Of a stretch of 64,000 nt of DNA, positions 1 to 64,000 are shown piece after piece. The notes under the pieces are model-generated. The model searched no databases. It saw only the letters and a program-made list of their open reading frames with translations, and was not told the DNA's origin. Source of the stretch: Pseudomonas mendocina (GTDB lineage: Bacteria > Pseudomonadota > Gammaproteobacteria > Pseudomonadales > Pseudomonadaceae); assembly GCF_900636545.1 (NCBI RefSeq), contig NZ_LR134290.1, forward strand, positions 1,178,001 through 1,242,000. The letters run 5' to 3'. A program made the translations under genes and the position numbers. Position 1 is the stretch's first letter, and the number at the start of each line of letters is the position of its first letter.

Positions 1-143
1 ACGCCGCAGTGTGCGCAGCGCACCATCGGGGCGGCAGCTGCCTCCGTGGGGCGAGTGCTTTTAGGTTTACTCATATAGCGGCGCCAGATCCAGACCGCTG
101 CGAAAATGACGGCGATCCAGAACAGCAGGCGAAAAAGACCCAT
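1..143 (-). CDS. PP0621-family small membrane protein, C-terminus cut by window edge
   Basis: The ATG lies at 143 with only a weak purine-rich stretch upstream, and the 3' end is outside the window. The visible 47 residues start with MGLFRLLFWIAVIF, a single membrane segment at about residues 4-20. A basic stretch (RRYMSKPK) follows, and at the edge a C-X-X-C (CAHC) looks like half of a small metal ribbon. In several Pseudomonas genomes a small protein of this design (PP0621 type) lies just downstream of bamD on the same strand, which fits here. The function is unknown. The family call is from memory of layout and N-terminal pattern, so confidence is moderate. Confidence 0.6.
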   Translation of the reverse strand, partial: MGLFRLLFWIAVIFAAVWIWRRYMSKPKSTRPTEAAAAPMVRCAHCG

Positions 144-297
144 ATCGTGCTCTTTTGTTCGTTCAAAGGCCGCAGTTTAGCCAAGCCGAGCGCTTCGGCA
201 CAGTATCCGCATGGCAGCCTGTGAGCTGTTTCCGAGCGTGGCCTGTGGGCCGATGTGGCAGTCATGCAGGAAATCGGAGGCAGAAGCGTCAGGCAAT

Positions 298-322
298 AAA
301 AAGGGAGGCCGTGGCCTCCCTT
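298..322 (-). terminator. Rho-independent terminator of bamD
   Basis: On the minus strand GGGAGGCC and GGCCTCCC form a perfect 8-bp stem around a 2-nt spacer and are followed by TTTTT. It lies 17 nt past the bamD stop, so it should end the bamD transcript before the small membrane gene. Confidence 0.85.
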
Positions 323-338
323 CTCGGTAATACTGCGA

Positions 339-1331
339 TCAGTCGAACAGACCGAAGGTCAGGTAACTCCAGATCGAACGCTTCTTGGCCGTTTCGCCGG
401 TCTTGGCGTCCTGCTGGAGTTCGGCCGGGATCTGTTGTTCGGCGTCTTCGTACTGGCGGATCACATCCTGGCTGGCACGGGTTTCGCCCGGCGGCAGCGG
501 TGTGTCGGTTTCGATCAGGCCCAGGGTGGCCTTGGCTAGCCAGGAGCGGTTGTCGGCTTCTTCTTCACGTGGGACGAATTCGCCGCTTTCCAGCGTCGGG
601 TGGTCAGGGTAGTTGAGCTTGAGGGTTTCCAGGCTGGTGGCTGCCAGATCGTCCAGCGACAGGCGCTGGTAGGCCTCGGTCATAATCGCCAGGCCGTCAC
701 CGACCGACGGGGTTTCCTGGAAGTTCTCCACTACATAGCGGCCACGGTTGGCGGCGGCGACGTAAGCCTGGCGGGTGAGGTAATAGTGGCCAACGTGGAT
801 TTCGTAGGCAGCCAACAGGTTGCGCAGGTAGATCATGCGCTGCTTGGCGTCCGGCGCGTAGCGGCTGGTCGGGTAGCGGCTGGTGAGCTGGGCGAACTCG
901 TTGTAGGAGTCGCGCGCGGCGCCCGGGTCACGCTTGGTCATGTCCAGCGGCAGGAAGCGCGCCAGCAGGCCTCGATCCTGATCGAACGAGGCCAGGCCCT
1001 TGAGGTAGTAGGCGTAGTCGACGTTGGCATGCTGCGGATGCAGGCGAATGAAACGCTCGGCTGAGGACTTGGCAGCTTCCGGCTCGGCGTTCTTGTAGTA
1101 GGCGTAGATCAGCTCCAGTTGAGCCTGCTCGGCGTAGCGGCCAAACGGATAGCGAGACTCCAGCGCCTTCAGTTTGGCGATAGCCTGGGTGTAGCTGCGG
1201 TTGTCCAGGTCGGCCTGGGCCTGCTGGTACAGCTCCACCTCGCTGAGGTTTTCATCGACCTCCGGCTGCTTGGAAGAGCAGGCGGCGGTAAGGGCGAGGA
1301 TGGCGATCAGCAGCAGGTGTTTCACTTGCAT
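339..1331 (-). CDS. bamD: Outer membrane protein assembly factor BamD (ComL)
   Basis: This 330-residue lipoprotein is the essential TPR subunit of the BAM complex, which folds beta-barrel proteins into the outer membrane. The N-terminus [18 protein letters not shown] is a lipoprotein signal with Cys18 as the lipidated residue. Tetratricopeptide repeats follow from about residue 30; [19 protein letters not shown] and [20 protein letters not shown] are typical BamD repeat text. The length matches Pseudomonas BamD. It is divergent from rluD, the usual arrangement, and the 130 bp between them must hold both promoters. Its own terminator lies just downstream. Confidence 0.97.
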
Positions 1332-1469
1332 GGCGGCTTGCGTCCCTGTGACGGCCGCGCGGCCGTCCTGTTATGATGAGCGCCCCCGGAAACCCCTGGG
1401 GCAAAGACGCCGTATTTAACCACAAGCCTGTCGCCGAAACCAAAGGCCAGGCTCCCGCCGTTGCCGAAG

Positions 1470-2444
1470 ATGACTTCTATAAACAAGCAGCTGATTCAAC
1501 TCCAGGCCATCGTCCCCTTTGAACAGGGCGGTCAACGCCTCGACCAGGTGGCTGCGCAGCTGTTTGGCGAGTACTCCCGTTCGCGCCTTTCCACCTGGAT
1601 CAAGGAAGGTCGTTTGACTGTCGATGGCGCAGTGGCGCGCCCGCGTGACACTGTGCATGCCGGCTCGACGCTGGTGCTCGATGCCGAGCAAGAAGCTCAG
1701 GGAGAATGGATCGCGCAGGACATCGAGTTGAACATCGTCTATGAGGACGAGCACCTGCTGGTGATCGACAAACCCGCAGGCCTAGTGGTGCACCCGGCGG
1801 CTGGACATGCCGACGGCACCCTGCTCAACGCCTTGCTGCACCACGTGCCGGACATCATCAACGTACCGCGTGCCGGCATCGTCCATCGCCTGGACAAGGA
1901 CACCACGGGCCTGATGGTGGTGGCCAAGACCCTGCAGGCGCAGACCAATCTGGTCGAGCAGTTGCAGAAGCGTAGCGTCAGCCGCATCTATGAATGCATT
2001 TGCATCGGCGTGATCACTGCTGGCGGCACCATCGATGCGCCGATTGGCCGCAGTTCCAGCCAGCGCCAGCGCATGGCGGTGACCGACGGCGGCAAGCCGG
2101 CGATCAGTCACTACCGTGTGCTCGAGCGCTACCGTTCACACACCCATGTGCGGGTCAAGCTGGAAACCGGACGCACCCACCAGATTCGCGTGCATATGAC
2201 CCACGTTGGTTATCCGCTAGTGGGCGATCCGGTCTATGCTGGGCGTTTCCGCATTCCGCCAGCGGCGAGCCCGACCCTGGTGCAGAGCCTCAAGGAGTTT
2301 CCGCGTCAGGCGTTGCATGCGCGTTTCCTCGAACTGGATCACCCGGCCACCGGCCAGCGCATGAAGTGGGAGTCGCCGCTGCCGGACGATCTGGTCTGGC
2401 TGCTGACCCTGCTGCGTCAGGATCGCGAGGCGTTCGTCGGGTGA
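1470..2444 (+). CDS. rluD: 23S rRNA pseudouridine(1911/1915/1917) synthase RluD
   Basis: It isomerises three uridines in helix 69 of 23S rRNA. The 324-residue protein has an N-terminal S4-like RNA-binding domain (GGQRLDQVAAQLF to RLTVDGAVARPRD, about residues 17-60). The catalytic domain contains the RluA-family signature GIVHRLDKDTTGL with its catalytic aspartate, and later LETGRTHQIRVHM. An upstream TTG at 1461 is possible, but the ATG at 1470 is preferred. The stop overlaps the GTG of pgeF in a GTGA junction, so the two are translationally coupled. Confidence 0.96.
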   Translation: MTSINKQLIQLQAIVPFEQGGQRLDQVAAQLFGEYSRSRLSTWIKEGRLTVDGAVARPRDTVHAGSTLVLDAEQEAQGEWIAQDIELNIVYEDEHLLVIDKPAGLVVHPAAGHADGTLLNALLHHVPDIINVPRAGIVHRLDKDTTGLMVVAKTLQAQTNLVEQLQKRSVSRIYECICIGVITAGGTIDAPIGRSSSQRQRMAVTDGGKPAISHYRVLERYRSHTHVRVKLETGRTHQIRVHMTHVGYPLVGDPVYAGRFRIPPAASPTLVQSLKEFPRQALHARFLELDHPATGQRMKWESPLPDDLVWLLTLLRQDREAFVG

Positions 2445-3172
2445 GTGCCCACGACTGGCTGACGCCCGACTGGCCCGCGCCGGCCCATGTGCGTGCTTGC
2501 GTCACCACGCGCAGCGGCGGTGTCAGCGTTGCACCGTTCGAGACGTTCAACCTCGGTGATCATGTCGAGGACGACCCAGCGGCGGTTGCGAGCAACCGTC
2601 AGCATCTGGTCGATGCCTTGGGTTGCCAGCCAGCTTGGCTGCGCCAAGTGCATGGCATTGTTGTGGCCGAAGCCGATCCGGCGACGGTCATCGAAGCCGA
2701 TGGCAACTGGACTGCTACGCCGAGTATCGCCTGCACGGCGATGACCGCCGATTGCCTGCCAGCGTTGTTCTGCGACCGCGCCGGTACCCGCGTGGCAGCG
2801 GCCCATGCAGGTTGGCGTGGGCTGGCCGGTGGTGTGCTTGAGGCGACCGTCAAGGCGTTGAGCGTTGCACCGCAAGAGCTGCTGGTCTGGCTCGGCCCGG
2901 CCATCGGCCCGGCGGCTTTCGAAGTGGGTAGCGAGGTGCGCGAGGCCTTCGTGCGGCAGCATGCCGAGGCTGCTGCTGCGTTCGTGCCCAGTGCCAATGC
3001 TGGCAAGTTCATGGCCGATATCTACCAGTTGGCGCGCATTCGCCTGGCTGCCATCGGCGTGACCGCTGTCAGCGGTGGCGGACTGTGTACCTACAACGAC
3101 CCGCGTTTCTACTCCTATCGCCGCAGTGCCCGCACCGGGCGTTTCGCTTCGCTGATCTGGCTGCAGGGCTGA
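2441..3172 (+). CDS. pgeF: Multicopper-oxidase-fold (YfiH/PgeF) protein, purine nucleoside phosphorylase family
   Basis: This 243-residue member of the YfiH/PgeF (DUF152, LACC1-like) family starts at GTG 2441, overlapping the rluD stop by 3 nt. The family motifs are visible: CVTTRSGGVS near the N-terminus, LRQVHG, then CTAMTADCLPALFCD and AAAHAGWRGLAGGV, which carry the Cys and His metal ligands, and a C-terminal CTYNDPRFYSYRR. Members act as purine nucleoside phosphorylase/adenosine deaminase and in peptidoglycan precursor editing; older annotations say polyphenol oxidase. In many Pseudomonas clpB follows, but here a hairpin and a TetR gene come next. Confidence 0.92.
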   Translation: MSAHDWLTPDWPAPAHVRACVTTRSGGVSVAPFETFNLGDHVEDDPAAVASNRQHLVDALGCQPAWLRQVHGIVVAEADPATVIEADGNWTATPSIACTAMTADCLPALFCDRAGTRVAAAHAGWRGLAGGVLEATVKALSVAPQELLVWLGPAIGPAAFEVGSEVREAFVRQHAEAAAAFVPSANAGKFMADIYQLARIRLAAIGVTAVSGGGLCTYNDPRFYSYRRSARTGRFASLIWLQG

Positions 3173-3179
3173 GCTTGAA

Positions 3180-3210
3180 GTAGGGCGGGTGAAACCCGCC
3201 CTACGTTTTC
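3180..3210 (+). terminator. Terminator of the rluD-pgeF operon
   Basis: GTAGGGCGGG and CCCGCCCTAC form a perfect 10-bp stem around TGAAA and are followed by GTTTTC. It lies 8 nt after the pgeF stop. The stem text (GTAGGGCGGGT) also resembles dispersed repeat fragments elsewhere in the window. Confidence 0.75.
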
Positions 3211-3276
3211 TAGTCCTCAATCACCAATATCAATAGTGCTGTGCCGGGCGAGACGACCGGTCATATGCTCGGCGCC

Positions 3277-3867
3277 ATGAACAGCATTCGACTCGACAAG
3301 CGCGACCTGATCCTGAGCAAGGGCTCGGCGGTGATGACGCGTCGCGGTTATCACGGCACCGGCGTACTGGAAATCGTCCAGGCAGCCGGGATTCCCAAGG
3401 GCAGCTTCTATCACTACTTCGCCAGCAAGGAAGATTTCGCCCTGCAGGCGCTGGCCTTCATCTATCGGCCGCGCCTGGCGCGCTATGCCCAGGCGCTGAG
3501 CGATCCGGCGCTGAGCCCGCGTGCACGCATCCTTGCTTACTACCGCGACCTGCTGGCGCACTTCGCTCGGCAGGAGACGCCGCAGTACCACTGCTTCATC
3601 GGCAGCCTGAGTTTCGAGATGAGCGAGATGCTGCCGGCGATCGGCGCCGAGGTCGCGGCGATTCAGCAGGCATCTGTGGACATCCTGCGCGACTGCCTAG
3701 AGCAGGCGCAGGCCGCCGGTGAACTGCCGGCCGATGAGGACTGCGGCAACCTTGCCACCTTTATCAGCGACGCCTGGCAGGGCGTGTTGGCTCGCCTCAA
3801 GGTGGGCCGCAACCTGCAGCCGCTGGAAGCTTTCGTCACCCGCCTGGAGCGTTTGCTGCAGGCCTGA
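3277..3867 (+). CDS. TetR/AcrR-family transcriptional regulator
   Basis: This 196-residue repressor-type protein has an N-terminal helix-turn-helix at about residues 8-55 (ILSKGSAVMTRRGYHGTGVLEIVQAAGIPKGSFYHYF split over the HTH), with the hallmark GSFYHYFASKEDF ending the HTH. The C-terminal helical ligand domain (CFIGSLSFEMSEM, AWQGVLARLKVG) resembles regulators of electrophile-responsive reductases such as NemR. The start at ATG 3277 is chosen because the longer frame adds unconserved residues. A palindrome GACCGGTC at 3255-3262, 15 nt before the ATG, could be its operator. The reductase gene follows 28 bp downstream, so it probably controls itself and that gene. Confidence 0.87.
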   Translation: MNSIRLDKRDLILSKGSAVMTRRGYHGTGVLEIVQAAGIPKGSFYHYFASKEDFALQALAFIYRPRLARYAQALSDPALSPRARILAYYRDLLAHFARQETPQYHCFIGSLSFEMSEMLPAIGAEVAAIQQASVDILRDCLEQAQAAGELPADEDCGNLATFISDAWQGVLARLKVGRNLQPLEAFVTRLERLLQA

Positions 3868-3895
3868 TTAACCGTTCTATCCTAGAGGAAAGATC

Positions 3896-5005
3896 ATGAG
3901 CGCTCCCGTTCAAGCCCTGTTCGCCCCGTTCCGCCTCGGTAACCTGGAACTGCCGACCCGTGTGGTCATGGCGCCGATGACCCGTTCCTTCTCGCCCGGT
4001 GGTGTGCCCAACGCCAAGGTCGTCGAGTACTACCGTCGCCGCGCGGCTGCGGGCGTGGGCCTGATCGTCACCGAGGGCACCACGGTCGGGCACAAGGCCG
4101 CCAATGGCTATCCGAACGTGCCGCGCTTCTACGGCGAAGACGCCCTGGCTGGTTGGAAGCAGGTGGTCGATGCCGTGCACGCCGAAGGCGGCAAGATCGT
4201 CCCGCAGCTCTGGCATGTGGGTAACGTGCGCAAGCTGGGCACCGAGCCGGATGCCAGCGTGCCCGGCTATGGCCCGATGGAAAAGGTCAAAGATGGCCAG
4301 GTGGTTGTGCATGGCATGACCCAGGCCGATATCGATGAGGTGATCGCGGCCTTCGCCCAGGCCGCGCGCGATGCCAAGGTCATCGGCATGGACGGTGTGG
4401 AGATCCACGGCGCCCACGGCTACCTGATCGACCAGTTCTTCTGGGAAGGCAGCAATCAGCGCACCGACGGCTACGGTGGTGACCTGGCGGCGCGTTCGCG
4501 TTTCGCCATCGAGCTGATCCAGGCCGTGCGTGCCGCGGTCGGCCCGGATTTTCCGATCATCCTGCGTTACTCGCAGTGGAAACAGCAGGACTACACCGCT
4601 CGCCTGGTGCAGACCCCGGAGCAACTGGAGGCCTTCCTCAAGCCGTTGTCCGATGCCGGCGTGGACATCTTCCATTGCTCGACCCGCCGCTTCTGGGAGC
4701 CAGAGTTCGAAGGCAGTGACCTCAACCTGGCCGGCTGGACGCGCAAGCTCACCGGCAAGCCGACCATCACCGTTGGCAGCGTCGGCCTGGATGGCGAGTT
4801 CCTGCAGTTCATGGTCAAGACCGACAAGGTGGCCGAGCCGGCCAGCCTGGAGAATCTGCTCGAGCGCCTGAACAAGGAGGAGTTCGATCTGGTCGCCGTA
4901 GGCCGTGCGCTGCTGGTCGACCCGGATTGGGCGCTGAAGGTGCGTGAAGGCCGCGAGCAGGACATCCTGCCGTTCAGCCGCGAGGCGCTGACTTCTCTGG
5001 TCTGA
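3896..5005 (+). CDS. Old Yellow Enzyme family FMN-dependent ene-reductase (NADH:flavin oxidoreductase)
   Basis: This 369-residue cytoplasmic TIM-barrel flavoenzyme reduces activated C=C bonds or nitro groups with NAD(P)H. The N-terminus LFAPFRLGNLELPTRVVMAPMTR is the FMN-binding start of the barrel, GVEIHGAHGYLIDQFF holds the substrate-binding His pair, and SNQRTDGYGGDL and the late ITVGSVG are family-typical. The start is well supported by AGAGGAAAGATC before the ATG. Co-transcription with a TetR regulator is a common arrangement for electrophile detoxification (NemR/NemA style). The substrate cannot be told from sequence. Confidence 0.92.
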   Translation: MSAPVQALFAPFRLGNLELPTRVVMAPMTRSFSPGGVPNAKVVEYYRRRAAAGVGLIVTEGTTVGHKAANGYPNVPRFYGEDALAGWKQVVDAVHAEGGKIVPQLWHVGNVRKLGTEPDASVPGYGPMEKVKDGQVVVHGMTQADIDEVIAAFAQAARDAKVIGMDGVEIHGAHGYLIDQFFWEGSNQRTDGYGGDLAARSRFAIELIQAVRAAVGPDFPIILRYSQWKQQDYTARLVQTPEQLEAFLKPLSDAGVDIFHCSTRRFWEPEFEGSDLNLAGWTRKLTGKPTITVGSVGLDGEFLQFMVKTDKVAEPASLENLLERLNKEEFDLVAVGRALLVDPDWALKVREGREQDILPFSREALTSLV

Positions 5006-5047
5006 ATCCGTTGCTGCTGGGCGTCGCGATCCGATGCCCCGTTTTTT

Positions 5048-5074
5048 AGCCCCGGCACATCGGGGCTTTTTTAT
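5048..5074 (+). terminator. Terminator of the TetR-OYE operon
   Basis: AGCCCC and GGGGCT form a stem around an 8-nt loop, followed by at least six T residues. It lies 43 nt after the reductase stop. Confidence 0.85.
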
Positions 5075-5101
5075 GTTCTTCGCGGACAAGTCCACTCCCC
5101 C

Positions 5102-5148
5102 AAAAGCCTGTTCCCACCAGGGTTGTCAGTTCCGCGCAACAGGCTTTT
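5102..5148. repeat. 11-bp inverted repeat between the reductase and glycosyltransferase genes
   Basis: AAAAGCCTGTT at 5102-5112 is perfectly repeated in inverse as AACAGGCTTTT at 5138-5148. On the minus strand it could serve as a T-tailed terminator for the glycosyltransferase transcript, although the loop is long (25 nt). Confidence 0.5.
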
Positions 5149-5216
5149 AGCTGCATTGTGGGAGCGTTCTTGACCGCGAATGCGTTGGCAACGCGAGTCA
5201 GTCGGCACGGCCAGGT

Positions 5217-6422
5217 TCAGGGCTTGCTGCGCATTGCTGCTGCATCGCCGATCACAACTGGCCCTGCACGTTGCGGCGCGGGCTGAATCACGCTGCGCAG
5301 GTGCTGCTCGAACTGCGCGACGATGCCGTCCCAGCTCAGGTGGCTGGCGTGGCGACGGGCATTGAGGCGAATGTGCCGCAGTACTTCCGCGTCCCCCAGT
5401 AATTCACAGGCGGCTTCGCAGAAACCGGCGTCGTCGCCGGGGCGGGCGAGCAGGCCGTTATGGCCGTGATGGATATGCTGGGCAGCTGCAGCCTGGTCGA
5501 AGGCCACCACGCCAAGACTCGACGCCAGCGCTTCCAGCACCACGTTGCCGAAGGTTTCCGACAGGCTGGGAAACAGGAACAGATCACCCGAGGCGTAGTG
5601 CCGGGCCAAATCTTCCCCGCGTTGCAGACCGCAGAACAGGGCATCGGGCAGTTGCGCCTGAAGGCTGGAACGCAGCGGGCCGTCACCGACCAGGATCAGG
5701 CGCATGCGCCGTTGCGGGTAGCTGGCTTGCAACTGGCGGAAGGCCTTGACCAGCAGGCCGAGGTTCTTCTCCGCCGCCAGGCGACCGACATGCAGCACTG
5801 CCAGGTCATCCGCTGCGAGGCCCCAGCTTGCGCGCAGCTCATCGCTGCGTCTGCGCGGGTGGAACAGCTGGCTGTCGACACCGCGAGCGAGCAGGGCCAG
5901 GCGTTCGAAATCACGACGCTCCAGCTCCACCTGCTGGCCGATGCTCGGCACCAGGGTCAGTTGCGTGCGGTTGTGAAACCAGCGCAGGTAATTGGTCATC
6001 GCCCGTGTCAGCAGGGCAAAACCGTAGTGTCCGGTGTACTGCTGGAAGTTGGTGTGAAAGCCGCTGACCACCGGGATCGCCAGGCGCCTGGCTGCGCGCA
6101 GGGCGGAGAGCCCCAGCGGACCTTCGGTGGCGATATAGAGCACGTCGGGGCGTTGCCGCTGCCAGCGCCTGAGCAGCTTGTGCAGCGACGACTGACCCCA
6201 TTGCAGACCGGGGTAGCCGGGTAGCGGCCAGCCACGGGTCAGCAGCAGGTCGTCATCGGTAGCATCCGGCTGATCGGATTCCTGGCGCGGTCTTATCAGC
6301 TGCACGCGATGGCCGCGCCCGCGCAGGCCGTCGATCAGGCGGCCGAGGGTATTGGCCACGCCGTTGATTTCCGGGGGGAAGGTTTCGCTGATCAGGGCGA
6401 CATGCAGAGACGGTGCGTTCAT
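5217..6422 (-). CDS. Glycosyltransferase family 4 (mannosyltransferase-like)
   Basis: This 401-residue GT-B fold enzyme transfers a sugar from a nucleotide donor to a glycan or lipid. The N-terminal acceptor domain begins HVALISETFPPEINGVANTLGRL, as in GT4 mannosyltransferases of the PimB/MgtA kind. The C-terminal donor domain carries LHVGRLAAEKNLGLLVKAF, VGDGPLRSSLQ and the E-x7-E region FPSLSETFGNVVLEALASSLGVVAF. The ATG at 6422 (MNAPSLHVALI) is chosen over one eight codons upstream because it starts at the Rossmann strand. It stands alone on this strand, so acceptor and role are open; GDP-mannose as donor is inference. Confidence 0.87.
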   Translation of the reverse strand: MNAPSLHVALISETFPPEINGVANTLGRLIDGLRGRGHRVQLIRPRQESDQPDATDDDLLLTRGWPLPGYPGLQWGQSSLHKLLRRWQRQRPDVLYIATEGPLGLSALRAARRLAIPVVSGFHTNFQQYTGHYGFALLTRAMTNYLRWFHNRTQLTLVPSIGQQVELERRDFERLALLARGVDSQLFHPRRRSDELRASWGLAADDLAVLHVGRLAAEKNLGLLVKAFRQLQASYPQRRMRLILVGDGPLRSSLQAQLPDALFCGLQRGEDLARHYASGDLFLFPSLSETFGNVVLEALASSLGVVAFDQAAAAQHIHHGHNGLLARPGDDAGFCEAACELLGDAEVLRHIRLNARRHASHLSWDGIVAQFEQHLRSVIQPAPQRAGPVVIGDAAAMRSKP

Positions 6423-6480
6423 ATACGCAGTCTCTGCCCCAGCCATGTAGTGAGAGTGACATTTCTGTTGCGTTTACATG

Positions 6481-7383
6481 TCAGGCGAGCAGGCTGTGCA
6501 GTTGCTCACGCAGCCAGATATGCGCGGGGTCGTGTTGCTGCTGACGATGCCAGATCAGGCTGATCTGCACGGCAGGCATGTCGAAGGGCAGTGGTGCCAC
6601 CTGCAGGTCGAACAACGGCGCGAAGGCTTCGGCCTGATGTGCCGGTACGGTGCCGAGTAGATCGGTCTGGGCGACGATGGCTGGAATCGGCAGATAGTTG
6701 GGCAGATGCAGTGCTGCCTGGCGTCTGACCTTGGCCGAGCCGAGCACGATCTCCAGCGGCGAACCGCGCCCTGCACGTGGCGTCACGATGACATGGCGGG
6801 CCTGCTGATAGCCCTTGAGGCGCAGGCCGCCGGCGAACGCCGGATGGTCCTTGCGTCCAATCACGACCAGCGCCTCCTCGCGCAGGGGAGAGTAGTGCAG
6901 GTCGGGCGAATCGAAGTGCAGGTAGTCGATGGCCACGTCCAGAGCGCCACTCTCCAGACGCGGCAGCAGGTTGTCGGCGTCGTCGCCGTGCGCGACAACT
7001 TCCACCTGCGGGGCGACACGGGCCAGGTGCGCCAGCAGCATCGGCAGCAGCGCGGCCTGGGCGTAATCATTGAGCGACAGGTTGAATGTGTGTGGCCTCT
7101 GTACATCGAAGGGCTCCGCCGGGCCCAGGCCCGCCTGCAGTAGATGCAGCGCCTGGCGCACGGGCGAGTAGAGCGCCAGGGCGCGCGCGGTCGGCGTCAT
7201 GCCCCGCGCGGTACGCAGGAACAACTCCTCGCCCAGTTGCTGGCGCAGTCGGGCGAGGGCGTTGCTGACCGTCGACTGGCTCAGGTGCAGGCGTTGGGCT
7301 GCGCGGGTCAGATTGCCCTCCTGCATCAAGGCATCGAAGACCAGCAGCAGGTTGAGGTCGAGCTGGCGTAAATTCGAAATCAC
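6481..7383 (-). CDS. LysR-family transcriptional regulator
   Basis: This roughly 300-residue regulator has the LysR N-terminal winged HTH (LRQLDLNLLLVFDALMQEGNLTRAAQRLHLSQS in part: NLTRAAQRLHLSQSTVSNAL) and a periplasmic-binding-protein-like effector domain from about residue 90 (VEVVAHGDDADNLLPRLESGALDVAIDY). The most likely start is GTG at 7383, since the longer frame begins with a TTG and unconserved residues. It is divergent from the hydroxylase/SRPBCC gene at 7463, and the shared 80-bp intergenic region has inverted repeats, so it most likely controls that gene. Confidence 0.92.
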   Translation of the reverse strand: MISNLRQLDLNLLLVFDALMQEGNLTRAAQRLHLSQSTVSNALARLRQQLGEELFLRTARGMTPTARALALYSPVRQALHLLQAGLGPAEPFDVQRPHTFNLSLNDYAQAALLPMLLAHLARVAPQVEVVAHGDDADNLLPRLESGALDVAIDYLHFDSPDLHYSPLREEALVVIGRKDHPAFAGGLRLKGYQQARHVIVTPRAGRGSPLEIVLGSAKVRRQAALHLPNYLPIPAIVAQTDLLGTVPAHQAEAFAPLFDLQVAPLPFDMPAVQISLIWHRQQQHDPAHIWLREQLHSLLA

Positions 7384-7416
7384 GAATAATGCTCTTTTCA
7401 ACTATCCATTATTCGA
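7373..7416. promoter_or_regulatory. Inverted repeats between the lysR gene and the hydroxylase gene
   Basis: CGAATAAT at 7383-7390 and ATTATTCG at 7408-7415 are a perfect 8-bp inverted repeat. ATTCGAA-type half-sites recur at 7374 and 7411. The A+T-rich dyads in a divergent LysR intergenic region fit a LysR binding site, although the T-N11-A spacing is not clear-cut. Confidence 0.5.
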
Positions 7417-7462
7417 ATGATTTGGCCGGGCCTAGACTGCTGTCAATCCACAGGAGAGCGCC

Positions 7463-8568
7463 ATGGCCTACAACAACGATAACGCCCAGGCTTTTCGCAG
7501 TGATTACCGAGCTGCCATCCATCCTCGGTACAACCCCTGGCTGCACGCCGTGTTCGTGCTGGCTTACGGGCTATCTTGCATCGGCTGGCTGTGGAGCACA
7601 TTGGAGGCCGTGGCGCCTTGGCAATGGTTGCTGGTGCCGGCCACGCTGGTGTTCTTCAACTGGGGCGAGTATCAGGTGCACAAGTGTCTCGGCCACAGCA
7701 AGACGCGTTTCGGCAAACTCTTCTATAAACGCCACACCGGCGATCACCACAGCTTCTTTGTCGAGACGCTGATGCCCTATGAAACGGCGCGTGACTGGCG
7801 GGTGATCCTGTTTCCGGCCTGGCTTATCGTACTGTTCAGCCTGCCTACGTTCGCCGCCTGGTGGCTGCTGTCCCAACTCGACGGTAATGCCGCCGCGCTG
7901 TTCGCCGGCAGCATGCTGCTGGGTTACATGACGTACGAAGTGGTGCATGCCTGCGAGCATCTGCCGGTCGAGCATCCGGTTTCGCGCTTGCCGTGGATTC
8001 GCCAGATGCGCCGCCTGCATGCGCTGCATCACCGCCGCGAGCTGATGCATTCACGCAACTTCGGCATCGTCCATCCGCTGATGGACTGGTTGCATGGCAC
8101 CCTGCACTGGGAGCCTGAGCCGACTCACCGGCAGAACCGCCAGCGGCACCGTATTCGTATCGCCCTGCCGGCCGAGCGGGTACTGGACTACGCTGCGGCG
8201 CCGATCCACTGGCCCGAATGGCATCCCTCGTCATTACGTATCTACGGGCGCGACGGTGTGCTGCTTGCAGGGGAATGTTTCGAGGAAGACATACATGCCG
8301 GCGGCCGCGCCGGGCATCTGTGCTGGGACGTGCTCGACTATCAGCCGGCCCAGCGTTGGCAGGCCAGTGCCCAGGGCGAGCATGGCCTGCACCTGCTGCT
8401 TACCTACGAGTGCGTGGCAGTCGAGGGTGGTTGCGAGTTCGTGCGCACCCTCGAGTACGGCTTCGACAACTGGCTGATGCGCCTGGCCAACCGCTTGTTC
8501 ATGCACAGGCGCGTCGAGCGCGAGTCGCAAGCCTCGATGCGGGCACTGCAGAAGGTACTGGCGCGTGG

Positions 8569-8572
<4 letters not shown>
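7463..8572 (+). CDS. Fatty acid hydroxylase/sterol desaturase-type membrane di-iron protein fused to a C-terminal SRPBCC domain
   Basis: The 369-residue protein has membrane segments at about 27-65 and 115-158. The histidine clusters of the membrane di-iron hydroxylase superfamily are H73-x4-H78, H91-x3-HH (91-96), H162-x3-H166 and H186-x2-HH (186-190). After about residue 225 ([24 protein letters not shown]) the sequence changes to an SRPBCC/polyketide-cyclase-like domain, a lipid-binding cup of about 140 residues with a repeated 'HWPEWHPSS' start. Such proteins hydroxylate or desaturate lipid or aldehyde substrates using oxygen; a substrate-holding SRPBCC tail is unusual. The start has a GGAG box (CAGGAGAGCGCC). 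The stop overlaps the convergent cysZ-like stop. The substrate is unknown. Confidence 0.82.
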
Positions 8573-10527
<1,955 letters not shown>

Positions 10528-10733
10528 CTTCGGTTGCGGCTGTAGGAGCGGCTGGGCGGCATTCCGCTTCAGCCGCGAAAACGCTGATAAACCTCCCCGG
10601 ATTTCATCCGGGTTACGTGGCAGTGGGGGTGTGTGGGAAGGCGTTTCCCTGCATTGATCGAGCTCACGCACCAATACAGCCATAGCCGCGACTTCTAAAG
10701 CTCGCCGCTAAAGCGCCTCCCACTATCGGTGAC

Positions 10734-11894
10734 TCAATCCGGCCAATGCCAGGGCGGCTCATCGAGCATGCCCTGGCCGCGGATGCAGGTCTGGCCGAGC
10801 TGTTTGTCCAGTTCCAGGGTGTTGCATTCAGGGCTTTCCTTCAGCGTGGCGATCAGCCGGCTGGCGTGGGACACCACCCACACCTGGGTCTGTTTCGAGG
10901 CGGCGATGATCAGACGCCCAAGTGCCGGCAGCAAATCCGGATGCAGGCTGGTTTCCGGCTCGTTGAGCACCATCAGTGACGGTGGCCGTGGCGTGAGCAG
11001 GGCGGCCACTAGCAGCAGGTAGCGCAGGGTGCCGTCGGACAGTTCGGCGGCGCTCAACGGGCGCAGCAGACCTTCCTGGCGCAGTTCGACAGCGAAGCGC
11101 CCACCGGCCTGGAAATCGATATGTAGGTGGCTGCCGGGAAAGGCGTCATCAATGGCGGCGTTAAGCGCTTCGCGGTCGCCGATTTCGCGGATGGTTTGCA
11201 GTGCTGCGGCCAGGTCGCGACCGTCGTGGTGCAACACCGGTGTGCGCGTGCCGAGTTGCGGCTGGCGCGCCGGGGCGTCGGCGTCGCTGCGAAAGTGATC
11301 GTAGAAGCGCCAGCGGCGAATGGTTTCGCGTAGCTGGAAAACTTCCGGGCAATTCGGGTCGTTGCCGATCTGGTCGAACAGGCTGTCGTAGTTCGGCACG
11401 TGTTGGGCCAGTACCTGCCAACTGCGGCCTTCGCGCAGGCGCACCAGCGGCCCGCTGCGATCCACCAGCAGCGAGGCCGGGCGGTAGCTGGTACCGGCCC
11501 AAATGCATTCGCGTTTAATTTCCGGGTCGAGGGAAAAGGCCGAGTGGCTCGGTTCGGGCAGGCCGAGGGCGATGGCATAGCCGAAATCATCACCGGCAAA
11601 ACCCAGGCGCAGACGCATGGCGTTCTGCCGTGGGCCGCCCTGCACCGGCACATCACCTTTGAGCATGCGTCGGGAAATTTTCTCCGGTCCGGCCCAGAAG
11701 CTCGACTCCAGCCCACCTTCGCGTGCCAGCGCGTTGACCACGCCGCCCTGCGCGGTTTCCGCCAGCAGGCGCAGGGCACGGTAGAGATTGGATTTGCCGC
11801 TGCCGTTGGCGCCGGTGATCAGGTTGAGCCGGCCCAGCGGCAGGATCAGGCTGTTGATCGAGCGGTAGTTGGCGACGGCGAGGGTATGCAGCAT
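10734..11894 (-). CDS. Stand-alone AAA (RecF/OLD-like ABC-type) ATPase
   Basis: This 386-residue predicted ATPase begins LHTLAVANYRSINSLILPLGRLNLITGANGSGKSNLYRAL in two parts: the YRSI strand and Walker A GANGSGKS at about 30-37. Walker B is MVLNEPETSLHPDLLPALG and a downstream H-loop is VVSHASRLI. This is the AAA_21 type, a RecF/SMC-like fold without a coiled coil. No TOPRIM nuclease domain is present, so it is not a full OLD nuclease. It is alone apart from the downstream-facing small membrane gene. Its role is unknown; DNA repair or defence is only a guess. Confidence 0.85.
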   Translation of the reverse strand: MLHTLAVANYRSINSLILPLGRLNLITGANGSGKSNLYRALRLLAETAQGGVVNALAREGGLESSFWAGPEKISRRMLKGDVPVQGGPRQNAMRLRLGFAGDDFGYAIALGLPEPSHSAFSLDPEIKRECIWAGTSYRPASLLVDRSGPLVRLREGRSWQVLAQHVPNYDSLFDQIGNDPNCPEVFQLRETIRRWRFYDHFRSDADAPARQPQLGTRTPVLHHDGRDLAAALQTIREIGDREALNAAIDDAFPGSHLHIDFQAGGRFAVELRQEGLLRPLSAAELSDGTLRYLLLVAALLTPRPPSLMVLNEPETSLHPDLLPALGRLIIAASKQTQVWVVSHASRLIATLKESPECNTLELDKQLGQTCIRGQGMLDEPPWHWPD

Positions 11895-11918
11895 GCAGAT
11901 GTCGTCCTGACAGATGGT

Positions 11919-12287
11919 TTAGCGGCCATGACGCGGCGAGAACGCCACCCAGGCCAGCACCGGATAGCACAGGTAATGCAGGCTGAACAGAAACAGGCCC
12001 ATGGGGCTGGGCGTGTCCTGCAGATACATCATGCCCAGCAGGCCCAGGTAGAGCAGGCCGAGCACGCCGCCATAGAGCAGGGTGAAGCGCCAGCGCTCGA
12101 CGTTGCTCGGCGCTCGCCCGGCGCGCCAGTGAAATACCAGTGCCAGGCCGGCGGCGATGGCGGCGGCGATCAGCAGGGTGGTGAATACGCCGCCCAGGCG
12201 TACGAAGGTGCGCAGCAGCAGGTTCAGTACTATGGCCGCGATCACCCCGGCAGCCGCGTAGTAGCGAAGTTGCAGGCCCTGGTTCAC
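11919..12287 (-). CDS. Small four-helix membrane protein of unknown function
   Basis: The 122-residue protein has four hydrophobic segments (AAAGVIAAIVLNLLLRTF, TTLLIAAAIAAGLALVF, TLLYGGVLGLLYLGLLGMMY in part, LFLFSLHYLCYPVLAWVAF). It starts at a GTG whose last two bases form the stop of the upstream short-chain dehydrogenase gene (GTGA overlap), so it is translationally coupled to that gene. I do not recognise the family; it could be an accessory for the dehydrogenase's membrane substrate. Confidence 0.75.
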   Translation of the reverse strand: MNQGLQLRYYAAAGVIAAIVLNLLLRTFVRLGGVFTTLLIAAAIAAGLALVFHWRAGRAPSNVERWRFTLLYGGVLGLLYLGLLGMMYLQDTPSPMGLFLFSLHYLCYPVLAWVAFSPRHGR

Positions 12288-13114
12288 AGGTTTTGCACCA
12301 GACCGAAGCGTTTGCGCAGCACACGCTCGAGCAGTGCCTTTGGCAGCAGCGTGGCGAGCAATGGCAGGGCGCGGCTGCCATTGCCCAGACGCAGCAGGCG
12401 CGGGCGTTTGTCGCGCTGTACGGCGGCCAGCAGTTGTGCGGCGAAGTCGCTGGCCGGCGTCGGGTTGTCCTGCGAGGCATTGGCGCGGGCGCGGATGCCG
12501 TCACGCAGCGGCCACCAGGGCGAGTCCTGGCGGATCAGCGCTTCGGCCTGCTGGCTGGCGTTGGCGCCGAAACTGGAGGCGATGGCGCCGGGCTGCACTT
12601 CCATCACCTCGATGGAGAAGGGCGCCAGTTCCATGCGTAGGGCGTCGCTCAGGGCGTGCACGGCGGCCTTGGAGGCGCAATAGGCGCCAGCGAAAGGCGT
12701 GACCAAGAGCGCGGAAACGCTGCCGATATTGACCACCAGGCCGCGGCTGCGGCGCAGTAGTGGGAAGAAGGCGCGGGTTACGCCGACGATGGAGAACACG
12801 TTGGTTTCGAATTGCCGCTGCATGGCTTCCACACCGCCGTCGAGCAGCGGGCCCATGGCGCCGTAACCGGCGTTGTTGATCAGCACGTCGAGGCCGCCGA
12901 TCTCTTCGCTCAGGCGTGTGGCCAGTCGCTGCAGCGCCTCGCCATCGTTGACGTCGAGCTGCACTGCATGGAATCCGGCCTGTTCGAGTGCCGCTAGGTC
13001 ATCGTCCTTGCGCGCCGTGGCCCAGACCGTATAGCCAGCCGCCTTGAAGGTATCGGCCAGGGCGCGGCCGATGCCGCTGGAGCAACCGGTGATCAGGACG
13101 CTGGGTTGAGACAT
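12284..13114 (-). CDS. Short-chain dehydrogenase/reductase (classical SDR)
   Basis: The 276-residue NAD(P)-dependent oxidoreductase has the cofactor motif TGCSSGIGRALAD (TGxxxGxG) at about 9-21, the NNAG motif in DVLINNAGYGAMGP, catalytic Ser in NIGSVSA, and the YxxxK element as AYCASKAAVHAL. Note that the Tyr is followed by C-A-S-K, so Y and K keep the canonical spacing. The C-terminus is longer than minimal SDRs. RAR next to TARK suggests NADP preference (inference). It forms a coupled pair with the small membrane gene. The substrate is unknown. Confidence 0.92.
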   Translation of the reverse strand: MSQPSVLITGCSSGIGRALADTFKAAGYTVWATARKDDDLAALEQAGFHAVQLDVNDGEALQRLATRLSEEIGGLDVLINNAGYGAMGPLLDGGVEAMQRQFETNVFSIVGVTRAFFPLLRRSRGLVVNIGSVSALLVTPFAGAYCASKAAVHALSDALRMELAPFSIEVMEVQPGAIASSFGANASQQAEALIRQDSPWWPLRDGIRARANASQDNPTPASDFAAQLLAAVQRDKRPRLLRLGNGSRALPLLATLLPKALLERVLRKRFGLVQNL

Positions 13115-13228
13115 GCGCGTGGCTCCCTGAGACGCGAATGGGGTTGCAGCTTAGCAGGCTTGGATTGAGGTGGACTGTTCGCCTAGGCTCCTGAGCCCGC
13201 TCTACGCGCTGAGGATGTAGGTGGAGGG

Positions 13229-13305
13229 GTAGGGCGCACTCGGCTTTGGCTTCCTGCGGCGCTCTACCTCCTGCATCCACGCAGTCGTCGCGAAGCAGTA
13301 CGCCG
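13229..13305. repeat. Dispersed repeat, copy 1
   Basis: About 77 bp (GTAGGGCGCACTCGGCTTTG and onward to GAAGCAGTACGCCG) recurs with few changes at 19131-19206. A second shared block (GGACTGTTCGC, then CTCCTGAG and CCGC-CTACG) lies at 13171-13206 here and 19230-19266 there, in the opposite order relative to the first block. On the minus strand both copies read MDAGGR-QEAKAE, the source of spurious ORFs. The rest of 13115-13407 has further fragments (GGCCGCCCTACG) and no gene. Confidence 0.7.
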
Positions 13306-13407
13306 TTGGCGTTGTGCTGCCATGCTTGGTTTGGCTCGGCGGGCTACTCGCTGCGCTCGTGAGGCCGCCCTACGTCACGGTTCGCTCCACGCATTGACTC
13401 CTATGAC

Positions 13408-13872
13408 TTAGCGTAGGAACTTGCCTTGCAAGCGCTCGGCACGAAACTCCAAGCTGTTTGGGCGATAGCCGCTGCGCAGGTCAGGCAGGGGCAGGCAGTC
13501 GCTCCAGCTAGCGCCCGGCAGCAGCTCGCCCGGGCCACTGTAGCGCGGCGATTCATACAGGCGCTGGGCCAGGTTGGTGGCGTTGCCGGGCCTGTAGGCC
13601 GCGACCTCCCAGCGCAGCTCCAGCAGGGCGGCATCGCTGCCGTTCTTCAGGTCGATGGCCAGCGGGCGATCGGCGGGGCAGCGCTGCGGATCGTAGCTCA
13701 GGCGTAGTTCGAGATGGGCAAGGTAGCGTTCGTCCTGGCTTTCCTGCCAGATCACCCAGGTGGCCACCAGGCCCAGACCGACCAGCGCGGCCATGGACAC
13801 CGGCAGAGCCTTGGTCGGGTAGCGGATCAGCAGAATCAGCCAGGTGATGACGAGTACGACACCGAACAGCAT
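13408..13872 (-). CDS. Conserved hypothetical membrane-anchored protein
   Basis: The 154-residue product has two N-terminal membrane segments (MLFGVVLVITWLILLIRY and VSMAALVGLGLVATWVIW) and an extracytoplasmic domain of about 100 residues with beta-rich text (LELRLSYDPQRCPADRPLAIDLKNGS split: LAIDLKNGSDAALLELRWEV). That domain recalls small Ig-like periplasmic modules. The ATG at 13872 is preferred over a TTG six codons upstream because AAAGGG sits at the right distance. It lies downstream of, but is separated by 325 bp from, algA. I do not recognise a function. Confidence 0.78.
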   Translation of the reverse strand: MLFGVVLVITWLILLIRYPTKALPVSMAALVGLGLVATWVIWQESQDERYLAHLELRLSYDPQRCPADRPLAIDLKNGSDAALLELRWEVAAYRPGNATNLAQRLYESPRYSGPGELLPGASWSDCLPLPDLRSGYRPNSLEFRAERLQGKFLR

Positions 13873-14197
13873 GAGGGCAGCCCTTTGCAAAGTCTGCGCT
13901 CATCCTACACAAGGTGTCAGGTCAGGGTAACCGCGTGGGCTGTCGCAGAGTGTGACAGCTTTGTCCGTGGGAAAGGGCAAGGACGAGATAGCCCGAATGG
14001 CTTGGGTGTCTTGGCCCTCCCAATGAGAGAGGGGGCTCACTGCGTAGGCCCCGGATGAATTTTCGCGTAAGTGGGCCGTCAGGTGCGCTGAGAGTTTCGC
14101 GGACAATTCCGCTCCCACAACCTGAGTGCTGTCAGCCTCCTGTGTGTAGGCTCTGGCACCCGTGAGAGAGGACTTGTCCGCGATTGCTACCGAGTGG

Positions 14198-15634
14198 CTA
14201 GCTTGCGGCGCGTACGGTCACGGCTTCGCTGCGACCGTACACATCTTCCAGGCGCTCGATATCGTCCTCGCCCAGGTAGGTACCGGACTGCACTTCGATG
14301 ATCTCCAGCGGGATCTTGCCCGGGTTGGAGAGGCGGTGTACGGCGGTCATCGGGATATAGCAGGACTGGTTTTCGGTGAGCAGGAACTCACGTTCGTCGC
14401 AGGTGACCTTGGCCGTGCCGGACACCACGATCCAGTGCTCGGCGCGGTGGTGGTGCATCTGCAAGGACAGCTGCGCACCCGGCTTGACGGTAATGTGCTT
14501 GACCTGGAAGCGGCCGCCCATGTCCACCGAGTCGTACGAACCCCACGGGCGGTAGACCTCACAGTGGTTCTGGGTCTCGCTGCGACCCTGCGCGTCGAGC
14601 TTGCTGACCAGCTTCTTGACGTCCTGCACGCGGTCCTTGTGCGCCACCATCATGGCGTCCTTGGTTTCTACGACGACTATGTCTTCCAGGCCGAGAACCG
14701 AGACCAGCTTGCCGTTGCCGTGGATCAGGCAGTTGCGGCTGTCCTCGACCACCACGTCGCCCTTGGTGACGTTGCCGGCTTCGTCCTTGTCGTGCACTTC
14801 CCAGATCGACGACCAACTGCCGACATCGTTCCAGCCGGCGGCCAGCGGCACCACGCAGGCGCGGCTGGTCTTCTCCATCACCGCGTAGTCGATGGAGTTG
14901 TCCGGGCAGCAGGCGAAGGTGGCCGGGTCGATGGCGATCTGCGTGCCCTCGCGCTGGCTGCGCTCCAGCGCCAGCAGGCAGGTGTCGTAGATATCCACGT
15001 CGTGATGCTTGAGCTCTTCGAGGAAGCGGCTGGCGCGGAACAGGAACATGCCGCTGTTCCAGTAGTAGTCGCCGCTCTTCACGTACTCGGTGGCACGTTT
15101 GGCATCGGGCTTCTCGACGAAGTTGGCGACGCGCGCCACGCCGTCGGGCAGGGTGCCGTCGGCCTGGCCGCGGATGTAGCCGTAACCGGTTTCCGGCCGG
15201 TTGGCCGGCACGCCGAACAGCACCATCTCGCCTTTTTCTGCGGCCACGGTGGCCAGCGCCAGGGCCTGGCGGAAGGCTTGCTGATCATCCAGCACGTGGT
15301 CGGCGGGCAGCACCAGCATCAGCTCGTCACGGCCTTCGGCGATCAGTTGCAGGGCCGCCATGGCCACGGCCGGTGCGGTATTGCGGCCGAAGGGCTCGAG
15401 CAGCAGCATTTGCGCCTGCTGGCCGATCTGCTCCAGTTGCTCGAGCACGATGAAACGGTGCTCCTGATTGGACACCAGCACTGGCGGCTGCATGCCCTCG
15501 ATGGACAGGCGCTGCAAGGTCTGCTGGAACAGCGTTTGCTCACCGGTCAGGGCGAGGAACTGCTTGGGATACAGCTTGCGCGAAAGAGGCCAGAGTCGCG
15601 AGCCGCTGCCACCGGAAAGGATGATGGGGGTCAT
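14198..15634 (-). CDS. algA: Bifunctional phosphomannose isomerase / GDP-mannose pyrophosphorylase AlgA
   Basis: It makes mannose-6-phosphate from fructose-6-phosphate and later converts mannose-1-phosphate plus GTP to GDP-mannose, the first and third steps of alginate precursor synthesis. The N-terminal nucleotidyltransferase begins TPIILSGGSGSRLWPLSRK; FVEKP and YYWNSGMFLF are conserved sugar-site motifs. The C-terminal cupin isomerase domain (about 340-478) has QLSLQMHHHRAEHWIVVSG in part, with the metal-binding histidines. At 478 residues it is the normal size. It is the last gene of the alginate operon, 102 bp after algF; in P. aeruginosa algA can also have a weak internal promoter, not identifiable here. 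Confidence 0.97.
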   Translation of the reverse strand: MTPIILSGGSGSRLWPLSRKLYPKQFLALTGEQTLFQQTLQRLSIEGMQPPVLVSNQEHRFIVLEQLEQIGQQAQMLLLEPFGRNTAPAVAMAALQLIAEGRDELMLVLPADHVLDDQQAFRQALALATVAAEKGEMVLFGVPANRPETGYGYIRGQADGTLPDGVARVANFVEKPDAKRATEYVKSGDYYWNSGMFLFRASRFLEELKHHDVDIYDTCLLALERSQREGTQIAIDPATFACCPDNSIDYAVMEKTSRACVVPLAAGWNDVGSWSSIWEVHDKDEAGNVTKGDVVVEDSRNCLIHGNGKLVSVLGLEDIVVVETKDAMMVAHKDRVQDVKKLVSKLDAQGRSETQNHCEVYRPWGSYDSVDMGGRFQVKHITVKPGAQLSLQMHHHRAEHWIVVSGTAKVTCDEREFLLTENQSCYIPMTAVHRLSNPGKIPLEIIEVQSGTYLGEDDIERLEDVYGRSEAVTVRAAS

Positions 15635-15736
15635 GGTTGTGTCTCTCCTGAACGATTGATCAAGTGGTTTGCCCGTGTCGTGTCGGTGCGACGTGTGCCC
15701 GCCGTTTTCCTTGTTCTAGAAAATCCATTCACTGCA

Positions 15737-16384
15737 TCAACCGTCGATGGGGCGCTTGACCCACACCGGCGAAAATTTGCCCTGGCCGCCGGTGACGAAC
15801 AGGCTGACCACTTCACCGCGTTCCAGGGTGACCGGCTTCAGGTCGGCGACCTTGCGCTCACCGTCGAACAGCGCCAGGCCGACCTTGACCGGGTTGATCT
15901 CACGGTCGCCACGACCGTCCGGCTTCACGTCGGCGACCACGGCGGTCTTGCCGTCAGCGGTCTTCACGCTCAGGGTGCTATCGGTCAGGTTCTGCACGCG
16001 CAGCAGCGCTTTCTGGCGGCTGGTGAAGGGCGGCTCCTCGACCAGGCGCGGCTTGTCGCCGGTCTGGCTGACCAGGGTGTAGTAATGCTCGGGTGCCAGG
16101 TCCACCGGCATCTGCGAGTTGCCTACCTGGGCCTGATAGCTGCCGGCCGGAAGGAACTTGAAGTCGCTCGAACCCAGCGGCGAGATCTGCTTGAGCTGGG
16201 TCTGTCCGACGCTGACATCGAGTTCGGAGCTGCTGGCGTTGTAGGCGCGGACGAAGGCCGAACCCTTGGGCGCCTTGGGTCCGTAGAGGGCGCCGTCATC
16301 GGCTTGTGCCTGGATCATGCCGAGGCCCAGAGCCAGGGCGCAGGCGCCCAGGGTGAAGCGGCGTAGAGTGGTTTGATTGCTCAT
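15737..16384 (-). CDS. algF: Alginate O-acetylation protein AlgF
   Basis: The 215-residue periplasmic protein is needed with AlgI, AlgJ and AlgX for O-acetylation of mannuronate residues. It has a cleavable signal peptide (RRFTLGACALALGLGMIQAQA, cut after about residue 28) and a beta-rich body (GSAFVRAYNASSSELDVSVG, PLGSSDFKFLPAGSYQAQVG). The start at ATG 16384 is preceded by AAGGAGGACTATCCG; the longer frame upstream is not needed. It lies 25 bp after algJ. The fold is known from family work to be an adaptor without clear catalytic residues. Confidence 0.95.
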   Translation of the reverse strand: MSNQTTLRRFTLGACALALGLGMIQAQADDGALYGPKAPKGSAFVRAYNASSSELDVSVGQTQLKQISPLGSSDFKFLPAGSYQAQVGNSQMPVDLAPEHYYTLVSQTGDKPRLVEEPPFTSRQKALLRVQNLTDSTLSVKTADGKTAVVADVKPDGRGDREINPVKVGLALFDGERKVADLKPVTLERGEVVSLFVTGGQGKFSPVWVKRPIDG

Positions 16385-16409
16385 CGGATAGTCCTCCTTG
16401 GGGGATGAA

Positions 16410-17543
16410 TCAGTGACTGGCTGCAGCCAGCCCCTGGCGCTCGCCACCGTCTTTGAGTGCGGCGAGCCATTGCGGGTCGAAATCGGTGAAGTCGCTGGTC
16501 ATCGGCAGGTAGCGCTCGGGGAATTCCCAGATCACCAACTGCGGTGGGTTGTTCTCGAACTCCTCGCTCTGCAGGTACTTGAGCATCGGCACCAGCGGGC
16601 CACCGCCTTCTTCGGCGTGGTTGGCCAGGTCGCGTTGCAGGTGCTCGCGCAGGGCACCAGCGAAATTCCAGGCAGGATTGGCGCTGTAGCTGGTGCCGAC
16701 CAGCGTCACCGGCAGGTCGCTGTCGCCGAACAGGTCGTCGCCACCACCTTCGGCGGCATGGGTTTCACGCTGCTGCAGGCGGTCGGCCTGCGGCATCAGG
16801 CTTTCGAACAAGGGGGCCAGCGGCAGGAAGCGGGTCAGGTCTCCCTCGTGCGCGCGGGTTTCCACGGTCTCGGTGACGAACTGCTGTGGCTCGCCACGCA
16901 GCTCGATGGCGCTGCGCACCACTTCGCTCAGCGCCTTGGCAGTGACGTCGGCGCCCTCCGGGGTCCAGTGGGTGTCGGTACGCAGGAACATCGGCGCCTG
17001 ATTCTTGGCCGCTTGCAGCGGTACGAGCAGGTCCGGCGCGGCGATCCCGGCATTGCGCACCGCGCGGTGAAAGCGCGGGTAGAGGCTGCGCTGCAGGGCA
17101 CTGGGACGATGGTTGCCGATGTGCTCCGGGTACAGGCGGGTCTTGGCCGGGACGATGGCCAGCAGCAGCTGGATATCGCGCTCTTCCAGTTGGCGCTGCA
17201 CGCCGCGGATCAGTGCCAGGTTGTCGCGCATCTGGCGCTGGCCGTCGGCTACCGGGTCGAACTCCTCGTCCGAATACAGCCAGCCGTCCTCGCCGATCAC
17301 CAGGCCACTGCGTCCTTCTCCGAAGAGCAGGTATTCCACGGCCGCCCAGAGGTTGATGCCCGCCTGCTTGAGCGGGAAGTTCTCGTCGTAGTGACGTTCG
17401 ATGCTTTTTGCCAGGCCGCCGTCGAGCACGCTTGGCTGCGCCGGCATGTGGTAGTCGGCGAGCCTGGTCAGGGCGAGTAGGCTGGCCGGCAACAGCAGCA
17501 GGGCGAACAGCACGACGTAGAGGGTCTTGAAGGAGCGATTCAT
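16410..17543 (-). CDS. algJ: Alginate O-acetyltransferase AlgJ
   Basis: The SGNH-like acetyltransferase is tethered at the periplasmic face by an uncleaved N-terminal helix (TLYVVLFALLLLPASLLAL, residues 7-25). Conserved catalytic elements are the Asp-x-His in LRTDTHWTPEGADVT and the serine in VGTSYSANPAWNFAG. Length is 377 residues, near the usual 390. The start at ATG 17543 has GGAGGCCGAGA before it. It works with AlgI, which passes the acetyl group across the membrane, and lies 13 bp downstream of algI. Confidence 0.95.
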   Translation of the reverse strand: MNRSFKTLYVVLFALLLLPASLLALTRLADYHMPAQPSVLDGGLAKSIERHYDENFPLKQAGINLWAAVEYLLFGEGRSGLVIGEDGWLYSDEEFDPVADGQRQMRDNLALIRGVQRQLEERDIQLLLAIVPAKTRLYPEHIGNHRPSALQRSLYPRFHRAVRNAGIAAPDLLVPLQAAKNQAPMFLRTDTHWTPEGADVTAKALSEVVRSAIELRGEPQQFVTETVETRAHEGDLTRFLPLAPLFESLMPQADRLQQRETHAAEGGGDDLFGDSDLPVTLVGTSYSANPAWNFAGALREHLQRDLANHAEEGGGPLVPMLKYLQSEEFENNPPQLVIWEFPERYLPMTSDFTDFDPQWLAALKDGGERQGLAAASH

Positions 17544-17556
17544 TCTCGGCCTCCGC

Positions 17557-19008
17557 TCAGAACTGGAAGTAGAGGAAGGGGGAGTAGCTCTGCGCCGAGA
17601 GCTTGAGCAGCGACACGCAGAACAGCACCAGCAGGGCGCCACGCAGGGCCACCATGCGCAGGTCGATGGCCTGCAGGGCGACGCCAGCGCTGGCCAGGAT
17701 CAGGCCCGGTTCATGGCTGCGGCTGGCGAGGAACTGGCGCGCGCCGCAGACTCCGATCACCACCCAGGCCAGCACCAGCGTGACCATTTGCAGCCCGGTG
17801 ATGCGTGCCAGGGTCAGTTCGCTCAGGTGCCAGTCAGCAAAGCTGAACAGCGCGGCATACATGCGTCCGGCCACCTCCAGGTTCTCGGCGCGGAAGATCA
17901 CCCAGCCAAGCATCACCAGCAGCAGGGTGAAGGCCCATTTCAGTGGGTTGAACAGGGTCGGCGCAGCCTTCACGCCCATGGCCCGTTCGATGGCCAGCCA
18001 CATGCCGTGCCAGGCGCCCCAGATCAGGAAGGTCCAGTTGGCGCCGTGCCAGAAACCGCCCAGCAGCATGGTCAGGAACAGGTTGCGATAGGTGTTGAAG
18101 GTGCCGTGGCGGTTGCCGCCCAGGGGCACGTACAAATAGTCGCGTAGCCAGGTGGACAGGCTGATGTGCCAGCGCCGCCAGAACTCGGTGATCGACTGGC
18201 TGATATAGGGCTGGTTGAAGTTCTCCATGAAGCGGAAGCCCATCATCAGGCCCAGGCCGATGGCCATGTCGCTATAACCGGAGAAGTCGAAGTACAGCTG
18301 CGCGGTGTAGGCGATCATGCCCAGCCAGGCGTCGCCGGTGCTGGGGTTCTCCAGGGCGAAGCAGTGGTCGACCAGCGGCGCCAGGCTGTCGGCGATGAAC
18401 ACCTTCTTGACGAAACCCTGCATGAAGCGTGTGGCGCCTTCGCTGAACTTGTCGATGCTGTGGGTGCGGTCGGTGAACTGGTCGGCCAGGTCTTTGTAGC
18501 GCAGTACGGGGCCGGCGATCAGCTGCGGGAACAGGGCGATGAAAGCGGCGAAGTTGATCAGGTTGCGCGTTGGCTCGGTGTCGCGGCGATACACGTCGAT
18601 CAGGTAGCTGATCGACTGGAAGATGTAGAAGGAGATACCGATCGGCAGGATCACCGAGGTGAGGATGAAGGGCTCCATCCCCATCGATTCGAGCACCGCA
18701 TTGATGTTGGCCACGCCGAAGTTGGCGTACTTGAAGTAACCCAGCGTGGCCAGGTTGCCGACCACCCCGGCCACCACCCAGCGGCGCGCCGCCTGGGTGC
18801 CGGCATGGGCGTGAATGCGCAGGCCGAACAGGTAGTTCCACAGCGTCACGGCGGCGAACAGCAGGAGGAAGTCCACCCGCCACCAGGCATAGAAGGTGTA
18901 GCTGCCGATCAGGATCAGCAGGTTGCGCCCGCGATTCGGGCACAGGTAGTACAAGCCGAGGAAGATCGGCAGAAACAGGAACAAAAAGACGTTGGATGAA
19001 AAGACCAT
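17557..19008 (-). CDS. algI: Membrane-bound O-acyltransferase AlgI
   Basis: This 483-residue MBOAT protein transfers the acetyl group from a cytoplasmic donor across the inner membrane to AlgJ. It starts MVFSSNVFLFLFLPIFLGLYY and has about ten membrane segments. The MBOAT region has WRRWHISLSTWLRDYLYVPLG and, further on, LLGGFWHGANWTFLIWGAWHG in part, with the essential histidine. ATG 19008 has GGAGAAGCACGG before it; the much longer open frame runs into a dispersed repeat and is spurious. It is separated from algL by 216 bp of repeat DNA, the only large gap between algD and algF. Confidence 0.96.
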   Translation of the reverse strand: MVFSSNVFLFLFLPIFLGLYYLCPNRGRNLLILIGSYTFYAWWRVDFLLLFAAVTLWNYLFGLRIHAHAGTQAARRWVVAGVVGNLATLGYFKYANFGVANINAVLESMGMEPFILTSVILPIGISFYIFQSISYLIDVYRRDTEPTRNLINFAAFIALFPQLIAGPVLRYKDLADQFTDRTHSIDKFSEGATRFMQGFVKKVFIADSLAPLVDHCFALENPSTGDAWLGMIAYTAQLYFDFSGYSDMAIGLGLMMGFRFMENFNQPYISQSITEFWRRWHISLSTWLRDYLYVPLGGNRHGTFNTYRNLFLTMLLGGFWHGANWTFLIWGAWHGMWLAIERAMGVKAAPTLFNPLKWAFTLLLVMLGWVIFRAENLEVAGRMYAALFSFADWHLSELTLARITGLQMVTLVLAWVVIGVCGARQFLASRSHEPGLILASAGVALQAIDLRMVALRGALLVLFCVSLLKLSAQSYSPFLYFQF

Positions 19009-19130
19009 CCGTGCTTCTCCGTGAACAGTCGGGGCAGCGCCCCCCTTTCCCCCCGGCGAGCGGAGGGTTTGTTTTGTTGCATACGATGGCTGACTGCTTG
19101 CCCTACGCGGCCCTGCCGGCTGCTCTCGCC

Positions 19131-19206
19131 GTAGGGCGTACTCGGCTTTTGCCTCCTGCGTCTCTCTACCTCCTGCATCCATGCAGTCGTCGCGAAGCAG
19201 TACGCC
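19131..19206. repeat. Dispersed repeat, copy 2, inside the alginate operon
   Basis: It matches 13229-13305 nearly base for base and is followed by a second shared block at 19230-19266. The 216-bp algL-algI gap (19009-19224) is essentially this repeat plus related fragments (ATGGCTGACTGCTTGCCCTACG). No T-tailed hairpin is evident, so transcription probably reads through to algI. Confidence 0.7.
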
Positions 19207-19224
19207 GGGTGAATCTCTTAAACG

Positions 19225-20334
19225 CTATGGCGGACTGTTCGCTGGCGCTCCTGAGTCCGCCCTACGGCCGTTGAATACCTGGGTCACCTCGCCACCGAGA
19301 CGGAAGCTGTTGAACGGCCCCATCTCCTGGCTCATTTCGCGCGTCTGTTCGCTGCAGGCATAGAGGCTGCAGTAGGGCGCCAGCCAGGCGTACTTGAAGT
19401 CCTTGCGCAGCTCGCTCATGTCCTGCTTGGCGCCGGTGCGCTGGGCGAACGCAGCCGGGTCGCGCGCGCCTTGCAGCACGCGTTCGGCCAGGCGCTGCAG
19501 AGCGCCATGGTTCTCGCCACGCAGGTCGACTTCGTTGGCCTCGGCGAACGCGGCGATCATCGCCAGCGGCGGCAGGGCGTAGTTGTGGTAGGCGAGGGCG
19601 CGTTGGCTGCGGCGCATTTCGTTGGCCAGGTAGCCTTCGTCGTCGACCTGATTGGCAGCGATGCGGAACTGGCCCACGGACCAGTCGAACAGGTCGCGGC
19701 GATCACTGATCACCGCGACCGCCATCACCGACCAGGCCGCCCAGTAGCTGTGGTTGTTGATCTTGCGCAGCGGCAGGTCGCTCCACTCGCGCACCGTGTG
19801 TTCGGCCAGGCGGGTGAACCAGGCTTCGATGCGTGCGCTCTGCTGCGGGTAGGCGGCCAGCGGCTGCGACTCGGAGAACTTCAGGCGCAGCCAGGCGCCG
19901 GCCAGGCTGCCCAGCGCCCATTTGCGCATCGACTTGCCGGTGTGGTTGAACTGCTCGGACTCCAGCGCATCGGCGCTGGCCCAGCGATCCAGCCATTCGA
20001 TGGCGCATTCCAGGCGCTCCGGCTGACCGGTGCGCATGTAACCGGTGATCATCCGCCCGGCTTCCTTCTCCAGGCGGGTGATGTGCGAGGTCTGCTCGCG
20101 GAAGTTCTTCTCGGCCTTGCGGTTGAGCGTGGCGCGGGCACTGTCGGAGCCTTCGTACTTGCTGGTGAACTGCAGCTCACCGGTGTACGGCTGCGGAACC
20201 GCAGGGCAGACGGGCGCCTTGCCCTCGCGCTGGCCCACGGCGGCGTAGTAACCCGCTGGCGGCTGCAGCGCGGCGAAGGCTGGGCCGCTGAGCAGCAGCG
20301 CCATGAGCGTGAGTGGAGCGAGTCGTTTGGGCAT
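19225..20334 (-). CDS. algL: Periplasmic poly(beta-D-mannuronate) lyase AlgL
   Basis: It cleaves alginate by beta-elimination and clears stray polymer from the periplasm. The signal peptide [21 protein letters not shown] is cut before LQPP. The PL5 signature is [15 protein letters not shown] with the catalytic His and Tyr, and EYEG-like [13 protein letters not shown] lies near the N-terminus. RBS TGAGGAGGCCATC. Of its 369 residues, the last ~15 ([15 protein letters not shown]) are read from the dispersed repeat, which supplies the TAG stop, so the native C-terminus has been replaced or extended. The catalytic core is intact, so activity is expected. Confidence 0.96.
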
Positions 20335-20344
20335 GATGGCCTCC

Positions 20345-21775
20345 TCAGTCGTTCGCGCTGTGCTGCGCGACCTGCTGGTTGGGCCCGTCAGGGCGCTGGC
20401 ACAGGCTGGCCTGGACTTTCAGATCGTCGGCGCTGTCCTCGGGTTTCTGGATTTCCAGGGCGAAGAAGTTCTCTTCGCCCCAGCCCGGCTCGTCGCGCAG
20501 TTCCACGGCGAAGCGGCCGTCTGTATCGACGGTGTTGGGTTTCTCCAGCTTGAGCTGCTCGCGACGGCCGTTGAGGTACCAGATGGTGGCGTCGACGCGC
20601 TTGACCGAGGGGTCGCTGAAGCGCAAGTCGAGCTGGTGGCGGTTGCCGCGCAGGGTCAGCAGCTTGTTCTCGCCATTGACCAGCACCTCGTTGCTGCCCG
20701 GATGCAGGCGTTTCTCGCTGCTGAGCAGTTCGGTCTGGCCGCTGCAGCCGTTGTTCAGGGTGGCCATCAGTTGGCGGTGGATCTTGTCCGAGGCCAGGTC
20801 GTAGAGCGGCGAGAATTCCCAGATGAGGATCTTCGGCGGATCGTTCTGGAACGACTCGCTAGCCAGGTACTCGAGCATCGCCCCTTCCAGGCCGCCGCCC
20901 GGGAAGGCCGCGTTGAGCACGTCGGTGCCCAGGTACTGTTCGAGGAAACCGCCGAAGTTGTAGTTCTTGCCGCTGTGGCTGGTGCCGATCAGGGTGATCT
21001 TCGGGCTGCTGTCGTCGCCGAACAGCGCGTCGCCATCGCTGGCGTCCTTCGGCTCGGTGACGAACTGATCAACGTACTGCACTGCATAGCCGGTGCCGCA
21101 CAGCTGGCTGGCGACGTTCTGCATGGTGCCGGTCTTGCCCATCAGGCCGATGCGCTCGGTGACGAATTCCTTCTGCGGAATATCTTCGAAGCCGGGGATG
21201 CGCTTGACCGTCTCGGCCACCAGGCGTGCGGTGCGCTCGGCGCCGTAGGGCGTCCAGTGCTGGTCGCGGCGGAAGTAGAACTCCTTGTCGCTGTCCTCGT
21301 CGGTCAGCGGCGTCAGGTCCGGTACCCAGATACCCAGCTGTTCGAAGCGCGTCAGTGCCTGGCGGTAGTTGCGCAGCGCCTTGTCGTAGTCGAAGCGCTG
21401 GTAGTCGGCCGGGCGCAGCTTGCTGCGATTGACCAGGCCGCGGGTCGGTTGATAGACCACCACCAGTTCCACGCCGCGCTGCTTGAGGCCGTCGCGCAGT
21501 TCCTTCAGGCGCTGGTAGCCCATCTCGGTGGTGCCGAACTCGGTGCGCAGGTCTTCGACACTGCGGAACAGCCAGCCCTCGTCAGCATCCATCAGGGTGA
21601 CGAAGTTCTTCATATAGCTGGTGGTGTAACGGCTGGCGTCGTGTGCAGCCGGGCACAGCGAGCAGCAATCTTCCACCTGGTATTGCGGCGCCTGGCGCTC
21701 TTCGGCCTGCAGTGCGCTGCCGAATGCGGCGCACGTCACTGCCAGGGCCAGGGTCTTGAATTTGTATGCAGTCAT
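20345..21775 (-). CDS. algX: Alginate biosynthesis protein AlgX (acetyltransferase)
   Basis: The 476-residue periplasmic protein performs the final O-acetylation of the polymer and bridges the export complex. A signal peptide ends at about ALQA (residue 24). The SGNH-like domain has [19 protein letters not shown] with Asp-x-His and [14 protein letters not shown] with the catalytic Ser. A C-terminal carbohydrate-binding module of about 120 residues follows. N-terminal cysteines (DCCSLCPAA) are conserved and probably disulfide-bonded. It lies 10 bp after algL's start side and 11 bp from algG, in the usual order. Confidence 0.96.
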
Positions 21776-21786
21776 GGGAGGCCTCG

Positions 21787-23322
21787 TCAGTTGGTCATCG
21801 GCTCGGGCTCGATCGGATCGATCAGCACGGGCAGGCGCTGGCGCACCATGAGGTCAAGGATTTCGTCCTGTTTCTCGCCGAGGATGCCGGCGAGCTGGAT
21901 GCCGCTGCTCTTGCGCGGTGCGAGCATCTTCACGCGGTACAGCTCGACCGACAGCGGCGAGTCGATGTTGATCGGGCTGGAGCCGTTGCCGGCCAGGGTG
22001 CCGCCGACGATGATCATCGAGATCTTGGTATCGAACGGGTCGAGGTCCAGGTCGCGGTCGGTGTCGGACAGGTCCTTGATGTGGCCGTACACACCGGTGA
22101 GCTGGTTCATCGCCGAGACGTTGTCGTAGAGGCGAATGTTCTCGCTGTTGCGGATGCGAATGCCGTGGCGCTGGTTGCCCAGTACATGGTTGCCCCACAG
22201 CAGGTTGTCGCCGCTCTCGTACAGGGTGATGCCGTCGGAGTGATTGCCGTGCACGCGGTTGTAGGCGATCAGGTTGCGTTCGCTGTTACGGTCGATGACC
22301 ACGCCGGAGAGCTTGTTGTCGTAGCTCTCGTTGTTGATGATCCAGCTGTCGTTGACCTCGCGCGAGATGATGATGCCGTGCTTCTTCTTGGTGCCGAACA
22401 CGGTGTTCTCGGCGATGATCAGGCCGTGCGAGCGGTCGTGCGGGTCGATGCCGTAGACGATGTTGTCGCGGTAGGTGTTGCCCTTGATCACCACGTTCTG
22501 CGCTTCGTAGCAGTAGAAGCCGTACCAGTGGTCGACGAACTCGGAGTCGATCAGCCAGCCGGTCGGCTCGTCGCGCTTGAGACGCTCGTGCATGTTCGGC
22601 GTGTACTGGGTGATCGACACCCCGTAGGACTTGGAGTTGTCGTAGCCCAGGCTGGTGATCACGCTGCCCGCGATATACAGCTCGCTGCCGCCCCAGGAGA
22701 CCAGGAACGGGCGGAATTCCTTACCGTTGTCACGCATGGTCGCCGGGCCGTTGTCGGCCTCGCGCCAGGCGGTGACGCGGGTATCGGTGATGAACATCAG
22801 GCCATCGTTGACCAGGAACGAGCCGCGCTCCTGCGACAGGCGCAGTTCGCGGGTTTCCTTGCCGACGTGCAGCGCTGCGCCTTCTGCCACGACGATGGGC
22901 AGGCGAGCGAGGTAGACGCCAGGTTCCTGTTCGGCGAACTGGCTGTCGGGCAGCGCCTTGGCCAGATCCTGGGCGGTGACCAGGCCACCTTCGATGAAGA
23001 TCGCCTGGGGCATGCCCTGCTGGCGTTTGATCCATTCGCGCAGGCGTTCGTTGCCGCCGGTGAAGTCCTTCAGCGCGTCCTGGCGCAGCATACGCCGCAC
23101 CACTACCTTGCCGCGTTTGTCACGCGGAATCTTGGCCAGCACGGCCTCCTTGGTGTAGCCGGACAGGTCCGGCAGCTTTGGCGCTTCCATATGCAGTTCG
23201 TCAGCCGGTGCACTGCGCACGCGGTAGTCGAACTGATGCTGCGTCGGGTTGGCCTGGGCCAGGGGTACCGTGAGGCACAAGGCGCCGAGCAGCAGGGGTA
23301 GGGCTAAGCCGTTGGGTTGCAT
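21787..23322 (-). CDS. algG: Poly(beta-D-mannuronate) C5 epimerase AlgG
   Basis: It converts mannuronate to guluronate within the polymer in the periplasm. The 511 residues begin with a signal peptide (PLLLGALCLTVPLAQA). The right-handed parallel beta-helix is evident from the rung repeats NVVIKGNTYRDNIVYGIDPH, IIAENTVFGTKKKHGIIIS and NLIAYNRVHGNHSDGITLY. The catalytic DPHDRSHG motif is intact. It sits between algE and algX, consistent with its structural role in the periplasmic complex. Confidence 0.97.
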   Translation of the reverse strand: MQPNGLALPLLLGALCLTVPLAQANPTQHQFDYRVRSAPADELHMEAPKLPDLSGYTKEAVLAKIPRDKRGKVVVRRMLRQDALKDFTGGNERLREWIKRQQGMPQAIFIEGGLVTAQDLAKALPDSQFAEQEPGVYLARLPIVVAEGAALHVGKETRELRLSQERGSFLVNDGLMFITDTRVTAWREADNGPATMRDNGKEFRPFLVSWGGSELYIAGSVITSLGYDNSKSYGVSITQYTPNMHERLKRDEPTGWLIDSEFVDHWYGFYCYEAQNVVIKGNTYRDNIVYGIDPHDRSHGLIIAENTVFGTKKKHGIIISREVNDSWIINNESYDNKLSGVVIDRNSERNLIAYNRVHGNHSDGITLYESGDNLLWGNHVLGNQRHGIRIRNSENIRLYDNVSAMNQLTGVYGHIKDLSDTDRDLDLDPFDTKISMIIVGGTLAGNGSSPINIDSPLSVELYRVKMLAPRKSSGIQLAGILGEKQDEILDLMVRQRLPVLIDPIEPEPMTN

Positions 23323-23333
23323 GATCCGATCCC

Positions 23334-24791
23334 TCAGAAGCGCCAGATGAAGTCGACGAAGGCACGGTGCATCACCGAGTCGGTGCCGCTGCCGTAGGCG
23401 TCGCCCGGCAGGAACACGCCGGCGCGCAGGCGTACCAGGGCCGAGCGATCATCCAGCTGTTCGGCGACCGTGGCCGGCAGCAGGCCCTGCTTGAAGTAGC
23501 GGGTCAGCACCAGGTCGACTTCCTGGCCGATGTCTTTCTCGCCCGCCACCAGCGGCGCGGTGATGCCGCTGTCGCCGACGTCCTGGTCGCCATCGACACG
23601 CCAGAAGCGGTGGTAGACGACGCTGGCGTCGTAGTCCTCGCCCAGTTGCCAGGAACTGAACGCGCTGGCCACCTGCAGGTTGGACAGCTCGCCACGGAAG
23701 GCCTCGCCATAGCGGTGCAGGCGCGATTCGACGCCGGTGAAGTTGGCGCGATTGCTGTCCAGGCCGGTCTGCATGAACTGGCGCGACTTGCCTTCATCGC
23801 CACCGCCGCTGCCGCGGGAGTAGGCGGCGCCGACCTTCCAGTTGTCGTCGAGGCTGTAGCGCAGGCCCAGATCCACGGCCCAGGCATCCACGTCCTGGCT
23901 GCGCGAGCCGGTGGCGATGCGGTCGTTGCCGACCACTTCCTGCTGCAACTGATCGGTATCGCCCTTGAGCCAGGTGAACTGCGCCCAGTAGTTGAGGCGG
24001 TTGCGTGAGTTGCGCTCGAAGAAACCGCCGTCGGCATGCAGGCCGAACCAGGTCAGGTCGCCGGTGTAGCGTTTGCTCAGTTCGTCGAGGCGCTCGCCGG
24101 GCCGTGCGAGGTGGCCGTCGTCGCGGCTGTGATGGAGGTTGGCGCCGATGCGGTGGCCGGGCGTCCATTGGTAGTCGAGGCCGGCGAAGTAGTGGCGGCG
24201 GTCTTCGTCTTCGGGGGCCAGGTCGTCGAGGTCGGTGCGGTAGTCGGAGAAACGCTCGGCAACGCCGACCGTGGCTTGCAGCAGGGTGGTGTCGAAGCGC
24301 CAGTTGACCGCTTCGATGTTGGTGTCCCACCAGGCGCCGTCGTCGCTGCGCAGGCGCTGGCGGCCGACTCGCAGGTGCTCACCGGGGTAGGCGGTGAGGC
24401 CGGCGTAGTCGACCCAGAACTCGCGCATGGCCAGGTAGCTCTTGTCCGGCTGACGGGCGTCGCTACGCTGTGTGCTGTCTTCGCCGTCGTCCTGCAACGG
24501 GTCCGTTTCGATGGTGTCGGTGGCGGTGACCGCCTGGCCCATGGCGAAGGCGCTCCAGTCGCCGCGCTCGCCGTATGCCCAGGGGCGCAGGTCGAGACCG
24601 ATACCGCTGACGTCGCCACCCTCGCGGGTGCCGAGGTCACGGTCGTCTTCCGATTGTGCGGTGATCTTCACATCCAGGCCGAAATTCTTCGGCGCATCCG
24701 CCGCCCAGGCAGCGCTGGCTGCCAGCAGGCTGGCGCTCAGCCCCAATTGGCTGACGATACGATTTAGCTGCATGCGTGCATCCTTGTTCAT
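23334..24791 (-). CDS. algE: Alginate outer-membrane export porin AlgE
   Basis: The 18-stranded beta-barrel exports alginate across the outer membrane. Of 485 residues, the signal peptide is [24 protein letters not shown], counted from the second Met; the mature part begins [22 protein letters not shown]. The protein ends in the outer-membrane signature ...VDFIWRF with C-terminal Phe. Alternating strand text ([29 protein letters not shown]) is typical. The ATG at 24791 overlaps the algK stop in an ATGA junction. An internal start seven residues in is possible. Confidence 0.96.
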
Positions 24792-26164
24792 GGCTGGCTG
24801 ACCTGCAGGGCGGCCTGCTGTTGCAGGACGATGCCGCGGGCATCGCGCTCTTCACGCAGCAGGCGTTGGCCTTCGGCCAGTTGTGCCGGGGTCAGGCTCT
24901 CGGCCACCGCGTGAGCCAGCTCGAAGGTCGGTGGCGTGTTGCGCGGCAGGGCCAACTGGCTGAAGACATAGGCGTTGACCGGGTTGGGCTTGACCCCGCG
25001 GCCCTGGCTGAACATCTGCGCCAGGGCGAAGTCGGCGCTGAGCTGGCCGGCGCGCGCGGCGCTGAGCAGGTGATCGAGCGCCTGCTGGGCGTAGACCTCG
25101 CCCAGGTAGCCGCGCAGGTAGATCTGGCCCAGGTAGTAATTGGCGCTGGGCTCGCTGGGTGCGGCCTTGCGCAGGTGCTCCTCGGCCTTCTTCGGCTGCT
25201 GCGGGAGCAGCTTGCCTTCGTAGTACAGGCGTCCGAGCAACAGTTCGGCCCGCGGCAGTGCGGCCTCGCGGCCCTTCTCCAGGTAACCGAGCAGGGTGTC
25301 GATATCGCCCTGGCCCGGATAGTCGTAGAGCAGGCGTGCCAGGCTGACCCAGGCGGCCGGGTAGCTCGGCGCGATGGCCTCGAGCAGGTCCTGCGCCTGC
25401 TGCGGTTGCGGCTGGCCCAGCTCGGGATCACTGAGTACCTGAGCCACGGACTCGACCTGGTTGGGCGAAACGCTACCGGCACGATAGCCTGCCAACAGTT
25501 GGTCGATCAGTGCCTGGCGGTCGTCTTCGCGGTTCTGCTTCTGGTACACGGTGGCCAGCTCGGCGTAGCAGGCGTCGTTGCTGGCCAGGCGTGCCTGGCA
25601 GATGCGCTCGATCTCGCCCAGGTGCTGGTCGTAGGTGCCATCGGTGCGATACAGAAGAATCTGCGCCAGCTCTGCCTGGGGCAGGCCCTGCTGGCGCCAG
25701 TCCTGGATACGTTGCGCGAGGTTCATGGCGGGAAAGTCCTGTGGATAGAACAGGTAGAGTTCGGTCAGCGGTAGCAGTGCACTGGGCTCGCGGGCCTGGG
25801 CTGCGCTTTCCAGCAGCTCGGCGGCCTCCTGGCGCTCGGCCAGGGTGCTACCGGGCTTGCGCGCCAGCAGCTTGCCGAGGCGCGCCTTGGCACGCGGCGA
25901 ACCATCCAGGGCCTGGCGATAGATGCGCTCGGCCTCGTCCAGGTCCTGGGTCTGACCATTGGCGGCGTAGATGTCGGCCAGGCCGATCTGCGCGTCGCTG
26001 TAGCCCATCTCGGCGAGCTGGCGGAAATGCCATTCGGCGGTCTGCTGGTCACCGCTCTGCAGGGCTTCGCGGGCCAGGCGCTCATCCGGCAGGCCGGCGC
26101 AGCCAGCCAGCGTGGCGCTGACGGCGAGGCCGAGCAGGGCAGGGCGAAGGAGGGGCATGCTCAC
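24788..26164 (-). CDS. algK: Alginate secretion lipoprotein AlgK (TPR/Sel1 scaffold)
   Basis: The 458-residue outer-membrane lipoprotein has its lipobox at LAGC with Cys22. Sel1/TPR repeats run through most of the protein ([25 protein letters not shown] in part, [24 protein letters not shown] in part, [37 protein letters not shown]). AlgK helps AlgE reach the outer membrane and links it to AlgX and Alg44. It is coupled to algE by a 4-nt overlap and follows alg44 by 12 bp. Confidence 0.96.
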
Positions 26165-26176
26165 GGCGTGACCTCC

Positions 26177-27340
26177 TTAGCGACCTGCCGCGACAGCGCG
26201 GTCGACCAGCCAGCCCAGCGACGGGCCACGGTCGATCACCACGTCCACCGGCTGACCGGCGAGACTGGCCGGCAGGGTGTCCTGCGGCTTGATCACCACG
26301 CGGATATCCGAGCTCAGGCCGCCATCATGCAGCGCGCTGCTGACGATCTCGCCGTGACGCGCCTGGTCTTCGCCCGCGACCTTGAAGGTCACCGGCGTGC
26401 CGGGGCGAGCCTGTTCCAGGTGACGGTAGGGGAAGCTGGCGCTGACGGTGGCCACGCCATCCTGCGGGACCAGTTCGAAGATCACGTCGCCCTTGCTGGC
26501 GAACTGGCCGTCGGCCACCAGTTGGCGGGCGATCTTGCAGTTGCACGGGCTGGTCAGCGTGCCCTGCATCTCGCGGGCGAACAGCGCTTCGATCTGGCTC
26601 GGTTCGAGCTGGTCGTCGCCCAGATGGCCCTTGAGCATTTCCAGCATGCTGGTGGTGAAGGTGGCGATCGGCGCGCCTTTTTCCACCACACCATCCGGCT
26701 GCACCAGAGCTTGTACGCTGCCTTCACGCGGCATGGTCACTTGCAGCGCCGGCAGGCTGATCTGCGCCGACTGCGCGTGGGTGACGAAGTACAGGCCGTA
26801 GATCGACTTGCCGATGTAGCCGAACGCGGCCAGGCCGATCACGAAGATCGCGGCGCTGAAGGTTACTGCACGCAGGCGACCGAACATGCCCATGCCACCG
26901 CCAGCGCCGTTCTTGCGCGCCTTGGTGAAGTTGTCGCGCTGGAGGATGTGCAGCACCTCGCCGACGTTGACCAGTTCACCGGCCAGGTGGCTGCTGATCA
27001 GGTGGCGCAGGGCCGCGGTTTCACGTGCGCCGAGGCCGTGGAACTGGCAGCCGACGCGGTTGTGCTCGGGCTGCACCGAGGTGACCTGGAATTCGATGTC
27101 CAGGCCCAGTACCAGGCTGTCGAGCTGGAACTGCAACTGGCCGCGGTGGAAGTCCCCGACCTTGTGCGTGGCGTTTTCGCTGGTGAAGCTGAAGCCGCCG
27201 GCAGAGACATCCTGCAGGCGCGCATCGATGCGTTCGCGCTGGGCGTTAGTGTAGCGCAGGCGCCCCGGCAGCTTGACGCGGGCGTGCTGGCGCTGGGCCT
27301 CGGACTCATGGACGACGTTGAGATTGGCGACGGAGTTCAT
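26177..27340 (-). CDS. alg44: c-di-GMP-binding alginate co-polymerase Alg44
   Basis: The 387-residue inner-membrane protein has a cytoplasmic PilZ domain (about 14-120), one membrane helix (VTFSAAIFVIGLAAFGYIG) and a periplasmic HlyD-like domain. The c-di-GMP ligands are all present: R17-QHA-R21, then D44-V-S46-AGG. Binding of c-di-GMP switches on polymerisation by Alg8, so the main post-translational control of the cluster is intact. Conserved cysteines appear in LTSPCNCKIARQL. It lies 26 bp after alg8. Confidence 0.97.
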   Translation of the reverse strand: MNSVANLNVVHESEAQRQHARVKLPGRLRYTNAQRERIDARLQDVSAGGFSFTSENATHKVGDFHRGQLQFQLDSLVLGLDIEFQVTSVQPEHNRVGCQFHGLGARETAALRHLISSHLAGELVNVGEVLHILQRDNFTKARKNGAGGGMGMFGRLRAVTFSAAIFVIGLAAFGYIGKSIYGLYFVTHAQSAQISLPALQVTMPREGSVQALVQPDGVVEKGAPIATFTTSMLEMLKGHLGDDQLEPSQIEALFAREMQGTLTSPCNCKIARQLVADGQFASKGDVIFELVPQDGVATVSASFPYRHLEQARPGTPVTFKVAGEDQARHGEIVSSALHDGGLSSDIRVVIKPQDTLPASLAGQPVDVVIDRGPSLGWLVDRAVAAGR

Positions 27341-27366
27341 GGTGGCTAATTCCTATTCGAGTACGG

Positions 27367-28848
27367 TCATACCAGCGCCAGCAGCGCGGCGATGAAGACG
27401 GAGGCAGCAGAAAAAGTCATGGCACGCGACGACCAGCTGTTGAACCAGTTGGCGAAGCTGGACAGGCCGCGGTTGAGCTTGGTGTTCTGGCGCGTCCAGG
27501 ACTGTTGGTCGAGGCGGAAGAACACGTAGATCTTCACCAGGGCGCCGACGATCTGGTTGTAATAGAGCAGCGCCGGGTAGGCCGGGCCGATGCGGTGCCC
27601 GGAGAGCATCAGCAGCAGGGTCAGGATCAGCCGAGTAGTACCGATCCACAGCAGGTAGATCAGCAGGTACATCACGCTGTACTTGAGGCTGGCGATGATC
27701 GCCACGCACAGGCCCAGCAGGCAGGTCCACATCGACACGCGCTGGTCGAACAACACCAGGGTAGTGAAGGCGCCGAGGCGACCCAGGCCCAGGCGCAGGG
27801 CGCGCGAGTTCTGCCGCAGGTTGTTGCCATACCAGCGGAACATCAGCTTGCGGCTGGCCTTGATGAAGCTCTTCTCCGGCGGGTGCTCGACCGTGTTGAT
27901 AGCGGCGTCCGGCACATAGAAGGTGTCGTAGCCCAGACGCATCAGGCTGTACCAGCTGGACTTGTCGTCACCGGTGAGGAACTGGAAACGACCCAGGCGC
28001 CAGTGCTCGAGGTGGTCGGCTTCGACATCGCGAATGAACTCGGGGTCGGTCACCACGCTGGCGCGGAACACCGACATGCGCCCGGTCATGGTCAGCACGC
28101 GCTTGGAGAGCGCCATCGAGCACATGTTGAGGTGACGCTGGGCGAAGCGCAGCTTGTGCCATTCGCTCATCAGGTAGCTGCCGCGTACCTCGCAGAACTC
28201 GTTGGTGGTCAGCCCGCCGACATTGGGGAAGAGCTTGAACCAGGGCACGCATTTACGGACCACTTCAGGTTCGAGCACGGTGTCGCCGTCGATCACCGCC
28301 ACCACCGCATCGCGGTCCGGCATCTGCCGGGAAATGGCGCGGAAACCGTGGGCCAGGCCGTCACGTTTGCCGGTGCCGGGAATGCGCACGATGTCCAGGG
28401 TGACGTGCGCCGGCGGTTCGGCCTGAGCCCAGAGGTTCTTGATCAGCAGCTCGTCGGAGAGCTCGACGATCGAGCACACCACCGTGGTCGGGTAGCCGCA
28501 GTCGATGGCTTCGCGAATCACCGAGCGGTAGACCATGGCAGTGGTCAGTGCCTCGATGCGAAAGCTGGTGACCAGCAGGAACACATGAGAGGGGTCGGCG
28601 TCCTTGCCGAGTTTTGTAACCTTGCGGCGGTACCAGGGGTACACCAGGTAAAGGAACAGGCAGCCACGCACGAAGTGCATGGCACCCATGGAATAACGCC
28701 AGATGCCGACGATGCCGATCAGCAGCAGGAAGTGTCGCGAGTCGGGATCGAACACAGACCGCGGCAGCGCCAGCGCCAGGAGCATCAGCAGGCTGAGATA
28801 GAGCATCCAGCCACTGGCTTGGTTGAGGCCGTTCTTGAGCTTGTCCAT
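27367..28848 (-). CDS. alg8: Alginate polymerase Alg8 (GT2 glycosyltransferase)
   Basis: The inner-membrane enzyme joins mannuronate from GDP-mannuronate into the growing chain. In 493 residues there are membrane helices at the N-terminus ([35 protein letters not shown]) and two to three near the C-terminus. The cytosolic GT2 domain has [14 protein letters not shown] with the metal-binding DxD, and [18 protein letters not shown] in the acceptor/QxxRW-like region. It sits between algD and alg44, as in every known alginate cluster. Confidence 0.96.
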
Positions 28849-28898
28849 TTGCGTCTCCGCGTACCTGCACGCGCTGGGCGTGCAGGTACGCTCGGGCC

Positions 28899-30209
28899 TT
28901 ACCAGCAGATGCCTTCGGCCACGCCGTTGCTGGCGTGGGGCATGAAACCGACCAGGTCGATCACCCGCTTGCCGCTCGGCGCCTGCTCGGCCAGCTTGGC
29001 GAAACGCTCGTCGCTGTTGCCCAGGACGATGATGTCGGCCTTCGCCACGACGTCTTCCAGGTCGCTGTTGAGCAGCGAGGAAACGTGCGGAATCTTCGAC
29101 TCGATGTAGTCCTTGTTGGCGCCGTGTACGCGGGCGTACTCGACGTTGCGGTCGTAGATGCTCAGGTCGAAACCCTTGCCGATGAGCATTTCCGCCAGTT
29201 CCACCTGTGGGCTTTCGCGCAGGTCATCGGTACCGGCCTTGAAGCTCAGGCCGAGCAGGGCGACCTTGCGCGACTCCTGGCTGGCGATGATGTCGAAGGC
29301 CTTCTGCACCTGGGCAGCGTTGCTGCGCATCAGCGAGCCGATCAGCGGGGCTTCCACGTCCAGGCTGCTGGCGCGGTAGTTCAGCGCGCGTACGTCCTTG
29401 GGCAGGCAGGAACCACCGAAGGCGAAGCCGGGCTTCATGTAATACTTGGAGAGGTTCAGCTTGTGGTCCTGGCAGACCACGTCCATTACCTCGCGGCCGT
29501 CGACGCCGACTGCCTTGGCGATGTTGCCGATCTCGTTGGCGAAGGTGACCTTGGCCGCGTGCCAGACGTTGCAGGTGTACTTGATCATCTCGGCGACCTC
29601 GATGTCCTTGCGGATGATCGGCGCATCCAGCTCGCTGTAGATGCTTTCCAGCAGATCGCCGGAGGCCTTGTCCAGCTCACCGATGACGGTCATTGGCGGG
29701 AAGTCGTAGTCCTTGATCGCGGTGCTTTCACGCAGGAACTCGGGGTTCACCGCCAGGCCGAAATCGACGCCGGCCTTCTTGCCCGAGCAATCTTCGAGAA
29801 TCGGCAGTACCACGTTCTTCGCGGTGCCCGGCAGCACGGTGCTGCGCACCACCACGGTGTGACGCTCGTTCTTGTCGCGCATGGCCATGCCGATTTCGCG
29901 GCACACGCCTTCGATGTAGTTCAGCTCCAGATCGCCGTTCTTCTTGCTCGGCGTGCCGACACAGATGAACGACACATCGCTCTCCAGAACGGCGGCGGCG
30001 ACGTCAGTGGTGCCGCGCAGGCGGCCCTGACGCAGGCCCTGTTGCAGCAGTTCTTCCAGGCCCGGCTCGACGATGGGCGATTTGCCGTTGTTGATCAGGT
30101 CGATCTTGTTCGCGGAGATGTCCACGCCAATCACGTCGTGACCGCGTGCCGACAAACAGCCGGCACAAACGGCACCTACATAACCCAAACCGAAGATACT
30201 GATTCGCAT
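28899..30209 (-). CDS. algD: GDP-mannose 6-dehydrogenase AlgD
   Basis: It oxidises GDP-mannose to GDP-mannuronate with two NAD+, the committed step. The 436 residues match the family length. [20 protein letters not shown] is the NAD-binding start; the catalytic Cys is in [18 protein letters not shown], and [12 protein letters not shown] is the C-terminal UDPGDH-type motif. The start at ATG 30209 is supported by GAGGTGAATACC. It is the first gene of the operon and its upstream region carries the main transcriptional control. Confidence 0.98.
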
Positions 30210-30420
30210 GGTATTCACCTCGTCCGTTCGATGCAGTTTCAAATACTGGCCTTTTGGCCAAAACTAGTCCGTGAACTTGCTTTTCAAATAAGAGCAAGTT
30301 CATTCAGGCATAAGTAGAGAGTGGTGCCTGAATTGGCACCGAGTGCGGGCCTTTATATATAAGGTGGCCCTTTGATGTTGTCGCTTTAACCTCGTACGAG
30401 GCCTCTGTAACGGTACTCTT
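30210..30420 (-). promoter_or_regulatory. algD leader and proximal promoter region
   Basis: Two strong dyads stand out. GAACTTGCT and AGCAAGTTC form a perfect 9-bp inverted repeat around 11 nt (30274-30302). GGTGCC and GGCACC surround 6 nt (30322-30339). The first contains GAACTT, the -35 sequence of AlgU (sigma-22) promoters, in both directions, but I see no TCTGA-like -10 at 16-17 nt. TATATATAAAGG on the minus strand (30352-30363) is -10-like. One AlgR-like CCGTTCG lies at 30224 in the leader. Expected regulators are AlgU, AlgR and AmrZ; none is proven by sequence alone. Confidence 0.6.
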
Positions 30421-30915
30421 GCAGGTTGCTTGGGTCTCCCTTTGAACTACACCAACTTTTCTCTGGGCGAAGCTGTCTGGCGGAAGTCAATCCGCTATCA
30501 GGCAGGTTCAGTTGACGGAAAGTTATGTATTGAAATGTGTTACGGGCTGTATGAGTGGCGGCACTTTCGGATAGTTCCTACCGTTCGTCCTGAAGCTGAA
30601 CCGGAGCTGAACGACTAATTTGATCGCAATATAGTGGCAAGTTGCAAAATGCATGATGGCACTCGGCGAGTTAACTAACGCGAAACTATCCGATAACTAA
30701 GTGACGTAATAAGTTCTGCAGGAAGTGCGATCGCGCTGAAACTGTGATGCCAAACAGGTTTTTGAGAATCAAACGCAACGGCGAGGGAATTTTTGCCAGG
30801 CGCAGCGCTCGGCGCGCAGCGAGGCGACAGGTGGGAAGCGGAGGTGTCGTTCAGTGCAGCGGTCGAACCCATGCAGTAACCGATGAGCGGTGCATGGGTT
30901 CGATCGGTTTGGCGA
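30421..30915. other. Non-coding region between algD control region and yaaA
   Basis: About 500 bp, visibly lower in G+C than its surroundings up to 30730. It holds the AlgR box at 30580 and a perfect 13-bp inverted repeat TCGAACCCATGCA / TGCATGGGTTCGA (30863-30875, 30891-30903) close to the yaaA stop, with no T-run. A 62-codon TTG-started frame at 30430 has no good RBS and I do not call it. Confidence 0.6.
30580..30589 (+). promoter_or_regulatory. Candidate distal AlgR binding site of algD
   Basis: ACCGTTCGTC matches the AlgR consensus known from the far-upstream sites of the P. aeruginosa algD promoter. It lies about 370 bp upstream of the algD ATG, the same range as those distal sites. Distance and exact match support the call; binding is inferred. 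Confidence 0.65.
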
Positions 30916-31695
30916 TCAGTCCTGCGGTTGGTCGCGCAGGAAAACCAGGCTATCCGACTTGGAATGCTCGGCCGAGTAACGGTAGCCCTGATAGTTGAAA
31001 TCCTTCAGGCCTTCGGGGTTGCTCAGGCGTTCCTTGATCACGTAGCGCGCCATCAGGCCGCGGGCCTTCTTGGCATAGAAGCTGATGATCTTGTACTGGC
31101 CGTTCTTCAGGTCCTTGAACTCGGTGTCGATGATGCGCGCGTTCAACGCCTTACGCTTGACCGCACCGAAGTATTCGTTGGATGCCAGGTTGAGCAGTAC
31201 GTCGTCGCCTTGTGCGGCCAGTGCCTCGTTCAGCCAGCCACTGATGCGCTCACCCCAGAAGGCGTACAGATCCTTGCCGCGCCCGTTGGCCAGCTTGGTA
31301 CCCATTTCCAGGCGATAGGCCTGCATCAGATCCAGCGGGCGCAGCACGCCATACAGGCCGGAAAGCATGCGCAGGTGGGCCTGGGCAAAGTCGAAATCGT
31401 CTTCGGAGAAATCCTCGGCATTCAGCCCGGTATAGACGTCACCCTTGAATGCGAGCAGTGCCTGCTTGGCGTTGGATGGGTTGAATGGTCGCTCCCAACT
31501 GCCAAAGCGAGCGGCGTTGAGGCCGGCGAGCTTGTCCGACAGCCCCATCAGTTCGGCGATCTGCGCCGGGCTGAAATCGCGCAGCTGTTCGATCAACTCC
31601 TGGGCATGGTCGAGGTGTTCGGGTTGGGTAAAGCGTGGGGTAGCGGGCGGTGTCTCGTAATCGAGGGTCTTGGCCGGTGAAATCACCATTAGCAT
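30916..31695 (-). CDS. yaaA: Peroxide stress protein YaaA (DUF328/UPF0246)
   Basis: The 259-residue cytoplasmic protein of the YaaA family lowers free iron and protects DNA during peroxide stress in E. coli. It begins [19 protein letters not shown] and carries the family text [33 protein letters not shown] and [18 protein letters not shown] in part. The start ATG at 31695 follows GGAGACTTTGCAC; the much longer open frame upstream is spurious. It is a single-gene unit. Confidence 0.95.
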
Positions 31696-32178
31696 GTGCA
31701 AAGTCTCCAGAAAGCGTGACGGCGATTCTAGAGGCCAGGGATCGGCAAGACTACCTATCGGGGCGATTGAGCAACGCGTGGTAGGCAGGAGCCCTGCTTG
31801 CGAAACGCTTGCGGGCAATTGAGCACAGGCGGAGCGTCGCCTGCACCTGATTGGCGCGGCGTGCTGCAAGAGGGGGCGGGTAAGCCAAGCGGGTTGAAGC
31901 AGGTAGGACTTCGGACTGTAACGGGGCGCCAGCGGCACGCCAAGCGTTATCTGTCGCCTGTGCAAATAAAACTGCATGCCAGAAAAAAAACGTTTTTCTG
32001 TCATGTGAATTGGAGTAATAAAAAAGCAAGACCGCCGAAACCTGCAGACAGGTGGCGGCCATTGGCCCTCACCTTGCTTGCCACCTTTCGGCCCCGATCT
32101 GAAAAATCGGCGGTCTCTGTCCGGCGCAGCACCGCACTGGTATTGCGTCGCCTGGCTACTACAAGAAGGTGACCGAGT
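31696..32178. other. Long non-coding region upstream of the PIN-PhoH gene with hairpins
   Basis: This 483-bp stretch has no convincing gene. It contains several dyads: AGGCG/CGCCT around 31831-31846, CAGAAAAA/TTTTTCTG at 31978-31999, and a two-part hairpin CCGCC-ACCTG/CAGGT-GGCGG at 32033-32060. An A/T-rich tract near 31980-32030 could hold promoters. Its length suggests a long 5' leader or an unannotated small RNA, but nothing matches an RNA family I know. Confidence 0.4.
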
Positions 32179-33570
32179 ATGGATGACCACGGACGCTCCA
32201 AGCCCACCGCTCCAACCCTCTACGCCCTCGACACCAATGTTCTGATTCACGATCCCAACGCCTTGCTCAACTTCGAAGAACACCACGTCGCCATCCCGAT
32301 GACGGTGTTGGAGGAACTCGACAAACTGAAGTCCGGCAAGCACGGCGTCGCCGCTGAGTGTCGCCAGGCCATCCGCCTGATCGATCAGATTCTCGCCGGT
32401 GCCGAACCCGAGGACGTCGAGTACGGCGTACCTATCCAGCGCGGCAAGAGCGGTCCCTGTGGGCGACTGTCCATCCTCATGAGCAAAAGTGCCGCGCCGG
32501 TCACCTGGCTGCCGGAAACCCTCAACGACAACAAGATCATCAACCAGTTGGTGGAACTGAAGTCACGTAATCCCGGGCTGTCCGTAGTGCTGGTGACCAA
32601 GGACATCAACATGCGCCTGAAGGCGCGCGCCTGCGGGATCGACGCTGAGGACTATCACACCGACCAGCTGGTCGATGATGTCTCGCTGCTGTCGAAGGGG
32701 TATCACGACATGGCCGGCTCGTTCTGGGACCGCGTGAGCAAGGTCGACACCCGTCAGGACCATGGCCGCACCTGGCACCGCGTGCAACTCACCGACAACC
32801 TGCCGGCGGTGCATGTCAACGAGTTCATCCTCGATGAGCAGGGCTTCGTCGGCTGGATCAAGGCGATCAAGGGCGATGAGCTGGTGATCCTCGACATGCA
32901 CCAGGAACCGCTGCTGCACCAGGAAGCCTGGGGCCTCAAACCGCGCGACATCCACCAGGCGCTGGCGCTGTTCGCGTTGCTCGACCCGGACATCCACCTG
33001 GTCAACCTGTCCGGCGCCGCCGGTTCGGGCAAGACCATCCTGGCGCTGGCCGCGGCCATCGAGCAGACCATGGTCAGCAAGCGATACCGAAGGATCATCG
33101 CTACCCGCAGCGTGCAGGGGCTGGATCAGGAAATCGGCTTTCTGCCCGGCACCGAGGCGGAGAAGATGGAGCCCTGGCTCGGCGCGATTACCGACAACCT
33201 CGAAGCCCTGCACATGGAGGACGAGAGCACTCACGGCAGCGTCGACTACATCCTGCAGAAGGTGCCGCTGCAATTTAAGTCGCTGAACTACATCCGCGGA
33301 CGCAGCTTCCAGCAGAGCCTGATCCTCATCGACGAGTGTCAGAACCTCACCCCGCACCAGATGAAGACCATCATCACCCGTGCCGGCAGTGGCTCGAAGG
33401 TGGTGTGCCTGGGCAACCTGGCGCAGATCGATACGCCCTACCTGTCGGCGCCCAGCTCGGGCCTGACCTACCTTACCGAACGTTTCAAGGACTTCCCACA
33501 CGGCGTGCACATCACCCTGCAAGGCGTACCGCGCTCGATCCTGGCGGAGTACGCGGAAACCCATATGTAA
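32179..33570 (+). CDS. PIN-domain PhoH-family ATPase (YlaK type)
   Basis: The 463-residue protein combines an N-terminal PIN ribonuclease fold (about 14-150) with a PhoH helicase-like ATPase. The PIN acidic residues are seen in [21 protein letters not shown] and [14 protein letters not shown]. The ATPase has Walker [18 protein letters not shown] and Walker [18 protein letters not shown]. Proteins with this layout are proposed RNA helicase/nucleases (PhoH2 type). The ATG follows GAAGGTGACCGAGT. A terminator follows directly, so it is monocistronic. Confidence 0.93.
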
Positions 33571-33592
33571 CCTTCCAGCTGTGAAACACTGG

Positions 33593-33622
33593 CGCCCCTG
33601 TTCGTAAGAGCAGGGGCGTTTT
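33593..33622 (+). terminator. Terminator of the PIN-PhoH gene
   Basis: CGCCCCTG and CAGGGGCG form a perfect 8-bp stem around a 10-nt loop, with TTTT after it, 22 nt past the stop. Confidence 0.85.
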
Positions 33623-33652
33623 AGTCTGCATCAACGAATTTCTACAGGTCTC

Positions 33653-33699
33653 GTGGGAGCGGCTTCAGCCGCGATGATCGCGGATAAATCCGCTCCTAC
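33653..33699. repeat. REP-type palindromic element
   Basis: GTGGGAGCGG...CCGCTCCTAC with inner GGCTTCAGCCGCGATGATCG is the well-known Pseudomonas REP pattern ('GTGGGAGCGGCTTCAGCCGCG'-like). Fragments of the same family occur at 10540-10578, 14085-14120 and 58555-58595. Confidence 0.75.
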
Positions 33700-33820
33700 A
33701 GTTGTGTCGCCGGATGCAGTCAGTAGCCCGGCTGAAATCCGGGGATTTTTGCCGCTCTGGCCCCGGACAAATCCTGACTTGCAGGTTTACAATCGGCCGA
33801 TTCCCGCCAGGAGCTTTCCC

Positions 33821-34297
33821 GTGCTGACCCACCTCGATTCCCAAGGCCGCGCGCACATGGTCGACGTCACCGACAAGGCGACCACCTTCCGTGAGGCCAC
33901 CGCCGAAGCGCGTGTGCGCATGCTACCCGCCACCCTGCAGATGATCGTTGCCGGTGAGCACCCCAAGGGCGATGTGTTCGCCGTAGCGCGTATCGCCGGC
34001 ATCCAGGCCGCGAAGAAAACCAGCGACCTGATCCCCCTGTGCCACCCGCTGATGCTCACTGGGGTCAAGGTCGAGCTGAGTGCAGAGGGCGACGACACGG
34101 TGCATATCACCGCGCGTTGCAAACTGTCCGGGCAAACCGGTGTCGAGATGGAAGCACTGACTGCCGCCAGCGTCGCCGCGCTGACCATCTATGACATGTG
34201 CAAGGCCGTGGATCGCGGCATGGTCATCGAGCAGGTGCGCCTGCTGGAAAAGCTCGGCGGCAAGAGCGGTCACTACAAGCTGGAGGAACAAGCATGA
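33821..34297 (+). CDS. moaC: Cyclic pyranopterin monophosphate synthase MoaC
   Basis: It converts the MoaA product into cPMP in molybdenum cofactor synthesis. In 158 residues, [38 protein letters not shown] and [23 protein letters not shown] (in parts) are MoaC signatures with the active-site His and Lys. The start is GTG 33821, with AGGAG eight bases upstream; the longer frame runs into a REP. Its stop overlaps the moaD ATG (ATGA). Confidence 0.96.
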
Positions 34298-34536
34298 TCC
34301 GCGTGCAGTATTTCGCCCGCTACCGTGAAGCCCTGGGCCGTGACGATGAACAACTCAGCGGCGACTTCGTCACCCTCGACGATTTGCGCCTGCATTTGGT
34401 CGCCCGTGGCGGCGAGTGGGAAGTGCTGGGCGAGCAGAACCTGATGTGCGCGCGCAACCAGGAACTGTGCAGCCTCGACGAGCCACTGGCTGAAGGTGAT
34501 GAAGTCGCCTTCTTCCCCACCGTCACCGGCGGTTGA
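34294..34536 (+). CDS. moaD: Molybdopterin synthase sulfur-carrier subunit MoaD
   Basis: The 80-residue ubiquitin-like protein ends in the obligatory Gly-Gly (FFPTVTGG) that is thiocarboxylated and delivers sulfur to cPMP in complex with MoaE. Start text [15 protein letters not shown] and [11 protein letters not shown] are typical. Translation is coupled to moaC by a 4-nt overlap, with GGAGG in the moaC tail as RBS. Confidence 0.95.
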
Positions 34537-34624
34537 TGCCGATCCAGCCGTAGGGTGGGCCGGGCGGCGTTCCGTTTTAGCCCACCAAACCGACTCTGAA
34601 AACGCCTCATTAAACGAGACCCCC

Positions 34625-35074
34625 ATGACCATCCGCGTCCAAGCCCAACCCTTCGATCCCGGCAGCGAGCTCAATGCTTTGCATGCCGCCAATCTTGGCA
34701 TCGGCGCGGTGGTCACCTTCGTTGGCTACGTGCGCGACTTCAATAATGGCCGCGAAGTCGGCGGCATGTTTCTTGAGCATTTTCCCGGTATGACCGAAAA
34801 GGCCCTGGCCAAGATCGCCGATGAAGCGCGCGAGCGCTGGCCGCTGCTGGGTATCGAGATCATCCACCGCGTCGGTCGGCTGGAGCCGGGCGAGCCCATC
34901 GTATTCGTCGGCACTAGCAGCGCCCATCGCCAGGCCGCGTTCGATGCCTGCAATTTCGTCATGGATTACCTGAAGACCCGCGCGCCGTTCTGGAAGAAGG
35001 AAGACACCAGCGAGGGCCCGCGCTGGGTCGAAGGCCGCTGTAGCGACCAGAGCGCCGCCGAGCGCTGGAAGTAG
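34625..35074 (+). CDS. moaE: Molybdopterin synthase catalytic subunit MoaE
   Basis: The 149-residue catalytic subunit makes molybdopterin from cPMP using two MoaD thiocarboxylates. Conserved features are GAVVTFVGYVRDFN, LEHFPGMTEKAL, IIHRVGRLEPGE, SAHRQAAFDACNFVMDYLKT and the C-terminal APFWKKE with the catalytic lysines. An 88-bp gap after moaD contains a fragment of a GTAGGGTGGGC dispersed repeat. Confidence 0.96.
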   Translation: MTIRVQAQPFDPGSELNALHAANLGIGAVVTFVGYVRDFNNGREVGGMFLEHFPGMTEKALAKIADEARERWPLLGIEIIHRVGRLEPGEPIVFVGTSSAHRQAAFDACNFVMDYLKTRAPFWKKEDTSEGPRWVEGRCSDQSAAERWK

Positions 35075-35100
35075 CAGGGAGTCACGGGGCTGTTACCTGA

Positions 35101-35142
35101 ACCCACCCTACGAGTGATCGCTCGCTGGACCGTAGGGTGGGT
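35101..35142. repeat. Perfect 12-bp palindromic repeat after moaE
   Basis: ACCCACCCTACG (35101-35112) and CGTAGGGTGGGT (35131-35142) are perfect inverse copies around an 18-nt loop. Related pieces recur at 34552 and 35196. It could act as a bidirectional stop between moaE and the convergent small gene, but lacks a clear T-run. Confidence 0.6.
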
Positions 35143-35307
35143 TAACCGCCTGGTAGGTCTGTTGAGCGAATCGCAATCTCTGGTGCGGCGTAACCCACCA
35201 TTGGCGCAACGCGATCTACCGTCTGGTAAGTTGCACGACGCGCTAGCAGCATCTGCGTCGAACGTCACCCAGCGCTGCACGGCCATGCTGCAAAGCCCCA
35301 GCGGGCG

Positions 35308-35472
35308 CTACGCCAGCGCCAGGTGCACCCGCAGCGCAATCGGTACCAGCATCAGCAGCACACCCAGGCCCAGCATCCGCACGCCCCACTCGTGTTCGCG
35401 AAAGTTGAAGCCGACTCCCAGCATCAGGAATCCGCCGATCAGCAGTACCAGCATCAGGTGATAGTGGTCCAT
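35308..35472 (-). CDS. Small two-helix membrane protein
   Basis: This 54-residue ORF runs from an ATG at 35472 with a strong RBS (GGAGAAGAGCA before ATG) to TAG at 35308. The sequence MDHYHLMLVLLIGGFLMLGV is the first membrane helix, then FNFREHEWGVR and a second helix (MLGLGVLLMLVPIALRVHL). Third-position G/C is high, which supports coding. No function is recognised. It faces the divergent nucleotidase gene. Confidence 0.72.
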   Translation of the reverse strand: MDHYHLMLVLLIGGFLMLGVGFNFREHEWGVRMLGLGVLLMLVPIALRVHLALA

Positions 35473-35644
35473 TGCTCTTCTCCATTTCGCCGTCCTGCTT
35501 ACAGCCTAGCCCGTCTGTCAGGCTTGGGGCTGACCTGGGGCAATGAATGCCTGACTCGATTGGCGACAAGAGGCGTCTCGATTGGTCGCTGTCTGGCATC
35601 ATCGCCTGCTCCATACTGCGCGCAGTCATTGTCAAGGATCGTCC

Positions 35645-37561
35645 ATGCGCCTGTTCCCCTCGCTTCTGCTCGCCGGCTTGTTGGCCGCCACGCCGTTGGC
35701 CGCCGCCGAGCGCAATTTCACCATCCTGCACAGCAACGATTGGCAGTCGCGCCTGCTTGGTTTCGGTCCGAACAACGAATACAGCCCGGCAACGGTGAAC
35801 GACGACGGCACCGTTGGCGGTGTTGCGCGCCTGGCCACCCTGTTGAACGAGCGCCGCGCGGCGGCTGGGGATGAGCCCTTGCTGCTGCTCGATGGTGGCG
35901 ACTTCACCATGGGCACGCTGTTTCATACCATCGCCCGCGAGATGGGCAGCGAATTGCGTCTGATGAGCGACCTGGGCTACGACGCAGCAGTGATCGGCAA
36001 CCACGAGTTCGACTTCCGTCCAGCAGGCCTCGCGGCGATGATCAGCTCTGCGCACAAGGCCAAGGGCGATGCGTTGGTGCCGCTGCTGTCGAGCAACATG
36101 CGTTTCGATCCGGCGAGCACGGCCGACGACAGCCTCCAGGCGCATGCCGAGGCCGGGCGCATCCTGCCTTACAGGCTTATCGAGCGTGGCGGCATCCGCT
36201 TCGGCCTGTTCGGTCTGCTCGGCAACGACGCCGTGGCAGTTAGCCCGATGATCAAACCGGTGACTTTCGCCGACCCAGTGGCCACCGCGAAGGACACCGT
36301 GGCCAAGCTGCGCGAGGAGGGCGCCGAAGTGGTCATTCTGCTCTCGCACATGGGCGTCACCCAGCAGGACGACGCCAGTTGGCGTGGCGAGGAGGTGGAG
36401 CTGGTCGAGCAGGTGCCGGGCATCGATATCGTCGTCGGCGGCCACTCGCATGTGGCGCTACCGCGGCCGGTATTGGTCAATGGGCATACCCCGGTGGTGC
36501 AGGCTGGTTCGGAAATCCAGTACCTCGGCGAACTGCGCATGACCATCGGCGATGATGGCGTGCCACGTGTGCGCGACTACCGCCTGCATCCGGTCAACGA
36601 CAGCATCGTCGGCGATGCGGCCATCACCGCCAAGGTCGAAGACTTCAAGCAGGTGGTCAGTGAGCGCATGCTGGCGCCCAAGGACTATCGTTTCGACCAG
36701 CCGCTGGCCAAGGTCGAGCAGAGCCTGGGCCGCGACTTCACCGACCAGACCCTGGCCAACCTGGTAACCGACGCGCTGCGCCATGCAGTCGATGCCGACC
36801 TGGCGTTCACCGGCAACGGCACCATCCGCGATGACCTGCTCAAGGGCCGTAATGGCGTGCAGGACGTCTCCGACCTGTTCCGCATCGCGCCGCTGGGCAT
36901 CGGCCATTTCGACGACGAACCCGGCTACCCGATGATCAAGGCCTACGTCAGCGCCCGTGAAATCAAGTCGCTGCTGGAGGTGCTGCTGCTCGCCTATCAG
37001 TTGCGCGACAGTCAGAGCTATTACCCGAGGGTCTCCGGCGTGCGCTTTACCTACAACCCCTGGCGCGTACCGTTCGACCGCATCAGCCGGATCGAGATCG
37101 GTGATCCGGTCAAGGGCTACCACGATCTGGACCTCGACGACACGCGCCTCTACAGCATTGGCGCCACCAGCTACGTCGGCAGCTTCACCTGGCTGGTGCC
37201 CGACCTGACCAAGGGCCTGCTCGACGTGATCCCCAAGGATGCCGAGGGCAAATCGCTGCCGCGCATCGAAGATGCCATCGTCGATCAGGACCCGGAAACC
37301 GAAGGCGTGCAGGAGCTCAAGGAATGGCAGGCGTTGCTCGACCATATCCGCGGCCTGCCGGATCTCGACGGCGATGGCCTGGCCGATATTCCCACCGCCG
37401 GCATCGCTGCCGAAGCGCGCATGATTCGTGCGCCCAGCTTGCATCCGGCCGAGATGTTCCGCCTCGCCGGGCCGCTGCAGTGGGGCGTCAGTGCCGTGAT
37501 CCTGGCCTGCGTGCTGCTGATTCTCTGGTTGCTGACCCGCCCGCTGCGCCGCTGGTGTTGA
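35645..37561 (+). CDS. UshA-like 5'-nucleotidase/metallophosphoesterase with C-terminal membrane anchor
   Basis: The 638-residue protein has a signal peptide (LLLAGLLAATPLAAA) and the metallophosphatase motifs LLLDGGDFTMGT, VIGNHEFDFR, ILLSHMG and VVGGHSHV, followed by the C-terminal 5'-nucleotidase domain (VTDALRHAVDADLAFTGNGTIRDD in part, FRIAPLGIGH). The first motif is ILHSNDWQSRL: the usual Asp-x-His is Asp-x-Gln, so one metal ligand differs. Unlike soluble UshA it ends in a membrane helix (WGVSAVILACVLLILWLL) after an EF-hand-like DLDGDGLADIPTAG. It probably hydrolyses nucleotides or UDP-sugars in the periplasm, anchored in the inner membrane. Confidence 0.88.
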   Translation: MRLFPSLLLAGLLAATPLAAAERNFTILHSNDWQSRLLGFGPNNEYSPATVNDDGTVGGVARLATLLNERRAAAGDEPLLLLDGGDFTMGTLFHTIAREMGSELRLMSDLGYDAAVIGNHEFDFRPAGLAAMISSAHKAKGDALVPLLSSNMRFDPASTADDSLQAHAEAGRILPYRLIERGGIRFGLFGLLGNDAVAVSPMIKPVTFADPVATAKDTVAKLREEGAEVVILLSHMGVTQQDDASWRGEEVELVEQVPGIDIVVGGHSHVALPRPVLVNGHTPVVQAGSEIQYLGELRMTIGDDGVPRVRDYRLHPVNDSIVGDAAITAKVEDFKQVVSERMLAPKDYRFDQPLAKVEQSLGRDFTDQTLANLVTDALRHAVDADLAFTGNGTIRDDLLKGRNGVQDVSDLFRIAPLGIGHFDDEPGYPMIKAYVSAREIKSLLEVLLLAYQLRDSQSYYPRVSGVRFTYNPWRVPFDRISRIEIGDPVKGYHDLDLDDTRLYSIGATSYVGSFTWLVPDLTKGLLDVIPKDAEGKSLPRIEDAIVDQDPETEGVQELKEWQALLDHIRGLPDLDGDGLADIPTAGIAAEARMIRAPSLHPAEMFRLAGPLQWGVSAVILACVLLILWLLTRPLRRWC

Positions 37562-37769
37562 GTGCCTGGGGTGCGCTGCGTGCCGACTTCGGTACGCAGC
37601 GCGCTGCCTTTGCACATCAGCCGCAATCTTGCCAAGCCTGGCCTGCCTCCGTATGGTGCAAAACCGCCTGATTCGGAAGCTACGCAATGATCGCTCAGCA
37701 CTGCCCGCTCGCTGACCGTGCTCAACCGGCCCGTTCCCACTCGAATAGCATCGGCGCGGCAATCACCTT

Positions 37770-38684
37770 ATGAACGCACTCAATCATTCGCGCCCGCTGG
37801 CGCTGTTCGGTCTGCTGCTGGCCAACCTCTGCTGGTCCGGTAATGCCCTTGTGGCTCGCGCCTTCGCGGGTGAAATCGCCCCGTTCACCCTGTCGTTCTG
37901 GCGCTGGTGCCTGGCTCTTGTGCTGCTGCTGCCGTTCGTCGCCATGCCGCTGTGGCGTCATCGCGCGGCGGTCTGCCACGCCGGCTGGCGCCTACTGGTG
38001 CTTGGCGGCCTGGGGATCGCCGGCTACAACTCATTGCTCTACAGCGCCGCCCAGACCACGGCGGCGATCAACATTTCGCTAGTCAACACCTGTCTGCCGC
38101 TGGTGACTTTCATCGGTGCAGGGCTGTTGCTCAATGAATGGCCGGCGCGCCGTGCCTGGTGGGGCATGCTGGTGGCCGTGGCGGGGTTGGCGGTGTTGAT
38201 CAGCCAGGGGCAATGGAGCCGACTGGCCAGCCTGTCCTTCAACCAGGGCGACCTGATCATGCTGCTGGCGGTGGTCGACTGGGCGCTGTACTCACTGCTG
38301 CTGCGGCGCTGGTCGGCGTACCTGCAGCCGATTCCGCCACTGGCTTTGCTCGGGGTTTTCATCCTGTTCGGCGTGCCGCTGATCCTGCCTTTCTACCTCT
38401 ATGAACTGAGCCAGGGCACACACCTGACGCTCAATGCCGCCAATCTCTCGGCCATCGCCTACACAGCGGTATTCGCCTCGCTGCTGGCCTACCTGGCCTG
38501 GAACCATGGCATCCGTGTGATCGGCGCGGCCAAGGCGGCGCTGACCAACTACGTGATGCCGGTATTCACCGCGTTTCTCGGCTGGGTACTGTTGAACGAG
38601 AGCCTGCAGCTCTACCACTGGCTGGGCGCGGCGATGATCTTCGGCGGCCTACTGCTGGCCACGCGGCCAGGCAAAAGCGTCTGA
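37770..38684 (+). CDS. EamA-family (DMT superfamily) transporter
   Basis: The 304-residue inner-membrane protein has ten predicted helices in two EamA halves. The first half begins LALFGLLLANLCWSGNALVAR, and the second starts near GDLIMLLAVVDWALYSLLLRR. AAINISLVNTCLPLVTFI and ALTNYVMPVFTAFLGWVLLNE are family-typical. Members export amino acids or other metabolites. The ATG has no strong RBS. Substrate unknown. Confidence 0.9.
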   Translation: MNALNHSRPLALFGLLLANLCWSGNALVARAFAGEIAPFTLSFWRWCLALVLLLPFVAMPLWRHRAAVCHAGWRLLVLGGLGIAGYNSLLYSAAQTTAAINISLVNTCLPLVTFIGAGLLLNEWPARRAWWGMLVAVAGLAVLISQGQWSRLASLSFNQGDLIMLLAVVDWALYSLLLRRWSAYLQPIPPLALLGVFILFGVPLILPFYLYELSQGTHLTLNAANLSAIAYTAVFASLLAYLAWNHGIRVIGAAKAALTNYVMPVFTAFLGWVLLNESLQLYHWLGAAMIFGGLLLATRPGKSV

Positions 38685-38691
38685 ATAAACT

Positions 38692-38716
38692 CCCCTCTCC
38701 CGCTTGCGGGGAGGGG
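38692..38716. terminator. Hairpin between convergent genes
   Basis: CCCCTC-CCCGC and GCGGG-GAGGGG pair around TT with a 1-nt bulge, placed 8 nt after the transporter stop and 17 nt before the lipoprotein stop. The CTCTCCCGC text belongs to a dispersed family also at 58417-58501. There is no T-run, so termination is uncertain. Confidence 0.45.
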
Positions 38717-38732
38717 CCGGGAGAAAGGGTGC

Positions 38733-39179
38733 TTACTCCGGCTTCAACACCACCAAGGCCTCACCGCCTTCGCGATCGTGCATGAGGATGAAAGGCTGCC
38801 CGGCAATCATCATCTTCACTGGTACCTTGCGCGGTACCGTGGTGCCGGCGCTGATCGCTGCTGCCGTCAGCAACTGACTGGTCAGCGTGTCGTCCTGTTG
38901 CGTCTCGCTGGTCACCACGCATTCGTGGCTGACCTTCACCTGCATGCTCAGGCTCTTGTCTGCGTTGAAGCCGATGATGGCAAAACCCATGTCGGTCATT
39001 TCGGTGATGCCATGCTGCCGTGCCACGCGATGCGCCTCGGCAAAGCTCGGCGCCGTCTGCAGGCAGATATCGCGAAAGGCCTGCACCACCGGAGAGGTAA
39101 CCGGCACCGGTGGCTGCGAACCCAGGTTGGCGCAGGCTCCGAGCAGAGCACAGCTGACAAGCACGGCGAGCTTTTTCAT
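38733..39179 (-). CDS. Putative lipoprotein of unknown function
   Basis: The 148-residue protein starts at ATG 39179 with AAGGAAGCTGTG upstream. The lipobox is CALLGAC (Cys16). The body (FRDICLQTAPSFAEAHRVARQHG, FNADKSLSMQVKVSHECVVTSE in parts) has conserved cysteines in ICL and ECV that may form a disulfide. This pattern is shared with Pseudomonas periplasmic 'NMCC_0638-like' proteins, but I cannot assign a role. Confidence 0.75.
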   Translation of the reverse strand: MKKLAVLVSCALLGACANLGSQPPVPVTSPVVQAFRDICLQTAPSFAEAHRVARQHGITEMTDMGFAIIGFNADKSLSMQVKVSHECVVTSETQQDDTLTSQLLTAAAISAGTTVPRKVPVKMMIAGQPFILMHDREGGEALVVLKPE

Positions 39180-39204
39180 CACAGCTTCCTTAATGAAGGA
39201 TCGT

Positions 39205-39369
39205 TCAGGGTTGCTGGCAAAGATCATGCCCCAGCACCTTTGAAGCCAGCCCCTTGGCCAGATAGGTTTCAACCACGCGGCCATCGCTGCATTCAGTCTT
39301 GTGGCCGATGGCGATACCGATGGAAAGCACGACGAATAGCGCCAGGCCGATATTCTGGATGGGCGTCAT
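39205..39369 (-). CDS. Small membrane-anchored protein
   Basis: The 54-residue product starts at ATG 39369: an N-terminal membrane helix (NIGLALFVVLSIGIAIGH), then a short tail with two cysteines (TECSDGRVVETYLA, DLCQQP). It lies 25 bp upstream of, and on the same strand as, the lipoprotein gene, so they may be co-transcribed. No family recognised. Confidence 0.6.
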   Translation of the reverse strand: MTPIQNIGLALFVVLSIGIAIGHKTECSDGRVVETYLAKGLASKVLGHDLCQQP

Positions 39370-39505
39370 GACAGGGCTCGATTGGTAAACAAGGGGGCAG
39401 GATGAAGAGGCGGGCAGGGGATGGCAAGTGCCAAGATTCGGCTCTGGATTTATCACATCGCCAAGCCATTACTGGCATCTACCCAAACGGGCAAGGGACT
39501 GTGCA

Positions 39506-39862
39506 ATGCAGAAGCTGATTATCATCCTGCTGCTGGGTGCTGCCTTCTGGCAGTTCTACCTGAGCAAGCCCGGCAACCCGATCATCAGCAATGTCGCCGG
39601 CGATGGCTCGGTGATGGACAACCCGGAGGTCACTCAGCCCGGCGCGTCCAGCTTCTCGATCGACAACCGGCACTCGTCGTCCTCGCTCATCCAGCCCGCA
39701 GCCCAGGTGGCTGGCAGCAGCTATCGCTGTGATGGCCGCACGCACTGCTCGCAAATGACGTCCTGCGCCGAAGCGACCTTCTTCCTGCGCAACTGCCCCG
39801 GCACCAGGATGGACGGCGACAACGATGGCGTGCCCTGTGAAGGGCAGTGGTGCGGGCGTTAG
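39506..39862 (+). CDS. Excalibur calcium-binding domain protein
   Basis: The 118-residue protein has an N-terminal membrane anchor or signal (LIIILLLGAAFWQFYL). Its C-terminal Excalibur domain is YRCDGRTHCSQMTSCAEATFFLRNCPGTRMDGDNDGVPCEGQWC in segments, with the hallmark DGDNDGVPCE loop and six cysteines. It is probably a cell-surface/periplasmic domain with an EF-hand-like calcium loop. The ATG at 39506 has AAGGGACTGTGCA before it. The stop overlaps the convergent gene by 4 nt. Confidence 0.85.
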   Translation: MQKLIIILLLGAAFWQFYLSKPGNPIISNVAGDGSVMDNPEVTQPGASSFSIDNRHSSSSLIQPAAQVAGSSYRCDGRTHCSQMTSCAEATFFLRNCPGTRMDGDNDGVPCEGQWCGR

Positions 39863-40086
39863 GGTAGGGTAATCGACAGGCTGCTAAGCGCGATCTGGGC
39901 GATAAGCGTCCAGGCGACTGCGCTGATAATGCCCAGCACGCTGTACCCGACAACGATGCCTATCGCGATCTGCTTCCACAGCCCGGCGAAGCGGTTGGTT
40001 TCGTTGCGGTAATGCGTTGGCATATCACGCTCCGCCCGCAGGTCGTCGAAGTCGTCTCTCGCTCTCAAGGTGCTCTCCTGGTTCAT
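39859..40086 (-). CDS. Small single-helix membrane protein
   Basis: The 75-residue product has a charged N-terminus (RARDDFDDLRAERDM) and one C-terminal hydrophobic region (IAIGIVVGYSVLGIISAVAW, then LIAQIALSSLSI). ATG 40086 is the open-frame start; an internal ATG (MPTHYRNETN) is possible. Function unknown. Confidence 0.6.
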   Translation of the reverse strand: MNQESTLRARDDFDDLRAERDMPTHYRNETNRFAGLWKQIAIGIVVGYSVLGIISAVAWTLIAQIALSSLSITLP

Positions 40087-40271
40087 GGGCCAGCGCGCGC
40101 GGCGGCGCTGCAGCCTGCTGAGGCGGATTTTCCGGCATCGCCCGACAGCCCCGCAAGCACCGTCCGAGTGGTTGAGAGGTCAGCCGCAGGCTCAGAAATG
40201 AGCGATTCAGCGAGTCGCCACCTGCGAAGCCTAACCGCTTGATAAAACGTAAATTTATCGACGATCTGGGG

Positions 40272-40300
40272 TTGACAGCGGTAGGCGAGACGCGGAAAAT
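40272..40300 (+). promoter_or_regulatory. Sigma-70 promoter of tRNA-Met
   Basis: TTGACA (40272-40277) is a perfect -35, followed after 17 bp by GAAAAT (40295-40300) as -10. A G+C-rich discriminator (GCGCGCC) follows, as is usual for stringently controlled stable-RNA genes. Transcription would start just before the tRNA at 40311. Confidence 0.75.
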
Positions 40301-40310
40301 GCGCGCCGTT

Positions 40311-40387
40311 GGCTACATAGCTCAGTCGGTTAGAGCGCAGCATTCATAATGCTGATGTCCCAGGTTCAAGTCCCGGTGTAGCCACCA
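40311..40387 (+). tRNA. tRNA-Met (anticodon CAT), prophage attachment gene
   Basis: The 77-nt cloverleaf has acceptor GGCTACA/TGTAGCC, D-arm GCTC-AGTCGGTTA-GAGC, anticodon stem CAGCA/TGCTG with loop TTCATAA (anticodon CAT), T-arm CCAGGTTCAAGTCCCGG, and encoded CCA. It is elongator-type (first pair G-C, no initiator mismatch). Its 3' 46 nt plus TAT are duplicated at 52485-52533. In P. aeruginosa a tRNA-Met lies next to ychF, the arrangement seen here once the prophage is removed. Confidence 0.97.
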
Positions 40388-40390
40388 TAT
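40342..40390 (+). repeat. attL core (3' part of tRNA-Met)
   Basis: A 49-bp segment identical to 52485-52533. It starts ATTCATAATGCTGATG and ends GCCACCATAT, so integration keeps the tRNA whole at this end. Confidence 0.95.
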
Positions 40391-40394
40391 TTTT

Positions 40395-40422
40395 CAAAGG
40401 GTTAGCTTAGGCTAGCCCTTTG
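40395..40422 (+). terminator. Phage-supplied terminator after tRNA-Met
   Basis: CAAAGGGTTAGC and GCTAGCCCTTTG pair (one wobble) around TTAG. It mimics but is not identical to the hairpin after attR (52541-52567), which was the native one before integration. The T-run here is short (GTCGTTTC). Confidence 0.6.
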
Positions 40423-40471
40423 TCGTTTCTGGGGTAGTGACTACGAAGTGACTACACCGCGCCTACGGATT

Positions 40472-40535
40472 GCAAGGATGCAAGGATGCAAGGATGCAAG
40501 GATGCAAGGATGCAAGGATGCAAGGATGCAGTGAT
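40472..40535 (+). repeat. Octanucleotide tandem repeat (GCAAGGAT)x7 with a degenerate eighth copy
   Basis: Seven exact head-to-tail copies of GCAAGGAT span 40472-40527, then GCAGTGAT. Each junction gives AAGGATGCAAGGATG, i.e. a Shine-Dalgarno-like AAGGA and an ATG. The tract directly precedes and contains the start of the small membrane protein gene at 40534. Eight is not a multiple of three, so copy number changes shift any frame entering the tract. Confidence 0.9.
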
Positions 40536-40827
40536 GAGACGAATTGGCCTCTGGCTATATTGGATAGGCATTTCTCTAGGAGCATTAGGGTGGGGCGGTC
40601 TTATCCTACTGGGATACGACTGCATTATTGATACCCCGGAAGCCCCTGCCGGCAAGTCAGCATTCACTTATTGCTTAGCAGTAGCAGTAACTGTACCGCA
40701 GCTCCTACTAGTCCCCGCTACGCTCCTTATCGCCATAACCATACCTTGGCAAAACCTCAAACAGTTCCGTATTGGCTTTGGCCTCGTAGTCGCCCCGACA
40801 CTTCTATTGCTGACACGGTTGTATTAG
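40534..40827 (+). CDS. Prophage small membrane protein behind an octamer repeat
   Basis: The 97-residue protein starts at ATG 40534 (MRRIGLWLYWIGISLGALGW), with AAGGATGCAGTG upstream derived from the last repeats. An open frame from 40486 would add repeat-encoded MQGCKDAR-type residues. Three hydrophobic segments are visible (GLWLYWIGISLGALGWGGLI; CLAVAVTVPQLLLVPATLLI; FRIGFGLVVAPTLLLL). The last 71 nt overlap the convergent integrase gene. Function unknown; membrane location and phage setting suggest a superinfection or envelope effect (inference). Confidence 0.62.
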   Translation: MRRIGLWLYWIGISLGALGWGGLILLGYDCIIDTPEAPAGKSAFTYCLAVAVTVPQLLLVPATLLIAITIPWQNLKQFRIGFGLVVAPTLLLLTRLY

Positions 40828-41809
40828 CTAGGCAGCCTGATTGAGCAAGAGGAGAAAGCCGAAGTGCCGACTCCAAATGATCAGGCGACAGGTGCGCATA
40901 ACGCATGGTCATGGTGATGGTCGAGTGCCCAAGGATCCGTTGTAGGCCCAGGATGTCACCACCGCCCATCATGTAATGGCTGGCGAAGGTATGGCGCAAG
41001 ATGTGGGTCATTTGCCCCGGTGTATGGAAACCGCAACGTAGGTAGGCAGAGCGAAAGGCGGATCGGCAAGGCATGAACAGCCGGCCGTTTCCGGGCATTC
41101 CTACCTTTAACGCAATGTCTTCGACTTCTTTCGGGATCGGCACCGAGCGAGACTGGCGGTTCTTCGTCCGATGAAAGTGGGCCTTACCGCCGAACAGGGC
41201 ACCCCGTGACAGGGATTCCGCTTCATCCCATCGGGCGCCAGTGGCCAAGCAGATCAGCGCAACCGGATAGGTATGGTTGTTGGTCGAGCGCTTGCACTCT
41301 TCCAGCAGTTGTTCGACCTGTTGCAGTGTCAGAAACGTCAGCTCGGTCTGATCTGTCTTAATCTGACGAACCTTGGCCAACGGGTTGTTGCCGACCCAGG
41401 CACCCAGGCGGATCAGTTCGGAGAAGACCGCCGACAGGTAGCGCTGTTCATGGTTGACGGTGTGCGGGCTGACATCCTTGAGGCGTGTCTGGCGATAGCG
41501 TGCCCAGGCGAGGGCATCGAAGTTGGAAGCCATCGGGTTGCCGAGGCGTTCGACCGTGGCCAGGGTGCGTGCAAGACGATGCTTGGCATCCTTGAGCGAG
41601 CAGCCGTGCAGGTCATGCCAGAGCGTCACCAGATCAGACAGCCGATCATCGAGCGGCCGGCCGGTGCTGTTCAGGCTGGCGAAAAACTCCGATTCATAGC
41701 GCTGGGCTGCGGCCTTGGTCTTGAAACCCTTCTTGCGGATGCGGCGACCCGAGCGGCCATTTTCGTAGAAGTCAGCGGTCCAAGTGTTGCCGTCTTTCCT
41801 GGCCGTCAT
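40757..41809 (-). CDS. int: Tyrosine-recombinase integrase of the prophage
   Basis: The 350-residue integrase catalyses site-specific recombination at tRNA-Met. The N-terminal arm-binding domain (WTADFYENGRSGRRIRKKGFKT in parts) is followed by a core-binding domain and the catalytic domain: Arg in ATGARWDEAESL, HILRHTFASH with His-x-x-Arg and the second His, and nucleophile Tyr in TMRYAHLSP. The start is ATG 41809, overlapping the rep stop by 4 nt (ATGA), so it is translationally coupled to rep and expressed with the replication module, as in Pf phages. Its 3' end overlaps the convergent 97-aa gene. Confidence 0.93.
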   Translation of the reverse strand: MTARKDGNTWTADFYENGRSGRRIRKKGFKTKAAAQRYESEFFASLNSTGRPLDDRLSDLVTLWHDLHGCSLKDAKHRLARTLATVERLGNPMASNFDALAWARYRQTRLKDVSPHTVNHEQRYLSAVFSELIRLGAWVGNNPLAKVRQIKTDQTELTFLTLQQVEQLLEECKRSTNNHTYPVALICLATGARWDEAESLSRGALFGGKAHFHRTKNRQSRSVPIPKEVEDIALKVGMPGNGRLFMPCRSAFRSAYLRCGFHTPGQMTHILRHTFASHYMMGGGDILGLQRILGHSTITMTMRYAHLSPDHLESALRLSPLAQSGCLANTTVSAIEVSGRLRGQSQYGTV

Positions 41810-43089
41810 ACAGCACGCCCCCAACGAACATGGCGTTCTTCCAGGATGCCCTTAATGTGTTTATACAGCCCGTCTTCATCCATGCCCTTGGCGGCATAGT
41901 GGTCGCGGATTACCGGCCAGCATTCCCAATCCTTGAGCCGGTGAAATGCTCGTCTAGCGCCCACTCGCTCCCGTGCCAGCAGGCTGACGAAGTTTCCCAG
42001 GAATAGCTCGACGTTCTTCCCCGAGAAGCCTCGCGAGGTCTTGTAATGGCGCTTGTACTCGGTTTCATCCACCAGGGAATCCACCGGCAGATCCACGCGC
42101 ACATCGTCACGGATCAGCGTCCAGATGGGTTCGAAATAACCAGGGCGAGCCAGCAACTTGAACTGACGCAGGCCATAGCGCCACAGGCCATCTAGATGCG
42201 GTGCAAAAGCGGCATAGCTGTTGGTTTCGATGGTTTCGCCGCTGTGCAGGTCAAACGAGCCTGAGGCGAATTGCTGAATCACCGAGTGGTGATAGCGCAG
42301 CTCGACACGCCACACGTCTTGTTCGGGGTTGTAGTTGTCCGGGTCGGCTTCATCGAAGCTGTCGCGACGCTTCCAGACGTTTTCCCAATAGTCGAGCTTG
42401 TCGATGGAGCGGGCTTGTTCGGTCTTGTTGTAGATACCGAGCTGGACGCCACCGGCAGAGCCGAACAGGTAGGACTGGCCTTTGCCGTAGGTGGCAGACT
42501 CCAGGGTCCACTGAATTTCCTTGATGCCGGAGATATCACGGGCAGCACGTGCGCGGCAGTGCATGCGGGCGACCAGATCAGCAGGCGGTTGCCATCCTTG
42601 CAGGTCTAGCGCGAGGTGAACGGCGCACTGGTTGCGCTCGACATTAGTCAGTACGTGGCTGGCGTAGTAGTCCAGGCGTTCCTGCAAGCGCTCGGGGCAG
42701 AACTGGTCGATAGCGTGGGGCGACACTTCGATTTTCAGGTGGGGCCCGATGTTCTCGATTTTGGCGTTGAAGTTCTTCACCAGCAGGATGATGCCCAGGT
42801 CAGCGTTCTGCAGCTTGTACTGGTAGCCGGAATCCTTGCTGACACGACCCGAGTGCCAACGTTGGCCAGCGAAATCGACGATGGTGCCGGGCTTCTCGAA
42901 CAGGCACATGATTTCCGGGCGGATCAGGCCACGGTACAACTGGCGGACGGTATCGACGCTACAGGCCAGGATTCGGACGTTGGACAGATCCACGAAACCA
43001 CCCGCTCGAGGATCACAGAACAGACGACTTTTTGGGTCTTCTTTCCCGGTCTCAATATCAATGCGGTAGTAGTCCTTTGGTGCGCTCAT
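41806..43089 (-). CDS. Pf-type phage replication initiation protein (Rep)
   Basis: The 427-residue protein is the size of Pf1/Pf4 replication initiator. It would nick the double-stranded form to start rolling-circle replication. Features include KIEVSPHAIDQFCPERLQ, DVWRVELRYHHSVIQQF, a candidate metal/active region, and a C-terminal basic part. Gene order (zot, small gene, rep, int) supports it. The nested palindrome 60 bp upstream is the natural target. The ATG at 43089 has CAGAGA upstream. Confidence 0.87.
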   Translation of the reverse strand: MSAPKDYYRIDIETGKEDPKSRLFCDPRAGGFVDLSNVRILACSVDTVRQLYRGLIRPEIMCLFEKPGTIVDFAGQRWHSGRVSKDSGYQYKLQNADLGIILLVKNFNAKIENIGPHLKIEVSPHAIDQFCPERLQERLDYYASHVLTNVERNQCAVHLALDLQGWQPPADLVARMHCRARAARDISGIKEIQWTLESATYGKGQSYLFGSAGGVQLGIYNKTEQARSIDKLDYWENVWKRRDSFDEADPDNYNPEQDVWRVELRYHHSVIQQFASGSFDLHSGETIETNSYAAFAPHLDGLWRYGLRQFKLLARPGYFEPIWTLIRDDVRVDLPVDSLVDETEYKRHYKTSRGFSGKNVELFLGNFVSLLARERVGARRAFHRLKDWECWPVIRDHYAAKGMDEDGLYKHIKGILEERHVRWGRAV

Positions 43090-43149
43090 TCTCTGTATCT
43101 CTCTGGTGTAACGTGGGTGCTAAAATTGGTTTATCTGACGTGCTACAGG

Positions 43150-43227
43150 GACGTCACCGGCGCGCGCCCGCGCGGGTCCCACCCGCAAGCGGGTGCCCTC
43201 CCGCGCGGCGTCTAGCCGGGTGACGTC
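43150..43227. other. Nested palindrome upstream of rep: candidate replication origin or packaging signal
   Basis: Three coaxial stems are visible: GACGTCACC / GGTGACGTC (43150-43158, 43219-43227), CCGCGCGGG / CCCGCGCGG (43168-43176, 43200-43208) and ACCCGC-AA-GCGGGT (43181-43194). The whole is very G+C-rich and lies in the only sizeable gap (43090-43300) of the minus-strand phage operon. Filamentous phages keep their origin and packaging hairpins in such a gap. Confidence 0.65.
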
Positions 43228-43300
43228 ATGAATTTCACGCAGGCGCAAGCAAGCTCCCCACTCTGGCCTTGGCCAAAGTAGGGACATGCGATTGAAGGCG

Positions 43301-43585
43301 TTACGGCAGCAGTTGGAAGATGCCGATGACCAGCAGTGCTGCAGCGACGAAGAAGTAGATGGCCAGCCTGAAAGGTGGCCCGGCGTTCTCTCGACGTGAG
43401 TCGAGGATTTCCTGAGCTTGCAGGTGGACGTATGACGGAGGTGTTCGGCGCTTGGACGGCGCTGGCTTTGGCTGCTCAGGCTGTCGTGGCGGGACTTTAT
43501 CCTTGGCGCTGAAATTGTCCCATGAGGACTTTTGACCTCTACGGCGCAACTCTTCGCGATACCACTCGCGGTCTTCCAGACCCAT
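43301..43585 (-). CDS. Small prophage protein with C-terminal membrane helix, between zot and rep
   Basis: The 94-residue product has a charged N-terminus (MGLEDREWYREELRRRGQ), a Pro-rich linker (RQPEQPKPAPSKRRTPPS) and a C-terminal helix (LAIYFFVAAALLVIGIFQLL). That makes it a type II or tail-anchored membrane protein. It starts 9 nt after the zot stop. An N-terminal G-L-x-D-R-x-W-Y-R-E text occurs in other small bacterial membrane proteins. Pf4 lacks a gene at this spot as far as I recall. Function unknown. Confidence 0.72.
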   Translation of the reverse strand: MGLEDREWYREELRRRGQKSSWDNFSAKDKVPPRQPEQPKPAPSKRRTPPSYVHLQAQEILDSRRENAGPPFRLAIYFFVAAALLVIGIFQLLP

Positions 43586-43594
43586 AGGGACCTC

Positions 43595-44686
43595 CTATCC
43601 ATTACCTGGCACCTTGCCAGCTAAGCCTACCTTGGGTGCATCGCAGACGGAATACCCAATATCGACGCCTTCGAAGCGCAGCGATATGACGCAATCTGAA
43701 TGGTAGTTGAGCTGGTAGCCCGCCTGGGTGAGGTCCGCGAAGCTGACAGTGGTGATGGGCTGCCCGTTCTGACTGACACGCATCAGCCCCTTGATCACTT
43801 CGTGCCCGTCCCGGTTGCCGTGCATGATAGCCGCGATGTGCAGGCCATAGCCTTGCCAGGGGTGGGAGCGCTTGCCCTTGGCGTGATCTTCCCGCGCGGC
43901 CTGAGCGGTCTGCTCTGGTGCAGGCCTTTCATCAGGCACCGGCTGTTCATCGGGGGCTTCGTGGTGCTGTTCTGGTGCCGGCTCTTTTGCTTTGGGGCGA
44001 AATGGGTGCTGGAGGTTGGGCACCATGAACACCAGTATCAGCAGGCAGAGAGCGGCACCTTTGAACGTCCAGTGCTTCCAGAGTGGTGTCACGTCGGAAG
44101 CGGCCAACTCTTCGCCGCCACCTTTGGTGTGCGAGCGGTACAGCTTGAAGTACTTGGGGTCGTAACGCCGGACGGTTTCGTTAACGACTTCGCCGCGAAT
44201 GCCGTCCTGTACCTTGCGGATGTAGGCACTGTTGCTACCGAAAGCGGTGGCTTTGCGCACCCGGTAGATCAGTTGCATGTTGTCGACGATGGCTTTGGAG
44301 ATCTTGCCGTAGCTCTGGGTGATCAGGAGCACGTCGGCCGATTCATGGCGGTGTTCGGCGAACCACTCTTCGACCTGCTGGCTGGTCTTACCGCGCGGAA
44401 AGACCTTGTGGCATTCATCGATGACGTACAGCGGCCCGGTGCCTGTTTCAGGGTGTCGCCAGTCGTCACCAAAATGGTCGACGCGGGAGAAGGCGCGGAC
44501 GTTGCCCTGATCGCGGCGTAGCTCCAGGAGGTCGATGGCGCCCGGGCAGATCGCTTCGAAGTAATCGACGTTCAGCGGCAGGTTGGTGATGACCTTACGG
44601 CCCTTGTTGAGCGCAGGCAGGACGTGGAAGACGCAGGCTTCATAGGACTTGCCGCCGCCAGAGGGCCCCATCAGGAGGTTCTGCAT
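43595..44686 (-). CDS. zot: Zot-like assembly ATPase (pI)
   Basis: The 363-residue inner-membrane ATPase drives filamentous virion assembly and export. Walker A is MGPSGGGKSYEA at residues 7-18 and Walker B is GPLYVIDECHKVF. A membrane helix (AALCLLILVFMVPNL, about 212-226) separates the cytosolic ATPase from a periplasmic part with a Pro/Glu-rich linker and a C-terminal domain containing two Cys (SDCVISL, YSVCDAP). Immediately downstream of the pVI-like gene (1-nt gap). Confidence 0.93.
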   Translation of the reverse strand: MQNLLMGPSGGGKSYEACVFHVLPALNKGRKVITNLPLNVDYFEAICPGAIDLLELRRDQGNVRAFSRVDHFGDDWRHPETGTGPLYVIDECHKVFPRGKTSQQVEEWFAEHRHESADVLLITQSYGKISKAIVDNMQLIYRVRKATAFGSNSAYIRKVQDGIRGEVVNETVRRYDPKYFKLYRSHTKGGGEELAASDVTPLWKHWTFKGAALCLLILVFMVPNLQHPFRPKAKEPAPEQHHEAPDEQPVPDERPAPEQTAQAAREDHAKGKRSHPWQGYGLHIAAIMHGNRDGHEVIKGLMRVSQNGQPITTVSFADLTQAGYQLNYHSDCVISLRFEGVDIGYSVCDAPKVGLAGKVPGNG

Positions 44687-44687
44687 A

Positions 44688-45026
44688 TCAGGACCCCCAG
44701 CGCACGAATGGGATGGTCTGCAGGGCGAAGCGGATTACCAGCGCTGCGACGATGATGGCGATGGCCTGAGGGATCTTGACCAGGCCGAGCATGTTGGCCA
44801 CGTCGGCCGGGATCATGGCGTAGTAGGTGCTGGGGTCGAAGGGTATGGCGATGGCGTTCAGGGCGCCGATAGCGATGCCCAACAACGCATCGAAACCCCA
44901 GCAGCCGAGGTCGGTGATGATGTTCCATAGATCAGCAAAGACCTGCTTGAACACAGCCAGCAGCCACTTGGCGAAATTGGCGACCTTTTCCAGGATGGCG
45001 GAGAAGAAGCGAAAGATACCGGCCAT
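44688..45026 (-). CDS. DUF2523-type minor virion protein (pVI-like)
   Basis: The 112-residue hydrophobic protein has three membrane segments (FAKWLLAVFKQVFADLW, FDALLGIAIGALNAIAI, AIAIIVAALVIRFALQTI). Proteins of this type lie between pIII and Zot in Pf-like phages and cap the virion end together with pIII. The position and size fit exactly. Gap of 1 nt to both neighbours. Confidence 0.87.
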   Translation of the reverse strand: MAGIFRFFSAILEKVANFAKWLLAVFKQVFADLWNIITDLGCWGFDALLGIAIGALNAIAIPFDPSTYYAMIPADVANMLGLVKIPQAIAIIVAALVIRFALQTIPFVRWGS

Positions 45027-45027
45027 G

Positions 45028-46503
45028 TCAGCCCCCGAAGATCAGTGCGCGCGAAGTGAACAAGGCGGTGACCATGAAGATGATCCCGATGAACTCGAAG
45101 ACGTAGCAGGCCACGTCGAAGCCGTGCTGGCCGAAGTTGATGTAGCCAAGGTCGAAACCGAGGCCATAGGCCGGGCAACTGCCGGAGAAGTTGGGCACGA
45201 ATGACTGGAGAAAGCTGATGAAGGCGCTGGCGTCTATTTCGGCCTTGCGGCTCTGCCAAACTCCCTCTAGACCATCTGGGTATTTTTGTTCGTAGAATGG
45301 TTCGACTTCAGGAAAATCTGAGTCGCTGAAGTCACCCTCGAAGTCTTCCTCGCTGGGCTCTTCGGTCGGCTCTTCATCCGGCTGATTATCTGTTGTTTCC
45401 TCGACAGTGGTTTCTCCGTCCTTTGTCGTTTCTGTCTTAGTAGTAGTGCTGTAGTCGTAATAGTTGTCGCCGTAGTTATACGTGTAGGTGTTCTGACTAG
45501 TCGTCGTCGTTGTAGAGGTGGCGCCATTTGGACTAGTAGTTGTCGTGGTAGTGCTGGTCTTCGGGCCAACCTGCGATGCGGGCCCCATCAACTGACGACG
45601 CTCTACGAGGCTTTCGTAGCATCCAGCGGGATTGTTAGAGCCGTTGCAGGAGGCTTTGATCAGATCGCGGAGCCATTCGGAGTTCTGAACAGAAGCAAGA
45701 GCATCCTTTAGCAACTGATCATCAGCAGGGGAAAAAGGATCAGGAGGCGGAAACGGCTGCGCAGTTGCATGACAAGTATAGTTGGAAGGATTAATGCCAT
45801 GAGGGCAGTCAAAATTAGAACGATAAATAGTCTCTAGTAAACCGTAGGAGTTCCAGCACCCAGCAACAGTATCATTAGCACCAAGCGGCTCAGACGAGCC
45901 ATTCTTGCGAACTTGATAAAAGCCAGAATTACCACGACGGCATGCCTCTATAGCAGAACCCGCGCGATACGTTGATCCGCCTCGATTCGAATGCCAAAAA
46001 GTACCAGTAGTTACTATCTCTGGGGCATTAGACTTAACCAACTCCCCCGTCTGCGGATCAAAACTAGCACCGGGAATTTGATCAATAGCCCACATAACGG
46101 CGGCTGTAGCAGCAACACTCGCAACACCGCCTTTAAGTGTGTTTACAGCAAGATTCGCAATAGCAGACTTTGGAATTACTACGGCAGGCTTAATGGTGAC
46201 AGCTTGCTTAGTTCTAACGGACCCGCCAATGCCACCACCGGGACCGTTAGCCGCTCCCGAGCCAATGTTGCCGCTAGTCAGCAGGCTCTTAGCTTCGTGA
46301 CGGTCAACATAGTCTTGACCGTAGAAAGCGACAGCTCCGGCGGGGACGCTTATGGTGCCAGTTGTGGCAGTCTGCCCATTAACGATGTCGCGAGCAGTTT
46401 GCGCATGATTGACCGTCTTGCGCGTAGCGGAATAGACCTCGGTGCTGACGAGGATCAGGCCAGCGATCAGAAGCGTGATTTGAATCCAGCGATTGCTGCC
46501 CAT
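45028..46503 (-). CDS. pIII-like adsorption/minor coat protein
   Basis: The 491-residue protein has a signal sequence (ITLLIAGLILVSTEVYSA) and a long N-terminal region with cysteines (receptor-binding, inferred). A Thr-rich low-complexity linker (STTTTTTSPNGATSTTTTTS) leads to an acidic Glu/Asp stretch (EEPTEEPSEEDFEGDFSDSD), then a C-terminal domain with a membrane anchor (VACYVFEFIGIIFMVTALF). This is the pIII/CoaA layout: N-domains, flexible linker, anchor. The region 45600-46500 is clearly lower in G+C and uses A/T-ending codons more than the flanking phage genes, which suggests exchange of the receptor-binding part. Confidence 0.85.
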   Translation of the reverse strand: MGSNRWIQITLLIAGLILVSTEVYSATRKTVNHAQTARDIVNGQTATTGTISVPAGAVAFYGQDYVDRHEAKSLLTSGNIGSGAANGPGGGIGGSVRTKQAVTIKPAVVIPKSAIANLAVNTLKGGVASVAATAAVMWAIDQIPGASFDPQTGELVKSNAPEIVTTGTFWHSNRGGSTYRAGSAIEACRRGNSGFYQVRKNGSSEPLGANDTVAGCWNSYGLLETIYRSNFDCPHGINPSNYTCHATAQPFPPPDPFSPADDQLLKDALASVQNSEWLRDLIKASCNGSNNPAGCYESLVERRQLMGPASQVGPKTSTTTTTTSPNGATSTTTTTSQNTYTYNYGDNYYDYSTTTKTETTKDGETTVEETTDNQPDEEPTEEPSEEDFEGDFSDSDFPEVEPFYEQKYPDGLEGVWQSRKAEIDASAFISFLQSFVPNFSGSCPAYGLGFDLGYINFGQHGFDVACYVFEFIGIIFMVTALFTSRALIFGG

Positions 46504-46583
46504 GCGCCTAGCACTCCGGCATGGAAGACCAGGGCGTAAACGAGTGTGGCCAGGTCTTCGGAGGTGAATACGAGCGGTTCCAT
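46467..46583 (-). CDS. Tiny hydrophobic virion protein candidate (38 aa)
   Basis: The frame MEPLVFTSEDLATLVYALVF continues to ...AWAAIAGFKSRF and stops at 46467. It has an acidic start, a membrane helix and a basic end, the design of pVII/pIX-like minor coat proteins. It overlaps the pIII start by 37 nt. The RBS is poor (AAGG at a long distance), so translation may depend on the upstream coat gene. Confidence 0.55.
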   Translation of the reverse strand: MEPLVFTSEDLATLVYALVFHAGVLGAWAAIAGFKSRF

Positions 46584-46589
46584 AAAGTC

Positions 46590-46617
46590 GAAGGGAGCCT
46601 TGCGGCCCCCTCCCTCC
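46590..46617 (-). terminator. Hairpin after the major coat gene
   Basis: On the minus strand GGAGGGAG and CTCCCTTC pair (one wobble) around a 12-nt loop, 6 nt after the coat stop. Filamentous phages commonly attenuate transcription after the major coat gene. The T-run is weak (GACTTTAT). Confidence 0.45.
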
Positions 46618-46622
46618 GGCCT

Positions 46623-46757
46623 TTAGGCCTTTTTCACACCACGTTTGCCCAGGTCGATGCCTTTGAAGGCCATGGCGATGCCGATGATGGCAACGCCAGC
46701 AGTGCCAACCCAGGTGGCGACGGTGGAAAAATCAACAGCAGCGAAGATGGCTTCCAT
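46623..46757 (-). CDS. Candidate major coat protein (pVIII-like, 44 aa, no leader peptide)
   Basis: The ATG at 46757 follows AGAGGAAACACGAG. The 44-residue product MEAIFAAVDFSTVATWVGTA continues through a hydrophobic core (GVAIIGIAMAFKGI) to DLGKRGVKKA. An acidic N-terminus, apolar middle and four lysine/arginine residues at the C-terminus match filamentous coat proteins, where the basic end contacts DNA. No signal peptide precedes it, as in Pf3 coat protein, which is also 44 residues. A hairpin follows. Position between ssDNA-binding protein and pIII fits. Confidence 0.8.
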   Translation of the reverse strand: MEAIFAAVDFSTVATWVGTAGVAIIGIAMAFKGIDLGKRGVKKA

Positions 46758-46772
46758 CTCGTGTTTCCTCTT

Positions 46773-46889
46773 TCAGAGTTTTCGGAGTGCGGAGAGCACC
46801 GCACCGACTTTCAGCCCCACCATGTAGAACCCCAGGGTCAAGGCGAACCCGGAGCCGTACACGGCGGCGACTGCTTCGGCTGTAACCAT
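46773..46889 (-). CDS. Second tiny membrane protein upstream of the coat gene (38 aa)
   Basis: It has a very strong RBS (GGAGGTGATCAGCA then ATG at 46889). The frame MVTAEAVAAVYGSGFALTLG continues FYMVGLKVGAVLSALRKL and stops at 46773, 15 nt before the coat ATG. It has one long hydrophobic segment with a basic end. It resembles coat-type or pVII/pIX-type minor proteins. Which of the small proteins is major coat cannot be proved from sequence; the 44-aa one is preferred for its charge pattern. Confidence 0.7.
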   Translation of the reverse strand: MVTAEAVAAVYGSGFALTLGFYMVGLKVGAVLSALRKL

Positions 46890-46917
46890 TGCTGATCACC
46901 TCCAAAGAACGGCCCGA

Positions 46918-47097
46918 CTACTCAGCCAGGCTGGGGTCGCGGACGACCTCAGCCATGGCGATGCAATCGGGACAGATGACGAGGGCGGGCGCCTTGTTCA
47001 GATCGGGCAGCAGGTCGGGCTGGGGGGCGGACTGGTTGTAGAGCTGGCCCATGGGCTGCCCACAGCAGTCGCACAGCACGCGATCAACGATCAGCAC
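46918..47097 (-). CDS. Small Cys-rich (zinc ribbon-like) prophage protein, 59 aa
   Basis: The GTG start at 47097 has GGAGG nine bases upstream; the stop is at 46918. The product begins MLIVDRVLCDCCGQPMGQLY (GTG read as Met) and later has ALVICPDCIAMAEVV: C-x-C-C and C-x-x-C pairs about 30 residues apart, consistent with one zinc site. It lies 15 nt after the ssDNA-binding protein gene. Function unknown, possibly nucleic acid binding. Confidence 0.7.
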   Translation of the reverse strand: MLIVDRVLCDCCGQPMGQLYNQSAPQPDLLPDLNKAPALVICPDCIAMAEVVRDPSLAE

Positions 47098-47112
47098 GGC
47101 GGCGCCCTCCCG

Positions 47113-47481
47113 TCAGGCCTTGGCCGCGTCCGGCTGGGCGCCGGTCGGCTTGGGCTGTTGTTGGGTGGCTTGCGTGGCGGCAGGCTTGGCGGCCTGAGCG
47201 GGCTTGGCCGACTCGACGTGCAGGACGATGAACTTGCCGGCGTTCTTGGAGCCGCGTTCGATCTCGACGGTTACGCGGGCGGTTTCGAGCACGTCGAGAC
47301 CTTTGCAGGCGCCCCATACTTCTTCGCGAACGTCTTCGGATACCTGCATCGAGAGCAGGGAGACGCCAAGGTCCTTTTCGCCGTCCGGTTCGTCGCCCAG
47401 GTACAGCTTGACCAGATCCACGTTGTCGAACTTCACGCGCTCAGCGCTGATGAATGCCAGTTCCATAGTGGTGCGTGCCAT
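47113..47481 (-). CDS. Single-stranded DNA-binding protein (pV-like helix-destabilising)
   Basis: The 122-residue protein starts at ATG 47481 with GAGGTAACACAAC upstream. An OB-fold-like N-terminal ~90 residues (DNVDLVKLYLGDEPDGEKDLG, ARVTVEIERGSKNAGKFIVLHV in parts) is followed by a low-complexity Ala/Gln/Pro tail (AKPAATQATQQQPKPTGAQP). In Pf phages the protein at this position coats nascent viral ssDNA before packaging. Family match rests on position, size and tail. Confidence 0.75.
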   Translation of the reverse strand: MARTTMELAFISAERVKFDNVDLVKLYLGDEPDGEKDLGVSLLSMQVSEDVREEVWGACKGLDVLETARVTVEIERGSKNAGKFIVLHVESAKPAQAAKPAATQATQQQPKPTGAQPDAAKA

Positions 47482-47657
47482 GTTGTGTTACCTCGCTTAG
47501 TTGCGCCTTATTGCGCGGATTTACCTTTCAGCAGGCCGAGCGAGTCCACGCGGGCAAACTTTCGTTTTTGCCCGAGAGTGGGGTTCTCAACTTGCCGGGG
47601 TTTCAGTTGCCGCTTGTGCAGCCTGTTAGTTCGTTAACACCAAGGGCCGCGCCCTTG

Positions 47658-47861
47658 TCATCCCGTTTCGCCACCGTCGCCCGCGACTGGCGGTGATTGC
47701 GCGGTTCGGTCAGGGAGGCCGGGGTGGCCAGTCACGGACGCCGGAGGCGATTGCTCAGATGGCTTATTAGCCACACTGAAGAGGCGATTGATATCAAGCA
47801 GGAAGAGAACGCAGAGCGTGAGTAACCAGCCGATAAAGAGGAGCGATTCGAAAGTGATCAT
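47658..47861 (-). CDS. Small prophage membrane protein, 67 aa
   Basis: ATG 47861 begins MITFESLLFIGWLLTLCVLF, one N-terminal helix, then a hydrophilic Pro-rich tail (SEQSPPASVTGHPGLPDRTA). It begins 4 nt after the stop of the 103-aa frame and overlaps the stop of the 235-aa frame in an ATGA junction. It is followed by 176 bp without a gene that hold a GGGCAAA/TTTGCCC hairpin. Function unknown. Confidence 0.65.
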   Translation of the reverse strand: MITFESLLFIGWLLTLCVLFLLDINRLFSVANKPSEQSPPASVTGHPGLPDRTAQSPPVAGDGGETG

Positions 47862-48565
47862 GCGCTCACCCCACCAGTTCGAACGGTTCGCGCAGAGGCA
47901 CGAAGGGCGTTGGTTTGCCGGTGTCGAGCACAACGTGCCAGTACTTCGGCGGTCGGCTCGGTGGCGTGTGTTTCTCGCAGGTATAGGCCGGCGTAACGTG
48001 GGTCCGACCATTTACCTTGGACCATTGCGCGGGGCGGCACTCGGTGCATGGTGTGGATCGGCAGGTAGCCGATGGAGACGATGCTGGGAGAGTCGACCAG
48101 TTTCGATTGACGTAGCACACAGAGCAGTCGCAGTTCGCGGGGTGCGGCTGGTGCAGGTACTGGCTCAGGCTTTTCATTGGTCGCCTCCAGGGTTTGAGAC
48201 TTCCCATGAACAGGATCGACAACGTAGTAGCCGGGCATATGGATCACGCCAGTCATTGATTCAGCAGCCAGTTCAGCTTTGTGGCGTTTGAACCACACTG
48301 ACGTAGGCATGTATGGCCCAGCGTTACGAGCATCGGGAAAGTTCAGATTTGCGGAGTACAGAGCCGCACTCCGAAGCAGGCGATTGAGCCGAAGAAATTC
48401 AGGTGCAGAGATATAGCCCTCAGTCAGCCCACGATTGATCAGCGATGAGGCTTCCGTCAGCGAGTCACCCTCTGTGCCATGTGGATCATTGGAAAGGCGA
48501 ACCTCAGTAAGCGCACAGAGCAGGCGCCAGAGGAAGTTTTGGTAGTCCATGACTGGCTTAGTCAT
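47858..48565 (-). CDS. Unknown prophage protein, 235 aa, 3' half shared with another frame
   Basis: It starts MTKPVMDYQNFLWRLLCALT, 8 nt inside the end of the excisionase-like gene. The first ~145 residues (SLTEASSLINRGLTEGYISAPEFLRLNRLLRS in parts; YMPTSVWFKRHKAELAAESM) are clearly coding. Beyond about residue 130 the frame runs opposite the 103-aa gene in a different phase. The middle (SIVSIGYLPIHTMHRVPPRA) still looks protein-like, but the last ~30 residues (RQTNALRASARTVRTGG) look like a shadow. Either the gene truly overlaps or it has lost its stop. Family not recognised. Confidence 0.6.
   Translation of the reverse strand: MTKPVMDYQNFLWRLLCALTEVRLSNDPHGTEGDSLTEASSLINRGLTEGYISAPEFLRLNRLLRSAALYSANLNFPDARNAGPYMPTSVWFKRHKAELAAESMTGVIHMPGYYVVDPVHGKSQTLEATNEKPEPVPAPAAPRELRLLCVLRQSKLVDSPSIVSIGYLPIHTMHRVPPRAMVQGKWSDPRYAGLYLRETHATEPTAEVLARCARHRQTNALRASARTVRTGGVSA
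47866..48177 (-). CDS. Cys-rich small prophage protein (103 aa), overlapping the 235-aa frame
   Basis: ATG 48177 has an excellent RBS (GGAGGCGACCA). The protein begins MKSLSQYLHQPHPANCDCSV; cysteines C16, C18, C21, then C44-x-x-C47, then C67-x-x-H70 suggest a zinc-binding fold. The tail KYWHVVLDTGKPTPFVPLRE looks like ordinary protein. G/C third positions are frequent throughout, better than the competing frame near both ends. The whole gene lies inside the 3' half of the 235-aa frame in another phase. Confidence 0.65.
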   Translation of the reverse strand: MKSLSQYLHQPHPANCDCSVCYVNRNWSTLPASSPSATCRSTPCTECRPAQWSKVNGRTHVTPAYTCEKHTPPSRPPKYWHVVLDTGKPTPFVPLREPFELVG

Positions 48566-48830
48566 CGCTGTAATCCCCCGCGCAGAAGATGGTTTTGCCT
48601 CGGTCGAGGTCGCGGCGGATGCGGTGCAGGTTGATGACGCGGTGACGGCCGATTTTCACGGTCGGGACGGTGTGGCTTTCGATCCAGCCGCGCACCACGT
48701 CTTCGGTGATTTGCTCAGTGCCCAGAAGCTGAGCCAGCACGTATTTCGTGCAGAACGGTGCGTCGCGGAAATCCGTTACGCGTTGGGCGTCTCCCGAAAT
48801 CGAAAGCCCCACTACACCAGACTGTTCCAT
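48558..48830 (-). CDS. Excisionase-like small DNA-binding protein
   Basis: The 90-residue protein carries a winged-helix/MerR-like motif of the Xis/AlpA type (ITEDVVRGWIESHTVPTVKIGRHRVINLHRIRRDL in parts: VRGWIESHTVPTVKIGRHRV). It is the first gene of the minus-strand phage operon and is divergent from the repressor, the position of the excisionase/lytic regulator in Pf phages. AGGACATTCGC precedes the ATG. It probably directs integrase towards excision and represses or activates the switch region. Confidence 0.8.
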   Translation of the reverse strand: MEQSGVVGLSISGDAQRVTDFRDAPFCTKYVLAQLLGTEQITEDVVRGWIESHTVPTVKIGRHRVINLHRIRRDLDRGKTIFCAGDYSDD

Positions 48831-48859
48831 GCGAATGTCCTATAATTGCCTGACAGACC

Positions 48860-48927
48860 AACTAAGTAATATTTACTAGGTAGCCCCATTGTCGGGCGCT
48901 TTCCTACTAAGTACAAGCTACTAAGTA
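48860..48927. promoter_or_regulatory. Operator repeats of the prophage lysogeny switch
   Basis: CTACTAAGTA occurs twice as a direct repeat 14 bp apart (48904-48913 and 48918-48927). A third near copy AACTAAGTAA with inverse TTTACTAGG lies at 48860-48879. All are inside the 109-bp gap between the divergent repressor and excisionase genes. These are the likely binding sites of the 88-aa repressor and/or the excisionase. Confidence 0.65.
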
Positions 48928-48939
48928 GAATTTTTAGGA

Positions 48940-49206
48940 ATGATAAGAGATCGGCTTATAAGCCTTTTCGACAGTAAGCGGACGAGCGTCTGGTTTGAGA
49001 AGGAGACCGGCATCGACCGATACCGGTGGGGAAACATCCGTAGCGGTAAGGCACGACTGTCTGACGCCGAGATAGATGCCGTCGTGAAGGTATTTCCTCA
49101 GTATTCTCTATGGCTGGTCAGCGGCGAGATCGCGCCGGAGATAGGCCAGACCAGCCCCGAATTCGACGAAGCCAACCGAAACTTGGCCAATCCAAACGCG
49201 GGATAG
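48940..49206 (+). CDS. Prophage repressor, small HTH DNA-binding protein
   Basis: The 88-residue protein reads MIRDRLISLFDSKRTSVWFE and onward, with an XRE-like helix-turn-helix (SVWFEKETGIDRYRWGNIRS; ARLSDAEIDAVVKVFP). The C-terminal text YSLWLVSGEIAPEIGQTSPE is seen in many small phage/prophage repressors of Pseudomonas. It is divergent from the excisionase-like gene, so it is the immunity repressor (C-type) candidate. AGGA lies directly against the ATG, an unusually short spacing, so expression may be weak or leaderless. Confidence 0.78.
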   Translation: MIRDRLISLFDSKRTSVWFEKETGIDRYRWGNIRSGKARLSDAEIDAVVKVFPQYSLWLVSGEIAPEIGQTSPEFDEANRNLANPNAG

Positions 49207-49269
49207 CGATCACACAGGAAGTTACTAGGCGCTGGTACGCCCGAAGGAATAGCGGCAAGGAGTAGAGGT

Positions 49270-49659
49270 ATGGGACGCCAAGTGGCCGCCGCGGTCATTT
49301 ATCGGGACGGAAAGATCCTGATCACTCGCCGAGCCCCAGGCGAGAAACTAGCGGGCATGTGGGAGTTCCCGGGCGGAAAGCTCGAAGCTGACGAAACCCC
49401 GCAAGCTTGCATCATCCGTGAGCTGCACGAAGAGCTTGGCGTCGAATCGGATGCCGGCGAGATCCTCACCACGTCTATCTACACATACCCGGGCGGCACC
49501 ATCGAGTTGATTGCAGTGGTGGTCGAGCTGCGGTCTACCGCTCTCAAGCTCCAGGTGCACGATCTGGCTGAGTGGGTCCCGCCTAATGAACTGCTGGGCT
49601 ATGAATTAGCCCCCGCAGACATTCCGATTGCCGAAGAGATCATCCGCACGTATGGCTAG
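49270..49659 (+). CDS. NUDIX hydrolase, MutT/8-oxo-dGTP diphosphatase-like (prophage cargo)
   Basis: The 129-residue enzyme has a complete NUDIX box: G-x5-E-x7-REL-HEELG in GGKLEADETPQACIIRELHE then ELGV (residues about 36-58). Start text RQVAAAVIYRDGKILITRRA is MutT-like. It should hydrolyse a nucleoside diphosphate linked to another moiety, possibly oxidised or modified dNTPs. ATG 49270 has AAGGAGTAGAGGT. Its stop lies 8 nt inside the downstream nuclease gene, so the two are coupled. Confidence 0.9.
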   Translation: MGRQVAAAVIYRDGKILITRRAPGEKLAGMWEFPGGKLEADETPQACIIRELHEELGVESDAGEILTTSIYTYPGGTIELIAVVVELRSTALKLQVHDLAEWVPPNELLGYELAPADIPIAEEIIRTYG

Positions 49660-50485
49660 CTTCATGCCGCCAGTACCTGGCGCAACGCTCAATAATGACG
49701 AGCTCACAGCGACCTTTCTTTGCAGCGGACAAGGTGGCATGCGCCGGTCCAAGCGCACCAATACGTTGGTTATCGTCTCGAACCATGTCGAGTCGGTGTA
49801 TGACGATCGTTGGATAAACGACGTGCTGCATTACACCGGCATGGGGCAGGTTGGCCCCCAGTCGCTTGAATTCAATCAGAACAGGACGCTGAACGAATCG
49901 CCTACCAACGGCGTAGCGGTCCATCTGTTCGAGGTTTTCACCAAGCGCGTATACACCTACATCGGTGAAGTTGTTCTGGCCGGCAAGCCTTATCAAGAGC
50001 AGCAGCTAGATGCAGAGGGCAACAACCGACCGGTATGGGTGTTCCCGTTGCGGTTGAAGGCAGGCAGCTTGCCTGAGATACCTGATACCACGCTGAAAGC
50101 GCTGGACCAGGTTAAAGAGAAACAAGCTCGCTACCTAAGCGACACCGAAGTCGAGAAACTGGCCAAGCAGCAGGGGCAGGCAAAGGTAGGAACGCGCACC
50201 GTTAGCGCCACTCAGCATCAGCGCTCGGCATGGGTCGCCGAGAATGCAAGACGTCGAGCCAAAGGCCATTGTGAGCTATGTGGAGAGCCGGCACCGTTTA
50301 AGCGGAAGGATGGTAGCCCTTACCTGGAGGCACACCATATCGAGTGGCTGGCTAACGGCGGAGCGGACATAGTGGAGAACACCGTGGCACTTTGTCCTAA
50401 CTGTCACCGAAAAATGCATGTTGTTAACAGCGAGTCTGATCGGACCATTCTCAAAATGAAAACAAGCCTGGAGCATGCCACTTAA
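49652..50485 (+). CDS. SRA-like plus HNH endonuclease (type IV restriction-like), prophage cargo
   Basis: The 277-residue protein has two domains. Residues ~1-130 resemble the SRA/YDG-type modified-base reader of McrA-like enzymes (FLCSGQGGMRRSKRTNTLVI, YDDRWINDVLHYTGMGQVGP, AVHLFEVFTKRVYTYIGEVV). Residues ~195-265 are an HNH nuclease: CELCGEPAPF, LEAHHIEWLANGG, NTVALCPNCHRKMH with two CxxC zinc knuckles and the His pair. This is the layout of enzymes cutting DNA with modified cytosine or other marks. The start at ATG 49652 overlaps the NUDIX gene. Confidence 0.82.
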   Translation: MASFMPPVPGATLNNDELTATFLCSGQGGMRRSKRTNTLVIVSNHVESVYDDRWINDVLHYTGMGQVGPQSLEFNQNRTLNESPTNGVAVHLFEVFTKRVYTYIGEVVLAGKPYQEQQLDAEGNNRPVWVFPLRLKAGSLPEIPDTTLKALDQVKEKQARYLSDTEVEKLAKQQGQAKVGTRTVSATQHQRSAWVAENARRRAKGHCELCGEPAPFKRKDGSPYLEAHHIEWLANGGADIVENTVALCPNCHRKMHVVNSESDRTILKMKTSLEHAT

Positions 50486-50558
50486 TTGAGGGCGATATGA
50501 AAGGCTGTGTTGGTGTTTGTAAATGAGGAGTAAAAATATTTAGTCGGAATAAGAGCGG

Positions 50559-51230
50559 TCAATCTGCCTCTATGCCGTCTTCGAAAGACGCAAAACCACC
50601 GGAGCTATATTTCTGAGCTACATGGTAGGGGAGTATATTTTCGATATAGAAATAAAAGCCTCGCCAAGTATACGCTACAAAGAATAAGAAAAGAAAAATG
50701 AAGAGGGCAAGGTTTGGAAGAGTGAAATTCAGGCCTAGCATCGTAGAAAAAGCAGCTCCCAAAATAATCTGGGAGGTAGTTCTTTTTCGTGAGTATGCCG
50801 CTCTTTTTTGAGAGAGTTTTGCTTCTGCATCCTTTCCAAGGAAAAACATTGCTAATGGTGACTTTTGCTTGAGCTGAAGTAGGATTTTATTTGACTCAAT
50901 CATATGAGAGTCAAAGTCGTCACGCAGAGAGAACAGGAAAAATAGTCCCTCGGACATTTCCTTGGCAAGCCACGATAGGACAAAAACAAAAATAAATGAC
51001 GCAAAAAGCTCTAGAATGCTAAATGTAGAGAAAATTCCAGAGCTGAAGTCTATTGCGTCATTTATTTTTACTTTAGAGAGTCCGTCAATAAGGTTTGTTT
51101 CTTCTAGAGTGTAGAAGATATGCCAGGAAACTACGAAAAAAAACCAGCAAAGTATATTGGCGAGCGTGAGCGCTTCATCAAGCTCGCCTTTGAATTTGTC
51201 TTTGCAGAGTTCCGTCAGTTGCTCAATCAT
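50559..51230 (-). CDS. Four-helix membrane protein of unknown family (prophage cargo, second gene of pair)
   Basis: The 223-residue protein has hydrophobic helices at about 22-42 (ILCWFFFVVSWHIFYTL), 72-90 (ILELFASFIFVFVLSWLA), 150-168 and 172-195 (LALFIFLFLFFVAYTWRGFY). A charged cytosolic loop between helices 2 and 3 (LKQKSPLAMFFLGKDAEAKL) links the two pairs. Its ATG overlaps the stop of the 282-aa gene (ATGA). The A+T content is far above that of the phage core. I do not recognise it; the layout suits a membrane effector. Confidence 0.8.
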   Translation of the reverse strand: MIEQLTELCKDKFKGELDEALTLANILCWFFFVVSWHIFYTLEETNLIDGLSKVKINDAIDFSSGIFSTFSILELFASFIFVFVLSWLAKEMSEGLFFLFSLRDDFDSHMIESNKILLQLKQKSPLAMFFLGKDAEAKLSQKRAAYSRKRTTSQIILGAAFSTMLGLNFTLPNLALFIFLFLFFVAYTWRGFYFYIENILPYHVAQKYSSGGFASFEDGIEAD

Positions 51231-52075
51231 ACGAGTGACAAAAAGAATATGTCTCCGGCTTTAGCGTCATATGCTCCGCCCTCGAAGATTGGACAGCCAA
51301 GGAAATGCATTGGTTCAGGTAAGCCAAGATATTTCTTGATGGATTGAAATTCAAAGTCGTTGGCAAAATGAAGTTTTGATTGCTTGGAGCTTGATATGTT
51401 AAATATTGTACCGGTTCCGTTCTTGTGATCTAGTTCGGTTACTCTTACTGAGAAAATCAGAGGTTCTCCAAGAGATCGCTTGGATATGAATTGGTGGAAG
51501 TTTTCGCTCGAGACCCTGTTGAATGTGAATGTTGAGCTTTGTTCCCCGCCAATACCTAGCTCTACAACGCTGTTGCCTGCGCCGGGAGTCCGAACAATAC
51601 TGGCTATCATATCAATTTCTTTATTTATCGCGCGATCGCCGTATGGGTTTTCAGATGCAGTAGGAAGATAAGATTCATAGTGAATAGGATCAATGATACC
51701 TTTGCTGACTTGCTCGGCGCGTAAAGCAGCTTGGTCAGCAAGTGATCCTAGGTTGGAAAGAGACTGAATTTTGGCCTTTTCTGTTGCTGGAGAAATGGCA
51801 CGCACCATTCGTGTCAAAGTCTTTTTTATCAAAGGACTGTCGTTGATGAAGTCGATAATATAACCGCCTTCTTGAGGGGCGCGCGACCAGAATTCAGTCG
51901 CTTCGTAGTCCTCGTGAGCCATACGTGCGCCTTTCCACACCTCTCCATATTTAGTGTCAAGGTAAGCACGGTTAATTGCGGCCTGTAAATGGAACAGACC
52001 TTTGCCTAAAGTACGAAGTGAAACTCGGTGGTCTCTGGTAATGTCCCCATCAAAGTGAAGTAATATCTGTCCCAT
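51227..52075 (-). CDS. Soluble protein of unknown family (prophage cargo, first gene of pair)
   Basis: The 282-residue product starts MGQILLHFDGDITRDHRVSL and continues RTLGKGLFHLQAAINRAYLD, then APQEGGYIIDFINDSPLIKK. There is no signal peptide or membrane helix. A mixed alpha/beta N-terminal ~95 residues is followed by a helical middle with a polar run (NLGSLADQAALRAEQVSKG) and a beta-rich C-terminus (LIFSVRVTELDHKNGTGTIFN). It is coupled to the membrane gene by 4 nt. It could be the sensor or regulator of that protein. I do not recognise a family, and A+T-rich codons mark recent transfer. Confidence 0.8.
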   Translation of the reverse strand: MGQILLHFDGDITRDHRVSLRTLGKGLFHLQAAINRAYLDTKYGEVWKGARMAHEDYEATEFWSRAPQEGGYIIDFINDSPLIKKTLTRMVRAISPATEKAKIQSLSNLGSLADQAALRAEQVSKGIIDPIHYESYLPTASENPYGDRAINKEIDMIASIVRTPGAGNSVVELGIGGEQSSTFTFNRVSSENFHQFISKRSLGEPLIFSVRVTELDHKNGTGTIFNISSSKQSKLHFANDFEFQSIKKYLGLPEPMHFLGCPIFEGGAYDAKAGDIFFLSLV

Positions 52076-52484
52076 ATTTATTCCATTAGTATTGATAGCT
52101 GCCTGGCTGTTAGGGTTCGATAGCTTTAAGGTTATTTAATTTTTACGATCATGTTGATCGATAGCGCTTTACTGGTGTGAAAATAAAGCTTATAGAAATA
52201 CGGATTGGCAATAGCCCGAACCAAAATGAAAGGCTTGGAGTTATTGAAAAGAGCGCGCAGTGGGTAGGAGGTAAATCGCTCATGGTTTCCTTACCTATCA
52301 TCAGGCCACAAAATAGGCAAATGGCCAGCATGACTAAAGCTATCCGCTCAGCGGGATAACGTAAAGAGGTTAGGGTGACTACATTGGTCGAATTTTCTGG
52401 AAAGGACTGGTCTAGCCAGCTTGGCGGAGGTCTGAAAACCCCGTTTTATGGGGCCTTCTGGCTCGGCGGGGCGGTTCGTAGCGG
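52076..52484. other. Non-coding A+T-rich stretch between cargo operon and attR
   Basis: About 400 bp. Promoter elements for the minus-strand cargo pair should lie at 52080-52160 (A/T-rich, several TA-rich -10-like words). Weak 60-codon frames on either strand around 52150-52360 lack RBS and conservation. Near attR, AAAACCCC/GGGG (52436-52453) forms a small hairpin. Confidence 0.5.
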
Positions 52485-52533
52485 ATTCATAATGCTGATG
52501 TCCCAGGTTCAAGTCCCGGTGTAGCCACCATAT
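52485..52533 (+). repeat. attR core
   Basis: A 49-bp perfect copy of 40342-40390, i.e. the 3' half of tRNA-Met with CCA. The sequence just before (GCGG instead of GCAGC) breaks the anticodon stem, so this copy is not a functional tRNA. Confidence 0.95.
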
Positions 52534-52540
52534 ACTTCAA

Positions 52541-52567
52541 GGGGTTAGCGCAAGCTAGCCCCTTTTT
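52541..52567 (+). terminator. Original tRNA-Met terminator, displaced to the right of attR
   Basis: GGGGTTAGC and GCTAGCCCC form a perfect 9-bp stem around GCAA, followed by TTTTT. It is a better terminator than the phage-supplied look-alike at 40395-40422. Confidence 0.8.
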
Positions 52568-52609
52568 ATTTGGGCCGGTGTCCCCGAACTGTCCCTTTCT
52601 TGTCCCAGC

Positions 52610-53554
52610 CTACGACTGTCCTGATAAGCGATCTGGTATTGCATCCATGCTGTCGCATATCTCCTCAAGAAGCTCAGAGAATGCACTCATAGCGGTCACC
52701 ACTTTTTGGTACTCAGAAAGGCTAGCTGAGCATGCATCGCTGAGAGGAAACGGTTCCAGCACCCCCATCGTATAGCTCACACATTTCTTGGTCGGATGAT
52801 CTACGAGTAGGTACTCGCCACACGGTTGTTTCACGGTCTCTTGCCAGGGCTCAATTGAACGAACTGCACGCATGATTTGCCCGACCATGAGTCTAGGAGC
52901 AAATGAGTGAACAGATAGGTCGCGGAAATTGCGACTAAGCTTTCGATAAGCCGAATCATTCATCGTATCCAGAGCAGCCAGAAACACATTAAATCGTGTC
53001 CAGCGCTGACCAAGGCGAATGACTTGCTTTCTGCGATCAGAGCGTCGGAGCCCTTGTCCGGGCCTCAAACCATCTTGATCAAGTCGATCAACGTAGCTTG
53101 GATCTACAAGGCAGTTGGCCTGATGTAAAAGTGTTTCTGTAAGAAGCATCAGGCGATCACTGACTGCACTAGGTTGATGCATGCAGAAGAAAGCTAGCGG
53201 CTTAACGAAGTGATGCAGCAGTTGCCACTTGTCTTCATCCTTCTCAAAAGACTCAACAACGGCATTCCATGCGTGCCAGTCTCGCAGGTATTTCCCCCAG
53301 GCATTTATCGTATTGATAGTTTCCTGAATTTCAGCAGCGGCGCCCCAAGACCAAGCAAAGTTGCCATTGGCTGCGCGTGCTCGTTTCACTGCCTCGTAGC
53401 CCACCAAGCCAGGAGTCCCGCAAGTGTTCGCAAGAAGCTGCTTGTAAAATCGCTCCATGGCTTCAGTGGTGAGGTTTCGCCATGAGATCCAGCCTTCACT
53501 ATTGGCGAAATTCTCCTCCGGCTGACCGGACGAGCTGGCGGAGTCTTCAGTCAT
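52610..53554 (-). CDS. Unknown protein with HEPN-like Rx4H motif, next to attR
   Basis: The 314-residue protein starts at ATG 53554 (MTEDSASSSGQPEENFANSE) and is mostly helical, with no signal peptide. The stretch AYRKLSRNFRDLSVHSFAPR contains R-D-L-S-V-H (Rx4H), which resembles the catalytic motif of HEPN ribonucleases (usually in an R-N-x-x-x-H context). Codon use is more A/T-ending than the core genes nearby, suggesting acquired DNA. It lies between attR and ychF, so it is outside the prophage as defined. The HEPN call is tentative. Confidence 0.6.
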   Translation of the reverse strand: MTEDSASSSGQPEENFANSEGWISWRNLTTEAMERFYKQLLANTCGTPGLVGYEAVKRARAANGNFAWSWGAAAEIQETINTINAWGKYLRDWHAWNAVVESFEKDEDKWQLLHHFVKPLAFFCMHQPSAVSDRLMLLTETLLHQANCLVDPSYVDRLDQDGLRPGQGLRRSDRRKQVIRLGQRWTRFNVFLAALDTMNDSAYRKLSRNFRDLSVHSFAPRLMVGQIMRAVRSIEPWQETVKQPCGEYLLVDHPTKKCVSYTMGVLEPFPLSDACSASLSEYQKVVTAMSAFSELLEEICDSMDAIPDRLSGQS

Positions 53555-53732
53555 AACGCAACCAAAATTGCAGTTCAAAGAAGGCTTAACTCTGTCGTGC
53601 TTTCCGACTAACCGCAAGAATCCACCCACAGGAAAAGCAGAGAAGATCGTTACGAACTGGTTCACCAGTCTCAAGACGTCTCAAGCAAAACCAGTGTGGT
53701 AGCGAAGTAATCCGGCAACTCCCCACCCCAAA

Positions 53733-53768
53733 AACAACAAACCCCCGCCGAAGCGGGGGTTTTGTTTA
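53733..53768 (-). terminator. Terminator of the pth-ychF transcript (usable from both sides)
   Basis: ACCCCCGC and GCGGGGGT form a perfect 8-bp stem around CGAA (53741-53760). On the minus strand TTTGTTGTTTTT follows; on the plus strand TTTTGTTT follows. It lies 26 nt after the ychF stop. Confidence 0.9.
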
Positions 53769-53785
53769 TGCACTGCTCCCAACGA

Positions 53786-54886
53786 TCAAACGTTAAAGCG
53801 GAAGTGCATTACGTCGCCGTCCTTGACGATATAGTCCTTGCCTTCCAGGCGCCATTTGCCGGCTTCCTTGGCGCCGCTTTCACCCTTGTAGGCGATGAAG
53901 TCGTCGTAGGCGACCACTTCGGCGCGGATAAAGCCTTTCTCGAAGTCAGTGTGGATCACGGCGGCGGCCTGCGGGGCGGTGGCGCCGACACGGACGGTCC
54001 AGGCACGCACTTCCTTCACGCCAGCGGTGAAGTAGGTCTGCAGGTTGAGCAGCGAGTAACCGGCGCGGATCACGCGGTTCAGGCCCGGCTCTTCCATGCC
54101 CATGGTTTCGAGGAACATCTGCATTTCTTCCAGATCGTCCAGTTCGGCGATCTCGGCTTCGATCTTGTTGCACACCGGTACGACGATGGCGCCTTCTTCT
54201 TCGGCGATGGCTTTCACCACGTCGAGGTGCGGGTTGTTCTCGAAGCCGTCTTCGGCGACGTTGGCGATGTACATCACCGGCTTGGTGGTGAGCAGGTGGA
54301 AGGTCTTGGCCAGGCGCTTCTCGTCGTCACCCAGGTCCTTGAGCAGGCTGCGCGCCGGTTTGCCTTCGGTGAGGTGGGGGATGAGCTTTTCCAGCAGGGC
54401 CTTCTGCGCCACGGATTCCTTGTCGCCACCCTTGGCGGTACGAGCAACGCGCTGCAGTTGCTTCTCGCAGCTGTCGAGGTCGGCCATGATCAGTTCGAGG
54501 TCGATGATCTCGATATCGCGCTTTGGGTCGACGCTGTTGGCGACGTGAATGACGTTCTCGTCTTCGAAGCAGCGCACGACGTGGGCGATGGCGTCGGTCT
54601 CGCGGATGTTGGCGAGGAACTTGTTGCCCAGGCCTTCACCTTTCGACGCGCCCGCGACCAGGCCGGCGATGTCGACGAATTCCATGGTGGTGGGGATAAC
54701 CTTTTCGGGCTTGACGATCTCGGCCAGGGCATCCAGGCGCGGATCGGGCATGGGCACGATGCCGCTGTTCGGCTCGATGGTGCAGAAGGGGAAGTTTTCT
54801 GCGGCGATGCCGGACTTGGTGAGGGCGTTGAACAGGGTGGACTTGCCGACGTTGGGCAGGCCGACGATGCCGCAGTTGAATCCCAT
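53786..54886 (-). CDS. ychF: Redox-regulated ATPase YchF (OLA1/Obg-like)
   Basis: The 366-residue TRAFAC P-loop protein prefers ATP and binds ribosomes. G1 is [15 protein letters not shown] (about 9-23), G3 is [19 protein letters not shown] (in part), and the altered G4 NVAED replaces NKxD, which explains ATP preference. A coiled-coil insertion and a C-terminal TGS domain ([20 protein letters not shown] in part; [15 protein letters not shown]) follow. Located next to pth, as in most gamma-proteobacteria. Confidence 0.97.
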
Positions 54887-54911
54887 GATGTGTCCCTCGG
54901 GGGAAAGGTGG

Positions 54912-55502
54912 TTACTTGGTGGCCTTCTGGCTATGCAGTTTGCGCATGGCCACGGTCCAGTCGCCGGCGAGTATTTCCGGCAGGACGTCCAAGGCGAAAT
55001 CGATGCTCTTGTCGAGCAGTTCCTGTTCGCTGCGTGGGGCGCGTCCGAGCACGTAGCCGGAGACTAGGCTGGCGTGTCCCGGGTGGCCGATGCCGAGCCG
55101 AAGGCGATGGAAGTTATTCTGGTTGCCGAGCTGGGCGATGATGTCGCGCAGGCCGTTGTGCCCACCGTGACCGCCGCCTTGCTTGAGCTTGGCGACGCCG
55201 GGTGGCATGTCGAGTTCGTCGTGGGCCACCAGGATCTCTTCGGGTTTGATCTTGAAGAAATTGGCCAGGGCCGCCACGGACTGGCCGCTGCGGTTCATGT
55301 AGGTGGTGGGGATGAGCAGACGAACTTCGCGCCCCTGGTGGTTGAATTTGCCCACCAGGCCGAAATACTTGCGATCTACGGAGAGGTTGACGCGCTGGCT
55401 GGCTGCCACGCGCTCAACGAAAAGGGCCCCTGCATTGTGCCGGGTCTGGTCGTATTCGGGACCTGGGTTTCCCAGGCCAACGATCAGTTGTACGGCAGTC
55501 AT
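54912..55502 (-). CDS. pth: Peptidyl-tRNA hydrolase
   Basis: It frees tRNA from prematurely released peptidyl-tRNA. The 196 residues include [20 protein letters not shown] with the catalytic His, [10 protein letters not shown], and [13 protein letters not shown] with the active-site Asp, then [13 protein letters not shown]. ychF begins 25 bp downstream, and rplY is 60 bp upstream. Confidence 0.97.
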
Positions 55503-55524
55503 ACAGGAGCCCTTTCGCTAACAT

Positions 55525-55550
55525 GGCCCGGCGTGATCGCATGCCGGGCC
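55525..55550. repeat. Hairpin between rplY and pth
   Basis: GGCCCGGC (55525-55532) and GCCGGGCC (55543-55550) pair perfectly around 10 nt. There is no T-run on either side. It may weaken read-through from rplY into pth or stabilise the upstream message. Confidence 0.5.
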
Positions 55551-55562
55551 TGCTACTGACGA

Positions 55563-56177
55563 TTACTCGGCAGCGCCTTCGCCGGCAGCTTCTTCACGAA
55601 CGCGCGGCAGGTGGATGCTGGCTACCGGCAGGTCGCTGCCGTGGGCCAGAGCAACCAGCTCAACGCCTTTCGGCAGCTTGATGTCGGACAGGTGAACGGT
55701 CTGGTCAACAGCGACCTTGGCCATGTCGACTTCGATGAATTCCGGCAGGTCTTTCGGCAGGCAGGAAACTTCGACTTCGTTCAGGGCGTGCAGGACTTCG
55801 CCGCCGCCTTGCTTGACGCCAACGGAGCTGGCTTCGTTGATGAAGTGCAGCGGTACGTGGGCGGTCAGTTTCTGGCCGGCAACGACGCGTTGGAAGTCAG
55901 CGTGCAGAACGAAGCCTTTGGCCGGGTGGCGCTGCAGGGCTTTGATCAGTACGTTTTCTTTGGTGCCGGCAACGTCCAGGCTCAGGACGTGGCTGAAGGC
56001 AGCTTCGTTTTCCAGCAGCTTGGCCAGGTCTTTGGCCAGCAGGCTGATGGATTGCGGGGCTTTGTCGCCACCGTAGATTACGGCAGGCACCATGGACACG
56101 TTACGACGCAGGCGGCGGCTCGCACCTTTCCCCAGGTCGGAACGCACTTCGGCATTCAGGGCAAATTCAACAGTCAT
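55563..56177 (-). CDS. rplY: 50S ribosomal protein L25 (general stress protein CTC type)
   Basis: The 204-residue form has an N-terminal L25 5S-rRNA-binding domain ([31 protein letters not shown]) and the longer C-terminal TL5/CTC extension ([37 protein letters not shown]). Start ATG 56177 has GGAGAAGTGAA; a longer open frame upstream is spurious. It follows prs, separated by a terminator, so it needs read-through or its own promoter. Confidence 0.96.
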
Positions 56178-56238
56178 TTCACTTCTCCAAAATAGCCAAA
56201 CCGCCTTGTGGCTTGCGACCAGCCTCGGGCGGTAGGGC

Positions 56239-56262
56239 AAAAAGCCCCGCACGTGGCGGGGC
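56239..56262 (-). terminator. Terminator between prs and rplY
   Basis: On the minus strand GCCCCGC and GCGGGGC pair around CACGT and are followed by TTTTT. It lies 22 nt after the prs stop. Confidence 0.85.
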
Positions 56263-56284
56263 AGTGTGATCGGGCCAGTTCCGC

Positions 56285-57226
56285 TTAGCGGAACATGGCG
56301 CTGATCGATTCTTCGTTGCTGATGCGGCGGACCGCTTCGGCGACGACCGGGGCAATGTCGAGCTGGCGAATGCGCGCGCAGGACTGTGCCGCAGCGGACA
56401 GCGGGATGGTGTTGGTCACCACCAGCTCGTCCAGGACGGAATTTTCGATGTTCTCGATGGCGCGGCCTGACAGCACCGGGTGGGTGCAGTAGGCATAGAC
56501 CTTGGCGGCACCGCGCTCTTTCAGCGCTTTGGCGGCGTGGCACAGGGTGCCGGCGGTGTCGACCATGTCGTCGACCAGAATGCAGGTACGGCCTTCTACG
56601 TCACCGATGATGTGCATCACTTCCGACTGGTTGGCCTTCTCGCGACGCTTGTCGATGATCGCCAGGTCGACGCCCAGGCTCTTGGCCACGGCGCGGGCAC
56701 GAACGACGCCGCCGATATCGGGGGAGACGATCATCAGGTTGTCGAAGCGCTGGTCTTCGATGTCGTCGACCAGAACCGGGGAGCCGTAGATGTTGTCCAC
56801 CGGAATGTCGAAGAAGCCCTGGATCTGGTCAGCGTGCAGGTCGACGGTCAACACGCGGTCGATACCGACCACGGTGAGCATGTCGGCAACCACTTTGGCG
56901 CTGATCGCCACGCGAGCGGAGCGCGGACGGCGATCCTGGCGGGCGTAACCGAAGTAGGGGATGACCGCTGTGATGCGGGTGGCCGAGGAACGGCGGAAGG
57001 CATCAGCCATCACTACCAGTTCCATCAGGTTGTCGTTGGTGGGTGCACAGGTCGGCTGAATCAGGAAAACGTCCTTACCGCGGACATTTTCGTTGATTTC
57101 GATCATGACTTCGCCGTCGGAGAATTTACCGACCGAAGCATCGCCGAGGGGGATGTGCAGCTGACGAACGATCCGTCGCGCCAGATCGGGGTTTGCGTTC
57201 CCCGTGAAGACCATCATCTTGGACAC
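56285..57226 (-). CDS. prs: Ribose-phosphate pyrophosphokinase
   Basis: It makes PRPP from ribose-5-phosphate and ATP for nucleotide, His and Trp synthesis. The family-standard 313 residues result from the GTG start at 57226 (reading [20 protein letters not shown]), with GCAGGTACTGC before it. Key motifs are [20 protein letters not shown], the flexible loop [29 protein letters not shown] and the PRPP loop [13 protein letters not shown]. Located immediately downstream of the tRNA-Gln genes on the same strand. Confidence 0.96.
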
Positions 57227-57272
57227 GCGCAGTACCTGCCGGCTGAGGGTATACCTGGATGGGTATGGAAAA

Positions 57273-57347
57273 TGGCAGGGGCGGCTGGATTCGAACCAAC
57301 GCATGCCAGGATCAAAACCTGGTGCCTTACCGCTTGGCGACGCCCCT
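57273..57347 (-). tRNA. tRNA-Gln (anticodon TTG), copy 1
   Basis: The 75-nt cloverleaf on the minus strand has acceptor AGGGGCG/CGCCCCT, anticodon stem CCAGG/CCTGG with loop TTTTGAT (TTG), T-arm with GGTTCGAATCC, and encoded CCA. It lies between ispE and prs, as in other pseudomonads. Confidence 0.96.
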
Positions 57348-57403
57348 ATATTCTGTGTCGAACGCTGCATGACTCGGTTTGCGATGCCTCCCGAGGGAGG
57401 TTA

Positions 57404-57478
57404 TGGCAGGGGCGGCTGGATTCGAACCAACGCATGCCAGGATCAAAACCTGGTGCCTTACCGCTTGGCGACGCCCCT
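57404..57478 (-). tRNA. tRNA-Gln (anticodon TTG), copy 2
   Basis: It is base-for-base identical to the copy at 57273-57347, 56 bp upstream in transcription order. The flanks differ, so this is an old tandem duplication under gene conversion or a recent one with spacer change. Confidence 0.96.
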
Positions 57479-57504
57479 GTATCGTATAACCGAATGCTGA
57501 GCAT

Positions 57505-58380
57505 TCACTTCTTGGCCAATGCTTGGAGCTTGCGGTGCAGCATCGAAATGTTGCGACCTTGAGCGACAAAGCTCGGCAGAGTGCCTGGAAGTTGGCGGGC
57601 GACTTTATCAGCATCGTCCCGATTTGGGAAGCTCCCAAATACGCAAGCTCCAGTGCCGGTCAATCTAGCTGAAACAAATTTGTTCAACAAGATCAAAGCG
57701 TTACGAACTTCAGGGTAACGCTTCTCTACAACCGGCTGGCAGTCGTTACGACCACCCCCCGCAAGAAGGCTGCGAACTTTAATGGGCGGCGTATCCCGTG
57801 TCAACTCGGGCGAGCCGAAAACTTCTGCTGTGCTTACAAAGACTTGCGGCGTGGCGACGAGGAACCAGGGTTCCTCCAGTTCGACCGGTGTCAGGCGCTC
57901 GCCAACTCCCTCGGCGAAGGCCGCGCGGCCGCGCACGAATACCGGCACGTCGGCGCCCAGGGCCAGGCCCAGTTCGGCCAGGCGATCTTCGCCCAATTGG
58001 GTGTGCCACAGGTGGTCGAGGCCAACCAGGGTAGTGGCGGCATCCGAGCTGCCGCCGCCGATACCGCCGCCCATGGGCAGGCGTTTGTCCAGCCAGATAT
58101 CGGCACCCAGCACGGAGCCTGAAGCTTCCTGCAAACGCCTGGCGGCGCGCACGATCAGGTTGCTGTCATGCTGCACGCCTTCGATGGGCGTGTGCAGGTG
58201 AATTTCGCCATCCTGACGGATGCTGAAGCCGAGCTCGTCGCCGTGGTCGAGGAATTGGAACAGGGTCTGCAGCTCGTGATAGCCATCGGCGCGGCGGCCG
58301 AGGATATGCAGCATCAGGTTGAGCTTGGCTGGGGCGGGCAGGATCAGTTCGGCGTGGGTGGGGATGGCGGTGTTGGTCAT
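57505..58380 (-). CDS. ispE: 4-diphosphocytidyl-2-C-methyl-D-erythritol kinase
   Basis: The GHMP kinase of the MEP isoprenoid pathway. The 291 residues include [20 protein letters not shown] near the start, the ATP loop [20 protein letters not shown] (in full the Gly-rich motif), [17 protein letters not shown], and the C-terminal [15 protein letters not shown] 58380 ([14 protein letters not shown]) is used; the longer frame crosses dispersed repeats. It begins 231 bp after lolB, so it may rely on lolB read-through. Confidence 0.96.
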
Positions 58381-58416
58381 GGGGTGCGCTGACAGAGTCG
58401 TGTTAGGGGCTTGTCT

Positions 58417-58501
58417 CCCCTCTCCCGCTTGCGGGAGAGGGGCGGGGGAGAGGGGCGGCAAATCACCCTCTCCCCGGCCCTCTCCCATAAATGGGAGAGG
58501 G
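58417..58501. repeat. Pair of palindromic repeats upstream of ispE
   Basis: CCCCTCTCCCGC / GCGGGAGAGGGG (58417-58442) and CCCTCTCCCAT / ATGGGAGAGGG (58478-58501) are two perfect hairpins of one family, also seen at 38692. A REP-like fragment lies at 58555-58595. Together they fill the lolB-ispE gap. Confidence 0.75.
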
Positions 58502-58611
58502 AGTGGTCCGCGGAAGTAGTTGGCTGCGTGGCCTATCAACCGGCTGCGTGTTATGGGAGGCGCTGGACAAGTCGTCGCGGCTAAAGCCTCTCCCACGTAT
58601 GTACCGCTGGC

Positions 58612-59226
58612 TTACTGGCCGAGCTGTCGCGGCTGCCAGTCCTTGATCACCAAGGTCACTTCCAGATCCTGCCCGTAGAGCTTCATGCGCTCCGGCAGGG
58701 CGTAGCCGTTCTGCTCGGTGTAGCGCTTGTATTCGACTTTCCAGCCATCCTGTTCCAGTTGCGCCAGATGGCTTTCGCCATCGAGGGTGATGCGGCTGCG
58801 GCTCTCCGGGGCGGGCAGGCCGCGAATCCACCAGAGCAGGTTGGACACCGGCAGGTCCAGGCGCAGTTGCTCGCGCAGCAGAGCCTCGGGGGACTCGGCG
58901 CGGAAACGGCCGCGGTTGGACACTTCCAGCAGAATGTCACCCGGGCGCCCGGTCAGGCGCGCGGCGCCGCCGCCCAACGGGCCGGACAGGCGAATGTCGT
59001 AGTAGTCCTGGCGCTGCAGCCAGAACAGCGTGGCGCTGCCGGAGTCCTGCGGGGCGCGGATGCCGATCTTGCCATTGATCTGCCAGCCGTCGAGTTGGGC
59101 GATCTGCTGTTTATGGGCCTTCCACTGCGCCGGGTCGCCCTGGCCTTCCAACGCTTCGTGCGAGGTGAGGCCGGCGCAGCCGGCTAGCAGGGCGACAAGG
59201 CTGAATACGAGTAGGTGACGAATCAT
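58612..59226 (-). CDS. lolB: Outer-membrane lipoprotein receptor LolB
   Basis: It receives lipoproteins from LolA and inserts them in the outer membrane. The 204-residue protein has lipobox LLAGC (Cys17), [33 protein letters not shown] and [12 protein letters not shown], all LolB-typical. The ATG at 59226 shares its A with the TGA of the upstream TPR gene (TGATG), so it is translationally coupled. Confidence 0.95.
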
Positions 59227-60953
59227 CAAAGAGTCTCGGAGCCGGTCAGGCGTAACAGAGTGTCACGCAGGATGGGGCTGTCAGGCGCTGCACTCAATGC
59301 ATCGCGCCAGACGCTGCGGGCTTCGCGCTGCTTGCCCTGGGCCCAGAGGACTTCGCCGAGGTGGGCAGCGACTTCGTGGTCGGGAAACTTCTCCAGAGCC
59401 TGGCGCAGCAGGCGCTCGGCCTCGTCCAGATTGCCCAGGCGATAGTTGACCCAGCCGAGGCTGTCGAGAATCGCCGGGTCGTCCGGGTTGAGCTGGTGCG
59501 CCTTGGCGATCAGGTCGCGCGCTTCTTCGTAGCGCGTGGTGCGGTCAGCCAGGGTGTAGCCCAGGGCGTTGAGGGCCATGGCATGCTCCGGCTCGCGCTC
59601 GATGATGTAGCGCAGGTCGGTTTCCAGTTGAGCCAGGTCATCGCGTTTTTCCGCCAGCATGGCGCGGGTGTAGAGCAGGTTCAGGTCGTTGGGGTACTGC
59701 TCCAGCCCGTCGTTGATGGCCTTCCAGGCCGGCTCGACCTGGCCGCTGTTGCTCAGGCCCTCGGCCTCGATCAGGTACAGCTGGATGGCGTAGTCCGGTT
59801 GGGCATCACGCGCCTGTGCCAGGCGCGCGCTGGCTTCTTCGCCGCGCTGTTGGGCGAACAGCAACTCGGCCTGGCGTTGCTGGGCCGGCAGGTAGTCGTT
59901 GCTCGGGCCAACCTGGGCGTATTCCTGCAGGGCGTTGTCGTTATCGTTCAGTGCCTCGTAGGCGCGGCCGAGGTTGTAGTGCGCGGCATCCACGTGGCTG
60001 CGGCGTTCGACCAGCTCTTCGAGGTAGACGATGGCCTCTTCCCAGGCTTCGGCCTCCAGGCAGACCAGGGCCAGGGAGAAGCGCAGGTCGTCGTCGTTGG
60101 GGTTTTCCTGCACCAGCTTGGAGAACTCGCCCTTGGCGTCGTCGAGGCGGTCCTGCTCGACCAGAAGGCGTGCGTAGGTCAGGCGCAGACGTTTGTCGTC
60201 GGGGTTCTTACGAATGCCTTTCTGCAGCAGTGGCAGGGCTTCGTCGCCGCGGCCGAGGCTTTGCAGCAGGCGCGCGCGCAGCAGGATCGGAGAAACCTGG
60301 TCGGCGCTGGCCGGGCTGTCCTCGAGCAGCTCCAGGGCTTCTTCGGCGCGGCCGTCCTGTTGCAGGAGGATGGCCTTGCCGAACAGCAGTTGGCTGTTGT
60401 CCGGGTTCTTGCTCAGCAGGCGGTCGAAGCCTTGCAACAGGCCGGCGCGGGTGTCCGGGTCGGTTTCCGCAGCAGACAGTGCAAGGAAATCGAAGTGGGT
60501 GTCACCCTGGCGCTGCAGCACCTGCTCCATATAGGTCATGGATTCGTCGTAGCGACCGGCGCGTGCCAGCTGCACGGCGGCGGCGCGTTGCGCGTCGATG
60601 TTGCCTGGTGCGTTGCTGGCCCAGATCAATGCGCTGTCCAGGGCAGCCTGTTCGGCGCCAAGGTATTCGGCAATGCGGAAGGCGCGCTCGGCGACGCCGG
60701 CATCGCCGGTGATCTGCGCCTGCTGCACGTAGTTGCCGAGGGCGATGTCGAAGCGGTTGCGCTGTCCGGCCAGCTCGGCGGTGAGCAGGGCGAACAGGCT
60801 TTCCTGGCTGAACGAGCCGTACTCGCTCGGTTCCAGCTGGGTGGTCTGGTCAGCTTCCTGTACCGGCGGAGTACCGTCCGGCTCGCTGGGGGCGAAGGTT
60901 TGGCAGCCGCTGAGGAAGGCGAATGCGGTGAGCAACGCGAGGGGTCTGTTCAT
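59226..60953 (-). CDS. TPR-repeat lipoprotein (PA4667 type)
   Basis: The 575-residue lipoprotein has signal [12 protein letters not shown] (Cys17) and about twelve TPR units (e.g. [60 protein letters not shown]). In Pseudomonas a TPR lipoprotein is always upstream of lolB and divergent from hemA. It probably acts as a scaffold at the outer membrane. The start ATG 60953 ([11 protein letters not shown]) has AAGGCACT upstream; a longer frame is not supported. Confidence 0.9.
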
Positions 60954-61074
60954 AGTGCCTTGTCGTGCGTTATTCCGGGGCGAGGGCCGTGCTGGCTCGT
61001 GCCCTGCGACGTTCGCGGCATCATGACACAAGCCTTGGAGCAAGCCCACTGGCCTGGACGATGCGGCGAACTGT

Positions 61075-61089
61075 CTATTGGGACAATAG
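61075..61089. promoter_or_regulatory. Dyad in the hemA / TPR-lipoprotein divergent region
   Basis: CTATTG-GGA-CAATAG is a perfect 6-bp inverted repeat in the 209-bp region between the divergent starts. It could be an operator or overlap a promoter (AGGACAATTGCC follows at 61120). No Anr/Fnr box is evident. Confidence 0.4.
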
Positions 61090-61162
61090 GTCGCGGGAGT
61101 TGTTCTCTCGGGGGCGAAGTAGGACAATTGCCGGCTCTCGTACTGCCCCTCAGCGACCCTGC

Positions 61163-62443
61163 ATGGCCTTTATCGCCCTCGGTATCAACCACAAGACCGC
61201 CTCGGTAGAGGTGCGCGAGCGCGTTGCCTTCACCCCTGAGCAACTGGTCGAGGCACTGCAGCAGCTGTGTCGGCTGACGCCCAGTCGCGAGGCCGCGATC
61301 CTCTCTACCTGCAACCGCAGCGAACTGTACCTGGAGCAGGATCAGCTGAGCAGCGACGAAGTGTTGCAGTGGCTGGCCAACTATCATCGCCTGAGCATCG
61401 ACGAGCTGCGTGCCTGTGCCTATGTGCACAGTGAGCAGGACGCGGTGCGCCACATGATGCGCGTGGCCTGCGGGCTGGACTCCATGGTCCTCGGCGAGCC
61501 GCAGATTCTCGGCCAGCTCAAATCAGCCTACGCCGTGGCGCGTGAGGCGGGCACCGTCGGCCCGCTGCTCGGGCGCCTGTTCCAGGCCACCTTCAGTACC
61601 GCCAAGACCGTGCGCACCGACACCGCCATTGGCGAGAACCCGGTGTCCGTAGCCTTCGCTGCGGTCAGCCTGGCCAAGCAGATCTTCGCCGACCTCAATC
61701 GCAGCCAGGCGCTGCTGATCGGCGCTGGCGAAACCATCAGCCTGGTGGCGCGCCATCTGCATGATCAAGGCATCAAGCGCATCGTCGTTGCCAACCGAAC
61801 GCTGGAGCGCGCCAGCCAGTTGGCCGAGCAGTTCGGCGCGCATGCTGTGCTGCTCTCGGACATTCCCGATGAGCTGGCGCACAGCGATATCGTCATCAGC
61901 TCCACTGCCAGCCAACTACCGATTCTCGGCAAGGGGGCCGTGGAAAGTGCGCTGAAAAAGCGCAAGCACAAGCCGATCTTCATGGTCGACATCGCCGTAC
62001 CGCGCGATATCGAACCGCAGGTGGGCGAGCTGGATGACGTCTACCTCTATACCGTCGATGACTTGCACGAAGTCATCGAGGAAAACCTCAAGAGCCGCCA
62101 GGGCGCGGCGCAGGCTGCCGAGGAATTGGTCGCTGCCGGCACTGACGATTTCATGCAGCGCCTGCGTGAGCTGGCCGCGGTCGACGTGCTCAAGGCCTAC
62201 CGCCAGCAGGCCGAGCGCCTGCGCGACGAGGAGCTGGCCAAGGCCCAGCGTATGCTGGTCAACGGTAGCAATCCCGAGGACGTGCTGGCGCAACTGGCCC
62301 GTGGCCTGACCAACAAGCTGCTGCACGCGCCCAGCGTACGCATGAAGAAACTTACCGCCGAGGGGCGCATCGACGCGCTCAGCCTGGCCCAGGAATTGTT
62401 CGCCCTCGACGAGAGCGCGCCGCAGGACAAAGGTCTGCAATGA
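61163..62443 (+). CDS. hemA: Glutamyl-tRNA reductase
   Basis: It makes glutamate-1-semialdehyde, the first step of haem synthesis in the C5 pathway. In 426 residues, [15 protein letters not shown] contains the catalytic Cys, [20 protein letters not shown] (in part) is the substrate site, and [16 protein letters not shown] binds NADPH. The ATG at 61163 starts [20 protein letters not shown], as in Pseudomonas. The stop overlaps prfA by 4 nt (ATGA). Confidence 0.97.
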
Positions 62444-63522
62444 AAGCTTCACTGTTGAACAAGCTGGACAACCTCAGCGACCGCTTCGAGGAACTGACGG
62501 CGCTGCTCGGCGATGCCGAGGTGATTTCCAAGCAGACGCAGTTCCGCGCCTATTCCAAGGAATACGCCGAGATCGAGCCGGTGATCGCCACCTTCCGCGA
62601 GCTGCGCAAGGTGCAGGACGACCTCGAGGGCGCGCAAGCGCTGCTCAAGGACAGCGACCCGGATCTGCGTGAGATGGCTGAGCTGGAAGTGGATCAGGCC
62701 AAGGAGTCGCTGGTCGGCCTGGAAGACAAGCTGCAGCGCATGCTGCTGCCCAAGGACCCCAACGACGGGCGCAACGTCTATCTGGAAATCCGCGCCGGCA
62801 CCGGCGGCGACGAGGCAGCGATCTTCTCCGGCGATCTGTTCCGCATGTACTCGCGCTACGCCGAGAAGCAGGGCTGGCGGGTCGAGGTGCTGTCGGCCAA
62901 CGAGGGCGAGCATGGCGGCTTCAAGGAAGTGATCGCCCGCGTCGAGGGTGACAACGTCTACGCCAAGCTCAAGTTCGAATCCGGTGCCCATCGCGTGCAG
63001 CGCGTGCCGGAAACCGAATCCCAGGGCCGTATCCACACCTCGGCCTGCACCGTGGCGGTGCTGCCGGAGCCGGACGAGCAGATGGCCATCGAGATCAACC
63101 CGGCCGATCTGCGTGTCGATACCTACCGCAGCTCCGGCGCGGGCGGTCAGCACGTCAACACCACCGACTCGGCAATCCGCATTACCCACATCCCCACCGG
63201 CACCGTGGTGGAATGCCAGGAAGAGCGTTCGCAGCACAAGAACCGCGCCAAGGCCATGGCCTGGCTCGCGGCCAAGCTGCAGGACCAGCAGGAAGCGGCG
63301 GCGCACAAGGAAATCTCCGAGACGCGCAAGCTGCTGGTGGGCTCGGGCGATCGCTCCGAGCGCATCCGCACCTACAACTTCCCGCAGGGCCGGGTGACCG
63401 ACCACCGCATCAACCTGACCCTGTATTCGCTGAACGAAGTGATTGCCGGCGGCGTGGACGCAGTAATCGAGCCGTTGCTTGCGGAATATCAGGCTGACCA
63501 GTTGGCGGCACTGGGCGATTGA
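62440..63522 (+). CDS. prfA: Peptide chain release factor 1
   Basis: It reads UAA and UAG stops. The 360 residues contain the anticodon-like PAT loop region ([20 protein letters not shown] with PxT as PET) and the peptidyl-hydrolysis GGQ in [18 protein letters not shown], whose Gln is methylated by PrmC, encoded next. It is translationally coupled to hemA. Confidence 0.97.
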
Positions 63523-63590
63523 GTTTCGCTTGAGGTCGTTGCGGTGCGCATGGCGCGCCCTACGGAGCGCGTGCCGCTTGCAGCAGAACC

Positions 63591-63641
63591 GTAGCCCGGA
63601 TGCAATCCGGGGACATACTTCCCGGATTGCATCCGGGCTAC
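63591..63641. repeat. Perfect 21-bp inverted repeat between prfA and prmC
   Basis: The arm starting GTAGCCCGGATGCAATCCGG (63591-63611) is matched exactly in inverse at 63621-63641 around a 9-nt loop. Related GTAGCCCGG-ATCCGGG text occurs at 33725 and 10594, so it is a dispersed palindromic element. It ends only 9 nt before prmC. Confidence 0.85.
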
Positions 63642-63650
63642 GAGAGAAAT

Positions 63651-64000
63651 ATGGCCAGCATCGAATCCCTGCTCTCTACCGCTGATCTGCCCGATTCGCC
63701 GACGCCTCGGCTGGACGCCGAGTTGCTATTGGCGGCAGCGCTGGGCAAACCACGCAGCTATTTACGCACCTGGCCGGAGCGTGATCTGGACGCAGCCCAG
63801 CAAGCGCAGTTCAACGCGTTCATGCAGCGCCGCCGGAGTGGCGAGCCGGTGGCCTATATCCTCGGCCATCAGGGCTTCTGGAGTCTGGATCTGGAAGTAG
63901 CGCCGCATACCCTGATTCCACGTCCGGATACCGAACTACTGGTGGAAACCGCGCTCGACCTGCTGCCGGCCACCCCCTTGGTGGCGCTGGACCTCGGCAC
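63651..64000 (+). CDS. prmC: Release factor glutamine methyltransferase PrmC (HemK), 3' end beyond window
   Basis: The visible 116 residues start MASIESLLSTADLPDSPTPR and include the PrmC N-terminal helical domain, YILGHQGFWSLDLEVAPHTL, then IPRPDTELLVETALDLL and the beginning of the SAM motif (VALDLG). PrmC methylates the GGQ glutamine of RF1 and RF2. It follows prfA as usual; the NPPY catalytic motif lies past the edge. The RBS is weak (GAGAGAAAT). Confidence 0.93.
   Translation, partial: MASIESLLSTADLPDSPTPRLDAELLLAAALGKPRSYLRTWPERDLDAAQQAQFNAFMQRRRSGEPVAYILGHQGFWSLDLEVAPHTLIPRPDTELLVETALDLLPATPLVALDLG

Follow-up and report, generated by a model that had tools for sequence, protein, structure and literature searches.

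Results

The window, the whole 64-kb stretch of DNA that was analysed, contains a Pf-like filamentous prophage of ~12.1 kb, integrated in the 3' end of a tRNA-Met (cat) gene (40311..40387, plus strand). At its ends the prophage has the two copies of an 87-base direct repeat, which are 89% identical and share an exact core of 49 bases: the attL copy (40342..40428, plus strand) comprises the 3' end of the tRNA-Met gene and downstream bases, and the attR copy (52485..52571, plus strand) reproduces the tRNA-Met 3' end. An 8-base unit, TGCAAGGA, is found in head-to-tail copies at 40471-40534, just inside attL beside the integrase, and a 354-aa open reading frame (ORF) just beyond attR (52610-53674) matched no family above cut-off in four libraries. 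The minus strand carries the tyrosine integrase (40757..41824), a replication protein (phrog_1159; 41806..43089), a relative of which is annotated as such in Pseudomonas phage 62-2, a Zot-like assembly ATPase of filamentous phages (43595..44686), a probable gp5-like DNA-binding protein (phrog_15465; 47113..47481), assigned from its size and position by comparison with phage 62-2, and an excisionase-like protein (phrog_2951; 48558..48830). Phage 62-2 was the closest annotated relative found (34% of the query covered, 88.8% identity), and a search of 199 genomes of the genus found the replication protein in 18, the own genome among them. An IMG/VR contig of 12,146 bases, which encodes the same two proteins described below without any difference, is probably the same element.

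The right part of the prophage constitutes a cargo slot, whose left border is a repressor-like gene on the plus strand (phrog_147; 48940..49206). The slot contains, as companion cargo, the overlapping plus-strand genes of a NUDIX hydrolase (49270..49659; PADLOC candidate PDC-S07, E 2e-45) and of an HNH endonuclease (phrog_15103; 49628..50485) with a C-terminal match to mREase_IV, which make up a second candidate defence pair at 49270-50485. The pair under study lies just inside attR and consists of two minus-strand genes, encoding the soluble 282-aa protein P1 (51227..52075; phrog_28486) and the 223-aa membrane protein P2 (50559..51230; phrog_31922), the latter with a charged middle part, joined by an ATGA start/stop overlap (51227..51230, minus strand). 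The first-pass annotation had described a two-gene operon with this 4-nt overlap, rich in A+T, next to attR and convergent to a restriction-like pair, and all of this was recovered: the operon is the last gene pair before attR, converges with the NUDIX and HNH-nuclease genes and has 57% A+T vs 38% in the window. The G+C content amounts to 42.6% in the operon, 61.6% in the window and 57.1% in the prophage from attL up to the operon, and all 571 windows of 1517 bases taken outside 50000-53800 had at least 52.5%. In 500 mononucleotide shuffles of 50401-52300, stop-free runs reached at most 185 codons. Between the loci L004 and L005, identity is 91% at first, 98% at second and 50% at third codon positions, and this much greater divergence of third positions is the pattern expected under constraint at the protein level. 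The P1-P2 operon is a real, mobile and unnamed two-gene module; no paper naming the pair was found among titles and abstract starts (supplements, such as those of Rousset et al., lay outside this scope), and the accessions of four E. coli proteins belonging to it likewise led to no paper.

The earlier impression that neither protein belongs to a known family was upheld, since P1 and P2 have no Pfam, NCBIfam or PADLOC family and both PHROGs are without an assigned function. P1 had no Pfam match at E 10, the two proteins matched no PADLOC family at the same threshold, and the domain searches detected no nucleotidyltransferase, TIR, nuclease or other known domain in P1. The structural model of P1 comprises a weakly ferredoxin-like N-terminal domain (about residues 1-198) and a C-terminal OB fold (about 200-282), a predicted architecture which suggests a protein of the nucleic-acid-binding type. 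In an alignment of 66 P1 sequences, 20 columns are invariant, five of them arginines. When both P1 models were compared by Foldseek with the top 1000 chains, RdgC and RexA were not named among the 50 entries listed.

P2 had been described as a four-helix protein, which holds for most of its relatives and less well for the P2 of this prophage: when segments were counted by simple hydropathy, it showed three clear ones, with room for four in the mean hydropathy of the family. Four or more hydrophobic segments were counted in 19 of 24 distinct partner sequences, the others being this P2 and the partner in L014 (three each), a shortened E. coli partner in L032 and the partners in L021 and L022 (two each). 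The shortened gene (L032:10860-11300, E. coli 382634_2f) stands beside an intact P1. A membrane-protein gene lies directly downstream of P1 on the same strand in 39 of 40 places, as an ORF of 120 aa or more whose start lies -34 to +33 bases from the P1 stop; the count includes copies of one another, five of them being this prophage's own unit. At the 40th place (L012), P1 is open and the partner's reading frame is broken by a frameshift in that assembly. The most distant P1 relatives (L028, L029 and L109) are still paired, their partners measuring 205-213 aa and showing four or five segments, and in L021 (8882-9631) and L022 (8931-9674) the partner is a different, two-helix membrane protein of 247-249 aa, for which the L022 copy gave weak DUF948 and bestrophin-like matches below cut-off. 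A Zot gene lies ~1.6 kb upstream of P1 in L021, which may therefore also be a filamentous-type phage. Among the P1 loci, no constant third gene was noticed beside the pair.

Homologues of P1 are scattered in gammaproteobacteria and beyond, in Pseudomonas, enterics, Vibrio-group bacteria and one cyanobacterial genome. With the own genome counted each time, carriers amount to 8 of 398 genomes in the genus, 2 of 369 in the class and 3 of 398 in the phylum, a rare and scattered distribution of the kind expected for mobile genes. The partners at loci from genomes of the same genus are identical to those at named Pseudomonas loci, which points to Pseudomonas as the host.

The cargo slot was surveyed in 20 further elements, namely 19 Pf-like elements, three of them in the own genome, and phage 62-2. 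L080, L085, L087, L088 and L090, which either lacked sizeable cargo or a repressor border or ran into a contig end, were left out of the PADLOC scan, which covered 20 proteins chosen by eye, a subset of the ORFs, from the other 15 elements. At E 1e-5, matches were obtained for 11 of the 20 proteins, in 9 of the 15 elements: a retron IV RT with 2TM (L074), Hp1 with Hp2 (L077), HamB2 (L078), PtuA/ATPase-Toprim-like (L081), ShosA (L082), PDC-S31 (L089), PDC-M53A (L091), bSEFIR (L092) and NsnB-like (L093), the PDC families of PADLOC being candidates and not proven systems. The six elements with no PADLOC match (L075, L076, L079, L083, L084 and L086) include two with Pfam matches above cut-off, a NACHT domain in L075 and an Mrr nuclease domain in L083. 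L074, L075 and L076 are the three further Pf-like prophages of the own genome, and in the slot of L076 one protein matches MazG weakly, at a score below cut-off. The control consisted of ten proteins that were named by eye as housekeeping-type; three matched at E 1e-3 (ribose-phosphate-pyrophosphokinase-like, TPR-type and DnaG-like proteins) and two at E 1e-5, and at 120 bits or more 10/20 cargo proteins stand against 1/10 controls. The nearest relative of the prophage, L077 (replication protein 98% identical), occupies the same site with different cargo, its flanks being 93% identical on the right (53716-55771) and 98% on the left (40228-40458). This replacement at one site, together with the matches of the survey, indicates that the slot exchanges cargo, much of it defence-looking, and suggests a role for the right end of Pf-like filamentous prophages as a slot for defence cargo.

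In E. coli, 24 of the 25 genomes with any match have the homologous pair between psu and int of P4 satellites, a published antiviral hotspot; five of the 24 were viewed in detail, among them strain DLI.6n, where the two proteins are annotated as WP_024238668 and WP_024238669, and the placement concerns the E. coli homologues, not the pair of this prophage. For the chromosomal neighbourhoods, PADLOC was applied to 15 neighbours, picked by eye at all 13 genome-contig P1 loci except L011, to one from L020, and to four partners. A neighbour matched at E 1e-3 in 7 of the 12 loci (L003, L006, L007, L008, L009, L010 and L014), most strongly NERD-UvrD in L003 and a retron IV RT with 2TM in L006, and none of the four partners tested matched. 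As three of the ten controls also match at this threshold, weak neighbour matches mean little, and the case leans on the hotspots. The first-pass annotation, which saw in the pair the design of sensor-effector abortive-infection systems, had named as the test of this reading whether the genes regularly occur together close to defence genes or at cargo sites of prophages, and the counts support it (39/40 places paired, 9/15 cargo slots with matches, 24/25 E. coli genomes with the psu-int location), the mechanism itself being a proposal.

Discussion

The combination of a soluble and a membrane protein recalls several known systems. Kiwa (KwaA/KwaB) is likewise a pair of a four-helix membrane protein and a soluble protein, and PADLOC includes Kiwa models; P1 and P2 match no PADLOC model at E 10. 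The resemblance to lambda RexAB lies in the gene order, a soluble protein of ~280 aa (279 aa for RexA vs 282 aa for P1) followed by a membrane protein, which has four helices in RexB (PMC11077077), and three clear segments in P2 and four in most of its relatives. Lambda RexAB excludes phages through depolarisation of the membrane. The published fold of RexA is RdgC-like (PMC11077077), whereas the model of P1 ends in an OB fold; the lambda rex genes, moreover, lie directly 3' of the repressor on the same strand, whereas here the repressor-like gene is on the plus strand and P1-P2 on the minus strand. In sequence, hhalign found no kinship of P1 to RexA or of P2 to RexB: the probabilities were 1.0 and 1.1% for P1 (one and two RexA sequences), where the RexA profile is shallow and a remote tie possible, and 0.1% for P2 (a single RexB sequence).

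A further parallel is RexABpp (PP_5643/PP_5644) of the Pseudomonas putida prophage P1 (PMC12894663), likewise an operon carried by a prophage, in which the gene of a soluble protein precedes that of a membrane protein with four helices. Both RexABpp proteins are required for defence: the membrane protein halts growth as the effector and the soluble protein, which binds DNA, triggers it; BLAST matches of the pair are described as hypothetical proteins of pseudomonads (PMC12894663). RexApp matches lambda RexA in HHpred (PMC12894663), whereas the P1 family does not in hhalign; our comparison, with its shallow RexA side and no secondary structure, is not directly comparable with the published one. 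The two pairs were compared by the published mass and seven RexBpp residues only. Tagged RexApp has a mass of 37.5 kDa (PMC12894663) vs 31.3 kDa calculated for P1 and 34-36 kDa for some of its relatives, which neither fits well nor excludes kinship, and the same applies to the seven residues, of which no ungapped shift tried brought more than four into agreement with the P2 family.

We propose that P1-P2 is anti-phage cargo of the Pf-like prophage, in which P1 senses infection and P2 damages the membrane so that the infection is aborted, a reading to which we assign a probability of about 0.6. From the gene pairing, the location in cargo slots and defence hotspots, the hydropathy and the domain model we infer an anti-phage activity, in which a trigger, P1-P2 contact and membrane damage would be arranged as follows. 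The layout resembles that of RexAB and RexABpp, and the logic of RexABpp is proposed here, with P1 as putative sensor or regulator and P2 as putative membrane effector. Cytoplasmic P1 would probably detect DNA or a protein-DNA intermediate of the incoming phage; once triggered, it would act on P2 in the inner membrane, which would then open or damage the membrane, stop growth and abort the infection. Judged from its repeated location in defence hotspots, the pair most likely stops other viruses from multiplying, and it is probably a Rex-like abortive-infection system.

Other functions have to be weighed against this proposal. It can be hypothesised that the pair serves the regulation or immunity of the prophage itself, P1 binding DNA to tune lysogeny or excision and P2 excluding related filamentous phages, with no general anti-phage role. 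Such a function would suit the location in a filamentous prophage, and lambda RexA has also been reported to bias the lysogeny switch (PMC11077077); however, homologous pairs are also found in P4 satellites and in chromosomes near other defence-type genes, a P1 relative in L021 shares its contig with another Zot gene and has a different membrane partner, and the close relative of this prophage carries different cargo. The occurrence in satellites, L021 and chromosomes means that the pair is not tied to the life cycle of a single element, and we regard a role confined to the prophage's own regulation or immunity as unlikely.

We consider it rather improbable that the pair is a toxin-antitoxin or addiction module, with P2 as a membrane toxin, P1 as its neutraliser and the stable maintenance of the element as main benefit, because a two-domain protein of 282 aa with 20 invariant columns in 66 sequences would, on general knowledge, be an unusual antitoxin. 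The tight overlap and the constant pairing are nevertheless in keeping with it, as is the loss of partner integrity beside an intact P1 (shortened in E. coli 382634_2f, frameshifted in L012), which is expected if P2 is costly. This explanation overlaps with the defence reading, since toxin-antitoxin behaviour is common among defence pairs. P1 could also be imagined as an enzyme or signal-binding protein and P2 as a ligand-gated channel, since membrane effectors are common in second-messenger systems and the five arginines among the 20 invariant P1 residues could bind phosphate. The domain searches of P1 detected none of the known domains, such as nucleotidyltransferase, TIR or nuclease, and no constant third gene was noticed beside the pair, which makes a second-messenger system very unlikely.

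Within the abortive-infection reading, an exchangeable effector behind a conserved sensor would fit the rapid divergence of P2 and the different partner in L021 and L022. It may tentatively be surmised, at less than even odds, that P1-P2 represents a broadly spread and undescribed family of two-component abortive-infection systems that act at the membrane and have no sequence relationship to RexAB. Here a conserved OB-fold sensor would be combined with fast-changing, exchangeable effectors, mostly of four helices and of a different, two-helix type in the viral contigs L021 and L022. Unnamed as it is, the pair would add a variant to a general type already familiar, not a new principle. If the proposal is true, it adds a defence family missed by PADLOC 2.0. 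The right-end cargo slot of Pf-like prophages would then be useful for finding further defence systems. The signal sensed by lambda Rex is still unknown (PMC12894663), and if a sensor is indeed conserved here while its membrane effectors change, the question of what Rex-like systems respond to could be put cleanly.
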